Shown: one piece after another, positions 1 to 64,000 of the stretch
Layout: every line of letters begins with the position of its first letter
Numbering within the stretch: position 1 is the first letter of the stretch
Assembly: GCF_028023675.1 (NCBI RefSeq)
Contig: NZ_JAQIOZ010000006.1
Coordinates: 124,001 to 188,000, forward strand
Length of the DNA: 64,000 bases
From: Primorskyibacter aestuariivivens
GTDB taxonomy: Bacteria > Pseudomonadota > Alphaproteobacteria > Rhodobacterales > Rhodobacteraceae
Direction of reading: 5' to 3'
Position numbers and translations under genes: made by a program
Notes under the pieces: model-generated
What the model was told of the DNA's origin: nothing
The model's input: only the letters and a program-made list of their open reading frames with translations
Databases searched by the model: none

Positions 1-209
1 GAATAAGGGCCGGGCGGGCATTCGGACAGACCGTGGCCGCGTTTGTCGTAGCGGATGATGCGCAGGCCGTCGGGAAGGTGCGGCAGGATCGGGTCCCAAA
101 GGCGCAGATCCGTACCAAGCGAATTGGCAAAGACGACGGGTTTGCCATCCGGGTCGCCGTCAAGGGCGACATGCATGCCAATTCCGTTGGCTTCGATATA
201 GCTGTGCAT
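1..209 (-). CDS. pcaD: 3-oxoadipate enol-lactonase, N-terminal part (runs off the window)
   Basis: The first 69 residues of an alpha/beta-hydrolase are visible, beginning at the ATG at 209. The segment FANSLGTDLRLWDPILPHL followed by RYDKRGHGLS is typical of PcaD, which hydrolyses 3-oxoadipate enol-lactone to 3-oxoadipate in the cytoplasmic beta-ketoadipate pathway for protocatechuate. The nucleophile elbow and the rest of the catalytic triad lie outside the window, so the call rests on the N-terminus alone. Other alpha/beta-hydrolases share the fold, but the N-S-L-G-T oxyanion-side motif favours PcaD. No other pca gene is visible on this side. Confidence 0.75.
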   Translation of the reverse strand, partial: MHSYIEANGIGMHVALDGDPDGKPVVFANSLGTDLRLWDPILPHLPDGLRIIRYDKRGHGLSECPPGPY

Positions 210-271
210 GGGGGCTCCGGTTTTGCGTTTGCAAGCCTTATCAAGGAGCACCCCGCCCGGCAAATGCACAA

Positions 272-595
272 TCAGTGTGACACGATCAGAAGCCCGGCCA
301 GGATAAGAACGCCACCAACGGATTCACGCGCGGTCAGACCTTCGCCGATGCTGAACGCAAAGGACAGCACGATCAACGTCTCGAGCGCGATGATCATGAA
401 ATACAGCACACTCAGCGTCATGCTGCGCATCAGTATGATTTCGGCCTGCGTTGCCGCAACAAAGCCGATCATGATCAAACCCATCGCTCCGGCAGACCAA
501 CCGTCCGAGGCCAACTTCATTCCTATGGTGGCCACGCCGTAGCCGGTGGCCGCGAGCAAGGCCAATATGCCGAGCCGTGCATCAAGAAGTTCCAT
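272..595 (-). CDS. SMR/DMT-like small membrane protein
   Basis: A 107-residue protein with four hydrophobic segments and a C-terminal GVLILAGLLIVSH that resembles the last helix of EmrE-type small multidrug transporters. The start at 595 gives MELLDARLG; nine more codons upstream remain open but add polar residues atypical of the family. The membrane-embedded glutamate of helix 1 used for drug/proton exchange in EmrE is not at the equivalent place, where the sequence is AATGYGVATIGMK. It may therefore be a diverged transporter or a partner subunit rather than a classic drug exporter. It lies 62 nt upstream of pcaD on the same strand. Substrate unknown. Confidence 0.6.
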   Translation of the reverse strand: MELLDARLGILALLAATGYGVATIGMKLASDGWSAGAMGLIMIGFVAATQAEIILMRSMTLSVLYFMIIALETLIVLSFAFSIGEGLTARESVGGVLILAGLLIVSH

Positions 596-730
596 GTCAA
601 AACATCGATGACCTGCCCGCAAGCAGTCATTACAGCGGCGGTTCCGTCACCGACCCTCAAAAAGAAATTTGTGATTTATGAGGGTTATTCTACCTGCGAC
701 AGGAGATTGGCACAGTCAGGAATACCTGCC

Positions 731-1933
731 TCAATCATTCAACCGCATATGCGCAATGATCTGGCCGTGATCCGAGGCCAGCTTGTTATAGGGTGCCTCG
801 GGATGCGAGCCATCGGTCAGGTGATCGTTCAGCGCGCTGAAATACTCCATCTGGCCGATCCGCGCCTCAAAATCCGGGTGGAAATGGCGCGACATGTAGA
901 TTTGGTCGATCGATTCAAAATTGCCGCCAAAGGCCGAGGTATAAACCATGTCGCGGAGGGATTTGCGCACGAAGAGTTTCTCCGCCGAATGCAGGCGGAC
1001 GCGTTCGACTTCTTCGGTGATCCGGAGGTTTTCCTCTTTCGTATAGCGATCCGAACGGTCCTTGGCGTCATGGCGCAGCATCCAGGCGTAGTTCTTGAAC
1101 GGTATCTCGCCCGAGATGATCTCGGAACTGACCGCATCCTCGCCATCGTTGAAATCGCCCAAAACCATGACCGGGTGGCCCGCGCGCAGTTCCGACAGGA
1201 TCTCGCGGCGCAGCACCCAGGCCTCGGCCATACGCCGGACAGCGGCGCGCAAACTGCCGATGGCGCGACCCAGCGGATCATAGCGGGTCAGGTCGGCCTC
1301 GGGGGCGAAATCGGCCCCGGCGGGTATGATATATTCACCCAGCTTGGATTTCAGGTGACAGTTGAAAACGGTGATGGTCTGGCTGCCCACGCGAATGCGC
1401 GCCTTGAGCACCGGGCGCGACAGGCGACGCAAGGTGAAATGCCCGGTCTCTGCCGCCTCTAGCCCGCGCAGTGGCTGAAACGGGATGGTGAGCGGTGTCT
1501 CAAGGTCCTGAATGACCTCCGGCTCGCCGACAAAGCCAAATCGCGACAGGATCGCCACGCCGGGGCGCCGCTTGCCGGGAATGCTCTCATCGGCGGCATT
1601 GGGGGCAAAGGCCAGTTCCGCATTGTCATAGGCGCGATAGGCCAGTTTCCGAAAGATCGCCTTCTTGTGGTAGCGTTTGGTCTTGTCCGGGATGGACGCA
1701 TCATTGAGCGCCGCGCCACGCGCATCGGCCTCTTCCACAACGTCGGTCAGCGCGTCTTCCTCGAAAATCTCCTGAAACCCGACGATGTCGGCATCCATGG
1801 TCAGGATCTGATCGGCCAGCCAATCCTTTTTCCAGGCGTATTCCTCGGGCGTGTAGGCCTGGAATTCGTAATATTCCTTGTCCGGCCCGATGAGGTTTTT
1901 GACATTGAACGAAGCAATCGTGAAATTGGTCAT
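731..1933 (-). CDS. Endonuclease/exonuclease/phosphatase-family protein
   Basis: A 400-residue protein of the EEP fold (DNase I, exonuclease III and inositol phosphatase superfamily). It starts with the core strand TIASFNVKNL, has the metal-binding glutamate in VGFQEIFEE, the FNCHLKSK segment, the catalytic GDFND motif and a C-terminal SDHGQI with the general-base histidine. These residues indicate a metal-dependent phosphodiesterase or nuclease. There is no obvious signal peptide, so it is probably cytoplasmic. It sits downstream of xerC on the same strand with about 80 nt between them. The true substrate (DNA, RNA or phospho-ester) cannot be read from the sequence. Confidence 0.85.
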   Translation of the reverse strand: MTNFTIASFNVKNLIGPDKEYYEFQAYTPEEYAWKKDWLADQILTMDADIVGFQEIFEEDALTDVVEEADARGAALNDASIPDKTKRYHKKAIFRKLAYRAYDNAELAFAPNAADESIPGKRRPGVAILSRFGFVGEPEVIQDLETPLTIPFQPLRGLEAAETGHFTLRRLSRPVLKARIRVGSQTITVFNCHLKSKLGEYIIPAGADFAPEADLTRYDPLGRAIGSLRAAVRRMAEAWVLRREILSELRAGHPVMVLGDFNDGEDAVSSEIISGEIPFKNYAWMLRHDAKDRSDRYTKEENLRITEEVERVRLHSAEKLFVRKSLRDMVYTSAFGGNFESIDQIYMSRHFHPDFEARIGQMEYFSALNDHLTDGSHPEAPYNKLASDHGQIIAHMRLND

Positions 1934-2013
1934 GATACGGGGTGTCCCTGCTGGCGCGTCTGTCTGAGGGAAGCATTTGAGCGCGGGCCGCGCAAGGGGC
2001 GGGTGAGTGGCCC

Positions 2014-2949
2014 TTACCCCGCCTTGGGGTGGGCGGCGTTGTAGACCTCAAGAAGCCGGGCCGTATCCACGGCGGTGTAGCCCTGCGTCGTGCTGAGCGA
2101 CGCATGGCCAAGCAGTTCCTGGATCGCGCGCAGATCACCGCCTGCGTTGAGCAGGTGGGTGGCAAAGGAATGGCGCATCGCATGGGGTGTTGCCGTCGCA
2201 GGCAGGCCAAGCTGCATGCGGGCCTGCTGCATCACTTTCTGCACCAGCCGCGGATTGAGTGCGCCGCCCCGCGCCCCGACAAAAAGCGTGCGCGTTGGCT
2301 CAACCGGAAAGGGGCAGAGCGTGAGATAGTCATCAACCGCCCGCGCCGCGGCGGGCAGCACCGGCACGACCCGTTCCTTGCCGCCCTTGCCGACGATACG
2401 CAGGCTTTCCCCCAGCGGGGCCTGTGCGCAGGTCAGGCCCAGCGCCTCGGAAATGCGCAGCCCGCAGCCATAGAGCAAGGTAACCACGGCAGCATCCCGG
2501 GCTGCAATCCACCCGGTCTGGGATTGCAACTCGACCGTGTCGATCATCTGCTTGGCGGCATGCTCGGCCAGTGGCCGGGGCAGCTTGCGGGTGTATTTCG
2601 GCGCGCGGGTGGACAGCACCGCAGTGGGTTCAAACCCTTCCCGCTCGGCCAGCCAACGGTAAAAGCTCTTGACCGCGCTGAGTTTCCGCGCCAGCGACCG
2701 GGGGCCCACATCGCCGCCGCGCGTAAGGGCCATCCACGCCCGCATGTCACGCACCGTGATACGTGAGATTGGGCCAAGCCCCTGACCGCCGCCATGGTAG
2801 TCGGTCATGAAGGCCAGAAAGCCCAGAACGTCGCGGCGATAGGCCTCGATGGTGTTTTCCGACCTGCCTTTGAGGGCGCGGGTCTGTGTCAGCCAGGTGT
2901 CCAGCGCGTCACGCGCTGCCGGGGAAATGAATGTGGTCTCGCCGCTCAC
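2014..2949 (-). CDS. xerC: Tyrosine recombinase XerC
   Basis: A 311-residue site-specific recombinase. The N-terminal SAM-like domain covers about residues 12-105 and the catalytic domain about 125-305. The full catalytic set is visible: R165 (GCGLRISEAL), K188 (VGKGGKE), H256 and R259 (HAMRHSFATHLL), H282 (LLGHASLSTT) and the nucleophile Y291. XerC with XerD resolves chromosome dimers at dif. Its ATG overlaps the stop of the upstream DUF484 gene by 4 nt (ATGA), an arrangement shared with many proteobacteria. XerD is close in sequence, but the DUF484 neighbour favours XerC. Confidence 0.9.
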   Translation of the reverse strand: MSGETTFISPAARDALDTWLTQTRALKGRSENTIEAYRRDVLGFLAFMTDYHGGGQGLGPISRITVRDMRAWMALTRGGDVGPRSLARKLSAVKSFYRWLAEREGFEPTAVLSTRAPKYTRKLPRPLAEHAAKQMIDTVELQSQTGWIAARDAAVVTLLYGCGLRISEALGLTCAQAPLGESLRIVGKGGKERVVPVLPAAARAVDDYLTLCPFPVEPTRTLFVGARGGALNPRLVQKVMQQARMQLGLPATATPHAMRHSFATHLLNAGGDLRAIQELLGHASLSTTQGYTAVDTARLLEVYNAAHPKAG

Positions 2950-3656
2950 GCCAGCCAGCGGCGCATGGAGCGCTCAAAGACACCGGCGAAAAATGCCAGA
3001 AGGTCAGTGCCCTGCTGCGGGGTGAATTGATGCGGGTCTTCTGCTCCCAGAACCAGCATGCCGGGCTGGCGTCCGGGGCCGAAATCCAGAACCAGACAGG
3101 CCTCGGACCGCTGATCGGCGGCTTTGTCGCCATAGATCGCCGCATCACCACTGGCCAGTTGGCGCAGTGTCACCGGGCGTACGCCGCCCATCTGCCCGGC
3201 AGTGATATACTCGGCAATAAACCCGGGTTCCGCCACCATGAGCACATCGCCCAGCTTGCGAATGGCCGGGTCATCATCGGCGCGCTCCCCGCTTTCCAGA
3301 ACCAGCCGCACCGCATCCACACGCAGGATATCCGCCACTTCGCCACTCAGATTGCGCAGGAAGGTCTCGAAATCCGTGGGGTCCAGCATGCGCAGGATGG
3401 CGCGATGCACCTGGTTGGTACCAGCAAGGTTTTCGTAAGCTGCAGCAATCACGCTGCGATGGGTGTCCTCAAGCCGGTCAAGACGCGATTCCAGACGCTC
3501 CATGGCGATGCCGCGCAGGTCGACAATATTGGTGCCCATGGATTTCTCATTTGCCGCGATCAGCGCATGCATGACGTCTTTGTCATCCAGAATTACCGAA
3601 GGGCGCGAAATGATCTTGGCGCGCAGGTCGTCATCAATCTTGAGCGTGGAGGTCAT
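2946..3656 (-). CDS. DUF484 family protein
   Basis: A 236-residue protein of the DUF484 family, which resembles a GAF-like sensory fold and is encoded next to xerC in many proteobacteria. Visible are an N-terminal helical part with PSVILDDKDVMHALIAAN, a central coiled-coil-like stretch ending in SRLDRLEDTHRSVIAAAYENL, and a C-terminal globular part with SEACLVLDFGPGRQPGMLVLGAEDPHQF. Translational coupling to xerC through a 4-nt overlap suggests co-expression. Its biochemical role is unknown. No enzymatic residues can be recognised. Confidence 0.85.
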   Translation of the reverse strand: MTSTLKIDDDLRAKIISRPSVILDDKDVMHALIAANEKSMGTNIVDLRGIAMERLESRLDRLEDTHRSVIAAAYENLAGTNQVHRAILRMLDPTDFETFLRNLSGEVADILRVDAVRLVLESGERADDDPAIRKLGDVLMVAEPGFIAEYITAGQMGGVRPVTLRQLASGDAAIYGDKAADQRSEACLVLDFGPGRQPGMLVLGAEDPHQFTPQQGTDLLAFFAGVFERSMRRWLA

Positions 3657-3851
3657 GCGATTCCCTTTTGCAGTTGCCAGACCCTAACAAACCCGGCCGC
3701 GCTTTTGTTCAAAAATTTAAATGGCTTTTGCGTGTTTGTTGAAGTTGATGCAGTGAGTCAACGCTGAGGGCAGGTGCCTGTGGATAGAATCATGGGCGGT
3801 GTCCTGAAGGCCACAGAATTGGAAAGGGTTTGTTAACGTTCCCCCCAAACG

Positions 3852-3884
3852 AAAAGACCCCGCCACACTGGGCGAGGTCTTGCA
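3852..3884 (-). terminator. Rho-independent terminator after the transaldolase gene
   Basis: The arms AAGACCCCGCC and GGCGAGGTCTT pair around a short loop with one mismatch. In the minus direction they are followed by a CTTTTCGTTT tract. It lies about 20 nt beyond the stop of the minus-strand transaldolase gene, as expected for its terminator. Confidence 0.75.
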
Positions 3885-3903
3885 ATACGCAGTTGGGTCG
3901 CGG

Positions 3904-4557
3904 TCAGACGATCTTGATGCCTGCATCCGCCGCGTCCTTGACAAAGGCGTCCAGGCCCTTGTCGGTCAGGACGTGATTGGCCATCGCCTTGATCACGTTC
4001 GGCGGCGCGGTGGCCACATCGGCACCGATCTTGGCGCATTCACTCATGTGATTGGCCGAACGGATCGAAGCGGCAAGGATATTGGTTTCGAAACCGTAAT
4101 TGTCATAGATCTCTCGAATATCTGCGATCAGGTCGAGACCGTCGACGTTCAGGTCGTCCAAGCGGCCGATGAAAGGCGAGATAAAGGTCGCGCCGGCTTT
4201 GGCCGCCAGCAGCGCCTGATTGGCGGAGAAGCAGAGCGTCACGTTGACCATCTTGCCTTCACCGGTCAGGACCTTGCACGCCTTGAGACCATCCCATGTC
4301 AGCGGCACCTTGACGGCGATATTCTCGGCAATCTCGGCCAGCTTGCGGCCCTCGGCGATCATGTCCTCGGCCTTGAGCGCGACCACTTCGGCGCTTACCG
4401 GACCTTCGACGAGGTCACAGATCTCCTTGGTCACTTCCAGGATATCGCGCCCGGACTTCTTGATCAGCGACGGGTTGGTCGTGACCCCGTCCACCATGCC
4501 CAGTTCGTGAAGTTCGCGGATCGCGTCAATTTCCGCAGTATCGACAAAGAATCGCAT
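3904..4557 (-). CDS. tal: Small (FSA/TalC-type) transaldolase
   Basis: A 217-residue protein starting [10 protein letters not shown], the hallmark beginning of the small transaldolase/fructose-6-phosphate aldolase family. The first strand is followed by [11 protein letters not shown]. The Schiff-base lysine is K83 in [10 protein letters not shown], and the C-terminus carries the TAPP-like segment [13 protein letters not shown]. The reading frame stays open 15 codons further upstream, but the ATG at 4557 is preceded by an AGGAGG Shine-Dalgarno sequence and matches the family length. It probably acts in the non-oxidative pentose phosphate pathway. It is divergent from priA. Confidence 0.9.
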
Positions 4558-4657
4558 CTCTCGGCCTCCTTGGCTCGCTTGGCTTTCTGTTGCCCGTGTC
4601 ATACCCCAGAGTGACGCAGAGAAAAAGCCCGCATTGTGAGCGCTAACAGGAAGTCGG

Positions 4658-6856
4658 ATGCCGCGTAGCTATTTTGACGAAGGCGACAGGATTGGTGTTC
4701 TGATCACCCAGCAGATGGGCGATCGGTCCGGTGTGCTTGACTATTTGGCTCCTGAAGGCGGTTGTCATCTGGGTGCCTTTGTCGAGGTGCCGCTGGGACC
4801 ACGCAAGATGCTGGGCGTGGTCTGGGGCGAGGGCGAGGGCAGCTTTGACCGCGCCAAGCTGCGGCAGGTGATCCGCGTGCTGGATGTGGCACCCATGGGT
4901 GAGGGGTTGCGCAGCTTCCTGACCCGCGCCGGGGCCTATACGCTCACGCCGTTGCCTGCGATGCTGCGGTTGGCCACCCGTGCGCCGGGTCTGGGCGATC
5001 CGCCGTCAATGCGCAAGATCTACCGGCGCGGCGAGGGGCTGCCCGACCGTGACACCAAGGCGCGGCGCGCGGTGATCGAGACTTTGGCGGAGTATGGCGA
5101 TCTGGCCTTTACGCTCAAGGAACTGGCCGAGATGGCCGGGGTGTCCGCCTCGGTGGTCAAGGGGCTGGTGGCGCAGGGCGTCGTGCGCGAAGAGGAAGCG
5201 CCGCGCGATACACCTTATCGCACACTGGACCCGGCCCGCCCGGGCAAGACCCTGACCGGGGATCAGGCGCAGGCCGCCGAACATTTGCGCGGCGCGTTGC
5301 AGGGCGGCTATTCCACCACGCTTTTGCGCGGCGTCACCGGATCGGGCAAGACCGAGGTCTATCTTGAGGCCGTCGCCGAATGCCTGCGTAAGGGGCGGCA
5401 GGCGCTGGTGCTGTTGCCCGAGATCGCGCTGACACAGGAATTCCTGACCCGGGTCGAGGCACGGTTTGGCGCGCAGCCCGCCGAATGGCATTCCGGCGTG
5501 ACCATGACCGAACGCCGCCGTTGCTGGAAAATGGTGGGGCAAGGCGGCGCGCAGATGGTGGTCGGCGCGCGCTCCGCGCTGTTCCTGCCGTTCCGCGATC
5601 TGGGGCTGATCGTCGTCGATGAGGAACACGACAATTCCTACAAACAGGAAGACGGTGTGCTCTACAACGCCCGCGACATGGCCGTTTTGCGCGCCGCGAT
5701 CGAAGGCGCGGCGGTGGTGCTGGCCTCGGCCACGCCGTCGCTGGAAAGCTGGGCCAATGCGGAATCCGGGAAATACACCCGCCTCGACCTGACCTCGCGC
5801 TTTGGCGAAGCCGTCATGCCCGAGATGCGTGCCATCGACATGCGCGCCGAAACGCTGCCGTCGAACCGCTGGATTTCCCCCAGCCTGCAAAAACTGGTCG
5901 AGACGCGGATGCAGGCCGGTGAACAATCGCTCTTGTTCATAAACCGTCGCGGCTATGCGCCGATCACACTGTGTCGGGCCTGCGGGCATCAGATTGGCTG
6001 TGACCATTGCGATGCGCGCATGGTCGAACACCGTTTCCTCAAGCGTCTCGTCTGCCACCAATGCGGCGAGACCAAACCCATGCCCAACGCCTGCCCCTCT
6101 TGCGAGGCCGAGGATAAGCTGGCCGCCGTTGGCCCGGGGGTGGAGCGGTTGTCCGAGGAAGCGGTGGCGCTGTTCCCCGACGCGCGTGTGGCGACGCTGT
6201 CATCTGACATGTACGGGTCCGCACGCGCACTCAAGGAGCAGATCAGAGAGATCGCCGAGGGCGGGGCCGATATCATCATCGGCACGCAGCTTGTGGCCAA
6301 GGGGCATAACTTTCCGCTGCTCACGCTGGTCGGCGTGATCGACGCGGATCTGGGGCTTCAGGGCTCCGATCTGCGCGCGGCTGAACACACGTTTCAGCTT
6401 ATGCGGCAGGTGGCGGGCCGGGCGGGACGTGCGGAGAAGCCCGGCACTGCGGTACTCCAGACTTATCAGCCCGAGCATCCGGTGATCCGCGCCATCCTGG
6501 CCGGAGATGAAGAGGCGTTCTGGAGCGCCGAGGCCACCGAACGCCGTGGCGCGGGTGTGCCGCCCTATGGCCGCATGGCGGGGATTATCATCAGCTCGAC
6601 CGACGCGCAGGAAGCCTTTGACCTCGGCAATGCGCTGGCGCGCAACGATATGGCGCTGCGCCGCGTGGGCGCGCAGGTCTTTGGCCCCGCGCCTGCGCCC
6701 ATTGCGCGTGTGCGCGGACGGCATCGGGTGCGGTTGTTGGTCAAGGCGGACAAGGGCACGGCGCTGCAACCGGCGCTGGCCGAATGGGTGGGGCAATTCC
6801 CGCTCAAGGGACAATTGCGCCTTGCCGTCGATATCGACCCCCAGAGTTTCTACTAG
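4658..6856 (+). CDS. priA: Primosomal replication helicase PriA
   Basis: A 732-residue superfamily 2 helicase that reloads the replisome at repaired forks. An N-terminal DNA-binding region precedes Walker A GVTGSGKT at 225-232 and Walker B DEEH at 321-324, followed by the aromatic-rich loop [17 protein letters not shown]. Eight cysteines from [13 protein letters not shown] through [16 protein letters not shown] form the two zinc sites inserted in the helicase core. Helicase motifs V and VI are seen as [12 protein letters not shown] and QVAGRAGR. It is single-gene in this window and divergent from the transaldolase gene. Confidence 0.97.
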
Positions 6857-6916
6857 AAACAAGCCCTTGGCGGAGAGTACGGTTTCTGAGACGCTACTGT
6901 TAAGATTGGTTAATGA

Positions 6917-7230
6917 GTGTCCTGGGTTAAGATGCGCGCGCGCACGAACCTCGTTATCCATGATGCCGGGCGGTTCATGCGGTGTTGCATGGATGCCGGG
7001 GAGCGGTTCGATTTCATCGCGATCCTTGGCTTCTACTACCACACGATGGAGCATTTCCGCTTTCTGGACCTTGCCCGACAATTGCAGGCCGACACCATCA
7101 TGACCGACAACCCCGTCATTCGACTGGCGCAGCAATCCACCGACAAGGTCAGCAAAGCGGTTGCAAGCTTTCAGGGGCAGGACAGCAACGTGATTGGTAT
7201 CCCCAGCGCTGGCGCGCCGCAGCGTCTGAG
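6917..7230 (+). pseudogene. Remnant of a SAM-dependent methyltransferase-like gene
   Basis: Translation from 6917 gives a coherent segment, RTNLVIHDAGRFMRCCMD then GERFDFIAILGFYYHTMEHF and QLQADTIMTDNPVIRL. It resembles the middle of a class I methyltransferase, but motif I is missing on the N-terminal side. The frame continues past about 7230 into sequence that looks non-coding and overlaps the next gene's start. I infer a gene fragment left by deletion. The alternative is a small unrelated gene. Between priA and the ClpP-fold gene at 7297 I see nothing else that looks functional. Confidence 0.45.
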
Positions 7231-7296
7231 AAAAAGCGAATTGTTTTTTTTAAAGGCAAGGCGTTACCTTTGGGGCAACATGAATTGGAGGCCGTC

Positions 7297-8871
7297 TTGC
7301 TGCTCAGACCTTTGCTTGCCCTTTGCCTTGCGCTTCTTACAACTCCGGCCCTTGCCGCGACCGTAAGGCCCGTCGATCACCCGCGCTGTGATTTCAAACT
7401 GGAAGGTCAGATCGAGGTGGGCGACACCGCCCAGCTTGATCAGATCCCGGGCATGCATGACGGACAGACGCTGTGCCTCAACAGCCCCGGCGGCTCGCTG
7501 GGCGAGGGCAAGCGCATGTTCGATGTGATCTGGGCGCGCAACATCATGACGCACGTCCTGGCGGGCGAACGCTGCGAGAGCGCCTGTGCGCTGGCGTTTC
7601 TGGGCGGTTCGATCAATACCGGGACGGCCAATATCCGGTTTTCGGCACGCGTGATCGAGGCGGGCGCGCGGCTTGGCTTTCACGCGCCCAAGCTGGAGTT
7701 GCCCGATGACCGGAGCTATCCGGCGGGTATCGTGAACAAGGCTTTCGAGACCGCGTTGAAATCGGCCGAGGATATCCACGCCATAAAGCTACACGAGGAA
7801 CATGGCGTCGAGGCGATGCAGGATTTCCTCTATCAGCGCATCCTCTCCACCCGTCCCGAGTCGATGTATTATATCGAAACCGTGGGTGATGCGGCGATGT
7901 CCGGTATTTCGGTTGAGGGGCTAAAAATCCCGACCCAGGTGACCGAGCAGGTGATTGCCAATTTCTGCGACAATGCCTGGGTTGCCAAGCGTGCCGATAT
8001 GCGCCCCGGCTACCGCAGCGCGGCGGAGTATTATGACGAGATCGGCGACGGCTTCTATGGCCAGCGAAAAGTGACCTTGCGCCGCGAGGGCGGCACGCTG
8101 ATCGGGCAGGTGTCTGATTATTACAGCGCGGTGAAATTCGGGGCGTTTGGCTGCGAAGTTCGGATGGGCGAGGATCAGTTCCGCCGCGCCCGTAATGGCA
8201 GCGGCGGGTCGATCTATGCGGTGTTTTATCCCTATTTCGGGGATGAGCCATTTGGCCAGGAAACCGGCAACAAACAATTCTCCGATGAGGTTGCCATACC
8301 GCTATGGTTCGCCATGGATCCGATCACGCCCTTGCCCGCCATGACGGCGGCGGCGGACACAGACACCCGAGTGACCCGTGATGATTTCGTGCCGTTTCGC
8401 GGGATCGACCTGTTCGGGGGCGATCTGGCGGATGGAATGATCCGGGGCATGGGATCGCCCAATGCCTGTATCGAGCGCTGCATCGGGCGCGCGGGCTGTG
8501 ATGCGGTGACTTATGACCGCTGGAACAATATCTGCTACCTGAAATCCGTCGACCGGTCTGACCGCACGCTCTACGTGCTGTCCAAGGCCACCACCTATGT
8601 CAAAGCGCCGCGCGATGGCGACGTATTCCCGGCGCGTCGCGGCGTCATCAAGACCTGGACGCGCAACGGCAAAGGGTTTCGTGACGTTCCCTATGACACC
8701 CGCATTGTGGAGAACCAGCGTGCTTGTGAACGGGCCTGTTTTGGACGGGAGTGCCACGGGTTCAACTATGTTCCGGCCAGCCGGATGTGCTTTCTGTTCT
8801 CCGAGCCGGATGAGTATTTCGACATGAACGGCGTGGTCGTGGGGTTCCAGCAACAGGATCGGGTCGAGTAA
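7297..8871 (+). CDS. Secreted ClpP/crotonase-fold protein with two C-terminal PAN/apple-like segments
   Basis: A 524-residue protein with a signal peptide of about 20 residues ending TTPALAA. The N-terminal half has a ClpP-like fold: NSPGGSLGEG at 62-71 (oxyanion-side loop), the likely nucleophile S95 inside C93-E-S-A-C97, and H129 in LGFHAPK. The C-terminal third has two cysteine-rich segments, CIERCIGRAGCDAVTYDRWNNIC and CERACFGRECHGFNY, which look like PAN/apple domains used for binding protein or carbohydrate. The open frame starts at 6982, but TTG at 7297 follows GGAGG by 5 nt and directly begins the signal peptide. It heads a run of secreted-protein genes. Substrate unknown. Confidence 0.75.
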   Translation: MLLRPLLALCLALLTTPALAATVRPVDHPRCDFKLEGQIEVGDTAQLDQIPGMHDGQTLCLNSPGGSLGEGKRMFDVIWARNIMTHVLAGERCESACALAFLGGSINTGTANIRFSARVIEAGARLGFHAPKLELPDDRSYPAGIVNKAFETALKSAEDIHAIKLHEEHGVEAMQDFLYQRILSTRPESMYYIETVGDAAMSGISVEGLKIPTQVTEQVIANFCDNAWVAKRADMRPGYRSAAEYYDEIGDGFYGQRKVTLRREGGTLIGQVSDYYSAVKFGAFGCEVRMGEDQFRRARNGSGGSIYAVFYPYFGDEPFGQETGNKQFSDEVAIPLWFAMDPITPLPAMTAAADTDTRVTRDDFVPFRGIDLFGGDLADGMIRGMGSPNACIERCIGRAGCDAVTYDRWNNICYLKSVDRSDRTLYVLSKATTYVKAPRDGDVFPARRGVIKTWTRNGKGFRDVPYDTRIVENQRACERACFGRECHGFNYVPASRMCFLFSEPDEYFDMNGVVVGFQQQDRVE

Positions 8872-8981
8872 CAGACCAGACACGCAGAGTGACAATCCCT
8901 GGTGTGTCACCTGCGTGTTTTGTATTTCGGCGAAATTCGGCCTAAACTCCCGTGACTGCTTGATTCTTGCCGAAAGTGCTC

Positions 8982-9638
8982 ATGATGCGAAACGCTCTGC
9001 CCCCCTTGATTTCTGCGGCCATTCTGGTGGGAGGCACAGGGTTCGCCCCGGCACAATCCGTGATCACTTTGGATGATTTCGATCTGGGCGGCGATGCGGC
9101 GCCGCGGGATATGGAGCGCACCGGCAACAATCGCATGGAGCTGTGCCTGCGTGACCCGTCACAGTGTGATGACGGTGGCGTGGATTTCTCCATCGACGAT
9201 GTTGTCAACCTTGGCATCGTGGATCGTGAGGAAGTGGCTGAAACCCCGGCGTCCTCGGATGGTCAACCGGTGCGCAACACCGATCCATTGCCGTCGGTCG
9301 ATCTGGAGGTGCTGTTCGATTCCAATTCGTCCGACATTCGTCCGGATCAGATGGGTCAGTTGCTGGAACTGGCCAATATCCTGCGCGGTGGCGAATTCAG
9401 CAGTTACAAGCTGATTTTCATGGGCCACACGGATGCCAAGGGATCAGCTGAGTACAATGAGTGGCTGTCTCAACAACGCGCCCGCAGCGTCGCCGATTTC
9501 GTTGCGGCGGCCGCCGACGTTCCGCGCAGCCGCCTTCAGGCTGTTGGGCTGGGATTCCAGAAGCTGGCAGATCCAGTCAACCCCTACAGCGAAAAGAACC
9601 GCCGCGTGCAGTTGGTTCTGCTGCCGAGCAAGGGGTAA
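8982..9638 (+). CDS. Secreted OmpA-like protein with RTG-CX6C motif (paralogue 1)
   Basis: About 218 residues: a signal peptide ending near FAPAQS, then a short region with ERTGNN and cysteines C55 and C62 spaced as CX6C, a linker, and a C-terminal OmpA-like peptidoglycan-binding domain (VLFDSNSSDIRPDQMGQL ... GHTDAKGSAEYN ... LSQQRARSVADFV ... NRRVQLVLL). It has no beta-barrel and no lipobox, so it is probably soluble in the periplasm and peptidoglycan-bound. A TTG at 8967 and an ATG at 8985 are alternative starts. It is closely related along its whole length to the gene at 10275. Five nt separate it from the next gene. Confidence 0.8.
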   Translation: MMRNALPPLISAAILVGGTGFAPAQSVITLDDFDLGGDAAPRDMERTGNNRMELCLRDPSQCDDGGVDFSIDDVVNLGIVDREEVAETPASSDGQPVRNTDPLPSVDLEVLFDSNSSDIRPDQMGQLLELANILRGGEFSSYKLIFMGHTDAKGSAEYNEWLSQQRARSVADFVAAAADVPRSRLQAVGLGFQKLADPVNPYSEKNRRVQLVLLPSKG

Positions 9639-9643
9639 CGGCT

Positions 9644-10288
9644 ATGCGGCGCTTCGGGTTCTTTCGACATTGCGCGCCGCTTGCGATGATCCTTTTGGCC
9701 AGTGGTCTGCACGGCCAGCAAACGATCACAATGGACGATCTGGAGCCTGACAGGACCGGCGACAATTCTTTGGAACGCTGCCTGCTGGACCCTGAAGATT
9801 GTGCGCCCAGAACCGGAGGCGGCGCGCCGCCGGCACCTCCGCCGCCAGCCGAACCGGTCCCGGAGCCCGCGCTGCCGGACTGGAAAGAGCAGAGCTTCGA
9901 TTTTGGTCTGATCTCGCCCCCGGCGGGCGAAATGGCCGAGGCCAAGGTCCGTGTTCTTACGCTGGATTTCAGCTTTGACAAGGGATCGGCGCGCCCCGAT
10001 GCAGCGGGAATTGCCGAAATGATATTGCTGGGTGATGCGTTGCAGGGCGATCCCTATCCCGCGCATCGCTATGTCTTTGTGGGGCATTCTACCCCTGACG
10101 AAGGCCCCGAGGGCAGGGGCCTGTCCTTTCGGCGCGCGGCGCTGCTTGCGGATTTTGTGTCCCGGTTCGTCGGGCTGGAGCAGTACAGGTATCAGGTGGC
10201 CGGGCTGGTCGCCGCTGTGCCACTGATCAAAGACGCGCCCAATGACAAGCGGAACCGCCGCGTGGAGGTGATACTTGCGCCCCTATAG
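9644..10288 (+). CDS. Secreted OmpA-like protein with RTG-CX6C motif and proline-rich linker (paralogue 2)
   Basis: A 214-residue protein beginning MRRFGFFRHCAPL, with a signal peptide ending near LHGQQ. It repeats the DRTGDNSLERC motif with CX6C (CLLDPEDC), followed by a proline-rich linker at about 60-75 and a diverged OmpA-like domain (LDFSFDKGSARPDAAG ... VFVGHSTPDEG ... NRRVEVILAPL). The upstream part of the open frame from 9461 overlaps the previous gene and is not used. The OmpA domain is more diverged than those of its two neighbours, suggesting a distinct partner. Function unknown; a structural periplasmic role is inferred. Confidence 0.75.
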   Translation: MRRFGFFRHCAPLAMILLASGLHGQQTITMDDLEPDRTGDNSLERCLLDPEDCAPRTGGGAPPAPPPPAEPVPEPALPDWKEQSFDFGLISPPAGEMAEAKVRVLTLDFSFDKGSARPDAAGIAEMILLGDALQGDPYPAHRYVFVGHSTPDEGPEGRGLSFRRAALLADFVSRFVGLEQYRYQVAGLVAAVPLIKDAPNDKRNRRVEVILAPL

Positions 10289-10913
10289 AAATGATCGCTC
10301 CGTAATGCCTTTGTCTGTCCTGGCGTTCGTGCTGTCCATCGGAACGGCAAGCGCCGACACGGTGATCCCGCTTGAAGAAAAGGACATTGGCCGCACCGGT
10401 GGCAATGATCTGGAACGCTGCCTGCGCGGGGACGCGACCTGTGACGATGGCGGGGTCGATTTCACGCTGGATGATGTGATCAATCTCGGGATCGTGGATC
10501 ACGAAGAGGTGGCTGAAACCCCGGCCAGTGAAAGCGATACGCCACGCAACCGGACCGACCCGCTGCCATCTGTCGATCTCAACGTGGTTTTCGACTACAA
10601 ATCCACCGATATCCGCCCCGATCAGATGGGCCAGTTGCTTGACCTGGCGCAGGTGCTGCGCGGCGAGGATTTTGCCAATGTCATCCTTGTGTTCATGGGG
10701 CATACGGACGCCAAAGGCTCTGAAAGCTACAATCTCGATCTGTCCCGGCGCCGGGCTGAAAGCGTTGCGGCGTTCGTGGGGGATGTTGCGGACATACCGA
10801 ACCACCGCATTCGCACGAAGGGCTTTGGGTTTTCGCAATTGGCCGATCCTGCCAATCCCCTGAGCGAACGAAACAGGCGCGTTCAGTTGTTGCTGATACC
10901 GGGAGGCGCGTGA
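10275..10913 (+). CDS. Secreted OmpA-like protein with RTG-CX6C motif (paralogue 3)
   Basis: A 212-residue protein with a signal peptide ending GTASA and the sequence GRTGGNDLERC with CX6C (CLRGDATC). A block CDDGGVDFTLDDVINLGIV and an OmpA-like domain follow, both nearly matching the gene at 8982. The TTG start at 10275 gives a basic n-region (MRPYRNDR) and overlaps the previous gene by 14 nt; ATG at 10305 is the alternative. The similarity to paralogue 1 with the diverged paralogue 2 lying between them points to tandem duplication within an operon. Confidence 0.8.
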   Translation: MRPYRNDRSVMPLSVLAFVLSIGTASADTVIPLEEKDIGRTGGNDLERCLRGDATCDDGGVDFTLDDVINLGIVDHEEVAETPASESDTPRNRTDPLPSVDLNVVFDYKSTDIRPDQMGQLLDLAQVLRGEDFANVILVFMGHTDAKGSESYNLDLSRRRAESVAAFVGDVADIPNHRIRTKGFGFSQLADPANPLSERNRRVQLLLIPGGA

Positions 10914-10916
10914 TCC

Positions 10917-11240
10917 ATGACACGATCAACAGCATGTATTGCATGTCTTACCCTTGCCCTGATGCTGTTGCCGGTTGTGTCGGTGGCGCAAAGCGATCCC
11001 GTCACTATTCCGCCTGAGGACAGCACACCGGGCCGGACCGGCAACAACTCTCTGGAAACATGCCTGCGTAACCCTGAGGGCTGTCCGAATTTTTTCAAGG
11101 AGGACTATGCGGATCCGAATGCCGCCCCGACGCGCGGAGACGATGAGGCCCTGACGCCGGATGAAAAGCTGCAACGCTTTATCCAGCAATTCGAGTGCGG
11201 CGATACCGATGCCGGGATTTGCGTCGAGGCTGCGGAGTAG
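10917..11240 (+). CDS. Short secreted protein with RTG-CX6C motif, no OmpA domain (paralogue 4)
   Basis: A 107-residue protein with a clear signal peptide (CLTLALMLLPVVSVAQ) and the same block as its three upstream neighbours, GRTGNNSLETC with CLRNPEGC (CX6C). After this it keeps only an acidic tail with two more cysteines (FECGDTDAGIC) and no peptidoglycan-binding domain. It begins 3 nt after the preceding stop and closes the plus-strand run. Retention of the motif alone suggests the motif region is a functional unit separable from the OmpA domain. It could be a truncated duplicate, but the reading frame and signal peptide are intact. Confidence 0.7.
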   Translation: MTRSTACIACLTLALMLLPVVSVAQSDPVTIPPEDSTPGRTGNNSLETCLRNPEGCPNFFKEDYADPNAAPTRGDDEALTPDEKLQRFIQQFECGDTDAGICVEAAE

Positions 11241-11290
11241 GGCTCAACCGACTCTTGTAAACGTAGGAACCGGTTCCGATGCGAACCGCT

Positions 11291-12481
11291 TTAGTCGATC
11301 TTAAAGGGGCGCACCTGAAAGCCCGTCTCGACACCACCTGCCGCGACCGATCCATCTTCTTCCCCGGCACGCGCCGCGTCCACCGCTGCACGAAGCAACG
11401 CCTTGAGTATGTCTTCCGGGGTGCCCACAGGCGGTTCGCACAGATAGCCAATATGATTGGTGCCCTTCTCGTCTTCTGGCAGAACCTTGAGCCCATAACG
11501 TGAGCCCGGAGAAATCTCATATCGCGTCTGCCCCGACGCCAGCGCCACGGTCCTGAAGAACCGTCTCGGGATCGGCGTGAACCGTCCGGACGGTGCCAGT
11601 GCAAAGAAGAATGGCGTGCAGCTTGGCGGCAGGTCAGCGATCATCGCGACCTCGTCATCCACGCTCACCCGCCCGGGATAGACCGACAGGATCGGGTCCA
11701 GCTTATTGCGCGGGGCGGGCGTGGCCTTGCCAGTGAAATAGAACTCGCGTTGCATCTGGCTTAGCTGCTGCGGACGCTGGTCGCCGCCGGTCTCTGACAC
11801 CACGTCCTTGGTCACGCGTTTCATCATTACAGACACTTCGATGCCCGGTGTGGGGATGTGCCGCGCCAGCGCCCGGGCAAAGGGGGAATTGCCCTGTGTG
11901 CCGTCGCTGGCCACTGTGTCGGGCAGGGTGGCAAAGGCCACAAGCTGGTCGCCCTGCGCCTGCACCACGGCCAGACCCCGCGTGACATTGGCCGTTCGCC
12001 CCTCGGCGCGGGCCTCGGCCATCAGCTGTTCGGCAAAGGGATTGTTGCGACAGGCGTCCAGAAAGATGAGCGAGACAGGCACCGGCGTCAGCGCATCCAT
12101 GATTTGATCAAGCGCAATGCCCTCACGCGCAATCGCCGCCGCCGAGTTCAGCCGCGCATCCACCGGCATCAGGTAATTCACCCGCTCATATTGAATGCCA
12201 TGCCCCGCGAAATAGACTGCCGCCACATCCGCGGTCATCGCCGCCCTGGTAAAGGCGTCCAGCGCCTCGCCCATGGCGTCTTCGGTCAGGTCGGTCAATG
12301 CCGTGACCTCGAACCCCGTGGCGCGCAGGCTGTCCGAGATCAGCACCGCGTCATTGGCGGCATTTGGGAGCACGCCGATCCGCTCATAGCCGGAGTTGCC
12401 GATCACAAGCGCGATGCGTTCTTCAGCAAGGGCGGGAAAGGCCAGCATTAAGAACGCGGAGAGCAGGGCAATCAGGCGCAT
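11291..12481 (-). CDS. Secreted caspase-family (peptidase C14) protein
   Basis: A 396-residue protein with a signal peptide ending FPALA and a caspase-like domain at about 20-240. The catalytic dyad is visible as H94 (VYFAGHGIQ) and C144 (LDACRNNPF), and the substrate-side strand begins RIALVIGNSGYE. The C-terminal 150 residues are a separate, unrecognised region ending GFQVRPFKID. The frame is open to an ATG at 12499, but an AAAAGGA sequence 8 nt before the ATG at 12481 favours the latter. It is convergent with the OmpA-like genes and divergent from the second ClpP-fold gene. Bacterial caspase-like peptidases often prefer basic P1 residues; here specificity is unknown. Confidence 0.85.
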   Translation of the reverse strand: MRLIALLSAFLMLAFPALAEERIALVIGNSGYERIGVLPNAANDAVLISDSLRATGFEVTALTDLTEDAMGEALDAFTRAAMTADVAAVYFAGHGIQYERVNYLMPVDARLNSAAAIAREGIALDQIMDALTPVPVSLIFLDACRNNPFAEQLMAEARAEGRTANVTRGLAVVQAQGDQLVAFATLPDTVASDGTQGNSPFARALARHIPTPGIEVSVMMKRVTKDVVSETGGDQRPQQLSQMQREFYFTGKATPAPRNKLDPILSVYPGRVSVDDEVAMIADLPPSCTPFFFALAPSGRFTPIPRRFFRTVALASGQTRYEISPGSRYGLKVLPEDEKGTNHIGYLCEPPVGTPEDILKALLRAAVDAARAGEEDGSVAAGGVETGFQVRPFKID

Positions 12482-12555
12482 GGGCAATGTCCTTTTCATT
12501 CAATCGGTTTGCCACCATCGTGGCGGGGAAATCGGGAACAGACAAGGTGGCCATT

Positions 12556-13590
12556 ATGCGTGTGAACAGGTTTCTATGTGCGGTCCTTGCTGCCGTAGCA
12601 CCGGTGCTGGCAACAGCTGCGCCCATGGTCTTCGACCACGGCTGCATCGGCAACGCGGTCGAGGGCTGTTATCTGGTCGGTGTGGGCGAGATTAGTCGCG
12701 ATACACCCGAGGAATTGGCGGCTTTCATTGATGTCCAAGGGGTCGAAGGTAACCAGATCCTGCTCGACAGCAATGGCGGCAACCTGGGCGCCGGGATTCG
12801 GATGGGCCGCATCATTCGTGAGAATGACATGACGGCCATCGTTGGCGCGGTCGAGCCGCGCAAGCCCGGCGGGCGGTTCCCGTTGGATTTGCCAACCGCC
12901 GGCACCTGTGCCAGCGCCTGCGCCTATGCCTTTCTGGGTGGCACCACCCGGCGGCTGGCCAAGGGCTCAAAGCTGGGCTTTCACCAGTTCTACATGGGCG
13001 TGCAGGGGGCCAGTTCCTCGGCCCAACAGGTCTCGGGCCAGTTGGTCAGCTATCTCGTGGAAATGGGGGTGGACCCGCGCATCTTTGCGAAGGCCAGTTC
13101 GCAAGGGGCAGAGAGCATGTACTGGGTTCCCGAGGACGAGGCCGAAAGCTTCGACCTGATCACTCCCTATGGATACGATGATTTCTTTCTTGAACCCTAT
13201 GGCAAAGGTGTCGTCGCCGCTGCCAAGCGCAAGACGCCCACCGGGCCCTACGATCTCGTTCATCAGGTCACGGCCTACTGTCGCAAGGGTACAGCCACGC
13301 TGCTGTTTACCGCCGATTTCGCGCCCGAGCGAAGCAGTACCTTCAACTTGTCTCTGGACGGTCGAAAGCGTGTGATCAATGCAGCGAAAGTGGCATCGCG
13401 TAGAACCGATAATGCGGGTTATCTTGAAGTGCGCCTGTCGTCGAAAGATGCCGTAGATCTGACAAAAGCCACTCTTGTCGAAACCTATTTTGACTATTCC
13501 CGCGCCGAGGGCTGGGGCTATGGCACCCGTCTCGAACTCAACGACATGGATCGCAAGATGCTCGACGCCGCCTTCCGTCTCTGCCTGTAG
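12556..13590 (+). CDS. Secreted ClpP/crotonase-fold protein
   Basis: A 344-residue protein with a signal peptide ending APVLATAA. The ClpP-like core has DSNGGNLGAG at 71-80, the likely nucleophile S120 inside C118-A-S-A-C122, and H143 in LGFHQFY. This is the same arrangement as in the protein starting at 7297. The C-terminal part, about 230-344, is not recognised. The frame is open upstream to 12364, but that stretch overlaps the divergent caspase gene; ATG at 12556 starts the signal peptide. Its TAG stop lies within a palindromic repeat. Probably periplasmic; whether it is a protease is inferred from fold residues only. Confidence 0.75.
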   Translation: MRVNRFLCAVLAAVAPVLATAAPMVFDHGCIGNAVEGCYLVGVGEISRDTPEELAAFIDVQGVEGNQILLDSNGGNLGAGIRMGRIIRENDMTAIVGAVEPRKPGGRFPLDLPTAGTCASACAYAFLGGTTRRLAKGSKLGFHQFYMGVQGASSSAQQVSGQLVSYLVEMGVDPRIFAKASSQGAESMYWVPEDEAESFDLITPYGYDDFFLEPYGKGVVAAAKRKTPTGPYDLVHQVTAYCRKGTATLLFTADFAPERSSTFNLSLDGRKRVINAAKVASRRTDNAGYLEVRLSSKDAVDLTKATLVETYFDYSRAEGWGYGTRLELNDMDRKMLDAAFRLCL

Positions 13591-13611
13591 GGTGCGCATT
13601 CACTGCGCACC
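13587..13611 (+). repeat. Palindromic repeat copy A, supplying the stop codon of the ClpP-fold gene
   Basis: GTA followed by an inverted repeat with arms GGTGCGCA and TGCGCACC around TTCAC. Positions 13587-13609 are identical over 23 nt to the reverse complement of 60671-60693. The TAG stop of the upstream gene is part of the repeat. It could also act as a transcription stop between the two convergent genes. Confidence 0.75.
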
Positions 13612-13615
13612 GCCC

Positions 13616-14641
13616 CTATTTAAACAGATCGCTCTGCCCCGGAGCCTTTGGCGCGGCCATTCCCAGATGGGTCCAGGCCTTCTGCGCCAGCATCCGCCCG
13701 CGCGGGGTGCGCTGGATCAGCCCCTGTTGCAGCAGGTAGGGCTCGATCACCTCTTCCAGCGCATCGCGGCTTTCCGACAGCGCCGCTGAGAGCGTTTCAA
13801 TCCCAACGGGCCCGCCCGCGTAGTTTTCGGCAATGAGCCGCAGGTACCTCCGGTCCGCCCCATCAAGGCCCAGCTTGTCCACCCCCAGCCGGGTCAGCGC
13901 ATTATCCGCCAGGTCCTGCGTGATCCGCCCGTCGCCATCGACCACGGCGAAATCCACCACCCGGCGCAACAGACGCCCGGCGATCCGCGGTGTGCCGCGC
14001 GCGCGGCGTGCAATTTCGCGCGCACCGCCTGTATCGGCAGGAACGCCCAGCTTGGTGGCGTTGCGGGTGACGATCTCGAAAAGCTCATCCACCGTATAGA
14101 ACTGCAGCCGCGTGGGGATGCCGAACCGGTCGCGCAACGGCGTGGTAAGCAGGCCCAGGCGTGTCGTTGCCCCCACCAGCGTGAAGGGCTGCAATTCGAT
14201 CCGGACGGTGCGCGCCGCTGGCCCTTCGCCGATCACGAGGTCCAGCTCGAAATCCTCCATTGCGGGATACAGCACTTCCTCGACCGAGGGGTTCAGCCGG
14301 TGAATCTCGTCGATGAAAAGCACATCGCGCGCCTCCAGATTGGTCAGGATCGCCGCCAGGTCGCCCGCCTTGGCCAGCACCGGGCCGGAGGTCATGCGGA
14401 AATTCACCCCCAGCTCGCGCGCCATGATCTGCGCCAGTGTGGTTTTGCCCAGACCGGGCGGGCCGTGAAACAACGTGTGGTCCATCGCCTCGCCACGTTG
14501 GCGGGCGGACTGGATGAATACGCGAAGGTTGGCGCGTGCCTCGGCCTGTCCAATGAAATCGCCAAGTTGTTGGGGGCGCAGCGCACGGTCATTGTCCCCG
14601 GTCATCGTTTCCGGGCGCAGGGTGGGGTCCGGTTCGTTCAT
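13616..14641 (-). CDS. ruvB: Holliday junction branch migration ATPase RuvB
   Basis: A 341-residue AAA+ motor of the RuvABC resolvasome. The N-terminal ATPase domain shows [12 protein letters not shown], Walker A GPPGLGKT at 60-67 and Walker [10 protein letters not shown]. The sensor-type [19 protein letters not shown] and the C-terminal winged helix ([15 protein letters not shown]) follow. Its ATG overlaps the ruvA stop by 4 nt, indicating translational coupling in a ruvC-ruvA-ruvB operon. It drives branch migration by rotating DNA through RuvA. Confidence 0.97.
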
Positions 14642-15312
14642 TGCGCCGGGGCCAGCAGTTTGAGCGCCGCGCGGATCAGCGCCGCAGTGTCCGCCTCGGG
14701 CGCGTCGCCCGCCGCCTGTGCCACGGCGCTGGCGGCTTCACCCGGGCCGTAGCCCAGGTTGCCCAGGGCTGACAGCGCTTCGGCCTGAGCATTGCCATTG
14801 TCGGCAACAGGGGGCGCAGCGGACATCGTCGGGGACGCGACCGGCTCAATCACCTCAGCCCCGCTATCGGCCGGCGCTGCAGCGGGTCTCGCCGCACCCA
14901 TGGCCATGATGGTCGGGGCCTTGTCCTTCAACTCGTTGACGACGCGCTGCGCCGTCTTGGGACCGATCCCCTTGGCGGCTTTGATCGCGTTCCAATCACC
15001 CAGCGCGATGGCCCGGCTCACGCCTTCGGGTCCCAGCGTGCCCTGAATGGCCAGCGCGGCCTTGGCCCCCACGCCCTGCACGGTGAGCAGCAAGCGGTGC
15101 CATTCCTTTTCTACCAGCGAGGTGAAGCCATAAAGCTGCAACAGGTCCTCACGCACCATCAGGTCGGTGTAAAGCGCCACCGCTTCACCCGGGCCGGGCA
15201 GGGCGGCAAGGGTGCGCTCCGAGCAATAGACCACATAGCCAACACCGCGCACATCGATCAGCACATGATCGTCACCGCGATAGTCGATCCGGCCTGAGAG
15301 CTTACCGATCAT
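14638..15312 (-). CDS. ruvA: Holliday junction-binding protein RuvA
   Basis: A 224-residue protein starting [15 protein letters not shown], as RuvA does. Domain I (OB fold) spans about 1-65. Domain II has helix-hairpin-helix elements around [14 protein letters not shown] and [21 protein letters not shown]. Domain III at the C-terminus ([19 protein letters not shown]) contacts RuvB. The linker between II and III, about residues 135-170, is long and rich in alanine and proline. It overlaps both ruvC and ruvB by 4 nt. Confidence 0.96.
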
Positions 15313-15809
15313 GACGCGCGCACCTCCCGCATTCGTGTTGCGGGCGATTGTGCATAAAAGGCGTGGGTGATGGCAATCGCCAGCGCATCCGCCGCGTCCG
15401 GCCCTGCCAGTGTCACGCCGGGCAACTGCATCTTTACCATGTGCTCGATCTGTTTCTTGTCGGCGTGGCCGACGCCTACCACCGTCTTCTTGACCGCGTT
15501 GGGGGCGTATTCACCCACTGTCAGCCCCGCCTGTGCGGGCACCAGAAGCGCGATGCCCCGTGCCTGGCCCAGTTTCAGCGTCGCCACCGCGTCCTTGTTC
15601 ACAAATGTCTGCTCGACAGCGGCCGTGGTGGGGGCGAAACGCTCGATGACCTCGGTCAATTGGCGGTGAAGCGAGACCAGTCGCAGCGCAAGATCGCCGC
15701 CGGTCGAGTGGCAAATGCCGTTTGCGACGTGGCTGAGTCGGCTCCCCGAGACGTCGATCACGCCCCATCCGAGGTTTCGTAACCCCGGATCAATGCCCAG
15801 TACCCGCAT
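15309..15809 (-). CDS. ruvC: Holliday junction resolvase RuvC
   Basis: A 166-residue endonuclease with an RNase H-like fold. The four acidic catalytic residues are present: D7 ([12 protein letters not shown]), E66 (AVEQTFV), D138 and D141 ([11 protein letters not shown]). The open frame extends to 16061, but the ATG at 15809 gives the standard RuvC N-terminus MRVLGIDPG. It is the first gene of ruvC-ruvA-ruvB, and its stop overlaps the ruvA start by 4 nt. Confidence 0.96.
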
Positions 15810-16129
15810 GGCTGCCCCTGATGTTGCTTTTTTGCGTCGGTAGCACGAAACGGGAACAAACGCCAAGCGAAACCTTTTGTGATGTCCGTTTGCGACATGG
15901 GGTTTCCACGGGCGACATTGTCGGGAAAATTGCGCCGCTGCGGAGCCGAAAAGCGACATGCTGCAACTGCGAATTGCATTGATATTTAAAGAAAATGCGC
16001 CGATTTCAGCTATGTCGTATTTGCATGTGACCCATGCAAAAATCGCTATTGTTAGCGGCATATGTGCCTATTAATTGCGCTCTATCGAAACACCGCGCCC
16101 CCGGGCGCCTTCAGCTAGGGAAAAGAGAT
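15810..16129. other. Intergenic region between divergent ruvC and the DUF1127 gene
   Basis: 320 nt with no convincing gene. An open frame starts at 16034 but only becomes protein-like from 16130. The region is AT-richer than its surroundings (GATATTTAAAGAAAATG near 15989) and holds a perfect 7-nt inverted repeat at 16021-16039. It probably carries the promoters of both flanking genes. Confidence 0.5.
16021..16039. promoter_or_regulatory. Candidate operator upstream of the DUF1127 gene
   Basis: TTGCATG, spacer TGACC, CATGCAA: a perfect inverted repeat with 7-nt arms, about 90 nt before the DUF1127 gene. The arm length and spacing suit a dimeric regulator. No regulator can be named. Confidence 0.35.
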
Positions 16130-16351
16130 ATGGCTGCATATGACCTCACCCGCTCGCAGTTTGCATCTGCTGGCATCGCCACCTTCGCCGGCCGTATCGG
16201 CGCTGGCATCGTATCCGTCTGGACCGCACTGGCCGACTGGAACGACGCCCGTCAGACCCGCAAGGCGCTGAGCGCACTGAGCGATCACGAACTGGACGAT
16301 ATCGGCATGGTCCGCGGTGACATTGACACCGTTGCGCGCCGCAACTGGTAA
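16130..16351 (+). CDS. DUF1127 domain protein
   Basis: A 73-residue protein whose C-terminal half, WNDARQTRKALSALSDHELDDIGM followed by DIDTVARR, is the DUF1127 motif. This basic short domain is common in alphaproteobacterial stress-related and RNA-binding small proteins. The ATG at 16130 is preceded by AGGGAAAAGAG and starts MAAYDLTRSQF. It stands alone, followed by a strong terminator. Some DUF1127 proteins in Rhodobacter and Agrobacterium have been connected to RNA turnover; here the exact role is unknown. Confidence 0.85.
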   Translation: MAAYDLTRSQFASAGIATFAGRIGAGIVSVWTALADWNDARQTRKALSALSDHELDDIGMVRGDIDTVARRNW

Positions 16352-16373
16352 GCATCCGGCAATCGCCAAAAAG

Positions 16374-16408
16374 AAAGGCCGCATCCTGAGCAGGGATGCG
16401 GCCTTTTG
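16374..16408 (+). terminator. Rho-independent terminator after the DUF1127 gene
   Basis: Perfect 13-nt arms AAAGGCCGCATCC and GGGATGCGGCCTTT (12-13 pairs) around TGAGCA, followed by a short T tract. It begins about 22 nt after the stop codon and is probably usable in both directions. Confidence 0.85.
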
Positions 16409-16526
16409 TATTGGGAGCGTGGCAATCAAACATGCAGCGTGGGGTGCATGTTGAAAACGACGCCTCTGCCCCCAAAATCAGGAAAATGGTGTTGCTGACC
16501 CAGCGGCTGCGACTGCACGCTGCATG

Positions 16527-16868
16527 TCAGACGAAATTGGCAAAGAACCCAGCGAAACGCTGTGTGATCGGATCGATCTGCATCATCCAGGCACCGGCAC
16601 GTTCGAATGCCATACCGTCCTGAAGGATCTGCAAGCGGTCGTCGTAACGCTCCGGGCCTTGTGCGGCGAGCAGAAACCCTTTGAATGCGAAAAAGCTGAA
16701 CGCAACCAGAAAAAGGCCTTTGAACGGGATAGCAGAGATGCGGGCCGTGGGGCGTTCGCGCACCACGCCGACAGCGTCGATATATTTTCGGGATCCGCGC
16801 GCAAGACGTCGGTTTCGGCGGGAGATCTTGCGCACGCGTTTGTCGAAATGTGAGAGCGTATCCGACAT
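16527..16868 (-). CDS. Conserved-looking small membrane protein, unrecognised
   Basis: A 113-residue protein with a strongly basic N-terminus (KRVRKISRRNRRLARGSRKY), one hydrophobic segment at about 48-68 (FKGLFLVAFSFFAFKGFLLAA) and a soluble tail (GPERYDDRLQILQDG). The ATG at 16868 follows AGAGG by a suitable distance. The composition suggests an inner-membrane protein with a basic cytoplasmic face. It lies downstream of prmA on the same strand with a gap of about 100 nt between them. I do not recognise a family. Confidence 0.6.
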   Translation of the reverse strand: MSDTLSHFDKRVRKISRRNRRLARGSRKYIDAVGVVRERPTARISAIPFKGLFLVAFSFFAFKGFLLAAQGPERYDDRLQILQDGMAFERAGAWMMQIDPITQRFAGFFANFV

Positions 16869-16974
16869 GGCAACCTCTAGAATCTGGCCCCCACCAGATT
16901 AGGATTCCAAGCTAAGTTCGAATTGTGGCAATTTCGGGGCAAACGCCGCAAATTGGATGCAAAAGCAGCTAAAA

Positions 16975-17847
16975 TCAGCCCATTTTGGTCAACGTCAGCG
17001 TTGTCCACTCAACAATCTCTTCGCGATGGACAAGATTGATCCCGTTTTCTGCATAAACCTCGATCACCTCGTCGGCCTGCTCATTCAAGATGCCCGAGAG
17101 AATCGCATGGCCGCCGGGTTGCAAATGGGAAGCCATGTCAGGTGCGAGTGCGATGAGCGGGGCTTTCAGGATATTCGCGAAGACCAGATCAAAAGGCGCT
17201 GCTGCGGCCAAGCTGGCGTGATCGAATCCCGTCGCTTCCAGACAGATCACGCGCCCCTGCAGATCGTTGGCTGTGACATTGGCCTCGGCCACCTCAACAG
17301 CGACTTCGTCAATATCCGAGGCCAGCACCGGGTTGGGCCAGATACGCGCGGCGGCCATTGCAAGGACGGCAGTGCCGCAGCCGATATCAGCCACGCTTTG
17401 ACCAACAAAGCCGCCACTGGCGAGCCGGTCCAGCGCCCTCAGACAACCCAGCGTCGTGCCATGGTGCCCGGTGCCAAAGGCCATTGCCGCTTCGATCAGC
17501 AACGGCTCGGCCCCCTCGGGCACCTTGTCGGCATCGTGGCTGCCATAAACAAAAAACCGCCCTGCCTCGACCGGGGCAAGCTCGCGTTTGACCTTGGCCA
17601 CCCAGTCGGTTTCGGGAAGCTCCGAAATCACGAAAGCTTTCGCACCAAAAGCCGATGCCAACACTGCCAACGCGGTCTCATCCGGGCGCTCGGTAAAATA
17701 GCCGCCGATTTCCCAAAGCCCCGAGCCGTCCTCCATCTCGAACACGCCAATGCCCGTGGGTTCGGGCACAAGCCGTTCCATGGCCAGCCCAAGCGCTTCG
17801 GCCTGTTCCTTGCCGGTGAGAGTTGTGAAAGCGGTGAAGGTGGGCAT
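16975..17847 (-). CDS. prmA: Ribosomal protein L11 methyltransferase
   Basis: A 290-residue SAM-dependent methyltransferase. The N-terminal substrate-binding part (1-110) carries no catalytic motif. The catalytic domain begins with EAAMAFGTGHHGTTLGCL, diagnostic of PrmA, followed by SAM motif I VADIGCGTAVLAMAAA and the NILKAPLIALAPDM segment. PrmA trimethylates lysines and the N-terminus of ribosomal protein L11. It is a single gene between an MFS transporter gene and a small membrane protein gene on the same strand. Confidence 0.92.
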   Translation of the reverse strand: MPTFTAFTTLTGKEQAEALGLAMERLVPEPTGIGVFEMEDGSGLWEIGGYFTERPDETALAVLASAFGAKAFVISELPETDWVAKVKRELAPVEAGRFFVYGSHDADKVPEGAEPLLIEAAMAFGTGHHGTTLGCLRALDRLASGGFVGQSVADIGCGTAVLAMAAARIWPNPVLASDIDEVAVEVAEANVTANDLQGRVICLEATGFDHASLAAAAPFDLVFANILKAPLIALAPDMASHLQPGGHAILSGILNEQADEVIEVYAENGINLVHREEIVEWTTLTLTKMG

Positions 17848-17939
17848 GACGCAGCTCCTGAAAGGCTTGCCGGGTCTCTAGGCGCAGGGCGCGTGTGTTG
17901 CAAGTGGCGGCGTTTCCGCCCGCATCGCCATAAGCAGGA

Positions 17940-19181
17940 TCACTCGGCGGGCGCGGGGGCCACAAACCGCGCGAACACGGTTTCATTTCCGGGCTCCGGG
18001 TGGCGCGGAATGAGCAGCGCCAGCGCCAGCGATGTGGCTGCCATGCCCGCCGCAGCCATGAACACGGCCCCGGGCGAGACCAGCCAGATATAGCCCAGAA
18101 GTGCGGGCAGAAACACCGCCGCGATATGGTTGATGGTAAAGGCCACAGCGGCGGTCGGGGCGATATCGCCGGGGTCCGCGATTTTCTGGAAATAGGTTTT
18201 GATCGCCAGCGCGAGCGAAAAGAAGATGTGATTGAGCACATAGAGCACCGCGCCCGTCGTGGCCCCCCAGTCGAGATAGTAAATCCCGGCATAGGCCAGG
18301 AAGATCCCGAACAGGCCAATATATTCGAACACCAGCGCCGCACGTTCGCCGAAAAAGCCCACCGCGCGTCCCAGCAGCGGCGCGGCGATCATGTTCACCA
18401 CGAGTGTCGTCAGAAACAGCGCCGTGACCTCATGCACCGCAAAGCCAAAGCGCTCGACCATCATGAAGGCGGCGAAAACAACAAAAATCTGCCGCCGCGC
18501 GCCGGACATGAACTGCAAAAGGTAGTAGAGCCAGTACCGCCGCCGCAGCACCGTTTTCTTGGTCTGGGGGTTGGGGGATTCGAATTGCGGATAAGCGACC
18601 ATGCAAAACAGCGCCAGCGCCGCCGTGATCCCACCCGCAATCATATAGACATGGGTATAGCTCAGTCCCAGCGCTTCCCATGTCAGCACAATGGCGACAT
18701 AGGCCACCAGCGTCGCACCGGAACCTGCAGCTATGATCAGGCCAAGAATGCGCGGCGCATCGGCCTTGGGCAGCCATTGCAACTGCAGCGACTGATTGAC
18801 CGTCTCGTAGTAGTGAAATCCGATGGAGCTGAGCATCGTGATGGTCAGGATCCCGGTCAGAGACGGGAAATAAGCGGTCAGCGCGGTGGCCACCCCCAAC
18901 AGCAGCAGCGACACCAGCCCCAGCACCTGTTCGCGCATGAATATGATGATGGCAATTACGCCCACGGCGAAGAAACCCGGAATTTCGCGGACCGTGTGCA
19001 GCCAGCCGATGTCAGACCCATCGAAGCCCGCAACCTCGATCACGAAGTTATTGAGCAGGGCCGACCATGTCGCAAAGGCGATCGGCATGGCTGCGGCCAT
19101 GACAAAAAGCAGGGTGGTCGGACGGCGCCAGAGCGGGAGGTTCCGGGCCTCGTGCAGGGGGATCGTGCGTGACATGGGCAC
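17940..19181 (-). CDS. MFS transporter
   Basis: A 413-residue protein with about 12 hydrophobic segments and an N-terminal cytoplasmic stretch (SRTIPLHEARNLPLWRRP). Features such as NNFVIEVAGFDGSDIGWLHTVREIPGF and GFHYYETVNQSLQLQWLP are typical of a conserved Rhodobacterales MFS group, but the substrate is not evident. The start could be the first or third codon (MPMSR). It lies about 90 nt upstream of prmA on the same strand and faces away from the next gene. Confidence 0.85.
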   Translation of the reverse strand: MPMSRTIPLHEARNLPLWRRPTTLLFVMAAAMPIAFATWSALLNNFVIEVAGFDGSDIGWLHTVREIPGFFAVGVIAIIIFMREQVLGLVSLLLLGVATALTAYFPSLTGILTITMLSSIGFHYYETVNQSLQLQWLPKADAPRILGLIIAAGSGATLVAYVAIVLTWEALGLSYTHVYMIAGGITAALALFCMVAYPQFESPNPQTKKTVLRRRYWLYYLLQFMSGARRQIFVVFAAFMMVERFGFAVHEVTALFLTTLVVNMIAAPLLGRAVGFFGERAALVFEYIGLFGIFLAYAGIYYLDWGATTGAVLYVLNHIFFSLALAIKTYFQKIADPGDIAPTAAVAFTINHIAAVFLPALLGYIWLVSPGAVFMAAAGMAATSLALALLIPRHPEPGNETVFARFVAPAPAE

Positions 19182-19310
19182 GAATTACTCCTGCCTGCCG
19201 CAAATGGCGAGAAAAAGATGATCCGGTTCAGGGCACAGCCCCTCTGCATCCCCGCACCACTGGAAGCCGTCGGGCTGCAATGCTAGATCGCCGGTCAAAG
19301 GAGAATGCCC

Positions 19311-19943
19311 ATGTTGTCCCCGGATCAGGTCACGTCGCTGTTCACCCGCTCTGACGGTTCTTATGTCTTTGCCCGCTGGGGTCGGCCCATCGCACCCATC
19401 GTGTTTGGCGTGACCGAGGGGACGTTACCGGTCATCAAGGGCGCGCTTGAGGCGGTGGTGGCCATGGCAGGGCATCACATGGCCGAAACCGACCCGGAAC
19501 TGGGCAGCAATTTGATGATCTTTTTCTTTCGGGAATGGGACGAATTGCCGGAAGTGCCGGATCTGGACAAGCTGATCCCGGATCTTGGCCCGCTGGTGGC
19601 GCGGCTCAAGGAGGTGGGCGCGAACCAGTATCGGGTGTTCCGCTTTGACGAGGCGGGTGCAATCAAGGCGGCGTTTGTGTTGCTGCGCATGGATGACCAG
19701 CTGGGGCAGGTGCCGGCCGAGACACTGGCGCTGGGCCAGGTGGTGCAGACCATGCTTTTGTGGTCCGACACGGCGTTCCGCGAAAGATCGCCGCTTGCTG
19801 TGGCCGGGGACAAGACGATCCTGCGCCCCGAGATTGGCGCGCTGATCCGCGCGGCCTATGATCCGGTGATGCCCGTGGCGGCGGCGGATGCCAGCCATGC
19901 TTTTCGTCTGGCTGCGCGCCTGCCGGTGGCCGAGGGGAATTGA
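19311..19943 (+). CDS. Conserved hypothetical protein
   Basis: A 210-residue soluble protein without signal peptide or membrane segment. Recognisable stretches are SLFTRSDGSYVFARWGRPIAP and MIFFFREWDELPEVPDLDKL. An ATG at 19305 is in frame, but AAAGGAG is better spaced (8 nt) for the ATG at 19311. It looks like a conserved Rhodobacteraceae protein of unknown function; I cannot assign a fold. It sits between two divergent MFS transporter genes, with which no functional link is evident. The 250 nt after it hold nothing I recognise. Confidence 0.7.
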   Translation: MLSPDQVTSLFTRSDGSYVFARWGRPIAPIVFGVTEGTLPVIKGALEAVVAMAGHHMAETDPELGSNLMIFFFREWDELPEVPDLDKLIPDLGPLVARLKEVGANQYRVFRFDEAGAIKAAFVLLRMDDQLGQVPAETLALGQVVQTMLLWSDTAFRERSPLAVAGDKTILRPEIGALIRAAYDPVMPVAAADASHAFRLAARLPVAEGN

Positions 19944-20197
19944 AGCGCACGGCGCACCGGTGATTTGGTCTCTTTAACAGGACATTACATCGCATCCGGC
20001 CATTTGTTCGGCGGCGTTGGCGGCCGCTGCTCATTTTGGCGGCAACGGCTGTTGCTAACCCTTTATCCGGCACGCACGGCTATGGCCATTCGCGATGGCG
20101 GTGAATTTTGTGCTAAGCAGTTGGTCCGATGCCCGTCGCCGCCTGTTTGGCGGCAGGCGGTACAAAGTGCCCATGCGATGACGCGAAAGGATGACCG

Positions 20198-21457
20198 ATG
20201 CTGAAAGTTCTGTCCGGGGTCTGGGCCCTGCTGCTTGGTATCGTGTTCATCATGCTGGGCAACGGCATGCATTTCACCCTGATCGGCCTGCGGGGCGGGA
20301 TCGAAGGGTTTTCGGCGGCGGCGCTGGCGATTGTCACCTCGGGCTATTTCGTGGGCTTCCTGTCCGGGGCGCGGCTCACGCCTCTGATGATCCGCCGGGT
20401 CGGGCATGTGCGGGTATTTGCGGCGCTGGGCAGTCTCATGTCTGCGGGTCTGATCGCCTTTCCGATCATTGCGGACCCATGGGTCTGGACCATCCTGCGG
20501 ATCATAGTCGGGTTTTGCATGTCGGGCATCTATGTCACGGCGGAAAGCTGGCTGAACGACGCCGCCAATAATGAAACACGGGGCAAGGTGCTGTCGGCTT
20601 ACATGATCGCACAGACGTTGGGAATCATTGGCGCGCAGGGGCTTTTGACGCTGGGCGATGCCGCGTCCGCCACGCTGTTCATCGGGGCGTCGATTCTTGT
20701 CTCGCTCTCGCTCACGCCGATCCTGTTGTCGATCACCCCTGTACCTGCCGCCGAGGTGGCGCGCCCGATGCCATTGCGCGACCTGTTCAGGGGATCACCG
20801 TTGGGCACGGTGGGGATTTTCCTGTTGGGCAATGTCTATGCGACTCAATCGGGTATGGGCGCTGTGTTCGGTTCTCAGATCGGGTTGAGCGCGGCTGAGG
20901 TCGCGCTTTTCGTGGCCATGCTCTTTGCCGGGGCGCTGGTGATGCAATACCCCATCGGCTGGCTGTCGGACCGGATGGACCGGCGCAAGTTGATCTTTAC
21001 CTCTGCAGCTCTCGGGGCGGCGTCCTGCGCGCTGGGGTGGCTGAGCGATGGTGACTTCTGGCCGCTCATGGCGTCGGCCTTTTTCGCGGGCGGGGTGACG
21101 ACGCCGCTCTACGCCTTGTTTCTGGCCTATACCAATGATGCGCTGTCGGTCGAGGAGATGCCTGCGGCCTCCGGCGGGCTGGTCTTTACATTCGGTCTTG
21201 GCGCGATCGCCGGACCTCTGGCCACCGGCTGGGCGATGCAAGGAGTGGGGCCGTTCGCCTTCTGGCTTGTGCTCGGCGTGACCTTTGCAGCGATTGCCCT
21301 TTATGCGCTTTACCGCATGACTCAACGTGCCACAGCACCGGTCGAAGAAACCGAAAGCTACCTTGGGGTTCTGCCCACCGCGACACCGGTGGCGGTGGAG
21401 GCCGCCGGTGCCTGGGCCGCAGAGAATGCGGAGGCCGAAGCAGACGCGCAGAACTAA
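20198..21457 (+). CDS. MFS transporter (YcaD-like)
   Basis: A 419-residue protein with 12 predicted membrane segments. The N-terminus (GMHFTLIGLRGGIEGFSAAALAIVTSGYFVGFLSGA) and AESWLNDAANNETRGKVLSAYM match the YcaD-like branch of the major facilitator superfamily. The loop motif GWLSDRMDRRKLI is also present. A soluble alanine/glutamate-rich tail of about 35 residues ends the protein. The start at 20198 follows GAAAGGA. The substrate of YcaD-type transporters is not established. Confidence 0.88.
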   Translation: MLKVLSGVWALLLGIVFIMLGNGMHFTLIGLRGGIEGFSAAALAIVTSGYFVGFLSGARLTPLMIRRVGHVRVFAALGSLMSAGLIAFPIIADPWVWTILRIIVGFCMSGIYVTAESWLNDAANNETRGKVLSAYMIAQTLGIIGAQGLLTLGDAASATLFIGASILVSLSLTPILLSITPVPAAEVARPMPLRDLFRGSPLGTVGIFLLGNVYATQSGMGAVFGSQIGLSAAEVALFVAMLFAGALVMQYPIGWLSDRMDRRKLIFTSAALGAASCALGWLSDGDFWPLMASAFFAGGVTTPLYALFLAYTNDALSVEEMPAASGGLVFTFGLGAIAGPLATGWAMQGVGPFAFWLVLGVTFAAIALYALYRMTQRATAPVEETESYLGVLPTATPVAVEAAGAWAAENAEAEADAQN

Positions 21458-21466
21458 GCGCAGCCC

Positions 21467-22288
21467 TTACGCCGCCTTATCCACCTTTGTCTCTTCATCG
21501 GCGATTGGCCAGTCTTTCATCAGGTCCTTGAGCAGCGGAAAGGCGGTGTGCATCGTGGGCATCTGATCGGCCTGCACCAGATCGTCGGAAAACTGCGCGC
21601 GGCTGTCATTGCTGTCATGCACGGCGCGGATATAGTTGGGCGCGCGAGTGTAAATGACCCGCACGGGGCGGCGTTCGAGTATTTTCTTATGCGCGATGCC
21701 AAAGGGCTGGCGGCGCGACATGGTGGGCGCCACCACGGCAAGTCCCAGATTTGTGGCGGCGTTGATGCGGTGCCGCAGGCTCATCTTGCCATCGCGGAAC
21801 ACTGCCGAAATGCCGCGCGCGTGGGAGATAAAGCAATAATCCTCGCGCTCGGGGCGCAGGCGTTTGGCGGCCATGGCCTCGGTGCGCAGCTTTTCAGTGA
21901 AATCGGCCGAGACCGCGTCATCATCATCCAGCACGATCTGACAGGTAAAGGGGTCCTTGGTGAAGGTCTGCTTGCGGTAGCGCTGAAAACAGGCACCCGC
22001 ACTGTCGGGCCCGCGAAAGATCACATGGGCATGCTCGCCTAGCATGTCGCCGCAGACCTGCTGCAGCCGGTCCTTGTGTTTTTGCGGCATATCCTCGGAG
22101 CTGAGCACGATCAGCCCGAAATCGCCGTCCGTCTGGTCGGCCAGCGAGCGGAGCGCGATCTTTTCGAGGAAATAATGCCGCCCGTCCAGACGCGCATCGT
22201 CGAACAACAGCGCCTTGTCGGTGCTGGTCTTGGAGCGCCATCCCGATTGGCCGAAATAGGAATAGCGCATCTCGTAGATCATGTGCAT
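21467..22288 (-). CDS. Putative glycosyltransferase (rhamnosyltransferase-like)
   Basis: A 273-residue protein with LRSLADQTDGDFGLIVLSSEDMP and a DXD-like acidic cluster, IVLDDDDAVSADF, at about 117-129. These are the nucleotide-sugar and metal-binding features of the putative rhamnosyltransferase family (Pfam Rhamno_transf type). The C-terminal part with RAPNYIRAVHDSNDS is conserved in that group. It is convergent with the MFS gene, 9 nt away, and divergent from ybgC. The acceptor is unknown; a role in surface polysaccharide is an inference. Confidence 0.7.
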   Translation of the reverse strand: MHMIYEMRYSYFGQSGWRSKTSTDKALLFDDARLDGRHYFLEKIALRSLADQTDGDFGLIVLSSEDMPQKHKDRLQQVCGDMLGEHAHVIFRGPDSAGACFQRYRKQTFTKDPFTCQIVLDDDDAVSADFTEKLRTEAMAAKRLRPEREDYCFISHARGISAVFRDGKMSLRHRINAATNLGLAVVAPTMSRRQPFGIAHKKILERRPVRVIYTRAPNYIRAVHDSNDSRAQFSDDLVQADQMPTMHTAFPLLKDLMKDWPIADEETKVDKAA

Positions 22289-22393
22289 CGCGGGGGAGCC
22301 TCATCCAAGTTTGAGGCAAATTGTAGGGATCAAGGAATTGTTAACCAAGGGGTTTCAACGCGAGCGATCCGCTTGCGTCCCCTTTCTGTTGCT

Positions 22394-22408
22394 GATTTGA
22401 ATCAAATC
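22394..22408. promoter_or_regulatory. Palindrome upstream of ybgC
   Basis: GATTTGA, A, TCAAATC: 7-nt arms with a single central base, 23 nt before the ybgC start. It resembles but does not match the FnrL consensus TTGAT-N4-ATCAA, as the spacer is absent. It may be an operator or part of the promoter of the tol operon. Confidence 0.3.
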
Positions 22409-22431
22409 GTTGCTGAACCGGAGAGCCATAC

Positions 22432-22821
22432 ATGACCCACCGCCTGCCCCTGCGCGTCTATTACGAGGACACGGATATGGCGGGGATCGTCTATCACGCC
22501 AATTTCCTGAAATTCATCGAACGCGCCCGCAGCGATTGGGTGCGCGGACTGGGTGTTGACCAGCGCGCGATGAAGGAAGAGCAGGGGCAGGTTTTTGTCG
22601 TCCGGCGCATCGAATGCGATTATCTCGCGCCAGCGCATTACGACGATGAACTATTGGTCGAGACTACTACGGAACAGGTCACCGGTGTCCGGCTGACCAT
22701 GCGGCAGGTCGTGACGCGGGGGGGCGCGCCGCTGTTTTCGGCGCTTGTGACCGTAGTTGTGGTGAACGAGGCGGGCCAGCCCGTGCGGCTTCCGGCAAAT
22801 ATCCGCCGTCAGTTGCATTAA
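22432..22821 (+). CDS. ybgC: Tol-Pal-associated acyl-CoA thioesterase
   Basis: A 129-residue hotdog-fold thioesterase. The N-terminal motif YYEDTDMAGIVYHANFLKFIERAR contains the catalytic aspartate and the family signature. YbgC hydrolyses short acyl-CoA thioesters and accompanies the tol-pal genes in most proteobacteria; its link to envelope function is by association. The Shine-Dalgarno sequence is CCGGAGAG. It is the first gene of the Tol-Pal cluster, separated from tolQ by about 115 nt, where a second promoter is possible (a TATAAAA-rich stretch near 22904). Confidence 0.93.
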   Translation: MTHRLPLRVYYEDTDMAGIVYHANFLKFIERARSDWVRGLGVDQRAMKEEQGQVFVVRRIECDYLAPAHYDDELLVETTTEQVTGVRLTMRQVVTRGGAPLFSALVTVVVVNEAGQPVRLPANIRRQLH

Positions 22822-22935
22822 AATGGCCGTCATTGAGGCGTGATGACGCGTTCGTGTTGGCTTTCCCCCTGTATTTCCGTTAACCTGACCTGCAAACAGG
22901 CCATATAAAAAACGGCCGCAGCAAAGAGCAGGCAG

Positions 22936-23631
22936 ATGGAAACAGAGACCCTTGCCCTGGCGCAGGAGATTGATTTCTCCATGTGGGGGCTGTTCGCGCG
23001 CGCCACGATTACGGTGAAGTTGGTGATGATCGTGCTGATCCTGGCCAGCTTTTGGTCGTGGGCGATCATCATTCACAACCTTATTCTGTACCGTAGCGCA
23101 CGCCGCGAAGCGCGGGAGTTTGACCGCGCTTTCTGGTCCGGCGAACCGCTGGACGAATTGTTTGAACAAATGGGACCCGAGCCCAAGGGGCGGTCGCAGC
23201 GTGTCTTTGCCGCCGGTATGCTGGAATGGCGGCGGTCGCATCGCGAAAGCGGTGAGTTGATCCCCGGGGCGCAGGCCCGTATCGACCGGTCGATGAACGT
23301 GGCCATCGCCAATGTGAGCGACGAGCTTCAAAAGGGCCTGAGCGTTCTGGCCACCATCGGGTCCACCGCGCCTTTTGTCGGTTTGTTCGGGACGGTCTGG
23401 GGCATCATGAACGCCTTTATCGAGATTGCCGAACAACAGAACACCAACCTTGCCGTTGTGGCGCCGGGGATTGCCGAGGCGCTTTTGGCCACCGGTCTGG
23501 GCCTGCTCGCGGCGATCCCGGCGGTGGTGTATTACAACAAGCTGAGCGCCGATGCGGACCGTATTCTGGCGCGCTACGAGAGCTTTGCCGACGAGTTCGC
23601 GACCATCCTTAGCCGCAATCTGGACGCCTGA
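22936..23631 (+). CDS. tolQ: Tol-Pal system inner-membrane protein TolQ
   Basis: A 231-residue protein of the MotA/TolQ/ExbB family with three membrane segments: one near 15-45 (LFARATITVKLVMIVLILASFWSWAI) and two in the C-terminal half (LSVLATIGSTAPFVGLFGTVWG and IAEALLATGLGLLAAIPAVVYYN). The signature GSTAPFVGLFGTVWGIMNAF is intact. With TolR it forms the proton-driven motor that energises TolA. It is 3 nt upstream of tolR. Confidence 0.96.
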   Translation: METETLALAQEIDFSMWGLFARATITVKLVMIVLILASFWSWAIIIHNLILYRSARREAREFDRAFWSGEPLDELFEQMGPEPKGRSQRVFAAGMLEWRRSHRESGELIPGAQARIDRSMNVAIANVSDELQKGLSVLATIGSTAPFVGLFGTVWGIMNAFIEIAEQQNTNLAVVAPGIAEALLATGLGLLAAIPAVVYYNKLSADADRILARYESFADEFATILSRNLDA

Positions 23632-23634
23632 GCG

Positions 23635-24111
23635 ATGGGTGCGGGTGTCATCAAGTCTGGTGGGGGTAATGGACGGGGCCGTCGCCGCAGGAGCGGGGCC
23701 AAGCCGATGTCCGAGATCAACGTCACGCCGTTTGTCGACGTGATGCTGGTGCTGTTGATCATCTTTATGGTCTCCGCGCCGCTTCTGACCGTGGGCGTGC
23801 CGGTGGAATTGCCGAAAACCGCCGCGTCGCCGCTGGCGGGCGAATCCGAGGAACCGCTGACTGTTACGGTGACTGCCGAGGGCGCGATCCTGATCCAGAC
23901 CACCGAGACGCCACGCGCCGAGCTGATTGGCAAGCTGCGCGCTATCGCGGCAGAACGCGCCAGCGACCGGGTGTTTTTGCGCGCCGACGGCGCTGTGCCC
24001 TATGAGCAGGTCATGCAGGTCATGGGTGCGCTGAATGCGGGTGGGTTTTCCAATATCGGGCTGGTCACGGATACCGGCGGCCCGCGCCTTGACGGGCGAG
24101 ACGACGGTTAG
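23635..24111 (+). CDS. tolR: Tol-Pal system protein TolR
   Basis: A 158-residue ExbD/TolR-family protein. A basic glycine-rich N-terminus precedes MSEINVTPFVDVMLVLLIIF, whose D35 is the conserved proton-relay aspartate of the single membrane segment. The rest is the periplasmic domain (LPKTAASPLAGESEEPLTVTV ... QVMQVMGALNAGGFSNIGLV). It immediately follows tolQ, 15 nt before tolA. Confidence 0.95.
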   Translation: MGAGVIKSGGGNGRGRRRRSGAKPMSEINVTPFVDVMLVLLIIFMVSAPLLTVGVPVELPKTAASPLAGESEEPLTVTVTAEGAILIQTTETPRAELIGKLRAIAAERASDRVFLRADGAVPYEQVMQVMGALNAGGFSNIGLVTDTGGPRLDGRDDG

Positions 24112-24126
24112 GCCGGGTGATCCCAG

Positions 24127-25254
24127 GTGCATATCGGACATTATATCTCAGGTGCGGGGCATGTCGGGCTGATCGGCTGGTTGCTGTTGGGCCCGCTGTT
24201 CAATAGCGAGCCTTTGCCCTTTGAGGTGACCAATGTGTCGATGGTCACTGAAGAGGAATATGCCGCGCTGGTGGCCGCCGAGCAATCGCCCAACGCCACC
24301 GATACGGCAGCACAGCCGCCCGCGCCCGACGTGACCGAAGAAGCGCCGCCGCCCGCCCCGCGCGAGGAAACCCCACCACCCGAGACGGCGCAGCCCGCCG
24401 AAACGGTCCCGGCCCCCGCGCCCGAGGATGCACCGGAGCCTGCCGAAGATGCGCCGCCTGTGGTGGCGCAGCCTGAAGACACGCCGCCACCTGCACCCGC
24501 TCCGCCGGGGCAAGAGGATGTGGCGGTGATCCTGCCGGAAACCAGCGCCCGACCGCAGCCGCGCCCGGCCCCGCGTGTCGCACCGGAACCCGTGGCACCG
24601 TCCGAGCCGGATGTGCAGGTGGATGAACAGGTCCAGCCCGAGATCACGCCGGATGAAAGCGCCACAGAAGAGACCCCGCAGGACCCGCAGGAGGCCACCG
24701 CCCCCGAGGAGGCCGCGACCGAGATTGTGACCGAGGCTGAAGAGCCGTCCGGCGCACCGGAGCGTTCCATGCGCCCTCGGGTGCGCCCCCGTGCGCCCGC
24801 GCCGCCGCTCGCGACAGAAACGGCAGAGACACCGGAACCCTCCGAGGACACAAACCCCACCGCATCAGCGGTGGAAGATGCGCTGGCCGAGGCGCTGGGC
24901 GGTGGGACTGAACCCAGCGCAGCACCGAGCGGCCCGCCGCTGAGCGCGGGCGAAAAAGACGCGCTGCGCGTCGCAGTTCAGGGATGCTGGGTGGTCGATG
25001 TCGGGTCGCCTTCGGCAAGCGTCACGGTTGTTGTGGCCATGCAAATGGAGCAATCCGGCAAGGTCACACCGGGAAGTCTGCGCATGGTGTCGAGCGAAGG
25101 CGGTGACGCCACCGCCGCGCGGGTCGCCTTTGAAGCCGCCCGCCGGGCAATCCTGCGGTGCCAGAAAGACGGCTATAATCTGCCGATCGACAAGTATGAT
25201 CAGTGGCAGGAAATTGAAATGACCTTCAATCCGGAGAGAATGAGGATCAGATGA
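24127..25254 (+). CDS. tolA: Tol-Pal system protein TolA
   Basis: A 375-residue protein starting with GTG ([22 protein letters not shown]), which is also its single membrane anchor. The middle, about 40-265, is a proline-, alanine- and glutamate-rich extension with many PAP and APE repeats instead of the lysine/alanine helix of enterobacterial TolA. The C-terminal 100 residues ([19 protein letters not shown] ... [23 protein letters not shown]) are the TolA/TonB-like domain that contacts Pal/TolB. Its stop overlaps the tolB start by 4 nt. Confidence 0.9.
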
Positions 25255-26585
25255 TGGAACGAGTGAAAACCTTCTTTGCGGCGATGGTCGCGGCGCTGGG
25301 GCTGATATTCGCAGCGGTCGGTGCGGCATCGGCTGCTCCTCTTCGGATCGAGATCACCGAGGGTGTGATCGAGCCTGTGCCCTTTGCGGTGCCCGGCTTC
25401 GTGGCCGAAAGCACCGGGGCTGAAGAGTGGGGCGCGCGATTGGCGCAGGTTGTGGCCGATGACCTGACGGGAACCGGGCTGTTCCGGCAAATCCCGGCCA
25501 GCGCTTTCATCTCCCGTCCGACAAGCTTTGCCGCGCCGGTGCAATATGCCGACTGGAAGGCGATCAATGCACAAGCCCTGATCATGGGGGCCGTGGCCGT
25601 GGCGGATAACGGGCGGTTGACCGTGAAATTCCGCATCTATGACGTGTTTTCCGGGCAGGAGCTTGGCAAGGGGCTGCAATTTCAGGGCACCACCGATGGC
25701 TGGCGCCGCATGGCGCATAAGGTGGCCGATGCGGTCTATAGCCGGATCACCGGGGAAACCGGCTATTTCGACAGCCGGGTGGTGTTTGTCTCGGAAACCG
25801 GTCCCAAGGATGACCGCAAGAAGCGGTTGGCGATCATGGATTATGACGGCGCGAATGTGCAATACCTGACCGACAGCCAGTCCATCGTGCTGGCTCCGCG
25901 TTTCTCGCCCACCGGCGACCGGGTGCTCTATACCTCTTATGCTACGGGCTTTCCGCGCATTCATGTGCTGGATGTGGGTAGTGCGCAGAGCCGCATTCTG
26001 GAAAGCCAGTCGGGCACGATGAGCTTCGCGCCGCGTTTCGCGCCGGATGGGCGCACCGTGGTCTTTTCGCTGACGCAAGGCTCCAACACGGATATCTATT
26101 CGATGGATATCGGCAGCGGCGGTGCGCAACGTCTGACGAATACTCCGGGCATCGAGACCGCCCCGTCCTACAGCCCCGATGGCAGCCGCGTGGTGTTTGA
26201 AAGCGACCGCTCGGGCAGCCAGCAGCTTTACGTGATGCCTGCGGGCGGGGGAGAGGCGACGCGGATTTCCTTTGGGCAGGGTCGCTATGCCACTCCGGTC
26301 TGGTCACCGCGCGGGGACCTGATTGCCTTTACCAAACAGACCAAGGGCCGGTTCCATATCGGCGTGATGCGCACCGATGGCAGCGAAGAGCGCCTGCTCA
26401 CGGCGTCGTTCCTGGACGAAGGTCCGACATGGGCCCCCAATGGTCGGGTGATTATGTTCACGCGTGAAACCCAAGGGGCCAGCGGTCAGGCGAGCCTCTA
26501 TTCGGTGGATGTTTCGGGACGCAATCTCAAGCGGGTGCGCACACCGGGCGGCGCATCGGACCCGAGCTGGGGGCCATTGCAGTAA
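25251..26585 (+). CDS. tolB: Tol-Pal system beta-propeller protein TolB
   Basis: A 444-residue periplasmic protein with a signal peptide ending GAASAAP. The N-terminal domain (20-170) precedes a six-bladed beta-propeller of WD40-like PD40 repeats, seen in motifs such as [51 protein letters not shown] and [14 protein letters not shown]. TolB binds Pal and is released by TolA. It is translationally coupled to tolA. Confidence 0.97.
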
Positions 26586-26670
26586 CGAGGATTGGGGAGC
26601 CGGACAACCTGTGCTAGGGTTGCGGCAACAACAAGGGCCAAGAGGCCCAAGGCAGAGCGGGAAACAGGAC

Positions 26671-27189
26671 ATGAAACTTACAACCAAAGCCGTACTTCTG
26701 GTGGGAGCGCTTGCGCTGGCCGCCTGTACGAATGCAGGGCGCTTCGACAATGCCGACAGCGTCAATCTCAATGACCAGCCGGGCAGCGGCGCGGGCGGGG
26801 CACCGGGGTTCGACGATCCGTCAAGCCCGGCTTATTTCCAACAGGCGATCGGCGATCGCGTGCTGTTTGCCGTGGACCAGCACACGCTGAGCGCGGAGGC
26901 GCGCGCCACACTGGACGCGCAAGCAAACTGGCTTGCCCAAAACCCCGATTACAGCGCGGTGATCGAGGGCCATGCCGATGAACAGGGCACACGGGAATAC
27001 AACCTCGCGCTAGGCGGGCGCCGGGCCAACGCGGTCTATGAATACCTGATTTCAAAAGGCGTTTCGGCCAGCCGCCTGAAATTTGTCACATACGGCAAGG
27101 AACGCCCGATCGAGATTTGTTCGGAAGAGGCCTGCTATGCCAAGAACCGCCGGGCGGTTACGGTGATCGCGGGCAGCGTCACGAGCTGA
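26671..27189 (+). CDS. pal: Peptidoglycan-associated lipoprotein Pal
   Basis: A 172-residue outer-membrane lipoprotein. The signal peptide ends in the lipobox LAAC with acylated C19. The OmpA-like peptidoglycan-binding domain covers about 65-170 with DRVLFAVDQHTLSAEARATL, IEGHADEQGTREYNLALGGRRA and AKNRRAVTVI. The frame is open upstream into tolB but the ATG at 26671, after AACAGGAC, begins the lipoprotein signal. It anchors the Tol system to peptidoglycan. Confidence 0.97.
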   Translation: MKLTTKAVLLVGALALAACTNAGRFDNADSVNLNDQPGSGAGGAPGFDDPSSPAYFQQAIGDRVLFAVDQHTLSAEARATLDAQANWLAQNPDYSAVIEGHADEQGTREYNLALGGRRANAVYEYLISKGVSASRLKFVTYGKERPIEICSEEACYAKNRRAVTVIAGSVTS

Positions 27190-27211
27190 TCAGAGACGCC
27201 GGAGGTCTCCC

Positions 27212-28039
27212 ATGCAAAGAATTCTCGCCATCTGTTTGTTGTTGGCTGTCCCGCTCGGGGCACCGGCTCAGGACCGCGACCAGACGCTTGCTGATGTCCG
27301 GCAGGATCTGAACGTGCTCTATATCGAGATCCAGCGGCTGAAGCGGGAATTGTCCACCACCGGCGGTTCTTCGGTCGGCGGAGCGGGCGGGGACCTGTAT
27401 GACAGGGTTGCGGCCATGGAGGGCGAGGTTGCGCGCCTGACCGGCAAGACCGAAGAACTGGAATACCGCATCAACCAGATCGTCGCCGACGGGACCAATC
27501 GCATCGGGGATCTGGAATTCCGCCTTGTGGAGCTTGAAGGCGGCGATGTCAGCACGCTGGGCGAAACTACTACCCTGGGCGGTGATACCGGTAGCGGCGA
27601 GGCGCCGGTGGTCGCCGCCACGCCGCCACAGGCGGAGCAGCCGGAAACCGGCATGGCGATGAGCGAGGAACAGGACTTCCGGCGAGCCGAGGAGGCGCTC
27701 GCCGAGGGTGACTTTCGCCGCGCCGCTGAGCTCTTTAAGACCTTCAATGAGGCCTATCCGGGCGGACCGCTAGGCCCCGAGGCCGCCCTGCGCCGGGGCG
27801 ATGCGCTTGCCGGGTTGGGTGACACGCGCGAAGCGGCGCGCGCCTATCTGGACGCCTATTCCATGGAGCCGGGTGGCACAGTGGCCCCCGAGGCGATGCT
27901 GAAACTGGGGCGTGCGCTGGGCGCTTTGGAACAGATGGATGCGGCTTGTCAGACGCTTGGACAGCTGGAAACCCGTTTCCCGCAGGCGGGCGAGGTGCTG
28001 GAAGCGCGCGCGGAGATGCGCAACCTGGGCTGTTTCTGA
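27212..28039 (+). CDS. ybgF: Tol-Pal system protein YbgF (CpoB)
   Basis: A 275-residue periplasmic protein with a signal peptide ending LGAPAQ. An N-terminal coiled coil (YIEIQRLKRELS ... AAMEGEVARLTGKTEELEYRINQI) mediates trimerisation. The C-terminal part from about 150 contains three tetratricopeptide-like repeats (FRRAEEALAEGDFRRAAELFKTFNEAYPG onward). CpoB links Tol-Pal action with peptidoglycan synthesis during division. It follows pal by 22 nt, and tilS begins 5 nt after it. Confidence 0.93.
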   Translation: MQRILAICLLLAVPLGAPAQDRDQTLADVRQDLNVLYIEIQRLKRELSTTGGSSVGGAGGDLYDRVAAMEGEVARLTGKTEELEYRINQIVADGTNRIGDLEFRLVELEGGDVSTLGETTTLGGDTGSGEAPVVAATPPQAEQPETGMAMSEEQDFRRAEEALAEGDFRRAAELFKTFNEAYPGGPLGPEAALRRGDALAGLGDTREAARAYLDAYSMEPGGTVAPEAMLKLGRALGALEQMDAACQTLGQLETRFPQAGEVLEARAEMRNLGCF

Positions 28040-28044
28040 GACAC

Positions 28045-29367
28045 ATGGCCGGGGCAGGCGTGGACCTACAGGCGCGCTTTGCCGAGGCTATGGGCCAGTT
28101 GCTTGGCCCGGACTTCCCGGAAGACATTGGACTGGCTGTCTCGGGCGGCAGCGACAGCATGGCCATGCTCACACTGGCCCATAACTGGACGCGGGAATTC
28201 GGTGTGCGCCTTTGGGTGGTGAGCGTGGATCACGGGCTGCGGCCTGAGAGCCGGGCCGAGGCCGAACTGGTGGCCCGGACCTGCGCCGAGTTGGGGCATA
28301 CTCACAGTATTCTCGAATGGCAGGGCTGGGATGGAAAGGGTAACTTGCAGGACGCCGCGCGCGATGCGCGGCTGCGGCTGATTGATGGCTGGCGGGGGCG
28401 GGTGCGCCATGTGCTGATGGCGCATACGGCGGATGATCAGGCCGAGACTTTTCTGATGCGGCTGGCGCGTGGGTCGGGCGTAGATGGATTGGCGGGCATG
28501 GCGGCCCGACGTTTTGTGCCGCGCAGTGAAACAGCCGAGGAAACCGGTGTGGGGGCAGCGCCGCCCGCCGCGCTCTGGTCCGATGAGGGTTTCTGGGTGA
28601 TCCGGCCACTGCTGTCTATGCGGCGCGAGGATCTGCGCCACTATTTGAAGGTGCTCAAGGGGGACTGGGTCGAAGATCCCTCCAATGACGATCCGCGCTT
28701 TGACCGGGTGCGCATGCGGCAGGCGATGGAGCAACTTGAGGTGCTGGGGCTGGGGGTAGACCGGCTGAGCGAGACGGCTGTCCGTATGGCTCGGGCGCAA
28801 GAGGCGCTCAGGCGGCGGGCGGTTGACGTGGCACAAGAGGCGCTGCGCCAGGAGCATGGCGATATCCTGTTGTCGCGCGACGTGCTGGGCAAGGTCGAGG
28901 TCGAGACCCGCCTGCGGCTGATGGCGGGGGCTTTGCAATATATCTCGGGGGCCGATTACCGTCCGCGTTTGCGCGCGCTGGAAGAAGTAACCGAGCGGGT
29001 TTTGTCCGGGGGAACGGCCACTTTGCATGGTTGCCTGATCAGGGCGGAAAAGCACGATCTGCGCATTTGCCGGGAATATGGCGCCGTGCGCGACGCAACG
29101 GCAGAAACCGGTGCGCTTTGGGATGGGCGGATTCGCATCACCGGCGAGGGGATTGGCGGGTTGCTCGTGCGTGCGCTGGGCGAAAGCGGGGCGGCGCAGC
29201 TGCCCCAGCGGCCCGAAAACTGGCCTTTTCAGAGCCTTATCGCCCATCCCGCGGTGTTCGACGGTTCTCGGTTGGTGGCGTTTCCGCCTGCGGGTTTCGG
29301 GCCCGATGCTCAAGTTGATTACAATGCTGGGCAGGGAAGCCTTCACAGCTTTCTGTTATCGCATTGA
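28045..29367 (+). CDS. tilS: tRNA(Ile)-lysidine synthase
   Basis: A 440-residue N-type ATP pyrophosphatase that converts the wobble cytidine of tRNA-Ile(CAU) to lysidine, making it read AUA. The PP-loop SGGSDSM is at 33-39, followed by VVSVDHGLRPESRAEAE and LMAHTADDQAETFLMRLARGSG, all signatures of TilS. The frame is open upstream through ybgF, but ATG at 28045 gives the family N-terminus. The pal-ybgF-tilS-ftsH order is common in alphaproteobacteria. Confidence 0.94.
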   Translation: MAGAGVDLQARFAEAMGQLLGPDFPEDIGLAVSGGSDSMAMLTLAHNWTREFGVRLWVVSVDHGLRPESRAEAELVARTCAELGHTHSILEWQGWDGKGNLQDAARDARLRLIDGWRGRVRHVLMAHTADDQAETFLMRLARGSGVDGLAGMAARRFVPRSETAEETGVGAAPPAALWSDEGFWVIRPLLSMRREDLRHYLKVLKGDWVEDPSNDDPRFDRVRMRQAMEQLEVLGLGVDRLSETAVRMARAQEALRRRAVDVAQEALRQEHGDILLSRDVLGKVEVETRLRLMAGALQYISGADYRPRLRALEEVTERVLSGGTATLHGCLIRAEKHDLRICREYGAVRDATAETGALWDGRIRITGEGIGGLLVRALGESGAAQLPQRPENWPFQSLIAHPAVFDGSRLVAFPPAGFGPDAQVDYNAGQGSLHSFLLSH

Positions 29368-29445
29368 ATGTGCCGTCATAACCTCTATTTTAAAGGCAAC
29401 GCCTCCGGTATAGCCGGAATGAACCCCTGACTTCGGAGACTTTCC

Positions 29446-31359
29446 TTGGGCAATCTTCGCAATATCGCCTTCTGGGTCGTGCTGTTTGTGCTGATCCTGG
29501 CGCTTTTCAATCTCTTTTCTGGCGGTGGCAACACGCTGCAAAGCCGTGAAATCCCCTATTCCGACTTCGTTGAGCTGGTGGAGGGGGATAATGTCGCCTC
29601 TGTCACGCTGGATGGCGAAAACATCCGTTTTCGCGGCAAGGACGGTAATGATTATGTCACCATTCGCCCCGAAGACGCGGAAGTGACCAATCTCCTGATG
29701 GAAAACGACGTGGCCATTCGGGCCGAGGCTCAGGAGCAATCGGGCTTTCAGGCATTCATCCTGAGTCTTCTGCCCTTCCTGCTGCTCATCGGTGTGTGGA
29801 TCTACTTCATGAACCGCATGCAGGGTGGCGGCAAAGGCGGTGCAATGGGCTTTGGCAAGTCCAAGGCCAAGATGCTGACCGAGAAACATGGCCGCGTGAC
29901 TTTTGACGATGTGGCGGGCATCGACGAAGCCAAAGAAGAGCTGGAAGAGATCGTGGAATTCCTGCGCAACCCGCAGAAATTCTCGCGCCTTGGCGGCAAG
30001 ATCCCCAAGGGCGCGCTGCTGGTGGGCCCTCCGGGCACCGGTAAGACGCTGCTGGCGCGCGCCATTGCGGGCGAGGCCGGCGTGCCGTTCTTTACCATCT
30101 CGGGTTCTGACTTTGTCGAAATGTTCGTGGGTGTGGGTGCCTCCCGTGTCCGTGACATGTTTGAACAGGCCAAGAAAAACGCGCCCTGTATCGTTTTCAT
30201 CGACGAGATTGACGCCGTGGGTCGCCATCGTGGTGCCGGTTATGGCGGCGGCAATGACGAACGTGAACAGACGCTCAACCAGCTTCTGGTGGAGATGGAC
30301 GGCTTTGAGGCCAATGAAGGCGTGATCATCATCGCGGCCACCAACCGTAAAGACGTGCTGGACCCTGCGCTGCTGCGCCCCGGTCGTTTCGACCGTCAGG
30401 TCACCGTGCCGAACCCCGATATCAAGGGCCGCGAAAAGATCCTTGGCGTGCATGCGCGCAAGATCCCGCTGGGTCCCGATGCCGATATGCGCATCATCGC
30501 GCGCGGGACGCCGGGCTTTTCCGGTGCGGACCTTGCCAACCTCGTGAACGAGGCGGCGCTGATGGCGGCGCGTGTCGGGCGGCGGTTCGTGACGATGGAA
30601 GATTTCGAGAACGCCAAGGACAAGGTCATGATGGGCGCGGAACGCCGCTCCATGGTGCTGACCGATGACCAAAAGGAAAAGACCGCCTATCACGAGGCCG
30701 GGCATGCTGTGGTCGGCCTGTCGCTGCCGCAATGTGACCCGGTCTACAAGGCCACGATCATCCCGCGCGGTGGCGCGCTGGGCATGGTTGTCTCGCTGCC
30801 CGAGATTGACCGGTTGAACTGGCACAAATCGGAATGCGAGGAAAAGCTGGCCATGACCATGGCGGGCAAGGCGGCCGAGATCATCAAATACGGCGCGGAC
30901 AATGTGTCGAACGGTCCGGCGGGTGACATCCAGCAGGCATCGGCACTTGCGCGCGCCATGGTGCTGCGTTGGGGCATGTCGGACAAGGTCGGCAATATCG
31001 ACTATTCCGAGGCCCATGAAGGTTATAGCGGCAATACTGCGGGTCTGTCCGTATCGGCCAACACCAAGGAGCTGATCGAGGATGAGGTGAAACGCTTCAT
31101 TCAGGAGGCTTATGATACCGCGTTCAAGATCCTGACCGAAAAGAACGAGGAATGGGACCGTCTGGCGCAGGGCCTGCTGGAATATGAGACGCTCACGGGC
31201 GAGGAAATCCAGCGCGTGATGCGCGGTGAGCCGCCTACCATGGGCGAGGATGAGGATGACACGCCGGATCAGGGCAGTGCGCCCAGCGTCACGGCCATTC
31301 CGAAAACCAAACCCAAGGCCAAACCTTCGGGCGATATGGAGCCGGAACCCTCGGCGTGA
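29446..31359 (+). CDS. ftsH: ATP-dependent zinc metalloprotease FtsH
   Basis: A 637-residue membrane protease. Two N-terminal membrane segments (about 6-24 and 103-122) flank a periplasmic domain. The AAA+ module has Walker A GPPGTGKT at 194-201, Walker B VFIDEID near 250, and the second region of homology ending RPGRFDRQV. The zinc-binding HEAGH is at 416-420. The start is TTG at 29446, with GGAG 8 nt upstream; an ATG giving this N-terminus is not available. It degrades membrane and regulatory proteins. Its stop overlaps the next start (GTGA). Confidence 0.97.
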
Positions 31360-32126
31360 CAACGTCCAAAACTGGAAACGACTGGAACCCCGGGGCCTAT
31401 GACAGGTTCCGGGGTTTGCGTTTGCGCCCCGTGCTGGATTTGCTGCGCGCGGTGGGCGAGGTGCCGGAGGGCCCTTTGACTGATCTGGGCTGTGGGTCTG
31501 GCGCTGCGGGGCCGGTGCTTCGCACGCGATTTGGCGAAAGGATGATCACCGGTGTGGATGCGTCACCCGCCATGTTGCACAAGGCGCGCGAAACCGGGAG
31601 CTATGACCAACTGGTGCAAGCTGATGTGGCTGATTGGGAGCCCGAACAGCAACAAGCCCTGATCTTTTGCAACGCGGTGCTGCACTGGCTGCCGGATCAC
31701 GCAAAACTGATCCCGCGTCTGGCAAAGCAGCTCGTCCCCGGTGGCGTTCTGGCGGTGCAGGTGCCGGGTATGAACGACGCGCCGTCCCATGCCACATGGC
31801 GGGCGCTGACGGGGCGGGCCGAGGCGGGGCCGGGCATTCTGGAGCCGCGCGCCTATCGGGAGATTTTACAACCGCTTGGACAGGCCGAGATCTGGGAAAC
31901 GCAATATTACCAGGCGCTCCCTGCTTCTGATGAGGGCCATCCCGTTCGGATGTTCACGCAATCCACCTATGGAAGACCGTTTCTCGATGCGCTGGATGGC
32001 TCGGCGCTCGCCGCGCTGCGACGGGCCTATGACGACGAGATGGAAAAACACTATCCGTTCGAGCGTGACGGAACGGTGCTGTTCCCTTTTCGCCGCGTGT
32101 TTTTCCTGCTGCGAAAACAAGGTTGA
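31356..32126 (+). CDS. tam: Trans-aconitate 2-methyltransferase-like SAM methyltransferase
   Basis: A 256-residue class I methyltransferase. SAM motif I is [20 protein letters not shown], followed by [15 protein letters not shown] and the Tam-typical [27 protein letters not shown]. The [21 protein letters not shown] start also matches Tam. It starts with GTG overlapping the ftsH stop, so it is translationally coupled to ftsH. Trans-aconitate as substrate is inferred from similarity; a different small acid acceptor is possible. Confidence 0.8.
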
Positions 32127-32204
32127 AACACTGTGTGAAGCGCGGCGGCTTGCCTTGGTCGCCATATCTGGGCAGGTCTTGGGAAAACCACCACAGGAGA
32201 GACC

Positions 32205-32801
32205 ATGCCGGCCCTGATCGCTACGTTGTTTTATGGCGAAATCACCTGGCTCGGCGCGGTGACAAACCGTGGCGCCGGGTTGCGGGCACAGGGGCGCGAG
32301 ACCGTCAAAACCGGATTTGAGGGCGAATCCCATGGCGGCTTGACCCGCCGGGCCTGTGCGCGGGTCAGCAATCTCTATCCCCGAGGCACCGAGATCCGCA
32401 ATGTGCGGCAGCTCTCCGTCCTGTCCGAGGAAGAGCTTGCCACCACTGCTGCGGAGCTTGGTATGGAACGGATTGATCCGACCTGGGTCGGGGCGTCGCT
32501 GGTGCTGAGCGGTATCCCCGATTTTACCCATGTGCCCCCGTCGTCACGATTGCAGGGCGAGAGCGGCACGGTGCTGACCATCGACATGGAGAATCTGCCC
32601 TGTTCGCATACCGCGCGGGAGATCGAGGCGGAACAGGCGGGCGCTGGCACCGGCTACAAGGCGGCGGCGCGGGGGCGGCGTGGCGTGACTGCCCGGGTGG
32701 AACGCGAAGGGGTGTTGCGACTTGGCGAGAAACTGCGGCTCTTGATCCCGGCTCAGCCCTCTTGGTCGCATGCGGAGCGGGCGCGCGTCGCGGGGCGCTG
32801 A
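32205..32801 (+). CDS. MOSC domain protein
   Basis: A 198-residue protein made of a single MOSC domain, the sulfur-carrier fold of molybdenum cofactor sulfurase C-termini. Characteristic stretches are [46 protein letters not shown] and [25 protein letters not shown] conserved-type cysteine is seen in [13 protein letters not shown]. The start follows AGGAGA. MOSC proteins may transfer sulfur or act on N-hydroxylated substrates; the specific role is unknown. It lies 78 nt after tam. Confidence 0.85.
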
Positions 32802-32916
32802 GCGCTATCAATCGGCACGCCCGTTTCCGATCCGCGACGGATCGTGTCGCATCCCGCCGCAAGTTTGCTCTGGAATGTCGGATTCACGTCTGGGCGCGAC
32901 GGCCTGTCGCGGTAAG

Positions 32917-32943
32917 GGTGGCGCAAATCCATTGGGAGTCACC
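32917..32943 (+). promoter_or_regulatory. Small stem-loop presenting the fhs ribosome-binding site
   Basis: GGTGGC pairs with GTCACC (one G-U pair) with the GGGAG ribosome-binding sequence inside the 15-nt loop, ending 3 nt before the fhs ATG. A second stem, CGCGAC/GTCGCG, lies just upstream at 32895-32911. I could not match this leader to a known folate, ZTP or other riboswitch, so it is only a candidate translational control element. Confidence 0.25.
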
Positions 32944-32946
32944 ACC

Positions 32947-34623
32947 ATGTCCTACAAATCCGACATCGAAATCGCCCGCGAAGCGAACAAGAAGCCGATC
33001 CAGGAGATCGGCGCCAAGCTGGATATTCCCAGCGAGCACCTGCTGCCCTATGGCCATGACAAGGCCAAGGTCAGCCAGGACTTCATCAACTCGGTGCAGG
33101 ACCGTGAAAATGGCAAGCTGATCCTTGTCACCGCGATCAACCCGACGCCTGCGGGTGAGGGCAAGACCACCACAACCGTCGGTCTGGGCGATGGTCTGAA
33201 CCGTATCGGCAAGAAGGCGGCGGTGTGCATCCGCGAAGCCTCGCTCGGGCCGAACTTTGGCATGAAGGGCGGCGCGGCCGGTGGCGGCTATGCGCAGATC
33301 GTGCCGATGGAGGACATGAACCTTCACTTCACCGGCGACTTCCACGCCATCACCACCGCGCATAACCTGCTGTCGGCGATGATCGACAACCACATCTACT
33401 GGGGCAACAAGCTGGGCATCGACGAGCGCCGGGTGGTGTGGCGCCGGGTGCTGGACATGAATGACCGGGCGCTGCGCGATGTGGTGACAAGCTTGGGCGG
33501 TGTGGCCAACGGTTTCCCGCGTCAGACCGGGTTCGACATCACCGTGGCGTCCGAAGTCATGGCGATCCTCTGCCTCGCCACCTCGCTTCAGGATCTCGAG
33601 CGCCGTCTGGGCGATATCATCGTGGCCTATACCCGCGACCGCGAGCCGATCACCTGCCGCGACATCAAGGCCGATGGCGCAATGACCGTGCTGCTCAAGG
33701 ACGCGATGCAACCCAACCTGGTACAGACGCTGGAGAACAACCCGGCCTTCGTGCATGGCGGCCCGTTTGCCAATATCGCGCATGGCTGCAACTCGGTCAT
33801 GGCGACGACGACGGCGCTCAAAGTGGCGGATTACGTGGTGACCGAGGCGGGCTTTGGCGCGGACCTGGGTGCCGAGAAATTCATGAACATCAAATGCCGC
33901 AAGGCAGGTCTTGCGCCCGATTGTGTGGTGCTGGTGGCCACCGTGCGCGCGATGAAGATGAATGGCGGCGTGGCCAAGGCCGATCTGGGCGCGGAAAACG
34001 TCGAGGCGGTCAAGGACGGCTGCGATAACCTCGGGCGTCACATCCAGAACGTGAAGAGCTTTGGCGTGCCGGTCGTCGTGGCGATCAACCACTTTGTCAC
34101 CGATACTGATGCCGAGGTGCAGGCGGTCAAGGATTACGTGGAAACCCAAGGCTCGGAAGCGATCCTGTGCCAGCACTGGGCCAAAGGCTCGGAAGGCACC
34201 GAAGAGCTGGCCAAGCGCGTGGCGCAGATCGCCGATAGCGGCATTTCGCAATTCGCCCCGCTCTATCGGGACGAGATGCCGCTGTTCGAGAAGATCGAAC
34301 GCATTGCCAAGTCGATCTACCGTGCGGACGAAGTGCTGGCCGATGCCAAGATCCGCAATCAGCTGCGCGAATGGGAAGCCGCCGGGTATGGCAACCTCCC
34401 GATCTGCATGGCCAAAACGCAGTACAGCTTCACGACCGATCCCAACCGCCGCGGTGCGCCGGTCGGCCATTCGGTGCCGGTGCGCGAAGTGCGCCTGTCG
34501 GCCGGGGCCGGTTTCGTTGTGGTGATCTGCGGTGAGATCATGACCATGCCGGGCCTGCCGTCCGTTCCTGCGTCGGAAAACATCCGCCTGAACGCGGACG
34601 GCCAGATCGAAGGCCTGTTCTGA
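32947..34623 (+). CDS. fhs: Formate-tetrahydrofolate ligase
   Basis: A 558-residue enzyme making 10-formyl-THF from formate, THF and ATP. The P-loop TPAGEGKT is at 67-74 within [21 protein letters not shown]-type sequence. [25 protein letters not shown] and [11 protein letters not shown] are the family signatures. The reading frame is open upstream to 32770, overlapping the MOSC gene, but ATG at 32947 after GGGAG gives the standard N-terminus [13 protein letters not shown]. It leads a one-carbon cluster with two folD genes downstream. Confidence 0.97.
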
Positions 34624-34632
34624 TCAATGGGC

Positions 34633-34665
34633 GGGTTGGCCGGGGCATCGAACCCCGGCCAACCC
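34633..34665 (+). terminator. Strong stem-loop after fhs
   Basis: Perfect 13-nt arms GGGTTGGCCGGGG and CCCCGGCCAACCC around a 7-nt loop, starting 10 nt after the fhs stop. There is no T tract, so it may attenuate transcription or stabilise the fhs message rather than terminate fully. Confidence 0.6.
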
Positions 34666-34686
34666 GGTCGCCGCTTTGGCGGTTCC

Positions 34687-34705
34687 TGCCTCCGGCGGGG
34701 ATATT
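34687..34705 (+). repeat. Rhodobacterales-type intergenic motif TGCCTCCGGCGGGGATATT
   Basis: The sequence contains the small palindrome GCCTCCGGCGGGG-like core followed by ATATT. From general familiarity, this GCCTCCGGCGGG(G/A)(G/A)TATT motif recurs between genes in Rhodobacteraceae. I see only this one clear copy here; the assignment is from memory and not verified. Confidence 0.35.
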
Positions 34706-34753
34706 AACAAAGCCAGAGAAGCCCCCGGGTTTTCTGCTTAACAGGACGTATCC

Positions 34754-35662
34754 ATGAGTGATGTCATGCAGCGTGCCGCGTTGATTGATGGCAAGGCCAT
34801 TGCCGCCCGCATGCGCGGCGAGGTGGCCGCCGACGCGGCCGAGCTGGCGAATGAGGGCTGGGCACCGCGGCTTGTGTCGATCTCGGTCGGGGATACGGCG
34901 GCGGCAGAGCTTTACGTGCGCAACCAGCAGCGCAGCGCCGAAGCCGCGGGCGTGCAGTTCGAGGCGCGGGCCTATCCCGAGGAAACCTCGCTTGAGCAGT
35001 TGATCGGCATCCTGCAGGGCCTCAATGGCGACCCGCGCGTGAACGGGATCATCATTCAGCGTCCGCTGCCTGTACATATTCCGGTCAAGGTGCTGCAAAA
35101 AGCCGTGCATCCGCTCAAGGATGTCGAGGGCATGCATCCCGCGTCCATCGGCAATATCGTCTATAACGATCTGGCGCTTGGCCCCTGTACCGCCGTCGCG
35201 GCGGTGGAGATCCTCAAGACCTTGCCGCTGACCCTCGAAGGGTTGGACGTGACCGTGATCGGGCATTCCGAGATTGTCGGCAAGCCGATTGCCTTTCTGC
35301 TCATGGGGCTGGGCGCGACGGTGACGGTGTGCCACCACATGACGCGCTCGGTGGCGATGCACAGCCGGGCGTCGGATGCGGTTTTTGTAGCGGTGGGCAA
35401 ACCGGGGCTTGTGACCGGCGATATGATCAAACCCGGCGCGGCGTTGATTGACATTGGCATCAACCGTGTGGACACCCCCGAGGGGCCGCGCACGGTTGGG
35501 GATGCGGATTTTGCCAGTTGCGCCGCGGTGGCGGGCTGGATCACGCCGGTACCGGGTGGCGTGGGACCGGTGACGGTGGCCACGCTGATGAAGAACGCGG
35601 TGCTGGCCACGCGGATGCAAATGGAGCATTACCGGGACAGCTATGCCCGGACGGAATTTTGA
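34754..35662 (+). CDS. folD: FolD paralogue with altered active site
   Basis: A 302-residue member of the methylenetetrahydrofolate dehydrogenase/methenyl-THF cyclohydrolase family. The folate-site motif normally reading YVxxK is Y54-V-R-N-Q58 here, so the catalytic lysine is replaced by glutamine. The normal VDG aspartate is E125 in KDVEG. The glutamine of the VQLP-type motif is kept (IIIQRPLP), as are the NADP-binding VIGHSEIVGKPIAFLL and [11 protein letters not shown]. From work on human MTHFD1, loss of the lysine is known to abolish cyclohydrolase while dehydrogenase can remain. I infer a monofunctional or otherwise specialised enzyme. It lies 12 nt before the canonical folD. Confidence 0.85.
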   Translation: MSDVMQRAALIDGKAIAARMRGEVAADAAELANEGWAPRLVSISVGDTAAAELYVRNQQRSAEAAGVQFEARAYPEETSLEQLIGILQGLNGDPRVNGIIIQRPLPVHIPVKVLQKAVHPLKDVEGMHPASIGNIVYNDLALGPCTAVAAVEILKTLPLTLEGLDVTVIGHSEIVGKPIAFLLMGLGATVTVCHHMTRSVAMHSRASDAVFVAVGKPGLVTGDMIKPGAALIDIGINRVDTPEGPRTVGDADFASCAAVAGWITPVPGGVGPVTVATLMKNAVLATRMQMEHYRDSYARTEF

Positions 35663-35674
35663 GAGGACGAGACG

Positions 35675-36592
35675 ATGACGGCTGAGATCATTGACGGCAA
35701 GGCGTTTTCCGCAAAGGTGCGCGGCGAGGTGGCGACCCATGTAGCGCGGCTCAAGGAAGAGCACGGGATCACCCCGGGTCTTGCCGTGGTGCTGGTGGGC
35801 GAAGACCCCGCCAGTCAGGTTTACGTGCGCTCAAAGGGCAAGCAGACCGTCGAAGCGGGGATGAATTCCTTTGAGCACAAGCTTGATGCTGACACGTCCG
35901 AGGCCGATCTGTTGGCGCTGATTGACCAGCTCAACAATGATCCGGCCGTGCATGGTATTCTGGTTCAGCTGCCGCTGCCGGGGCATCTGGACGAGGATCT
36001 GGTGATCAATTCGATCAACCCGGACAAGGATGTGGACGGGTTCCATATCTCCAATGTCGGGCGTCTGGCCACCGGGCAGAACGCGATGGTGCCCTGCACG
36101 CCGCTCGGCTGTCTCATGATGCTGCGCGATCACCACGGGAGCCTGTCGGGGATGAATGCGGTGGTAATCGGGCGGTCGAACATCGTCGGCAAACCGATGG
36201 CCCAGCTTCTGCTTCGAGACAGCTGCACCGTTACCATCGCCCATAGCCGCACCAAGGACATCGCAGATGTGGTGCGCGGGGCGGATATCGTCGTGGCCGC
36301 AGTGGGCCGGGCGGAAATGGTGCCGGGCGACTGGATCAAACCGGGGGCAACGGTGATCGACGTGGGCATCAACCGTATTGACGCGCCGGAAAAGGGCACA
36401 AATGAGGATGGCAGCGTCAAGACCCGGCTGGTTGGGGATTGCGATTTTGCAAGCTGCGCCGAAGTGGCCGGAGCCATCACCCCGGTGCCGGGCGGGGTGG
36501 GGCCGATGACCATTGCCTGCCTGCTGGCCAACACGCTGACCGCCTGCTGCCGGGCCAATGGGCTGGAGGCTCCGCAGGGGCTGACCGCATAA
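35675..36592 (+). CDS. folD: Bifunctional methylene-THF dehydrogenase/methenyl-THF cyclohydrolase
   Basis: A 305-residue canonical FolD. The catalytic Y50 and K54 are present in QVYVRSKGK, the glutamine in [11 protein letters not shown], and D121 in [15 protein letters not shown]. The NADP-binding loop [17 protein letters not shown] and the C-terminal [11 protein letters not shown] complete the signature. It interconverts 5,10-methylene-THF and 10-formyl-THF, joining the fhs product to the folate pool. It is in the same direction as fhs and the paralogue just upstream. Confidence 0.96.
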
Positions 36593-36607
36593 GATAAGGC
36601 GAGCGGA

Positions 36608-37027
36608 TCAGGCGGGAATCATCGTCCCCTGAAGCAGGGCGACATCGGTTTCCCGCCCGTTCTCGACTGCGGTGACAACGGACCTGACCACCAACAAACG
36701 TCGCCCGGGGCGGACAACTTCGCCTGTGGCGCGCAGCATGTCGCCCTTGGCGGGCGCGATCAGGTTGATCTTCATCTCGACCGTCATGACATCCTGCCCT
36801 TCGGGGATCCATGTCATCGCAGCATAGCCAGCCGCACTGTCGCCTAAAGTGAAGGTCAGGCCAGCATGCGCAAATCCGTGCTGCTGCAATGCGCCGGGGC
36901 TGATTGGCGCTTCGATCACCACATGGCCCTTGTCCAGCTCCACCAATTCAGCGCCGAAAGTTGCCATGATCGTTTGGCGCGAAAAGCTGTCTCGCAACTC
37001 TGCTTTTCTTTTAGGGGATATTTGCAT
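36608..37027 (-). CDS. PaaI-type hotdog thioesterase
   Basis: A 139-residue hotdog-fold protein. Family features are APISPGALQQHGFAHAGLTFTLGDSAAGYAAMT, with the HGG/HAG-type active-site turn, and VEMKINLIAPAKGDML. It probably hydrolyses acyl-CoA, perhaps aromatic or medium-chain. The open frame reaches 37108, but the ATG at 37027 follows GGGAAAGAG and avoids running through the putative operator shared with the divergent LytTR gene. It is convergent with folD, 15 nt apart. Confidence 0.8.
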   Translation of the reverse strand: MQISPKRKAELRDSFSRQTIMATFGAELVELDKGHVVIEAPISPGALQQHGFAHAGLTFTLGDSAAGYAAMTWIPEGQDVMTVEMKINLIAPAKGDMLRATGEVVRPGRRLLVVRSVVTAVENGRETDVALLQGTMIPA

Positions 37028-37075
37028 CTCTTTCCCATGACGGTTTTCATACACGCGCTGTAAAGGTAAATGGAT

Positions 37076-37094
37076 ACTTGCTTTCACAGCAAGT
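37076..37094. promoter_or_regulatory. Candidate operator between thioesterase and LytTR genes
   Basis: ACTTGCT, TTCAC, AGCAAGT: a perfect inverted repeat with 7-nt arms and 5-nt spacer in the 101-nt divergent region. It could be the binding site of the LytTR protein encoded next to it, though LytTR sites are usually direct repeats. Confidence 0.4.
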
Positions 37095-37105
37095 CCGGCA
37101 TCAAC

Positions 37106-37117
37106 CAAAGCGCTTTG
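37106..37117. promoter_or_regulatory. 12-nt palindrome before the LytTR gene
   Basis: CAAAGCGCTTTG, perfectly self-complementary, 12 nt before the LytTR start. It is close enough to overlap a promoter or the translation start region. Confidence 0.25.
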
Positions 37118-37128
37118 TTACGAGTAAT

Positions 37129-37971
37129 ATGATTGACGAGCAGAAAACAGCGGCACCCCAGGCTCAGGACGCCACTCTGGCGCAGACACTAAAGGCGCGG
37201 TTTGCGAACCTCATGCGTTCCCCCATCGCGCTGGTGATTTGGATTTGCCTCTCCGTCTTGGGGGTGGTCTCTCAGCCCTATGACAGTTACGGAATCCTGC
37301 CGATTTGGGCTCGATTTCTTTACTGGGGCGGCATTGTCGCAGGGGGGATCATTCTGGCGGATATGGTCGATTGTATTGCCCGAAGGCTGACCCCGGACGG
37401 ACACATGTTCAAGACCGCGGCCAAGGCGGTTGGTTTGGTGACCGTGATCTATTCTCCGGTTCTCATTGCCTGGAATGAACTGTTCGTTCTTGGGTTTCCG
37501 GATATGGATGACAGCCCGTTCCTGATCGCGTTCCGGGTGTTTGCCACGTCCATTCCGGTGTTTGCATTGCTGGAAACGCTGCGCCCGACGGTCGCAAATG
37601 GCTCGGTGGTCGCGGCCTATGTGGAGCCAGCGCCAGAGCCCTGCCCCGACGCTCTGCGCCCGAGACTGGCCTCACGACTGCAATGCCCCGAAGCAAGAAT
37701 ACTCCGCTTGTCGGCCAACAATCATCTGATCGATGTGATTTCCGCACAGGGGTCAGAGCAGATCCGAATGCGGTTTGCAGATGCGGTGCGTGAGATGGAG
37801 CCGGTTCCCGGCTGCTGTGTGCATCGATCGCATTGGGTGAATCTGGACGCGATTGACGGGCTGACGCGGCGCAAGGAGAAGCTGTTTGTTCTGCTGAGCA
37901 ATGGTGACGAAATTCCTGTGAGCCGAACCTACCGCCCCGAGCTTGAAGCGGCCCGGCCCGACCTGTTCTGA
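37129..37971 (+). CDS. Membrane-anchored LytTR-domain transcriptional regulator
   Basis: A 280-residue protein. The N-terminal part has about four hydrophobic segments (LVIWICLSVLGVVSQP, WARFLYWGGIVAGGIILADMV, VGLVTVIYSPVLIAW, FLIAFRVFATSIPVFALL). The C-terminal part, about 175-278, is a LytTR DNA-binding domain: RILRLSANNHLIDVISAQGSE, then CVHRSHWVNLDAI and DEIPVSRTYRPEL. Membrane LytTR proteins bind DNA from the membrane, sensing an unknown signal. The start at 37129 has no strong Shine-Dalgarno sequence. Its end overlaps the convergent pdeM gene by 43 nt. Confidence 0.85.
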   Translation: MIDEQKTAAPQAQDATLAQTLKARFANLMRSPIALVIWICLSVLGVVSQPYDSYGILPIWARFLYWGGIVAGGIILADMVDCIARRLTPDGHMFKTAAKAVGLVTVIYSPVLIAWNELFVLGFPDMDDSPFLIAFRVFATSIPVFALLETLRPTVANGSVVAAYVEPAPEPCPDALRPRLASRLQCPEARILRLSANNHLIDVISAQGSEQIRMRFADAVREMEPVPGCCVHRSHWVNLDAIDGLTRRKEKLFVLLSNGDEIPVSRTYRPELEAARPDLF

Positions 37972-38633
37972 CCACGTGGCATGGGCACGGCCAAGGCACG
38001 CGCGCCCGTCAGGATCGCAATCGCCTCTGGCCCCATCAGGTCACAAAGCGGCGCATCCTCGCAACGCAGGCCGCCCGTGTAGGTGCCAAAGGCGGGCAGG
38101 ATCAAACGGGTGTTGTCCAACAGGAAACAGGGGCGCGAAACCATGCCGGCCCGGGTGCGCAACCGCGCCTTGGGATGGAAGTGGCCAGAGATTTCGGCGT
38201 TTTGTTCGGGATCGGCTTCGTGGCGGAATGTCAGCCCTAACACATTCAATTCGGCCAGATGTGTCCCGCCCAAAGACACAGGGCCGGGATCGTGATTTCC
38301 CTCGATCCAGATCCAGTGTCGCCCGGCCTGAAGCCGTGTGATCCAGAGCCGCGCCATGTCCGGCAATTCGTCCAGAGCCATCAGGTCATCGAAACTGTCG
38401 CCAAGGCAGAGCACAGTAAGCGCGCCGGTTTCGTTGATCTCGCCCTCAAGCCGCGCCAGCGTGTCCTGCAGGTCATAGGGCGGCAATTGCGCGCCATTGC
38501 GGCGTGCTTGCCGGACCGATTTCCCCAGATGCAGATCAGAGACACAAAGCAGCTTTCGCTCAGGCCAGTAGAGCGTGCCCGAGGGGCGCGCCATGAGCGA
38601 CTGACCGGCCAGGGTGAAGCTGTGTGTGTTCAT
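37929..38633 (-). CDS. pdeM: Ligase-associated DNA damage response metallophosphoesterase PdeM
   Basis: A 234-residue calcineurin-like phosphoesterase. All metal motifs are visible: DLHLGK (D33, H35), LGDSFDD, EGNHDPG and GHFHP. This compact form matches PdeM, usually encoded with a ligase-associated Lhr helicase, an exonuclease and an ATP-dependent DNA ligase. Here only the Lhr-type gene is next to it, 65 nt upstream on the same strand. A role in DNA end processing is inferred from this association. Its 3' end overlaps the convergent LytTR gene. Confidence 0.88.
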   Translation of the reverse strand: MNTHSFTLAGQSLMARPSGTLYWPERKLLCVSDLHLGKSVRQARRNGAQLPPYDLQDTLARLEGEINETGALTVLCLGDSFDDLMALDELPDMARLWITRLQAGRHWIWIEGNHDPGPVSLGGTHLAELNVLGLTFRHEADPEQNAEISGHFHPKARLRTRAGMVSRPCFLLDNTRLILPAFGTYTGGLRCEDAPLCDLMGPEAIAILTGARALAVPMPRGQNRSGRAASSSGR

Positions 38634-38698
38634 GATATGTTCATGTTGGTTTGTGATCCTGAGATCAAGCGCTTTTGTCCGTGGGCGATACGAAACAG

Positions 38699-41104
38699 CT
38701 ATATCTTATCAATGCCGGCCTCTGCCATCAGGGCTGCGGCTTCTTCTTCCAGCATACGCTCTTGAACGCTGCTCTGAACCGGGACACGCCCGGCTTCCAG
38801 AAACAGTGGCGCGGCCAGCGGTGTGACGCGCTGTAATCTCAACAGGTCCACGCGCCCGCCGATGCGCTGGGCCATGTCCCGGATGCGGTCGAAATCGACC
38901 AGTCCGCGCATCGCCTCGGTTCGGGTGATCCGCATCAACAGGTGATCGGGATCGTATTTCAACAGCGTGTCATAGAGGATATCGCTTGAAAACGTCGCCT
39001 GCCGCCCGGATTTGCGCTGGCCGGGCGTATTGCGCTGGATCAGCCCGGCAATGGTGGCAGAGGCGCGAAAGGTGCGCTTCATGACGGCATTGCCCGCAAG
39101 CCACCCATCCAGACCGTCCTCCAATGCTGCAAGGTCGAACAGCGGTGCCGGATCGGTCAACGGCTTTAACCCCCAGATCAGAGTGGCGTAATCGGTGGAG
39201 ACAAAGCCCAGCGGATCAAGACCCAATTCCTCCAGTCGTTTACTGAGCAACAGCCCAAGCGTCTGCTGCGCGTTGCGCCCGGCAAATCCGTAGATACAGG
39301 CATGCTCCCGCCCATCATGGGGAAAGCTCTCGATGAGCAACCGGCCCTTTTGAGGCAGCTTGCTGACCTTGCGTTGCAGCTGCAGCCAGTGTCGCGTGTG
39401 ATCGGGCAGAAAGGGCCAGTCCTCTGCCTCGAACATGGTGAGGATGCGCTGGCTCAGCTGGGTCGAGGTGGCGAATTTCGTGCCGCTGAACGTGGCGATC
39501 TTGGGCTTGCGGGTGGCGGCGCGGCTGACCTCGACCGTCATCTCGCGCAGCCCGTCATAGCGCACGATTTGCCCACCAATCAGGAACGTATCGCCTGCGG
39601 TGAGCGAGGCGGCAAAACCCTCTTCCACCTCGCCCAGCGGCTTGCCGCGCCCGCGCCAGCGTACCTTGAGCAGGTCGGCGTCCTGAATGGTGCCGATATT
39701 CATCCGGATCAGCTTTGCCGCGCGCGGATCACGCAACTGCCAGCGCCCGTCCGGTACCTGTTTCAGACGTTGCCATTGATCATAGGCCCGCAACGCATAG
39801 CCGCCCGTGGCGCAGAATTCGAGACAGGCGTCAAAGGCGTCGCGCGAAAGCTCCGCATATGGCCCGGCGCTGCGCATCTCGTCATAGAGCGCATCAGCGT
39901 CAAAAGGCGCGGCGCAGGCGGCGATCAGGATATGCTGGCACAGCACATCCAGTGGCCCGGGCCCGCGCGGCTCGCCATCCAGATCGTGATCTCTCGCCGC
40001 CTGCAAGGCGGCGTGACATTCGACGATCTCGAACCGGTTGGCGGGCACAAGCCGCGCCTTGGAGGGCGCATTGTAGCGGTGATTGGCCCGCCCGATCCGC
40101 TGTATCAGCCGCTTCACATTCTTCGGCGCGCCGACCTGGATCACCAGATCCACATCGCCCCAGTCAATTCCCAGGTCGAGCGACCCGGTGCAGACGATGG
40201 CGCGCAACTCCCCCCGGACCATAGCGGCCTCGACCTTTTCGCGCTGCGCCCGGTCCAGCGATCCGTGGTGGATGCCGATGGGCAGGCCCTCATCATTGGC
40301 GAGCCACAGGTTGTGAAAGAAAATCTCGGCCTGGGCGCGAGTGTTGTGAAAGATCAGCGTGGTCTTATGGGCATGCACGGCTTCCAGCACCTGCGGAATC
40401 GCATAGCCCCCGCCGCCTCCCGACCAGGGCGGCGGATCGGGCAGGTCCAGCATGGCGATATCAGGCTCGGGTCCGGAATCGGCCTGAATGATCGGGCAGG
40501 GGTCGGGGTGACGCGCGAGGAAACGGGCAATCGCTGCCGGATCTTCGACCGTGGCCGACAGTCCCACGCGGCGCAAGTCAGGACAGAGCGTCTGAAGCCG
40601 AGCCAGCGACAGCATGAGTTGATCCCCCCGCTTGCTCTCGGCCAAGGCGTGAATCTCATCCGCCACGATCCGCTGGAGCCCTTGAAAGATGCGCGGAGCG
40701 TCTTCGTAGGAGATCATCAGCGCAAGGCTCTCTGGCGTGGTCAAAAGGATATGCGGCGGGTCGGCGCGCTGGCGGCGCTTGATGCTATAGGACGTGTCGC
40801 CGGTGCGGTCCTCGATCCGGATGGGCAGGCCCATCTCTTCGACCGGACGGCTCAGGTTGCGGCGAATATCGGCGGCCAACGCCTTGAGCGGTGAGACATA
40901 AAGCGTATGCAGCCCGTCATGTCCGCCCGCTGCCAGTTCCGCCAGCGTGGGTAAGAACCCGGCCATGGTCTTGCCGCCGCCAGTGGGCGCAATGAGCAAC
41001 GAGGCCGGCGTATCGGCGCGCGCCACCATCTCCCGCTGATGCGGATGGATGGTCCAGTTGCGCGCGGGAAACCAGTTTTCGATTATGGAAGGCAGACCAG
41101 ACAT
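38699..41104 (-). CDS. Ligase-associated Lhr-type DEXH helicase
   Basis: An 801-residue superfamily 2 helicase. Motif I is APTGGGKT (39-46), motif II DEIH in IVADEIHALAESKRGDQL, motif III LSATVEDP, motif V GSLDLGIDWGDVDLVIQVG and motif VI QRIGRANHRYN. The C-terminal half holds the Lhr core winged-helix and beta-barrel parts (GTIQDADLLKVRWRGRGKPLGEVEEGF). The length fits the short, ligase-associated Lhr subfamily rather than the about 1500-residue Lhr. It is co-directional with pdeM. Confidence 0.88.
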   Translation of the reverse strand: MSGLPSIIENWFPARNWTIHPHQREMVARADTPASLLIAPTGGGKTMAGFLPTLAELAAGGHDGLHTLYVSPLKALAADIRRNLSRPVEEMGLPIRIEDRTGDTSYSIKRRQRADPPHILLTTPESLALMISYEDAPRIFQGLQRIVADEIHALAESKRGDQLMLSLARLQTLCPDLRRVGLSATVEDPAAIARFLARHPDPCPIIQADSGPEPDIAMLDLPDPPPWSGGGGGYAIPQVLEAVHAHKTTLIFHNTRAQAEIFFHNLWLANDEGLPIGIHHGSLDRAQREKVEAAMVRGELRAIVCTGSLDLGIDWGDVDLVIQVGAPKNVKRLIQRIGRANHRYNAPSKARLVPANRFEIVECHAALQAARDHDLDGEPRGPGPLDVLCQHILIAACAAPFDADALYDEMRSAGPYAELSRDAFDACLEFCATGGYALRAYDQWQRLKQVPDGRWQLRDPRAAKLIRMNIGTIQDADLLKVRWRGRGKPLGEVEEGFAASLTAGDTFLIGGQIVRYDGLREMTVEVSRAATRKPKIATFSGTKFATSTQLSQRILTMFEAEDWPFLPDHTRHWLQLQRKVSKLPQKGRLLIESFPHDGREHACIYGFAGRNAQQTLGLLLSKRLEELGLDPLGFVSTDYATLIWGLKPLTDPAPLFDLAALEDGLDGWLAGNAVMKRTFRASATIAGLIQRNTPGQRKSGRQATFSSDILYDTLLKYDPDHLLMRITRTEAMRGLVDFDRIRDMAQRIGGRVDLLRLQRVTPLAAPLFLEAGRVPVQSSVQERMLEEEAAALMAEAGIDKI

Positions 41105-41182
41105 CCGCCAAATCTAGCGCGGAACCTGGCAGGTCAAAACCACTATGTTCTTCTTCTGTTCAAAAATACCTTCGGGGGTGTT

Positions 41183-41205
41183 TGAGGGGGCAGACAGCCC
41201 CCTCA
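41183..41205. repeat. Stem-loop in the gap upstream of the helicase gene
   Basis: TGAGGGGG, CAGACAG, CCCCCTCA: 8-nt perfect arms with a 7-nt loop, within a CTTCGGGGGTGTTTGAGGGGG context. The rest of the 204-nt gap holds further short GC inverted repeats and a longer one at 41261-41297. Confidence 0.6.
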
Positions 41206-41260
41206 TTCCGCCGCGAAGCGGCTCAAACAAGCGCGCCATAGGCGCTCCTTCTCAAAACGC

Positions 41261-41297
41261 AATTCCAGCAAAACTGGCGCCCACTTTTGCTGGAATT
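41261..41297. terminator. Perfect 13-nt inverted repeat after the AAA ATPase gene
   Basis: AATTCCAGCAAAA and TTTTGCTGGAATT pair perfectly around an 11-nt loop, 12 nt downstream of the AAA ATPase stop on the minus strand. A following GCGTTTTGAG tract gives weak terminator character. It may be the transcription end of the tad locus or part of a dispersed element. Confidence 0.55.
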
Positions 41298-41308
41298 GCT
41301 CGCCGGTA

Positions 41309-42619
41309 TCACTTCACGATCTTTTCGTCCTTGACGAACATATTCGCCCAGGCGCGTTCGACGAATTTCGGCGTCATCTTGGGCGCGACACCCTCAAAGG
41401 CACAGATCGACAGGATCTGGTCGATCAGGAACACCGGCTGGTAGTTCGCATAGACATTCTTGATCGTCGGATATTTCTTCTGAAGCAGGTAGATCAGGCT
41501 GTCTTCATCCAGCGGCAGGCCCTTTTTCCTGGCCACCATGGAGAAGATGCGCAGGAAATCGCGTTGGTCCGGTCCGTCGATCTTGATCTTGAAGAAGATC
41601 CGGCGCAGTGCCGCTTGGTCGAAAATCTCGTTCGGGTGGAAGTTGGTGGAAAACACGACCAGCGTGTCAAACGGTACTTCGAATTTCTCACCCGATTGCA
41701 GGGCAAGGATATCCTTGCTTTCCTCCAGCGGCACGATCCAGCGGTTGACCAGCGCTTGCGGCGGTTCTTCCTGACGGCCAAGGTCGTCGACGATAAAGAT
41801 GCCGCCGGTGGATTTGAGCTGCAACGGCGCCTGATAGGTCCGCGCGGTGGGGTTATAGACAAGGTCCAGCATCGACAGCGACAATTCCCCCCCGGTCACC
41901 ACCGTGGGCCGTTCGCAGCGCACATAGCGCGTGTCATAGCGGTTGGCGGTGCGGCGCAGTTGGTTGGGGTCGTCAAATTGCTCTTCGGCCTTGGAGTGCA
42001 CGATCGGGTCGTAGACGGTGATCACCTGCCCGGCATATTCAATGGCGCGGGGCACATAGATTTTGTCCCCCATGGCGTTGCGAATGCCGTTGGAGATCGA
42101 GGATTTACCATTGCCCGGTGGCCCATACATCAGGATCGAGCGGCCCGCACTTACCGCCGGGCCAAGCTGGTCCAGTAGGGTGGGCGGCAGGATCAGGTCG
42201 CCCATGGCTCCGGTGAGTTGGTCGCGGGTGATCTGGATATTGCGGATCGACTGGCGTTTGACCTGTTCGCGGTAGACATCGAGCGGAACCGGCATCGCGC
42301 CGTAATACTCCGATTGCGCGAGCGCATCGAGCGCGCGTTGTTTGCCCGCATCGGTCAGCTCATAGCCCATCTCATTGCCGGAATTGGCATTCAACGTACC
42401 GGTCGCCTGCAACAGCCGTTGGGACCGCGCCATGTCCACCAGTTCCTGTGTCACCGGCACGGGCAAACAGATCGCGCGCGCCAGTTCCGTCACCAGATCA
42501 AGGTTCTTGCGGAACATCGTCTTGAGCAGGATATCCCGCATCATGACGATGGGCAGTTGCATCTCCTCGATCCGTTTGGGCGCCGGGGGGGCGATGACAG
42601 AACCGACCTGCATATTCAT
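41309..42619 (-). CDS. AAA-family ATPase at the end of the tad locus
   Basis: A 436-residue protein. An N-terminal part of about 135 residues with winged-helix-like sequence (ELTDAGKQRALDALAQSEYYG) precedes an ATPase domain with Walker A GPPGNGKS at 166-173 and a Walker B-like IFIVDDLGRQ. VVFSTNFHPNEIFDQAALRRIFFKIKI resembles sensor I and arginine-finger regions of AAA+ proteins. It lies about 90 nt downstream of the cpaA gene in the same direction. It is often seen beside cpaA in Rhodobacterales as far as I recall; a role in pilus assembly is unproven. Confidence 0.75.
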   Translation of the reverse strand: MNMQVGSVIAPPAPKRIEEMQLPIVMMRDILLKTMFRKNLDLVTELARAICLPVPVTQELVDMARSQRLLQATGTLNANSGNEMGYELTDAGKQRALDALAQSEYYGAMPVPLDVYREQVKRQSIRNIQITRDQLTGAMGDLILPPTLLDQLGPAVSAGRSILMYGPPGNGKSSISNGIRNAMGDKIYVPRAIEYAGQVITVYDPIVHSKAEEQFDDPNQLRRTANRYDTRYVRCERPTVVTGGELSLSMLDLVYNPTARTYQAPLQLKSTGGIFIVDDLGRQEEPPQALVNRWIVPLEESKDILALQSGEKFEVPFDTLVVFSTNFHPNEIFDQAALRRIFFKIKIDGPDQRDFLRIFSMVARKKGLPLDEDSLIYLLQKKYPTIKNVYANYQPVFLIDQILSICAFEGVAPKMTPKFVERAWANMFVKDEKIVK

Positions 42620-42709
42620 GGGAGTGATCCTCTTTCATCACGGGCTTGCGCCCGGTGCTAGCACCGAAATCGGACTGAATAATGGCGATTGGATGCCTTT
42701 TCGGGACGC

Positions 42710-43210
42710 TCAGGCCCCGAACACAGCCCCAAGCATGAGGTAGAGCCCCAAAGTCCCGCCCAGCGCCAGCCCCATCGGGAAATCGCTTCCGGTGTCCCAG
42801 CTTTTCCACTCGGGCGCGACGCGGCGCAGGGGGGTGTATTTGCCCAGCCGGTGCGCGGCAAAGGCGGCCAGCAAGGTACAGGCAAAGAGGATCATCAAAA
42901 ACAGCGTGTCACCGGGATGGATGAACGGCGCGGCGGCAGCGGCAAATTTCGCGTCTCCGGCTCCGATCAGGCCGGTGGCATTCATCACGAACCCGATGAC
43001 CAGAACGATGACCAGTTGCAAGAGCCGCCAAGGGTAATCGGCCAGCGGCACGGCGATCAAACCGATGACAAGAAAGATCGCCGCCAGAACCAGCACAGCC
43101 TGATTGGGAATGCGCATGGCGCGCATGTCGGACCAACTGACATAGAGACAGACAGGCAAAACGAAGGGCAGGAACCACAACGCTGCCCAGACCGGGATCT
43201 GAAGCGCCAT
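42710..43210 (-). CDS. cpaA: Prepilin peptidase CpaA/TadV
   Basis: A 166-residue membrane protease of the type IV prepilin peptidase family. The two catalytic aspartates are in SWSDMRAMRIPNQ and LIGAGDAKFAAAAAP (GxGDxK). About five membrane segments are present. The frame is open to 43324, inside the upstream TPR gene, but ATG at 43210 gives the family-sized protein. It cuts Flp pilins at the glycine before the hydrophobic segment. Confidence 0.9.
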   Translation of the reverse strand: MALQIPVWAALWFLPFVLPVCLYVSWSDMRAMRIPNQAVLVLAAIFLVIGLIAVPLADYPWRLLQLVIVLVIGFVMNATGLIGAGDAKFAAAAAPFIHPGDTLFLMILFACTLLAAFAAHRLGKYTPLRRVAPEWKSWDTGSDFPMGLALGGTLGLYLMLGAVFGA

Positions 43211-43214
43211 TGGA

Positions 43215-44075
43215 TCAGTTCGCCACGTTTTCTTCCAACGCCCGCAGCGACCGGACGGCTGCTTCGAAATACTGCGGATGGGTCTCGATTGCGTCGCGGA
43301 ACAGGCCCTTGCCGGTTTCGACATCGCCGCGTTTCACCGCCGTCAGGCCGAGCGAATAGAGCAATTGCGCGCGCTCTTGCTGGCTCATCGGCATGACCGG
43401 AAGGGAATAATTGCCCTGAGCCCCGCGTGCGAGCACGAGGTTGTTCTTGGCGGTGAACAGGCTGTCATCCTGGCGGATGGCTTGGATGAACAGCTTTTCG
43501 GCGTCTTCGTAATCGCCCCGCGTCAGTTTGGAGTATCCCCAGTTGTTCATCACGCTGGCAGGGGTCGTTGTCAGACCGACCGCGGTTTCGTAGAAACTAT
43601 CGGCCTTTTTCCATTCCTTGTGGCTGTCGGCGACCATGGCTTCGAGCCGGTAACGTTTGAACGTTTCATGGGTGGGCGGGATGCTGTCGAGCATCGTTTC
43701 GGCCGCTTCCCATTGCCCATCACGCAGCAGCGCATCGGCCAGTTCGACCTTGTCCCCGTCATTGGCGCCTTCAAGCTCCAGAACACGGCGCCATGCTGCA
43801 ACGGCTTCGGTCGGGCGCTTGGCGCGGATCAGGGATGTGGCCAGGCCGCGCTGCAGGTCGATCCGGTCCGGTTTGCCCTTTGTGGCGCGCTGGAAGTAGG
43901 CGACGGATTCATTGGGATCCGACGAGGTCAGCATCAGGTCGTTGAGATCACTCTCATCGATGACGTTCAGGTCCTGCAATTTGCGATCGACGGCGTTCTT
44001 GTCGATGCCTTTTTCACAGGCCGCTGCACCCAGCATTGCCGCCAGGCCAAGACAAACAAGGATGGGATGGCGCAT
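43215..44075 (-). CDS. tadD: TPR lipoprotein of the tad locus (TadD-like)
   Basis: A 286-residue lipoprotein with lipobox LGAAAC at about residue 20. Several tetratricopeptide-like repeats follow, for example AVAAWRRVLELEGANDGDKVELADALLRDGQWEAAETML and ADSFYETAVGLTTTPASVMNNWGYSKLTRGDYEDAEKLF. TadD-like lipoproteins help assemble the outer-membrane secretin. It lies 4 nt before cpaA and is related in layout to the gene at 44213. Confidence 0.85.
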   Translation of the reverse strand: MRHPILVCLGLAAMLGAAACEKGIDKNAVDRKLQDLNVIDESDLNDLMLTSSDPNESVAYFQRATKGKPDRIDLQRGLATSLIRAKRPTEAVAAWRRVLELEGANDGDKVELADALLRDGQWEAAETMLDSIPPTHETFKRYRLEAMVADSHKEWKKADSFYETAVGLTTTPASVMNNWGYSKLTRGDYEDAEKLFIQAIRQDDSLFTAKNNLVLARGAQGNYSLPVMPMSQQERAQLLYSLGLTAVKRGDVETGKGLFRDAIETHPQYFEAAVRSLRALEENVAN

Positions 44076-44212
44076 TTTTGCGTCCTTTTACTGCTCTTGC
44101 CTCTGAAGCGCTTTGCGCTCCTTATTGTTATTTCTGAAGCGTCCTGCGCTTCCTGTCGTCCGTGTCGCATGCCCGGTTGCTCAGACCGGTGCCCATCAAA
44201 GAGCAACATGCT

Positions 44213-44776
44213 TTATGGTGTCTTGCGGATCAGATAGTCGGAACTGCCCCTGCGCACCAATTTGTATTCTTGTTGTTCATCAGCACCATACTGCACATTT
44301 TCCAATTTTGCGAGAGCTAAGCGCAGATTGTCCCGAATTGCTTCACTTTCGCCATTGTCCAGCGCATAGGCCTTTTCGAAAACGCGCGCGGCCTCGCCGA
44401 TTTTGCCGCGTTCCATCAGCACGACCCCAAGATTGTTCCAGACCTCTGGCCATTCGCCTTCCATTTTGACGGCGCGCCGCAGCAGTTTTTCGGATTGGTT
44501 CAGACGCCCCAGCGCAAGATTGGCGGTGCCCAGGGCGGACAGCACTTCGGCATCCAACCCCCGCTCCAGCCCGGCCCGGTGAAAGGCGTCCAGTGCAAGT
44601 TCGTTTTCCCCGGCGGCCAGCAACCGGTGGCCGACCAATAGCTGGTCCACCGGATCGGCGCGGCGATTGACTTCGGGGGCGAAGGGGCTGGACTTGTCAC
44701 GCGAAAACCCCCCGCCTGAACAGGCGGTAAGCGTGGCGGCAAGTGCCACGAAGACAGCGAGTTTGTGGATGACCAC
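44213..44776 (-). CDS. tadD: TPR lipoprotein TadD
   Basis: A 187-residue lipoprotein with lipobox LTAC. It probably starts with GTG at 44776, which has AGGA 6 nt upstream and begins (M)VIHKLAVFVALAATLTAC; the frame stays open to 44929 without a signal-like start. TPR-type repeats include ALDAFHRAGLERGLDAEVLSALGTANLALGRLNQSEKLL and WPEVWNNLGVVLMERGKIGEAARVFEKAYAL. A likely pilotin-type factor for the CpaC secretin. It lies 162 nt after tadC. Confidence 0.83.
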   Translation of the reverse strand: MVIHKLAVFVALAATLTACSGGGFSRDKSSPFAPEVNRRADPVDQLLVGHRLLAAGENELALDAFHRAGLERGLDAEVLSALGTANLALGRLNQSEKLLRRAVKMEGEWPEVWNNLGVVLMERGKIGEAARVFEKAYALDNGESEAIRDNLRLALAKLENVQYGADEQQEYKLVRRGSSDYLIRKTP

Positions 44777-44938
44777 CTGACGTCCTGTGTTCTGCTGTTG
44801 CCTCAATGCGTTGGTCGCCACGGGTTTTCCCGCATCCGACCTTATCAAGATACCGCACCAGCGATAAAAGTCAGCCGGGCAAATGCAAAATGCGCGGGAT
44901 TTTCCCGCGCATCGTTGCTGAATTGCCAATGATGGCCG

Positions 44939-45907
44939 CTACTGCAGGTTGCCAAGCTGCATGATGCCATGCGCCGAAGGCCCGACCAGAATGATCAGAA
45001 GCGGCGGCACGGTCAGCGCCATGGTGGCCAGCGTCATCTTGGTCGGAAGCTTGTTGGCTTTTTCCTCGGCCCGCATGACGCGTTTGTCGCGCATCTCGCC
45101 CGCATAGACCCTGAGCGCTTCGGCCACCGATGTCCCAAAGGTTTGCGACTGGACAAGAACGGTCACAAAGCTCTGGACGTCCTGCACGCCGACACGTTCG
45201 CCCATGTCGTTGAGCACCGAGGCCTTGTCCTTACCGGCCTTGATCTCATGCGCCACGACCTGAAATTCATAGGCCAGTTCGGGATAGGATGACTGGATCT
45301 CGTTTGACACCCGGATGATGGACTGATCCATGGATTGGCCTGCTTCGACACAGACAAGCATCATGTCGAGTGCGTCGGGAAACCCTTCTTCGATCTGGTC
45401 GTGCCGCGCCTGCGCACGCCGGGTAATCCAGTATTTAGGTAGATAATACCCAGCGGCACCGGGGCCAAGGATATACATGACCATCTGTTGCGTCGTGGCT
45501 TTGTCAGGCCCGAGTACAAAGTTGTAATAGGCCCAACCCACAGCAAGCGCCGCGACACCCAGCACCACCTGAGCAGCATAGAAATACCGTACCGCCTCCT
45601 TGCCGCGATAGCCCGCCTGCATGAGCTGATGTGCGATCTGTGAATAGGATTCCGCATCCTTGGGCTCAAGAAACGCAGCGTATTTGTCCAGCTTCTGATT
45701 GCGCGAGCCATGGCGCAACACCGGGCCGCCAGCCGCGGCACTGCGCCCTTGTTTCTGGCTTTCGAGCAGCTTGTCGAGCGGATCCTGGCGTTGCTTGAGC
45801 AGCATGGAAATGGCCAGGAGCAAAAGCACCATGCCGAGACCGCCAACGATAATGACTGGCGCAAGGGGGCCCATGAGTTCGTAAAAGAGTCCGCCAGGTT
45901 CAAACAT
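44939..45907 (-). CDS. tadC: Pilus platform protein TadC
   Basis: A 322-residue inner-membrane protein of the GspF/TadC family with at least three membrane segments (LAPVIIVGGLGMVLLLLAISML, VVLGVAALAVGWAYYNFVLG and the C-terminal LATMALTVPPLLIILVG). The signature FPDALDMMLVCVEAGQSMDQSI lies in the cytoplasmic domain. The ATG at 45907 is preferred to the frame start at 45991, which overlaps tadB. It forms the assembly platform with TadB for the CpaF motor. Confidence 0.93.
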   Translation of the reverse strand: MFEPGGLFYELMGPLAPVIIVGGLGMVLLLLAISMLLKQRQDPLDKLLESQKQGRSAAAGGPVLRHGSRNQKLDKYAAFLEPKDAESYSQIAHQLMQAGYRGKEAVRYFYAAQVVLGVAALAVGWAYYNFVLGPDKATTQQMVMYILGPGAAGYYLPKYWITRRAQARHDQIEEGFPDALDMMLVCVEAGQSMDQSIIRVSNEIQSSYPELAYEFQVVAHEIKAGKDKASVLNDMGERVGVQDVQSFVTVLVQSQTFGTSVAEALRVYAGEMRDKRVMRAEEKANKLPTKMTLATMALTVPPLLIILVGPSAHGIMQLGNLQ

Positions 45908-45918
45908 CAGACTGGTCC

Positions 45919-46887
45919 TTACACCTTGATATTTACAAGCATCCGCATGACCACAAGGTTCGCGGCAAGAAAGCCGAACACCACAAAGCATGCCGGAATG
46001 AAATATGGATGGTCGATCACATCGTCATAGTAATGGGGGTCGGTCAACTGGATGAAAATCAGACAGGCGATGGGGAAGCCCGACAGGAATTTGCCCGACC
46101 ATTTGGCCTCGGCGGTGATGGCCTTGACCCGGCGAAACAACCGGAATCGCGCGCGGATCACCTTGGATAGACCGGCCAGCACCTCGGCGAGGTTACCACC
46201 CGATTGCTGCTGGATGGTCACAGCCACGGCAAGAAAGCGCATATCCTGCATATCCAGCCGCTCGGCCATTTCCTTGAGCGCTTCGCCCACGTCGCGGCCA
46301 TAGGCGGCTTCGTCCGAAATGACGCCAAGTTCTGACGCCAGCGGATCCTTGACCTCTTTCGAGACAATGGTCAGCGCAGATGAAAACGGATGGCCAACGC
46401 GGAGCGAACGCACGATCAGTTCGATGGCGTCGGGCAGTTGCTCCTCGATCATGGCCATACGTTTGTTGGCCTTCATGTTCACCCATGTATAGACGCCACC
46501 AACACCCATCGCGATGGCCGCCACGACGCGCGTGGCCAGACCTGTTTCGGTCCCGACGGTCAGCCCGACATAGGCCATGAAGGACAGCCCCGCCATGATC
46601 AGCATGAGCTGGCGCGGGGTAAAGGCGATCGCGGCTTTCTGGGCCTTGGCGGCCAAAAGCGCGTAAAGCGGTATTTTGCGCGATCTTCGGTGCTGGTTCA
46701 TCTCCTTGCGGAGCTTCTCCATAACCTCTTCGCGGCGCGTGCCCTTGTCGAGCATCTCCAACCGGCGGTTGACCCGACTGTTGAGGCTGATGGATTTGCC
46801 GAAAACGGTCAGGTAAAGACCTTCGACCAGCACAAAGACCGCGACGAAGATCAGACCGTAGATGATCGGTTCTGCACTGATTTCCAT
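45919..46887 (-). CDS. tadB: Pilus platform protein TadB
   Basis: A 322-residue protein of the GspF/TadB family, with an N-terminal segment (PIIYGLIFVAVFVLVEGLYLTVFG), middle segments LMLIMAGLSFMAYVGLTVGTE and VVAAIAMGVGGVYTWV, and the C-terminal FIPACFVVFGFLAANLVVMRML. The signature LPDAIELIVRSLRVGHPFSSAL is present. It sits between the motor gene and tadC with gaps of 3 and 11 nt, indicating a tight operon. Confidence 0.93.
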   Translation of the reverse strand: MEISAEPIIYGLIFVAVFVLVEGLYLTVFGKSISLNSRVNRRLEMLDKGTRREEVMEKLRKEMNQHRRSRKIPLYALLAAKAQKAAIAFTPRQLMLIMAGLSFMAYVGLTVGTETGLATRVVAAIAMGVGGVYTWVNMKANKRMAMIEEQLPDAIELIVRSLRVGHPFSSALTIVSKEVKDPLASELGVISDEAAYGRDVGEALKEMAERLDMQDMRFLAVAVTIQQQSGGNLAEVLAGLSKVIRARFRLFRRVKAITAEAKWSGKFLSGFPIACLIFIQLTDPHYYDDVIDHPYFIPACFVVFGFLAANLVVMRMLVNIKV

Positions 46888-46890
46888 GAT

Positions 46891-48327
46891 CTACTCCGCA
46901 GCAAAAGGTTCAAAGATGGCGGGCGGCAGGTCGTAGCCCCAGAGCTTGAAGCGCTCGGAATAGTGGCTGCGCACACCGGTTGCCGTGAAATGGCCGATGA
47001 TGCGGTTGTCAGGGGTCAGGCCGACGCGCTGGTAACGGAAGATCTCCTGCATGGAGATCACGTCGCCTTCCATCCCGGTGACCTCGGTGATCGACACCAT
47101 GCGGCGCGAGCCGTCCTGAAGACGACTGGCCTGTACGATCAGGTTCACAGCGGACGCGATCTGCGAGCGCACTGCCTTGATCGGCATTTCGATGCCGGCC
47201 ATGGCGATCATGTTTTCCAGACGGCTGACACCGTCGCGGGCGCTGTTGGCGTGGATCGTAGTCATCGATCCGTCGTGGCCAGTGTTCATGGCCTGGAGCA
47301 TGTCGATGACTTCCTCGCCCCTCGTCTCGCCGACGATGATGCGGTCGGGGCGCATCCGAAGCGCGTTTCGCAGACAGTCCCGCTGGCTCACCGCGCCCTT
47401 GCCTTCGACGTTGGCGGGGCGGCTTTCCATCCGGCCCACATGGGTCTGTTGCAGCTGAAGTTCCGCCGTATCCTCGATGGTCAGGATGCGTTCGCTGTCA
47501 TCGATGAAGCTGGACAGCGCGTTGAGCGTGGTGGTTTTACCTGAACCGGTACCGCCCGAGACGATCACGTTAAGGCGACAGGCCACTGCGGCCTGAAGAT
47601 ACGCTGCCATTTCTTCGGTAAAGGCGCCGAAGCTGACCAGATCGTCAACGCCCAGCTTTTCCTTTTTGAATTTCCGGATGGAAACAAGGCTGCCATCCAC
47701 GGCGATGGGCGGCACCATGGCGTTGAAACGCGACCCATCGGCAAGACGGGCGTCAACATAGGGGTTCGATTCATCGACACGCCGACCCACGGCGCTCACG
47801 ATCTTGTCGATGATGCGCAGAAGGTGGCGTTCGTCCTTGAAGGTCACATCGCTGAGTTCCAGCCGCCCGGCGCGTTCCACGAAGATCTGGTTCGGGCCGT
47901 TGACCAGGATATCGTTGATCATGTCGTCCTGAAGCAGTGGCTCAAGCGGGCCAAGTCCCCTGACCTCGTGATAGAGTTCCTGATTCAGCGTGGTGCGATC
48001 CTCGCGGTTCAGGACGATACCCTGTTCGTTCAGGTATTCCTGGGCGATGTCATTGATCTCGGCCTTGAGATCGGCCTCGGTCGCGTGTTCCAGCGCGGCA
48101 AGGTTCAGGTTGTCCAGAAGCGTGCGGTGCAGTTCGAGCTTGATCTCGCCCATCCGCTCCTTGCGCTTTTGTTCCTTGTCGGTCGGCGCGGCCCGCGCGG
48201 GGGACGTCTTGGCCACCACCTTGCGGGTCACGGACGGTTTCTTCTCGGACGACTGCGGCAGTTCCGTGACATTGTCGGCCTTGGGGGCCACGGCTGCGGG
48301 AGACGCTTTGCGGTATTTGGAAAACAT
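46891..48327 (-). CDS. cpaF: Pilus assembly ATPase CpaF/TadA
   Basis: A 478-residue type II/IV secretion ATPase. An N-terminal helical domain includes a basic lysine-rich stretch ([18 protein letters not shown]). The RecA-like domain has Walker [10 protein letters not shown] at 257-265, the Asp box [10 protein letters not shown] and the His box [15 protein letters not shown]. It powers pilin polymerisation and, in some species, retraction. It is 12 nt downstream of cpaE. Confidence 0.95.
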
Positions 48328-48339
48328 CTGTGACTATCC

Positions 48340-49614
48340 TCAGGCAGCTTCGGCGTCGTCGCGGCCCAGCTCGATGAGCGACGCGGCGAGCTTGTTGATT
48401 TCCTTGCGCAACGGGTTCTTGGCCGCGGCGGTGGCCAGCGGCAGACCGTGATCGCAGGCCTGCAGCACCGGTTTGCCGCCGTCGGGGAACTGAACTTCGA
48501 TGGCGATGCCAAGGCTTTCGGCCATGCGTTTCACGCGGCTCTTGCCGGACAGGTCGGTGAATTTGGGCGCGTGGTTGAGAATGAACCGCAGCTTGTCAAA
48601 CGGCAGGTCCTCGGACTGCAGGGCGCGCTTCATGCGCAGCGCATTCTGGGCCGATCGCATGTCCAGCTCGATCATCGCGAAATACACATGCGCGGCGTGC
48701 AGCACAGTTTCGGACCATTGCACCAGCGTTTTGGGCATATCCACGATCACGTAGTCGAAATGCGCGCGGGCTGTGTCCAGAAGCTTCTGAATGTCTTCCG
48801 GGGGCAACAGGTCAAGCGGCAGCATGTCGGCCGGGGCCGTCAGAACCTCCATCGTGTCCTCGAATGTCATCAGTGCCTGGCTGAAACTGTCCTGGTCCAT
48901 GCTTTCGATGTCGGAGAGCAATTCATAGACCGAGTCGCGCCGCGGCAGGTCGAGATAGGTCGCGACCGAGCCGAATTGCAGGTCGAGATCCAACAGGCAA
49001 ACCTTGGGCGCGTCTGTTTTTGTAACGGTGGCCAGTTCCCATGCCAGGTTGGTCGCGAATGTGGTCGCACCAACGCCGCCGGCCAGGCCGTGGATGGCGA
49101 GAATGGCACCTTCGCGGGATGCGCCCTTGTGCAGTTTGACCTGCGGCGCGACAGCAGGGGCTTCGACGGGCGCGGGAACGGCGGCTTCCACCACCGGTTC
49201 GGGCTCGGTCGCGCGCAGCCGGTCAATGGCGAATTGCAGCTCGCTCTCGGGGAGGGGATAAGGGACGAATTCATCCGCACCTTTCCGCAATAGGTGGTGC
49301 AGGGCGGCGGGAGACACGTCTTCTGCAATCAGGATGACCTTGATTCCACGCTCCTTGGCTGCACCGATGATGTCCGACAATTTGTGCAGTTCTTCTTCGT
49401 CCTCGGCATCCATTGCGATGGCAATGAATTCCAGCGGTTCGCTGTCTTCCTGTTCAAAGAAGGGCAGGGCTTCGTCAAACCCCAGATCCCCCCATTGCTC
49501 ACCAAGAGCGTTTTCCATGTCCTCGATGAGAAGCTCGAACTCCTGCACGTCGCGGCTGATCGTACAGGCAACAAGGGGTACCATTTCCATTTCGAGCGCT
49601 GTTTCGTCAGTCAT
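48340..49614 (-). CDS. cpaE: Pilus localisation ATPase-like protein CpaE/TadZ
   Basis: A 424-residue protein with an N-terminal receiver-like domain (LEFIAIAMDAEDEEELHKL ... VILIAEDVSPAALHHLLRKGADEFVPYP), a proline/alanine linker and a ParA/MinD-like domain. The Walker A is GGVGATT at 179-185, where the usual lysine after glycine is alanine, as known for TadZ proteins. LLDLDLQFGS is the Walker A' partner. The ATG at 49614 is preferred to the frame start at 49764. TadZ directs the pilus machine to a pole. Confidence 0.92.
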   Translation of the reverse strand: MTDETALEMEMVPLVACTISRDVQEFELLIEDMENALGEQWGDLGFDEALPFFEQEDSEPLEFIAIAMDAEDEEELHKLSDIIGAAKERGIKVILIAEDVSPAALHHLLRKGADEFVPYPLPESELQFAIDRLRATEPEPVVEAAVPAPVEAPAVAPQVKLHKGASREGAILAIHGLAGGVGATTFATNLAWELATVTKTDAPKVCLLDLDLQFGSVATYLDLPRRDSVYELLSDIESMDQDSFSQALMTFEDTMEVLTAPADMLPLDLLPPEDIQKLLDTARAHFDYVIVDMPKTLVQWSETVLHAAHVYFAMIELDMRSAQNALRMKRALQSEDLPFDKLRFILNHAPKFTDLSGKSRVKRMAESLGIAIEVQFPDGGKPVLQACDHGLPLATAAAKNPLRKEINKLAASLIELGRDDAEAA

Positions 49615-49913
49615 TGCCACGCATCCTTTGCCTGTTCCCCGAATGCCAGTCCTCTTCTGCGGTCCGGAGTTGCTCGGCTCCGGGACGCGGTCTGAAATCG
49701 GAGTTTGCGTCACCGGGTTTACGTCCGGCGGCACAGATTTGATTGGTAGGAAGTTGCGAAACAATCTGGGCGAGATTGCGGCTAAATTTCCGTCTTTTCG
49801 CGGTTTCGCTTTGGTTCCGTGAACAATGCCGCCCAGTACAGGGGCAACTAAAGAGGCCGGTGGGCGGCAAAAATTCCGCGGATCGGCACGCGGAAAAATG
49901 AAAAATTGAAAAG

Positions 49914-49940
49914 AAAAAGGGCGGAGAAAACCGCCCTTTT
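49914..49940 (-). terminator. Rho-independent terminator after the tad-locus OmpA gene
   Basis: Arms AAAAGGGCGG and CCGCCCTTTT around a 6-nt loop. In the minus direction they are followed by TTTTTCTTTTC. It closes the cpaC-ompA unit about 20 nt after the OmpA gene stop, so cpaE and the genes beyond probably have their own promoter in the 300-nt gap 49615-49913. Confidence 0.85.
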
Positions 49941-49961
49941 CGCATTGGAATATGCAGATTC

Positions 49962-50627
49962 CTAGTCTTCGGTGAAAACCTGTTCGCCCGACGATTCGCC
50001 GCCGGAAAGACCGGTTGGCGCGGTGGCTGATTCCACGTATTCCCGGTAGACCACGGCCGCGTAGTTACCGTCCAGAAGATGCGGATGCCCCGCCACGAAA
50101 CCCGACACTTCGGTCACGGTGCGTCGGTTGCGGCGTTCGCGTCCCTCGGTCACGATGAGCGGCTGCGATTCCCCAAAGGAAACAACGGCTTCGAGACGCG
50201 ATCGCGAGATGCCCTGTGAAGCAAGGAAGGCGACAACCGCTTGTGCGCGGCGCATGCCGAGATGCTTGTTATACGCGTTGGATCCAACCGAGTCGGTATG
50301 ACCGTAGACGCGGAAACGAACCTCGGGGAATTGCCGGATCCATGCGGCCTGTTCGCGTAGCGTATCCCGGGCACCTGCGTCCAGCACCGAACTGTTGAAG
50401 GCAAAGTTGACCGTGGTCAGGACCTCGTTGGCAAAACGTTGCGAGAGGTCATAGACCCATTTCTTCTCGCCGGTCATGTATGCAGCATTGTTCATGCTGG
50501 CTGTGCCGAAATTCCCGGTGTCGATCAATGCCCCCGCTTCGCGGTAGAAGGACCCCTGGACCGGGCCGTGGCCGGGGGAACACCCCACCAGCGCGCCCAG
50601 GGTTACGATTGCCAGAATATGTTTCAT
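49962..50627 (-). CDS. OmpA-family lipoprotein of the tad locus
   Basis: A 221-residue protein with lipobox LVGC (signal MKHILAIVTLGALVGC). An OmpA-like domain covers about 95-190: VNFAFNSSVLDAGARDTLREQ, RVYGHTDSVGSNAYNKHLGMRRA and ERRNRRTVTEVSG. An acidic C-terminal extension follows. It is encoded 17 nt after the secretin gene, so it probably anchors the pilus outer-membrane complex to peptidoglycan. A start 4 codons further upstream is possible. Confidence 0.88.
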   Translation of the reverse strand: MKHILAIVTLGALVGCSPGHGPVQGSFYREAGALIDTGNFGTASMNNAAYMTGEKKWVYDLSQRFANEVLTTVNFAFNSSVLDAGARDTLREQAAWIRQFPEVRFRVYGHTDSVGSNAYNKHLGMRRAQAVVAFLASQGISRSRLEAVVSFGESQPLIVTEGRERRNRRTVTEVSGFVAGHPHLLDGNYAAVVYREYVESATAPTGLSGGESSGEQVFTED

Positions 50628-50643
50628 GTGCCCCCGCATCCGA

Positions 50644-52104
50644 TCAATCCATCACATAGCCATAGGAGCCGGAAAAGTCCTGTTTGGCAACTTCCGCCAC
50701 CGGGCCTTTTTTCTTGTAAGCCGTATCGCTGGCCACGCGACCATAGAGGAACAGGTCCTTTTCCGATGGCGGGCGGACCCGGTCCGTCGGGAGGGCCAGC
50801 GCTTCGCCACGGGTCGGCGTCACGAGATGTGGTGTTACGATGATCACCAGTTCGGATTGTTCACGCCGGTATTCAGCCGACCGGAACAAGGCACCCAGCA
50901 CCGGCACATCGCCAAGCCACGGAATTTGCCCATTGAGGTCGGTGAAGTCATCTTCGAGCAGCCCGGCAATCGCAAAGCTTTCCCCGTCGCGCATTTCAAC
51001 GGTGGTCGATGCCTCGCGGCGGGTGAAAGCGTCCACCTGGAAGTCGTTGTTGACGAATCCTCGAGTATTGTCGATCGAGCTGACCGCAGTTTTGAGTTCC
51101 AGATTGATGATGTCGCCGTCAACGACGCGCGGGATAAAGGCTAGCTCGACACCAAAGGGTTTCCATTCTATCCGGATCGACCCGTTCTGGTCGGCTACCG
51201 GCACTGGGTATTCGCCACCGGCGAGGAATGTTGCTTCCTGACCCGAGAGGGCGGTCAGGTTCGGTTCCGCAAGCATCCGGACAACGCCTTTGGATTCAAG
51301 GGCTTCCAGAAGCAGGGAGACCTCGACGGCACCAGCATTGAAGCCGATATTGAACGAGGCCTCGTTATCCGTGCTGCTGTCGAATGCACCGCCCAGAATC
51401 CCTTCATGGGCGCCTCCAACAGCCGCCTGTCCGCCGCCGAATTTCACTCCGACTTTGTCGCCGAGAATGTCGCCGCCCAAGGCCAGGGACGAGGCCAGCT
51501 TTTTCGAGACGGTGCGCGACATTTCCGCAAAGCGGACCTTGAGCATGACTTGGTGAACCCCACCGACGCTCATCAGGTTCGAGACGCGTTCGATATTGTC
51601 GACGTTTCGGTTGCCGCCCGCCTGTGGAACATACATCGCCGCCAGTTCGAGAGCGCGCTGCATCTTTTGCTTGGACGACACGACGCCGGACAGGACCAGC
51701 CCGTCATTGGCCGTGCGTACTTCGATCTTTTCGCCGGGTAGAACCTGGCGCAGCCGCTCCTTGAATTCCGTGATGTCCGGGGTCACGCGGACATCGACAT
51801 TCGTGATCAGACGCCCGGAGGCGTCCAGCAACGTCAGGGTTGTGGTGCCAGAGCTTTTCCCAAGCACATAGATGGTCCGGTCCGACAGGGATGAGATATC
51901 CGCGATGGTCGGGTTCGCGATCGAAAGTTCCGCAAAGGGAACTTCGCTTTCGACCACGACCGCCCGGTTCATTGGGACACTCAGATCAGATGACGTTCCC
52001 TGACGTACCACGCGAAGCGTATCCGCATAAGCGGTACTTGTTACGGTGCCACCAGCGAGAACCGCGCCCAAAAGGGCGGCTTTGAACAGCGTCGTAATTT
52101 TCAT
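50644..52104 (-). CDS. cpaC: Pilus secretin CpaC/RcpA
   Basis: A 486-residue outer-membrane secretin with a signal peptide (ITTLFKAALLGAVLAGGTVTSTAYA). The N-terminal domain (VEVPFAELSIANPTIADISSLSDRTIYVLGKSSGTTTLTLLD type sequence) is followed by a BON-like part. The secretin core has LLLEALESKGVVRMLAEPNLTALSGQEATFLAGGEYPVP and ends with LGDVPVLGALFRSAEYRREQSELVIIVTPHLV. It forms the gated pore through which the pilus leaves. It has its own upstream region of about 150 nt, following a terminator. Confidence 0.94.
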   Translation of the reverse strand: MKITTLFKAALLGAVLAGGTVTSTAYADTLRVVRQGTSSDLSVPMNRAVVVESEVPFAELSIANPTIADISSLSDRTIYVLGKSSGTTTLTLLDASGRLITNVDVRVTPDITEFKERLRQVLPGEKIEVRTANDGLVLSGVVSSKQKMQRALELAAMYVPQAGGNRNVDNIERVSNLMSVGGVHQVMLKVRFAEMSRTVSKKLASSLALGGDILGDKVGVKFGGGQAAVGGAHEGILGGAFDSSTDNEASFNIGFNAGAVEVSLLLEALESKGVVRMLAEPNLTALSGQEATFLAGGEYPVPVADQNGSIRIEWKPFGVELAFIPRVVDGDIINLELKTAVSSIDNTRGFVNNDFQVDAFTRREASTTVEMRDGESFAIAGLLEDDFTDLNGQIPWLGDVPVLGALFRSAEYRREQSELVIIVTPHLVTPTRGEALALPTDRVRPPSEKDLFLYGRVASDTAYKKKGPVAEVAKQDFSGSYGYVMD

Positions 52105-52244
52105 GTGACCTGCCTTTCCGATCACGCCTCATTTTGTGGGTCTACTGCCCACATTTTGATCCAGCATGCGCGATTTCGAATTTATTTTCAAGAATCAATA
52201 GCTTCTTGCGTTCTGTTTATGTGGGTATCTCGCAACAGGTAGCA

Positions 52245-52278
52245 AAAGATGAACGCCGCATCACGAGATGCGGCGTTC
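52245..52278 (-). terminator. Rho-independent terminator between cpaB and cpaC
   Basis: Perfect 12-nt arms GAACGCCGCATC and GATGCGGCGTTC with loop ACGA, followed in the minus direction by ATCTTTTGC. It starts about 30 nt after the cpaB stop. It would split cpaB from cpaC, leaving the 140 nt from 52105 to 52244 to carry the cpaC promoter. Confidence 0.75.
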
Positions 52279-52306
52279 GGAATTCGTCGAGATACCAATT
52301 GTGGTA

Positions 52307-53290
52307 TCAGTTAGTGCAGGGTATCGGGATCTCGACCACCTCAGCTCCTTTGCGGGTCCGGATGGTGCAGACCTCTTCCTTTTTCTGTTCGACGACTACT
52401 TCCTCTTCGGGTGCTTCCAGTCCCAGAAGGCTCATCTGGTCGACTTCGACCGCGCCCACGTCGCTGTCATCGTTGGTTCCGACAAGCGCGAGTGACAACC
52501 GACCTGTGGATTGCGCCTGAGCCAGGGCCGCCACCTGTTGCGGTCGCGCGGCCACGGTCACTGTTCGTGCGATGGTAGTGGTTGAGTTGTTCCCGTCCGC
52601 TGTTTGGTCTACGGCGATCAGCTGCACGCCGGTTTCGATCAGCTTTGTGACGTCTTGACTGCCCCTTCTTTGTTCTCCGATCTGCTCCACGCGCCCCGTC
52701 CAATAGACATCCACGCGGTCGCCGGGCCGAAGAAAACCGGATACGCCCGAGGCAACGTCAACCTTGATTGCAAAGGCCCGCATGCCTTTGCTGATGCGCG
52801 AAGTGATGCCTGCATCCTGTCCCGGTTCGGTGACTTTCATAGCAAGAATCGATTCGCCCTTTTCGATCGTGCGAAGGATGAACCGATCCTGGCCGTTTTC
52901 GGGGAAGAGATCATCTATGCCAGATACGCGCAGCCCGTCTTTCACAGCCCGCATTTCAGGCGAGAGTGTCTGTTTCATTTCGTCGAGCGTGTCCTCGTCG
53001 AACTCATCCCAGGGTTTGTAGTAGGGCAGGGCCCCCCCTTCGAGCAGGAAGGCACCATCAGGAACCGCACTGGTTGGGTAGTTGACGACGCGCACCATGG
53101 ATTTTTCAAGCTTTTCGCCGTATTTCAGCTTTTCTTTGGCAACAAAGATTTTGACCATATCCACGCCGCCTTGCGACTTGGCCTTGCTGAGAGCGGTACG
53201 GTAGGAGTTCATATAGCCATTGGCCATGTACACGGCTAAACCGGCTAGCGCGACGCCGGCGACGAGTACCAATCCAAACACAACTCGCAT
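52307..53290 (-). CDS. cpaB: Flp pilus assembly protein CpaB/RcpC
   Basis: A 327-residue periplasmic protein with one N-terminal membrane anchor (VVFGLVLVAGVALAGLAVYMANG). It carries a SAF-like domain (VKIFVAKEKLKYGEKLEKSMVRVVNYP) and RAFAIKVDVASGVSGFLRPGDRVDVYWTG, the CpaB signature. It ends with paired cysteines in EEVCTIRTRKGAEVVEIPIPCTN. CpaB works with the CpaC secretin in the periplasm. It is separated from the pilin genes by a stem-loop. Confidence 0.92.
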   Translation of the reverse strand: MRVVFGLVLVAGVALAGLAVYMANGYMNSYRTALSKAKSQGGVDMVKIFVAKEKLKYGEKLEKSMVRVVNYPTSAVPDGAFLLEGGALPYYKPWDEFDEDTLDEMKQTLSPEMRAVKDGLRVSGIDDLFPENGQDRFILRTIEKGESILAMKVTEPGQDAGITSRISKGMRAFAIKVDVASGVSGFLRPGDRVDVYWTGRVEQIGEQRRGSQDVTKLIETGVQLIAVDQTADGNNSTTTIARTVTVAARPQQVAALAQAQSTGRLSLALVGTNDDSDVGAVEVDQMSLLGLEAPEEEVVVEQKKEEVCTIRTRKGAEVVEIPIPCTN

Positions 53291-53468
53291 TTTCTGCCTC
53301 TTTCTTTTTCACTTCCCGTGAACGGGAGAAACCTCGGTCAAACCATGCCGGGGAAATGTGGTGAAAATTTGCTCGGGGCGTGAAGCATTTCCGACGATTG
53401 GGTCAAATTCGATCGGGGTGTGGCGCTCGGAAAGCGGCTTGGGTCTTCTGGTAGCCTAAACGTGGCAA

Positions 53469-53496
53469 TCCGCGCCACCAAGCGGTTGGGCGCGGA
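53469..53496 (-). other. Stem-loop between pilin gene 1 and cpaB
   Basis: TCCGCGCC and GGCGCGGA, 8-nt arms with a 12-nt loop, about 25 nt after the pilin stop on the minus strand. No clear T tract. It probably separates abundant pilin message from cpaB. Confidence 0.45.
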
Positions 53497-53522
53497 CATG
53501 CGAAATCAGTCATGTGGATAGA

Positions 53523-53702
53523 TCAAAAGTCGTTTTCGCCACCGATCGCGCCTGCTGTCGCTTCGCCAAGCAGATGGGTTTGGTTTTCGATTTCCACATA
53601 GGCGACAATCGCTACCCCCACGATAGCTGCGGTCAAAACGACCCAGTCGACAGTCACGGCGCCGTTTTCGCGGCGGATAAAATTCCTGAGAAGCTTGCTC
53701 AT
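53523..53702 (-). CDS. flp: Flp-type pilin 1
   Basis: A 59-residue type IVb pilin, MSKLLRNFIRRENGAVTV at the start. It has the cleavage-site pattern G-A-V-T-V-D-W with the conserved acidic residue soon after the cut, the hydrophobic segment VDWVVLTAAIVGVAIVAYVEI and a C-terminal EATAGAIGGENDF. It is shorter than the usual listing threshold but has a Shine-Dalgarno GGAGAG before the ATG at 53702. It differs from pilins 2 and 3 mainly in the N-terminal leader and the middle (ENQTHLLG). Confidence 0.92.
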   Translation of the reverse strand: MSKLLRNFIRRENGAVTVDWVVLTAAIVGVAIVAYVEIENQTHLLGEATAGAIGGENDF

Positions 53703-53865
53703 GGCTCTCTCCTAAACCTGGTTACCCCCGATTGTGCCCTGCTGCCCGCGTAACGCGGCGGGCCTTCAGGTTTGGCATGCCCCCCAGCGGGCGTAGTGCC
53801 ACAGCGATGATCGTTACATTCTGTGCAGCAATGGTCCCTGAAAAACGGCCAGGGTGCCGGTGTTC

Positions 53866-53901
53866 AGCAGATACCCGGTCGCGGTGCGGCGGGTATCTGC
53901 T
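53866..53901 (-). other. Stem-loop between pilin genes 2 and 1
   Basis: AGCAGATACCC and GGGTATCTGCT, perfect 11-nt arms with a 14-nt loop, 18 nt after the stop of pilin 2. No T tract follows, so an attenuator or an RNA-stabilising role is more likely than full termination. Confidence 0.6.
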
Positions 53902-53919
53902 TTAAGTCAACGGAATGAC

Positions 53920-54099
53920 TTAGAAGTCGTTTTCGCCGCCGATTGCGGTCGACGTCGCTTCCCACAGACCTTGGGTCTGGGTTTCGATCGACTGGTAGGC
54001 TGCGATGGCGAGGCCAACGATGGCTGCGGTCAGAACAACCCAGTCAACCGTAACGGCGCCGTCTTCGTCTTTGCGGAATTTGTTGATGAACTTGATCAT
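53920..54099 (-). CDS. flp: Flp-type pilin 2
   Basis: A 59-residue type IVb pilin beginning MIKFINKFRKDEDGAVTV, cut after glycine by CpaA. The hydrophobic segment is VDWVVLTAAIVGLAIAAYQ and the protein ends STAIGGENDF. Its product is identical to pilin 3 and the genes differ by only two synonymous bases (GCG/GCA and GAG/CAG context within the hydrophobic part). The ATG at 54099 follows GAGGAAAAAACC. It is followed by a strong stem-loop. Confidence 0.95.
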   Translation of the reverse strand: MIKFINKFRKDEDGAVTVDWVVLTAAIVGLAIAAYQSIETQTQGLWEATSTAIGGENDF

Positions 54100-54144
54100 G
54101 GTTTTTTCCTCGGATCGGCCATCTAGGCCGGTAACATTTAGGAG

Positions 54145-54179
54145 GCCTTTGCCAAGTGGGTCATGCCACCGGCAAAGGC
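54145..54179 (-). other. Stem-loop between pilin genes 3 and 2
   Basis: GCCTTTGCC and GGCAAAGGC, perfect 9-nt arms with a 17-nt loop, between the stop of pilin 3 and the ribosome-binding site of pilin 2. Confidence 0.5.
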
Positions 54180-54204
54180 GCAAAGAAGGGTGCGATCAAA
54201 CGAC

Positions 54205-54384
54205 TTAGAAGTCGTTTTCGCCGCCGATTGCGGTCGACGTCGCTTCCCACAGACCTTGGGTCTGGGTTTCGATCGACTGGTAGGCTGCAATGGCCAGGCC
54301 AACGATGGCTGCGGTCAGAACAACCCAGTCAACCGTAACGGCGCCGTCTTCGTCTTTGCGGAATTTGTTGATGAACTTGATCAT
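54205..54384 (-). CDS. flp: Flp-type pilin 3
   Basis: A 59-residue pilin with the same amino-acid sequence as pilin 2. The leader MIKFINKFRKDEDG is basic then acidic, followed by AVTVDWVVLTAAIVGLAIAAYQ. It is the promoter-proximal pilin of the tad locus, facing the divergent lytic transglycosylase gene. The near-identical nucleotide sequence of the two copies points to recent duplication or gene conversion. ATG at 54384 follows GGAGACCAAGACC. Confidence 0.95.
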   Translation of the reverse strand: MIKFINKFRKDEDGAVTVDWVVLTAAIVGLAIAAYQSIETQTQGLWEATSTAIGGENDF

Positions 54385-54743
54385 GGTCTTGGTCTCCGTG
54401 GTTCGATTTGCTTTCCAACCTCGCCGGGATATCGAACCTGCCTCTCACCTCAGGTCTGTCCGACTTGGTATGCCGATAATAAGCCAGCGGATTGGGGCGG
54501 GAGTTTGGCGGCAATCGAACGATTTTAGTTTTCGTTAATAAAAAGGCGGGGGTGTGGGTTATGGCATTGAAAAACAGGTGTAACTTTCTCTGTAAAATCT
54601 GTTTTTTGCGGATTTGACCCTGGGTCAAGGGCGGCAAATATGGCGCGCTGGCCTTGAACTCTTGGAACAAAACTGGCGTTGGCGCCGTTTTTTTGCGAGA
54701 CTGTAAACAATAACCAACCCCGCCAGAGGCAGAGCAGACGCCC
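54385..54743. other. Divergent control region of the pilin and lytic transglycosylase genes
   Basis: 359 nt without a gene I can support. It is AT-rich around 54525-54610 (TTTTAGTTTTCGTTAATAAAA and CTGTAAAATCTGTTTTTTGCGG), as expected of promoters, and contains a palindrome at 54614-54628. It presumably drives high pilin expression on the minus strand. I cannot place exact -35 and -10 boxes. Confidence 0.5.
54614..54628. promoter_or_regulatory. Candidate operator in the pilin/transglycosylase control region
   Basis: TTGACCC, T, GGGTCAA: perfect 7-nt arms with one central base. The half-site GGGTCAA also occurs at 53400-53406 upstream of cpaB. The sequence TTGACC could double as a -35 element. 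Confidence 0.35.
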
Positions 54744-55565
54744 ATGGGATACCTGACACGACTAATCGCGAGTCTTGGACTCGCGGGCGCGCTATGTGTG
54801 GGCCCGGTGGCGGCTCAGAACACGTCACCGGTGCAGGATTTCACGTTCAAACGCGTGAAACCCCCGAAAAAGGGCGCTGGAAAGAGAATCACGGTGCAAA
54901 TCGCTCCGGCCCCGGCCCCCAAGGCGGTGGTTCCGGGGGCAACGACGCCCGCGCCGGGCACCACAGCCCCTTCTGATCCGTATCCGTGGTTTTGGAGCCG
55001 TGTCTCACCCGGCCTTGAAAACACAGGGGCCTGGAGACTGGATCCATCGTTGGCTGCGCTCACATATGCCCCACCGGGACAAGGGGTCCCGGCCCCGCGA
55101 CTTCAGGATATCCAGTCCATTGTGCAATCCAGGGGCATCGACCTGTTGAAATCGACCATTGGCACCCGTGTGTCGCCCGCTCTGGCGCTTGCAGTGATCG
55201 CGGTGGAAAGCGGCGGTCGGGTGGATGCGGTGTCAACGGCCGGGGCGCAGGGGCTGATGCAGCTCATGCCGGACACGGCAAAACGCTTTGGGGTGACCGA
55301 CGCGTCCGTGGCCGCCGACAACATCAAGGGCGGTGTCGCGTTTCTTGATTTCCTGATGGAAAAATTCGATGGCGATCCGGTTCTGGTTCTCGCGGCGTAT
55401 AATGCCGGTGAGAATTCGATCGCACAGAATGACGGCGTGCCACCCTTTGCGGAAACACGGGCCTATGTCCCCAAGGTGTTGGCGGCTTATGGTGTGGCCA
55501 AGGGCTTCTGCAAGACACCGCCGCAGCTGTTCTCGGACGGTTGCGTATTCGTGACGATGAACTGA
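54744..55565 (+). CDS. Lytic transglycosylase (SLT-fold)
   Basis: A 273-residue secreted protein with signal peptide ending CVGPVAAQ. A proline-rich linker (about 50-80) precedes an SLT domain. The catalytic glutamate is E155 in ALAVIAVESGGRVDAVSTAGAQGLMQLMPDTAKRFG-type sequence, with the later motifs NIKGGVAFLDFL and VLAAYNAGENSI. It cuts peptidoglycan between MurNAc and GlcNAc. Its position divergent from the pilin genes suggests it may open the wall for the Tad machine, as dedicated transglycosylases do elsewhere. Confidence 0.88.
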   Translation: MGYLTRLIASLGLAGALCVGPVAAQNTSPVQDFTFKRVKPPKKGAGKRITVQIAPAPAPKAVVPGATTPAPGTTAPSDPYPWFWSRVSPGLENTGAWRLDPSLAALTYAPPGQGVPAPRLQDIQSIVQSRGIDLLKSTIGTRVSPALALAVIAVESGGRVDAVSTAGAQGLMQLMPDTAKRFGVTDASVAADNIKGGVAFLDFLMEKFDGDPVLVLAAYNAGENSIAQNDGVPPFAETRAYVPKVLAAYGVAKGFCKTPPQLFSDGCVFVTMN

Positions 55566-55583
55566 CCCCCGCCCGTCAACGAA

Positions 55584-55611
55584 AAACGCCGCCCCCAATG
55601 GAGCGGCGTTT
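55584..55611. terminator. Terminator between the transglycosylase gene and rpmE
   Basis: AAACGCCGC and GCGGCGTTT, perfect 9-nt arms with a 10-nt loop. In the minus direction it is followed by TTTTTCG, so it mainly ends rpmE; on the plus strand the T tract is short. Confidence 0.75.
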
Positions 55612-55634
55612 CCCGATCAGCAAGGCAGGCGCTC

Positions 55635-55856
55635 TTAGAAGCCCAGGCCTTCGTATTTCTTCTTGAACTTCGACACGCGGCCGCCCTGGTCCATCAGGCG
55701 GGTGTTGCCGCCGGTCCATGCGGGGTGCACGGTGGGGTCGATATCCAGCGACATGGTATCGCCTTCCTTGCCCCAGGTGGAACGCATCTGAACAACGGTG
55801 CCGTCGGTCATCTTGACGTCGATGACGTGGTAATCGGGATGGATGTCTTTTTTCAT
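55635..55856 (-). CDS. rpmE: 50S ribosomal protein L31
   Basis: A 73-residue L31 starting [19 protein letters not shown] and ending [11 protein letters not shown]. It contains no cysteine, so it is the zinc-independent form without the CXXC ribbon. The ATG at 55856 follows a GGCGAGATG context, 11 nt from the rplS stop, so rplS-rpmE are probably co-transcribed. Confidence 0.95.
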
Positions 55857-55867
55857 CTCGCCGGTCC

Positions 55868-56251
55868 TTACGCTTGAGCGCCCGATTTGGGCTTGTAGTT
55901 GCTGTCCTCTGCGATCCGGGCCGATTTGCCGCGACGCGAGCGCAGGTAGTACAGTTTGGCGCGGCGGACACGGCCACGGCGCACCACGGTGATGCTGTCG
56001 ATATTGGTCGAGTAGAGCGGGAACACACGTTCCACGCCTTCACCAAAGGAGATCTTGCGCACGGTGAACGAACCGGCAATGCCTTCGCCGTTCTTGCGAG
56101 AAATGCAGACGCCTTCGTAGTTCTGCACCCGGGTGCGCGACCCTTCGGTCACTTTATAGCCGACGCGAATGGTGTCACCGGCTTTGAAATCGGGAATGTC
56201 TTTCCCGAGCGAAGCGATTTGTTCCGCTTCGAGCTGTGCGATCAGGTCCAT
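55868..56251 (-). CDS. rplS: 50S ribosomal protein L19
   Basis: A 127-residue L19. [45 protein letters not shown] and [21 protein letters not shown] are conserved family segments; [20 protein letters not shown] is the C-terminal signature. The frame is open 28 codons further upstream, but ATG at 56251 is the standard start. A short stem (TCACGG/CCGTGA) is in the leader. Confidence 0.97.
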
Positions 56252-56271
56252 CTGATCTACTCCTATGTCAC

Positions 56272-56289
56272 TCACGGTTTGGTCCGTGA
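56272..56289 (-). other. Leader stem-loop before rplS
   Basis: TCACGG and CCGTGA with a 6-nt loop about 20 nt before the rplS start. A short leader hairpin; any role in autoregulation is only a guess. The rest of the 264-nt gap up to 56516 shows nothing I recognise. Confidence 0.3.
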
Positions 56290-56515
56290 AGGTGGTCGGC
56301 CTCAGAACTCTTGGTCTTCTACCGGGTCCGCGCATATAGCGCCCGCCAGAGGGTCAGGTCGGCTTTGCTTTATTTGGTTCCGCGGCCTTGCTTGTTGGGT
56401 CCGTGGGCCCCTGTCAGAAGAAGACAGGAATCACATCAGACCCAGCGTGGGGCGGAATGGGCGCGGTAAACCAGAACAAGTCCTGTATTTCAAGAGACAA
56501 TCGGCAAAGGGAAAG

Positions 56516-56824
56516 CTAGCCGATAACCTCGCCCACGAGCATCTGGGGCTTGGTATTGGTGAAATTCGCGATATCGGCAATCACCGGCGGTGCAGCGGCC
56601 ATCGCGGCATCAAGCGCGGCCTGATCGGCAAAAGTCATCGTGGCGACGGCGTAAATCGGTGGCGGCACGTCCGGGCCACCGGCCAGCCCCTTGGTCACCA
56701 GAACGTTGTCGATATGTGCGCCCATATGTTCACCTACCATCGGCATGTGGGTGCCAAGGTAGTAGTCATAGTCGAAATGCGTCTCATCGGTGATCGGATA
56801 GATGACCTGAAGTGATAGTGGCAT
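56516..56824 (-). CDS. EthD-family dimeric alpha-beta barrel protein
   Basis: A 102-residue protein of the EthD family. The conserved start is VIYPITDETHFDYDYYLGTHMPMVGEHMG, with the Y-x-x-x-H-x-P motif, and it ends with TNTKPQMLVGEV. EthD-like proteins are ferredoxin-fold dimers, sometimes involved in degradation or cofactor-free oxygenation. It sits between rplS and trmD on the same strand but has no obvious connection with translation. Confidence 0.8.
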   Translation of the reverse strand: MPLSLQVIYPITDETHFDYDYYLGTHMPMVGEHMGAHIDNVLVTKGLAGGPDVPPPIYAVATMTFADQAALDAAMAAAPPVIADIANFTNTKPQMLVGEVIG

Positions 56825-56893
56825 GGCGTGATCCTCCCTGAAAACGCAAACCTAGCACGGATTCACCTGCGGGCCGGGCAAAAAAGAAGCGGA

Positions 56894-57685
56894 TCACAGC
56901 TTGTGGCGGCGCGTCCAAGCCTCCCACAGGTCCGGGCGACGCTTTTCGGTTATCTTTTGCGCCTGCTCATGGCGCCACTCGGCGATCTTGCCGTGATGGC
57001 CGGACATCAGCACGTCGGGGATTTTGTGGCCCTGCCATTCAGCGGGGCGGGTATATTGGGGATGCTCCAGAAGCCCGTTGGAAAAACTTTCCTCTTCAGT
57101 CGAGTCCTGATTGCCCAGCACTCCGGGCAATAGCCGCACGGTGGCGTCGATCATCGCCTGCGCCGCGATCTCTCCGCCGGTCATGACGAAATCACCCAAA
57201 GAGACTTCGGTGATGCCATAATGGTCGATCACCCGCTGGTCCAACCCTTCAAAGCGGCCACAGATGAACACCGCGCCGGGGGTGGTGGACAGGCTCTTGG
57301 CCATGGCCTGATCAAAGCGGCGTCCGCGCGGGCTGAGATAAATGAGCGGTCCGGGCCCCTTGCGCATCGCGTGTTCGATGGCGCGGCCCATCACATCGGG
57401 GCGCAGCACCATGCCCGCGCCGCCACCGGCGGGCGTGTCATCGACATTGCGGTGTTTGCCCTCGCCGAAATCGCGCAGATTGACGGTGTCCATCTGCCAC
57501 AACCCGTCCTTGAGCGCCTTGCCGGTGAGCGATCCGCCCAGAACGCCGGGAAACATCTCGGGGAAGAGCGTGATGATCGTGGCCCGCCAGACATTGTGCA
57601 GGTCGGGCGTGTCCGTCATCAGGGGTTCCGGTTTCAGCGTCAGCCGGACCGCTTTACGGCCATGGGATTTGGTTGGTGATGTCAT
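56894..57685 (-). CDS. trmD: tRNA (guanine37-N1)-methyltransferase
   Basis: A 263-residue SPOUT methyltransferase. The family signature TLFPEMFPGVLGGSLTGKAL is near the N-terminus and GEGKHRNVDDTPAGGGAGMVLRPDVM follows. The trefoil-knot region is LSPRGRRFDQAMAKSL and GRFEGLDQRVIDHYGITEVSLGDFVMTGGE. The start at 57685 keeps a 22-residue GRK-containing extension that I recall from Rhodobacterales TrmD proteins; ATG at 57619 is the alternative. Confidence 0.95.
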   Translation of the reverse strand: MTSPTKSHGRKAVRLTLKPEPLMTDTPDLHNVWRATIITLFPEMFPGVLGGSLTGKALKDGLWQMDTVNLRDFGEGKHRNVDDTPAGGGAGMVLRPDVMGRAIEHAMRKGPGPLIYLSPRGRRFDQAMAKSLSTTPGAVFICGRFEGLDQRVIDHYGITEVSLGDFVMTGGEIAAQAMIDATVRLLPGVLGNQDSTEEESFSNGLLEHPQYTRPAEWQGHKIPDVLMSGHHGKIAEWRHEQAQKITEKRRPDLWEAWTRRHKL

Positions 57686-57765
57686 GGCGCGGTCATATCG
57701 CGCCCTCTGTCTGCGGGAAAGAGGTTAGCGCTTGGCCCTGCCGGAATTTCGCGCAACAAAGGCGT

Positions 57766-58656
57766 ATGCTTGTCGAAGATTTCCCGCTTGAAGCCTGGTA
57801 CGCGCTGAACCCCGATGAACCGCCAGCCGATATCGAGCTGTTCGGGCCCGCGATCTGGCGGGTTGGGGACCGGGTATTCAAACGGTTCCCCGATGCACCA
57901 CTGTCGCGGTTCCGCCGGATTGTGCGCGCCCATCGTCAGGCCGGGCGGTTGCTGCGGGACGTGCCCGGACTGGATGCCCAGAAGCTCCTGCGATTTGACG
58001 AAGACCACCGCGCGCTTCTGCTGTCCCTCGTGTCCGGGCGATCAGGGCGCATGGAATTGCTGGCCGGAGCTGCGCCGGAAGAGGTGTTGTCACGTGCGGC
58101 GGACTGGTTGCGCGTGCTGCATGCAGGGCGCGAGACGTCGACCGCCACATTCGATGCGAAAGCACCGCTGGAGCGACTGGACCCTGCCCCGGATTGCGTG
58201 GATGAGGTCATGTACAAGCGCGCGGTCGTGGCGTTGCAAGAGGAAGCGGCGCGGCTACAGGGCCGCGCGGTGACGCGCGCGGTGCTGCATGGCGACATGA
58301 CTTTAGCCAATCTGCTTTTCAGCCCGGGCGCAGTGACCGGGATCGATTTCGAGAACCTTGCGCAACACGCGGTGGCTCGCGATGTCGGAGAGCTTTGGGC
58401 GGATACGCTGTTGCATGTGCCCGCGATGCCCAAGGTCTGGGGACTTGTGCCCCTGGCGTGGGAGGAGGCCTTTGTCACGCGCTACGGGAATTGCGATGTT
58501 GAGGTTTGTGCCTTTTTCGCGCGTCACAGAATGCTTTTGGCCTGGGCAGGCATCCCGGCCGCCGATATGAAGCGTGGCCCCAGCGGTGATCGCAAACGCG
58601 CCCGGCTGCACAAGTTTATCGGAAACGGCGGGTTCGGCGTGGGGATACTGGATTGA
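57766..58656 (+). CDS. Aminoglycoside phosphotransferase-fold kinase
   Basis: A 296-residue protein of the APH/choline kinase fold. The catalytic loop HGDMTLANLLF with its aspartate and asparagine is followed by the metal-binding GIDFENL in place of the usual DW motif. The N-terminal part holds RVGDRVFKRFPDAPLSRF. The frame is open to 57673, but ATG at 57766 fits the fold; upstream translation looks random. It lies on the opposite strand within the rimM/trmD region. The substrate is unknown; antibiotic resistance should not be assumed. Confidence 0.7.
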   Translation: MLVEDFPLEAWYALNPDEPPADIELFGPAIWRVGDRVFKRFPDAPLSRFRRIVRAHRQAGRLLRDVPGLDAQKLLRFDEDHRALLLSLVSGRSGRMELLAGAAPEEVLSRAADWLRVLHAGRETSTATFDAKAPLERLDPAPDCVDEVMYKRAVVALQEEAARLQGRAVTRAVLHGDMTLANLLFSPGAVTGIDFENLAQHAVARDVGELWADTLLHVPAMPKVWGLVPLAWEEAFVTRYGNCDVEVCAFFARHRMLLAWAGIPAADMKRGPSGDRKRARLHKFIGNGGFGVGILD

Positions 58657-58663
58657 TCCGGGG

Positions 58664-59482
58664 CTAGCCGGTGCGCTCATCTTCGCGCTTGGCCTCGATC
58701 CGCCGCGCCATGCGCAGAATGGTCTTCTTCAACGAGGCAACCTTGCCATCGGGCAATCCGGTCTTGTTCAGGGCCAGAAACACGTCGTCCAGACCCTGAG
58801 GTTTGGAATTGGCGGACGGTCCGGGATCAAGCCGGGCGCAGACATCATCGGGAATATTCAGCCAGTCCAGAATCGGGGTCATCGGCCCCTGTGGCATGCC
58901 AGAGAGATCTTCCAGCGTGGCGACGTGCACCGGGAACGGATCAACGGCTTCGGCGACCGCTTGGGTCACAGCGTCAAAATCCGCAGCCTGTTTGAACAGT
59001 TTCGCGAATTCTTCGGGGCCTTCGACCCGGCGCGCGGAACGCAGGATTTGCCAATAGGCCGAGCGGAACCATGGCTCGGGCAGGCGGGTCGAGAAATGAA
59101 ACGTAACTTGGGTGGTTTCGCCAAATCGCTCGACGCAGGCGGCGGCGAGTTGCGCCATCAGCGCGGGTGCGGCGGAATAGCAGCGGATATTGTGGCGGCC
59201 CGGAAGATGGCCCGAGAGGTCCTCGCTCAGAAGCGCGATGGGGCGGGGATCATTGCCATCAAGTTTGCGTAGAAAAGCGAGCGCCGCATTGAACACCGCG
59301 TCGAGTGCGTCGGCGCGCTGTGACACGGAATAGGCGCGCGCGGCATCTGTCACGGCCCGGAAATCATCGCGGAGGTAAATGCGCGCATGCGGCGCGAGCA
59401 GTTTGGCATTACGCGCGGCCATGGTTTGAACAGATGTGGTGCCGGTCTTGTGAAACCCGGCATGGATGATGAGACTCGTCAC
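58664..59482 (-). CDS. Sulfotransferase-like protein
   Basis: A 272-residue protein beginning MTSLIIHAGFHKTGTTSVQ, which carries the 5'-phosphosulfate-binding loop HxKTGTTS of the PAPS-dependent sulfotransferase family. HFSTRLPEPWFRSAYWQ matches the 3'-phosphate-binding region in general form. It is encoded on the same strand as rimM with a 24-nt gap and convergent with the kinase-like gene. The acceptor could be a surface polysaccharide, but nothing in the sequence says so. Confidence 0.7.
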   Translation of the reverse strand: MTSLIIHAGFHKTGTTSVQTMAARNAKLLAPHARIYLRDDFRAVTDAARAYSVSQRADALDAVFNAALAFLRKLDGNDPRPIALLSEDLSGHLPGRHNIRCYSAAPALMAQLAAACVERFGETTQVTFHFSTRLPEPWFRSAYWQILRSARRVEGPEEFAKLFKQAADFDAVTQAVAEAVDPFPVHVATLEDLSGMPQGPMTPILDWLNIPDDVCARLDPGPSANSKPQGLDDVFLALNKTGLPDGKVASLKKTILRMARRIEAKREDERTG

Positions 59483-59506
59483 GGGGTCATTGCTCCGCCA
59501 GCCATC

Positions 59507-60010
59507 TCAGAACAACCCTTCGGGCGGGTCGGCCACGATGCGGCCCGCGCCCAGATCGACCGTCGGCACCGCCGCACGGGTAAACGGCAGCAGCACGGTG
59601 TTCTTCAACCCCGGCCCGTGGATTTCCAACAGATCATCGGCCCCGTTATTCATCACTGTCTTGACGCGGCCAAGCGAGGCGCCGCCGGTGTCAAAAACCT
59701 CCAGCCCGATCAGGTCGGCATGGTAAAATTCATCATCCGGCAGGTCCGGCAACCGGTCGCGCGGGGCAAAGAGCTGCACGCCGCGCAGAGCGTTGGCCTC
59801 TTCCTTGGTCAGCACGCCGGACAGGCGCGCGGCATAACCGCCTTTGACCTGCCGACCCAACGCGACATCGAACTGTCGACTGCCATCTTCGGTGCTTAGC
59901 GGGGCGTATTCGGCAATGGCCGTGGGATCGGTGGTAAAGCTCTTGAGCCGCACCTCGCCGCGCACACCAAATGCGCCCGCGATTGCACCCACACATACCA
60001 TTTCCGTCAT
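59507..60010 (-). CDS. rimM: Ribosome maturation factor RimM
   Basis: A 167-residue protein with N-terminal RimM domain ([24 protein letters not shown]) and a C-terminal PRC-barrel ([38 protein letters not shown]). It assists 30S assembly by binding S19. It starts 3 nt after a small membrane protein gene and 200 nt after rpsP in the ffh-rpsP-rimM-trmD-rplS order. Confidence 0.95.
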
Positions 60011-60013
60011 GCG

Positions 60014-60151
60014 TCACTTTTCTCCGCAATATCCGGCCTGCAGCCATTGGCCGCCCGACTGGCTGCACAGCTCTTTCTGATGCGCCCGCTCGAACAACAT
60101 GCCCGCAACAAAGGCCAGCATGGTAAATATGATCAACCGGATCAGGCGCAT
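60014..60151 (-). CDS. 45-residue single-pass membrane protein between rpsP and rimM
   Basis: Translation from the ATG at 60151 gives MRLIRLIIFTMLAFVAGMLF, then ERAHQKELCSQSGGQWLQAGYC and GEK. One hydrophobic segment is followed by a short periplasm-side part with two cysteines spaced C-x12-C around a G-G-x-W and G-Y-C pattern. The gene is too short for standard length cut-offs. It fits exactly between the rpsP terminator and rimM, ending 3 nt before the rimM start. The arrangement and clean frame favour a real gene; function unknown. Confidence 0.7.
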   Translation of the reverse strand: MRLIRLIIFTMLAFVAGMLFERAHQKELCSQSGGQWLQAGYCGEK

Positions 60152-60170
60152 AAGGCAAGAGCCAAGAAAA

Positions 60171-60200
60171 AGGGTCCGGAACGTTTATGTCCCGGACCCT
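60171..60200 (-). terminator. Rho-independent terminator after rpsP
   Basis: AGGGTCCGG and CCGGACCCT, perfect 9-nt arms with a 12-nt loop, followed in the minus direction by CCCTTTTTCTTGG. It starts about 10 nt after the rpsP stop. Read-through would be needed to reach the small gene and rimM from the rpsP promoter. Confidence 0.85.
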
Positions 60201-60210
60201 GATCAGAGGC

Positions 60211-60600
60211 TTATTCCTCGGACGCTGCTTCTTCGGCAGGGGCCGCAGCAGCTTCAGCGGCTTCTGCTGCCTTGGCTGCTTTTTCTTCGGCGCGGTCCTG
60301 GGCTTTCTTGCCGGGCTGGGCCTTTTTCATGTTGGCGCGCTCTTTCTTTTCGACAACGCCGGCGGCTTCGAGGAAGCGCGACACGCGGTCGGTGGTTTGA
60401 GCACCCTGGCTCAGCCAGTATTGCACGCGCTCCATGTCCATTTTGACGCGCTCTTCGCTGTCTTTCGGCAGCAGCGGGTTATAGGTGCCCAGCTTTTCGA
60501 TGTAGCGACCGTCGCGCGGCATGCGCGAGTCGGCAGCAACGATGCGGTAGAAGGGGCGCTTTTTGGAGCCGCCACGGGCGAGACGGATTTTGATGGCCAT
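60211..60600 (-). CDS. rpsP: 30S ribosomal protein S16
   Basis: A 129-residue S16. The core [41 protein letters not shown] is standard. After about residue 85 it has a lysine/alanine/glutamate-rich tail ([22 protein letters not shown]), as common in alphaproteobacteria. The ATG at 60600 follows a GGAG sequence. It lies in the ffh-to-rplS translation region. Confidence 0.97.
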
Positions 60601-60670
60601 TGTGTTTTCTCCTTTATGGCGTTCGTTCGTCTGTTCTTGGTGTTTTGGTTCGGTATTCGGATCGGGAAGC

Positions 60671-60693
60671 TGCGCAGTGAATGCGCACCCTAC
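60671..60693 (-). repeat. Palindromic repeat copy B, supplying the chorismate mutase stop codon
   Basis: Read on the minus strand, these 23 nt are identical to 13587-13609: GTA, then GGTGCGCA, TTCAC, TGCGCA. The TAG stop of the chorismate mutase gene (60690-60692) lies inside the repeat, as in copy A. The last two bases of the second arm differ from copy A beyond the identical block. Confidence 0.75.
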
Positions 60694-60995
60694 GATTGCT
60701 GTTGTTTGTGGTGCTGAATGACCTCGGCGATGATGAAATTCAGAAACTTCTTGGCGAACTCCGGGTCGAGATCGGCCCGACGCGCGAGGTTTTCCAAGCG
60801 TGCGATCTGCACCGCCTCCCGCTCGGGATCAGAGGGGGGCAGGTCATGCGTGGCCTTAAGCTTGCCCACGGCTTTGGTGTGTTTGAAGCGCTCGCCCAGC
60901 GTATAGACGAGGATCGCGTCCAGCCGGTCGATGCTTTCGCGATGCTCTTTCAGCACCTCTGCGGCGCGTGTTGCTGCGTCATCAGTCAAGGGCAT
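60690..60995 (-). CDS. Chorismate mutase (AroQ type)
   Basis: A 101-residue all-helical chorismate mutase. [51 protein letters not shown]-type sequence matches AroQ, including the active-site arginine and lysine positions on helix 1 and 2. It converts chorismate to prephenate for Phe/Tyr synthesis. The ATG at 60995 has AAAGG only 2 nt away; the TTG at 60989 (LTDDAATR) has better spacing and may be the real start. It overlaps the upstream acetyltransferase gene by 8-14 nt. Confidence 0.88.
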
Positions 60996-61587
60996 ATCCT
61001 TTCGGCTTGAAGAGCGGGTCTGCGTAATGGCTGATTTCCATGTCGATACCATGGGCCAACTGGCTGTCTTTCAGCGCGGCGGGGGACGGATGGCGATAGA
61101 CCACGTCATGGCCGTCCACGGTGGGTGCCTCTTTGTCCTTTTTGGCGCCAAGGCGCTCGGCCAACCGGATGCTGTCAAGGTTCTTGGGGTCGAGATAGCT
61201 GACCGCGCCTTCCCAGCCCATCGTGCCATAAAGGTAGTTGCGCACCGCGTTGGTCGCTTCCAGCGCGTATCCCTGTCCCGCCTTGTCCGGCCAGATGATC
61301 CAGGCGATCTCGGCCTCGGGCCATTTCGCCGGTTTCCAGCCGCCCGCCATGCCGTATGTCTCATCGGTCTCGCGGTCATGGATCATCCACATGCCATAGC
61401 CACGGATTTCCCAATGGCCAATTTCGGCGGCATAGAGCATCCACGCCTCATAAGCATTGAGCGGCCCGCCCATGAAACGCGAACGATAGGACGAGAACGT
61501 GGCCTTGAAATCCGGGTAATCCTCGGCCTCGGGGCCGCGCAGGACAAGACGCCGGGTCTCGATCACAGGGATCTTGGTGGCGGGCAT
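60982..61587 (-). CDS. GNAT acetyltransferase 1 (RimJ/RimL-like)
   Basis: A 201-residue N-acetyltransferase of the RimJ/RimL type: VIETRRLVLRGPEAEDYPDF at the start, AEIAWIIWPDKAGQGYALEATNAVRNYLYG (acetyl-CoA-binding Q/R-x-x-G-x-A pattern as GQGYA) and VSYLDPKNLDSIRLAERLGA. The ATG at 61587 follows GGGAGG by 7 nt; the frame is open further upstream. It overlaps the chorismate mutase gene and is related to the next gene upstream, suggesting tandem duplication. Confidence 0.85.
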   Translation of the reverse strand: MPATKIPVIETRRLVLRGPEAEDYPDFKATFSSYRSRFMGGPLNAYEAWMLYAAEIGHWEIRGYGMWMIHDRETDETYGMAGGWKPAKWPEAEIAWIIWPDKAGQGYALEATNAVRNYLYGTMGWEGAVSYLDPKNLDSIRLAERLGAKKDKEAPTVDGHDVVYRHPSPAALKDSQLAHGIDMEISHYADPLFKPKGYALD

Positions 61588-61618
61588 CACAGGGCCTCCC
61601 TTTTGGTCTTGCGAAGCC

Positions 61619-62182
61619 TCATGCATAGGCCTCCGGGCTGCCGTCATCATCCAGCGGATAGGTAAAGACCAGTGCACCGTCCAGCGTGCCGGATTGGGTG
61701 CCCCCCAGCTTGGACACAAGCTTTTGGCTGGCCGCATTGCCCGGCGCGACATAGCTGACGATCTGATCGGGGCCGAGGCTTTTGAGATGGACAAGCGCAG
61801 TGCTTGCGGCCTCAAAGGCAATGCCCTGGCCCTGATGCTCGGGCGCGATGAAAAAGCCCAGCTCAATCGCCTGATCTCCCGGCTCAACGCCTGCAAAGAC
61901 AAACCCCACCGCTTCGCCGTCCATGCAGACGGTGAACATCCCGTCGCCGCGCAGCACCCAGCCCGCTACGTAATTGGTGAACTGCGCCCAGATCGTCTCG
62001 TCATCCGGCATCTCGCCCATGAATTTGGCGGAAGGCAGTTGGAACAGCCGCTTGAACAGCGCGAAATCCTCCACCTCGGGCGCGCGCAGGAACAGCCGCT
62101 GCGTGACAAGCATCGGCAGCGTGGCGCGCGCAGCGGCGGCGATATGCGCGCCGGGGCAGGGAAGGGTGGTGGGGGTGATCAT
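61619..62182 (-). CDS. GNAT acetyltransferase 2 (RimJ/RimL-like)
   Basis: A 187-residue N-acetyltransferase: VTQRLFLRAPEVEDFALFKRLF, AIELGFFIAPEHQGQGIAFEA (Q-G-Q-G-I-A acetyl-CoA site) and VSYVAPGNAASQKLVSKLGG. The layout and several motifs match the downstream GNAT 1. The start at 62182 leaves about 20 residues before the domain; ATG at 62113 is an alternative. It begins 6 nt after the ffh stop, so it is probably co-transcribed with ffh. Confidence 0.83.
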   Translation of the reverse strand: MITPTTLPCPGAHIAAAARATLPMLVTQRLFLRAPEVEDFALFKRLFQLPSAKFMGEMPDDETIWAQFTNYVAGWVLRGDGMFTVCMDGEAVGFVFAGVEPGDQAIELGFFIAPEHQGQGIAFEAASTALVHLKSLGPDQIVSYVAPGNAASQKLVSKLGGTQSGTLDGALVFTYPLDDDGSPEAYA

Positions 62183-62188
62183 CAGGGC

Positions 62189-63703
<1,515 letters not shown>

Positions 63704-63782
63704 GGGCCGGGCCCTTTCCTGCAGTTCCGTTGCTCCCTAGGTAGGGACGCGCGTCGATTTCCCAAAGGGCTAATGCGTGAAA

Positions 63783-63825
63783 GCCCCCGTGGGCATGACC
63801 AAAGCAGGTGCGCCCCCGTGGGCGC
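63783..63825. repeat. Two copies of the GCCCCCGTGGGC hairpin motif upstream of ffh
   Basis: GCCCCCGTGGGC at 63783-63794 and GCGCCCCCGTGGGCGC at 63810-63825 can both fold into small GC hairpins. They lie in the 266-nt gap 63704-63969, which also holds the ffh promoter presumably; I see no gene there. Confidence 0.4.
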
Positions 63826-63969
63826 AACGCGCTGACGGGGGGCGATCCCGGCCAATGGCCATGGGACCGGAAGACTCGATGGCTTCCGGGTGTTGCGGCG
63901 GGAATTATAGGGAGTGGGAGGCCGAGTCAAGCCGGGCCAGGTGCGCGGGGACCGCGCACCCCGGGGGCC

Positions 63970-64000
63970 TCAGGCGGCCAGTTGTGCGACCTGTGCCTTG
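63970..64000 (-). CDS. C-terminal end of a gene running into the window
   Basis: Reading the minus strand in from the edge gives KAQVAQLAA and a TGA stop at 63970-63972. Only nine residues are visible, so neither the frame nor the family can be confirmed. It would be on the same strand as ffh with a 266-nt gap. Confidence 0.3.
   Translation of the reverse strand, partial: KAQVAQLAA

Follow-up and report, generated by a model that had tools for sequence, protein, structure and literature searches.

The window, a stretch of 64,000 nucleotides from Primorskyibacter aestuariivivens, contains a 6.3-kb block (7297-13590) of seven open genes, called A to G, which lies between priA (4658-6856) on one side and ruvB (13616-14641) on the other. 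Gene A (7297-8871, plus strand) starts with TTG after GGAGG and encodes a serine hydrolase of the ClpP fold that is exported and carries two PAN stretches. Four small genes follow on the same plus strand: gene B (8985-9638) for an exported OmpA-domain protein with a conserved head, whose head region (9051-9320, plus strand) serves as the marker for the OmpA partner family; gene C (9644-10288), a diverged tandem copy in which the RTG motif is present, the OmpA domain is degenerate and the head motif is unrecognisable; gene D (10305-10913) for a second full OmpA-head protein; and gene E (10917-11240) for a short RTG protein that is exported and has no OmpA domain. Gene F (11291-12499, minus strand) encodes an exported, paracaspase-like caspase with a C-terminal domain (CTD; 11294-11701, minus strand), a predicted Ig-like beta-sandwich that is common to the trypsin-type hub proteases described below. 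Gene G (12556-13590, plus strand) encodes a second exported ClpP-like protein, whose relatives track the conserved core of the block and are often unlinked to it.

A preliminary description of the block had ascribed signal peptides to all seven proteins. By a crude signal-peptide rule, 6 of the 7 block proteins pass, versus 0 of 5 housekeeping neighbours; gene D is the one that fails, probably through a missing basic residue after its ATG. Of the relatives, the same rule passes 9 of the 10 proteases, 12 of the 17 OmpA rows and 28 of the 40 A rows, with several of their starts uncertain.

For the small proteins, Pfam OmpA matches above the cut-off were obtained for B (4.2e-15) and D (9e-15), which are 62% identical, and no Pfam OmpA match was obtained for C or E. 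C is a diverged relative of D (27% identity, E 6e-10) in which, on visual inspection, the Asp of GHTD is missing; the earlier count of three OmpA-domain proteins therefore holds only loosely. The N-terminal motif said to be common to the four small proteins is there: RTG was found by eye in each of B to E. Only the window genome showed this motif and the copies C and E. Since RTG occurs in 0 of 15 OmpA heads of other loci, we discarded the idea that the caspase generally cuts at its Arg. Nine columns of the OmpA head, among them two Cys and DVxN, are invariant in 17 of 17 rows; the motif usually reads DDVVNLGI[IV]D, and the head is common to caspase and trypsin loci. By eye, a conserved Arg/Lys cleavage site was not found in the head, which counts against cutting by the hub.

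F is matched by Pfam Peptidase_C14 (2.3e-38), and its His100 and Cys150 are invariant in 10 of 10 orthologues, which bears out the caspase His/Cys dyad noticed earlier. The PDB sequence closest to the caspase profile is MALT1, and the caspase residues Asp50 and Asp148 fall opposite Asp365 and Asp462 of MALT1 in the alignment, in a residue numbering that we take to be set via His415/Cys464. Both are S1-pocket residues for Arg in MALT1, according to an excerpt of PMC4357240. The CTD is modelled as an Ig-like sandwich (pLDDT 93) and its fold matches are weak: the best Foldseek match has E 2.8e-3 and TM 0.40, and the VIA Z of 8.2 (97 residues, 3.1 A) is barely above the range of common arrangements. 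The fold comparison returned common Ig-type sandwiches only, without a clear relative, and the best E in a sequence search of the PDB was only 0.24.

The model of A matches ClpP 1yg6 (Foldseek E 1.6e-6, TMt 0.64); its overall pLDDT is 67, and it is good mainly in the ClpP part. We retrieved 42 A/G-type proteins, a part of all copies, and set two G-type ones aside; in the 40 A-type rows that were left, the Ser is kept in 39, the His in 39 and the Cys pair around the Ser in 40. Pfam CLP_protease does not match A or G, and one relative reaches 16.4 bits, short of the 20.2 cut-off. G has no Pfam match at all; it is related to A (30% identity, E 1e-6) and shows the same motifs by eye. Of the two ClpP-fold proteins proposed at first, A is thus supported by structure and catalytic residues, and G through its relatedness to A. 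The tails of the A family vary (PAN, SH3, YARHG, PG-binding, Sel1/TPR, or nothing recognised), the PG-binding and Sel1/TPR assignments falling below the Pfam cut-offs. A conserved Arg/Lys cleavage site was not found in the family, whose single conserved Arg sits within the ClpP core.

A constant pair of protease and OmpA protein

We collected 15 distinct loci, in which the CTD is joined to a caspase in 10 (the window, L001-L006, L048, L101 and L102) and to a trypsin-like protease in 5 (L045, L046 and L103-L105); L047 was left out, being the same record as L006 (a 92,628-base contig). It turned out that the conserved core consists of an exported Ig-like-CTD protease and an OmpA protein with the conserved head, and that at all 15 loci at most one gene separates the OmpA gene from that of the CTD protease. 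A-type genes lie near the core in 9 of the 15, and G adjoins it in only 3 (the window, L005 and L046). At the other 6 loci, the stretch examined contains no A gene (L048 is a short contig), which is a point against the hub model set out below. At L101 (caspase) and L104 (trypsin), the start codon of A overlaps the stop of the protease (ATGA). What is constant is the protease with its OmpA protein, and the seven genes do not stay together as a set. Of the single locus first proposed, an exported and apparently peptidoglycan-linked protease system remains; the shared neighbourhood rarely takes in G and does not always take in A, and many ClpP-fold genes are unlinked to the core.

The core occupies at least two different genomic sites, with the genes arranged in several ways. 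Flanking genes are common to L045, L103 and L104, while priA and ruvB are common to the window and L002 (Phaeobacter sp. J2-8), where only F plus one OmpA gene are present at the same site. In a same-genus genome (G099) the block is absent and priA and ruvB are adjacent, indicating insertion here or loss in G099. A plasmid home of the core was rejected, since a search of 72,556 plasmid records with the window CTD gave no match.

The caspase is dispensable for the system, because a trypsin takes its place in 5 of the 15 loci. For instance, L045 and L046 carry the same CTD on a trypsin-like protease (Pfam Trypsin_2, 1.1e-19 and 2.6e-20) with the same OmpA protein beside it. An Asp stands six residues ahead of the Ser in 5 of 5 trypsin forms, and Asp at that position of trypsin confers Arg/Lys preference. 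Judged by this residue and by the alignment with the S1 residues of MALT1, both the caspase and the trypsin form of the hub are predicted to cleave after Arg/Lys. The caspase/trypsin label changes twice on the OmpA tree and once, with weak support, on the CTD tree.

The full CTD was found in 10 of 394 family genomes, and the OmpA-head profile in exactly the same ten (p 4.5e-20, uncorrected for phylogeny). The CTD search scored at most 10 candidates per genome and the head search at most 13, so the absences are not absolute. The OmpA head tracks the CTD, and the RTG motif was seen in the window's four tandem copies alone. G328 was rejected as an eleventh CTD genome, its match covering 57 residues in a stretch without a core blast relative or a CTD-type gene. 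In a sample of the class, the CTD is present in 1 of 385 genomes, the window's own, and absent from the 384 others. Cucumibacter marinus (L003), which we take to belong to another order, also carries the core.

ClpP-fold genes in core genomes

Strong copies of the A ClpP domain (E<=1e-10) were counted in 265 family genomes, six of them with the core, and in four other core genomes. The ten core genomes have 9, 6, 9, 8, 3, 1, 13, 13, 7 and 5 copies, of which the first six counts are lower bounds, as four of these six genomes had more candidates than were scored. Strong copies were found in 8 of the 259 genomes taken as core-free, with a maximum of 2 (in G099); they were so taken because the genomes displayed belong to the 394-genome sample, 180 genomes without a match lying outside the display. 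The six core genomes differ from the 259 others with p 3.6e-27 (rank test, uncorrected), and at least 3 strong copies occur only in core genomes (nine of ten). The expansion is seen with both protease classes (9, 9, 8, 3 and 7 copies in caspase genomes; 6, 1, 13, 13 and 5 in trypsin genomes). The query of this count came from a core genome; the copies are 28-48% identical to the window A where the core is present and 30-43% where it is absent, and with ranges so similar, detection bias alone is unlikely to explain the counts. Many A copies are unlinked to the core, and in our own genome 1 of 9 lies in the window. Besides, the relatives of G follow the same trend: when the 394 genomes are ranked by their match to G, the core is present in 8 of the top 12, or in 7 of 11 once the window's own genome is set aside. 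The preliminary description took scattering, together with co-occurrence no higher than that of random neighbours, as evidence against a system: the genes are indeed partly scattered, but the ClpP-fold genes co-occur strongly with the core.

Single A copies are also found in core-free genomes, which weighs against the hub model; the absence of the core there rests on the CTD and head searches. A Roseibium plasmid carries an A copy with neither a caspase nor an OmpA gene annotated beside it. The gene picker found A in 6 of 9 stretches around such single copies, so that these stretches are weak evidence on neighbours.

The five trypsin genomes group together in a single clade (98/97) of a 15-row ruvB tree, and the caspase genomes are spread, with four core-free genomes among them. 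These four were not a random choice, G099 being of the same genus and the other three coming from the caspase search. The labels change 4 times, of which firm branches force 2, and are no less clustered than shuffled labels. With the trypsin genomes grouped in this way, the ten core genomes amount to fewer than ten independent points. The cleanest comparison is the one within the genus, in which our own genome has 9 A copies versus 2 in G099, which is without the core.

Resemblance to known systems

The caspase with its CTD resembles the paracaspase-Ig3 part of MALT1, as a paracaspase-like domain is followed by a domain modelled as Ig-like and acidic residues occupy two of the S1 positions. 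An excerpt of PMC4357240 suggests that the Ig domain after the protease domain restrains the protease in MALT1. F differs in being bacterial and exported and in having no death domain match, and its Ig-like CTD is also found on trypsin; with so weak an Ig fold match, the likeness to the MALT1 Ig domain is best read as resemblance, not kinship. In NTP-dependent conflict systems, as far as the excerpt of PMC7159879 goes, caspase and trypsin domains are mutually exclusive and alternate in one position, much as in our loci. Those systems have vWA/MoxR or STAND components, whereas the block proteins look exported, and Pfam found no NTPase or EAD, vWA/MoxR or STAND component among the seven of them.

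A shares with the ClpP peptidase the fold, the Gly-rich loop and the Ser and His, but its family is exported, has Cys-x-Ser-x-Cys at the nucleophile and bears variable tails. Neither an unfoldase nor a gasdermin was matched by Pfam among the seven block proteins. PADLOC, run on ten proteins, matched the component set of no system and gave single-domain matches only (MotB-like ZorB, caspase, RT-protease, LmuA). No description of a system of this composition was recognised among the open-licence literature matches listed, in agreement with the preliminary description.

Possible roles outside the inner membrane

These results suggest that a few marine bacteria have a protein-cutting network, so far unrecognised, beyond the inner membrane. 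In the reading we prefer, to which we give a probability of about one half, a protease hub tethered to peptidoglycan controls dispersed, exported ClpP-fold hydrolases as a periplasmic proteolytic network. The OmpA domain would bind peptidoglycan, and the head would dock the protease through the CTD; head and CTD are the likely docking pair, because both are retained through the exchange of the protease class. The hub protease would cut after Arg/Lys and so activate or release the ClpP-fold hydrolases or their targets. A signal arriving at the wall, or at the PAN, SH3 or PG-binding tails, may be the trigger, and the end effect would be the removal of unwanted envelope protein, foreign or damaged.

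A more specific version, which we put forward tentatively, sees here a periplasmic counterpart of the caspase/trypsin immune cascades, in which a wall-tethered hub would sense an envelope attack by phage, predator or rival and switch on the exported ClpP-fold arsenal with its PAN, SH3 and PG-binding tails. The patchy presence, the empty site, the protease exchange and the variety of tails point to conflict or defence more than to housekeeping, and it is from these features that we infer a possible defence role for the hub. Somewhat doubtful is envelope quality control or a stress response, in which the hub would sense a damaged wall or misfolded proteins and the ClpP-fold proteins would degrade them. 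DegS/HtrA-type proteases sense misfolded periplasmic proteins or damage in this manner, and proteins that look exported, with OmpA, SH3, PG-binding and Sel1/TPR tails, would suit such a task; yet a housekeeping role would be odd for a core confined to 10 of 394 family genomes and missing from the same-genus genome and 384 genomes of the class sample.

We consider it unlikely that the hub is a maturation system which processes and anchors ClpP-fold exoenzymes or surface proteins. One sortase or exosortase serves many scattered clients, and a single core with many unlinked client genes of differing tails fits that pattern, but a common tail or sorting tag was not seen among the PAN, SH3, PG-binding, Sel1/TPR, YARHG and unassigned tails. 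It is very improbable that common caspase, OmpA and ClpP-like genes are merely co-resident in variable islands, for although our own genome has 10 caspase-domain matches, other caspase-OmpA clusters exist and an excerpt of PMC3501461 reports an OmpA gene in 14 of 217 metacaspase operons, the CTD and head co-occur exactly, their pairing survives the caspase/trypsin exchange and A is expanded at unlinked sites. The metacaspase operons resemble our loci in that genes for a caspase and an OmpA protein are combined in an operon, and section 13 of that paper describes them without a CTD, a trypsin exchange or a ClpP-fold family.

In conclusion, the system is wider than the original seven-gene block. 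Here an exported bacterial caspase has a constant partner and a natural trypsin replacement. Together with a countable set of co-occurring enzymes, this offers concrete candidates for what such a caspase pairs with and what it cuts, and ClpP-fold enzymes are placed in a defined context outside the cytoplasm.

Window genes C and E

The window carries four RTG-motif genes in tandem, B (8985-9638), C (9644-10288), D (10305-10913) and E (10917-11240). Since both C and E (within 9644-11240) retain the RTG motif, the head motif of B and D is not recognisable in either of them and the OmpA domain is missing in E, these two genes look like tandem copies of B/D which are decaying or have been re-purposed.

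Other caspase genes

Near the core, in which an OmpA-head protein gene accompanies an exported protease gene bearing an Ig-like CTD, two caspase-type loci contain a second exported caspase (L101, 10517-12007; L102, 3484-5028), and that of L101 carries an F5/8-type NADase_transloc domain (Pfam). Other caspase genes were found on plasmids of Ruegeria conchae (L143), Sulfitobacter sp. S223 (L144) and Pseudosulfitobacter sp. (L145). Their neighbourhoods contain secreted proteins of the MBG or hemagglutinin type, together with a Ser/Thr kinase and genes for type VI secretion; on the Ruegeria conchae plasmid, two OmpA genes are also nearby.

In the window's source genome, contig C5 carries a row of genes that includes several for caspases, one for an OmpA protein and one for a large protein (L133, 7005-16924), with a counterpart in genome G055 of the 394-genome family sample (L141, 2565-14210). 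The large protein has about 1,150-1,190 residues, and the CTD search of the family genomes found no CTD at either cluster. This cluster, distinct from that of the window, is common to two genera.

Unlinked ClpP-fold proteins

Several ClpP-fold proteins whose genes are unlinked to the core share a C-terminal module, FTWPSG...T ... SGNTFCF (L146, 1937-3364; L135, 2785-4230; L155, 2319-3689; L159, 1909-3381); L146, the only one of the four scanned against Pfam, had no match. The source genome also contains a tandem of three ClpP-fold genes (L147, 2680-7148), which is located on contig C26, a different contig from the core.
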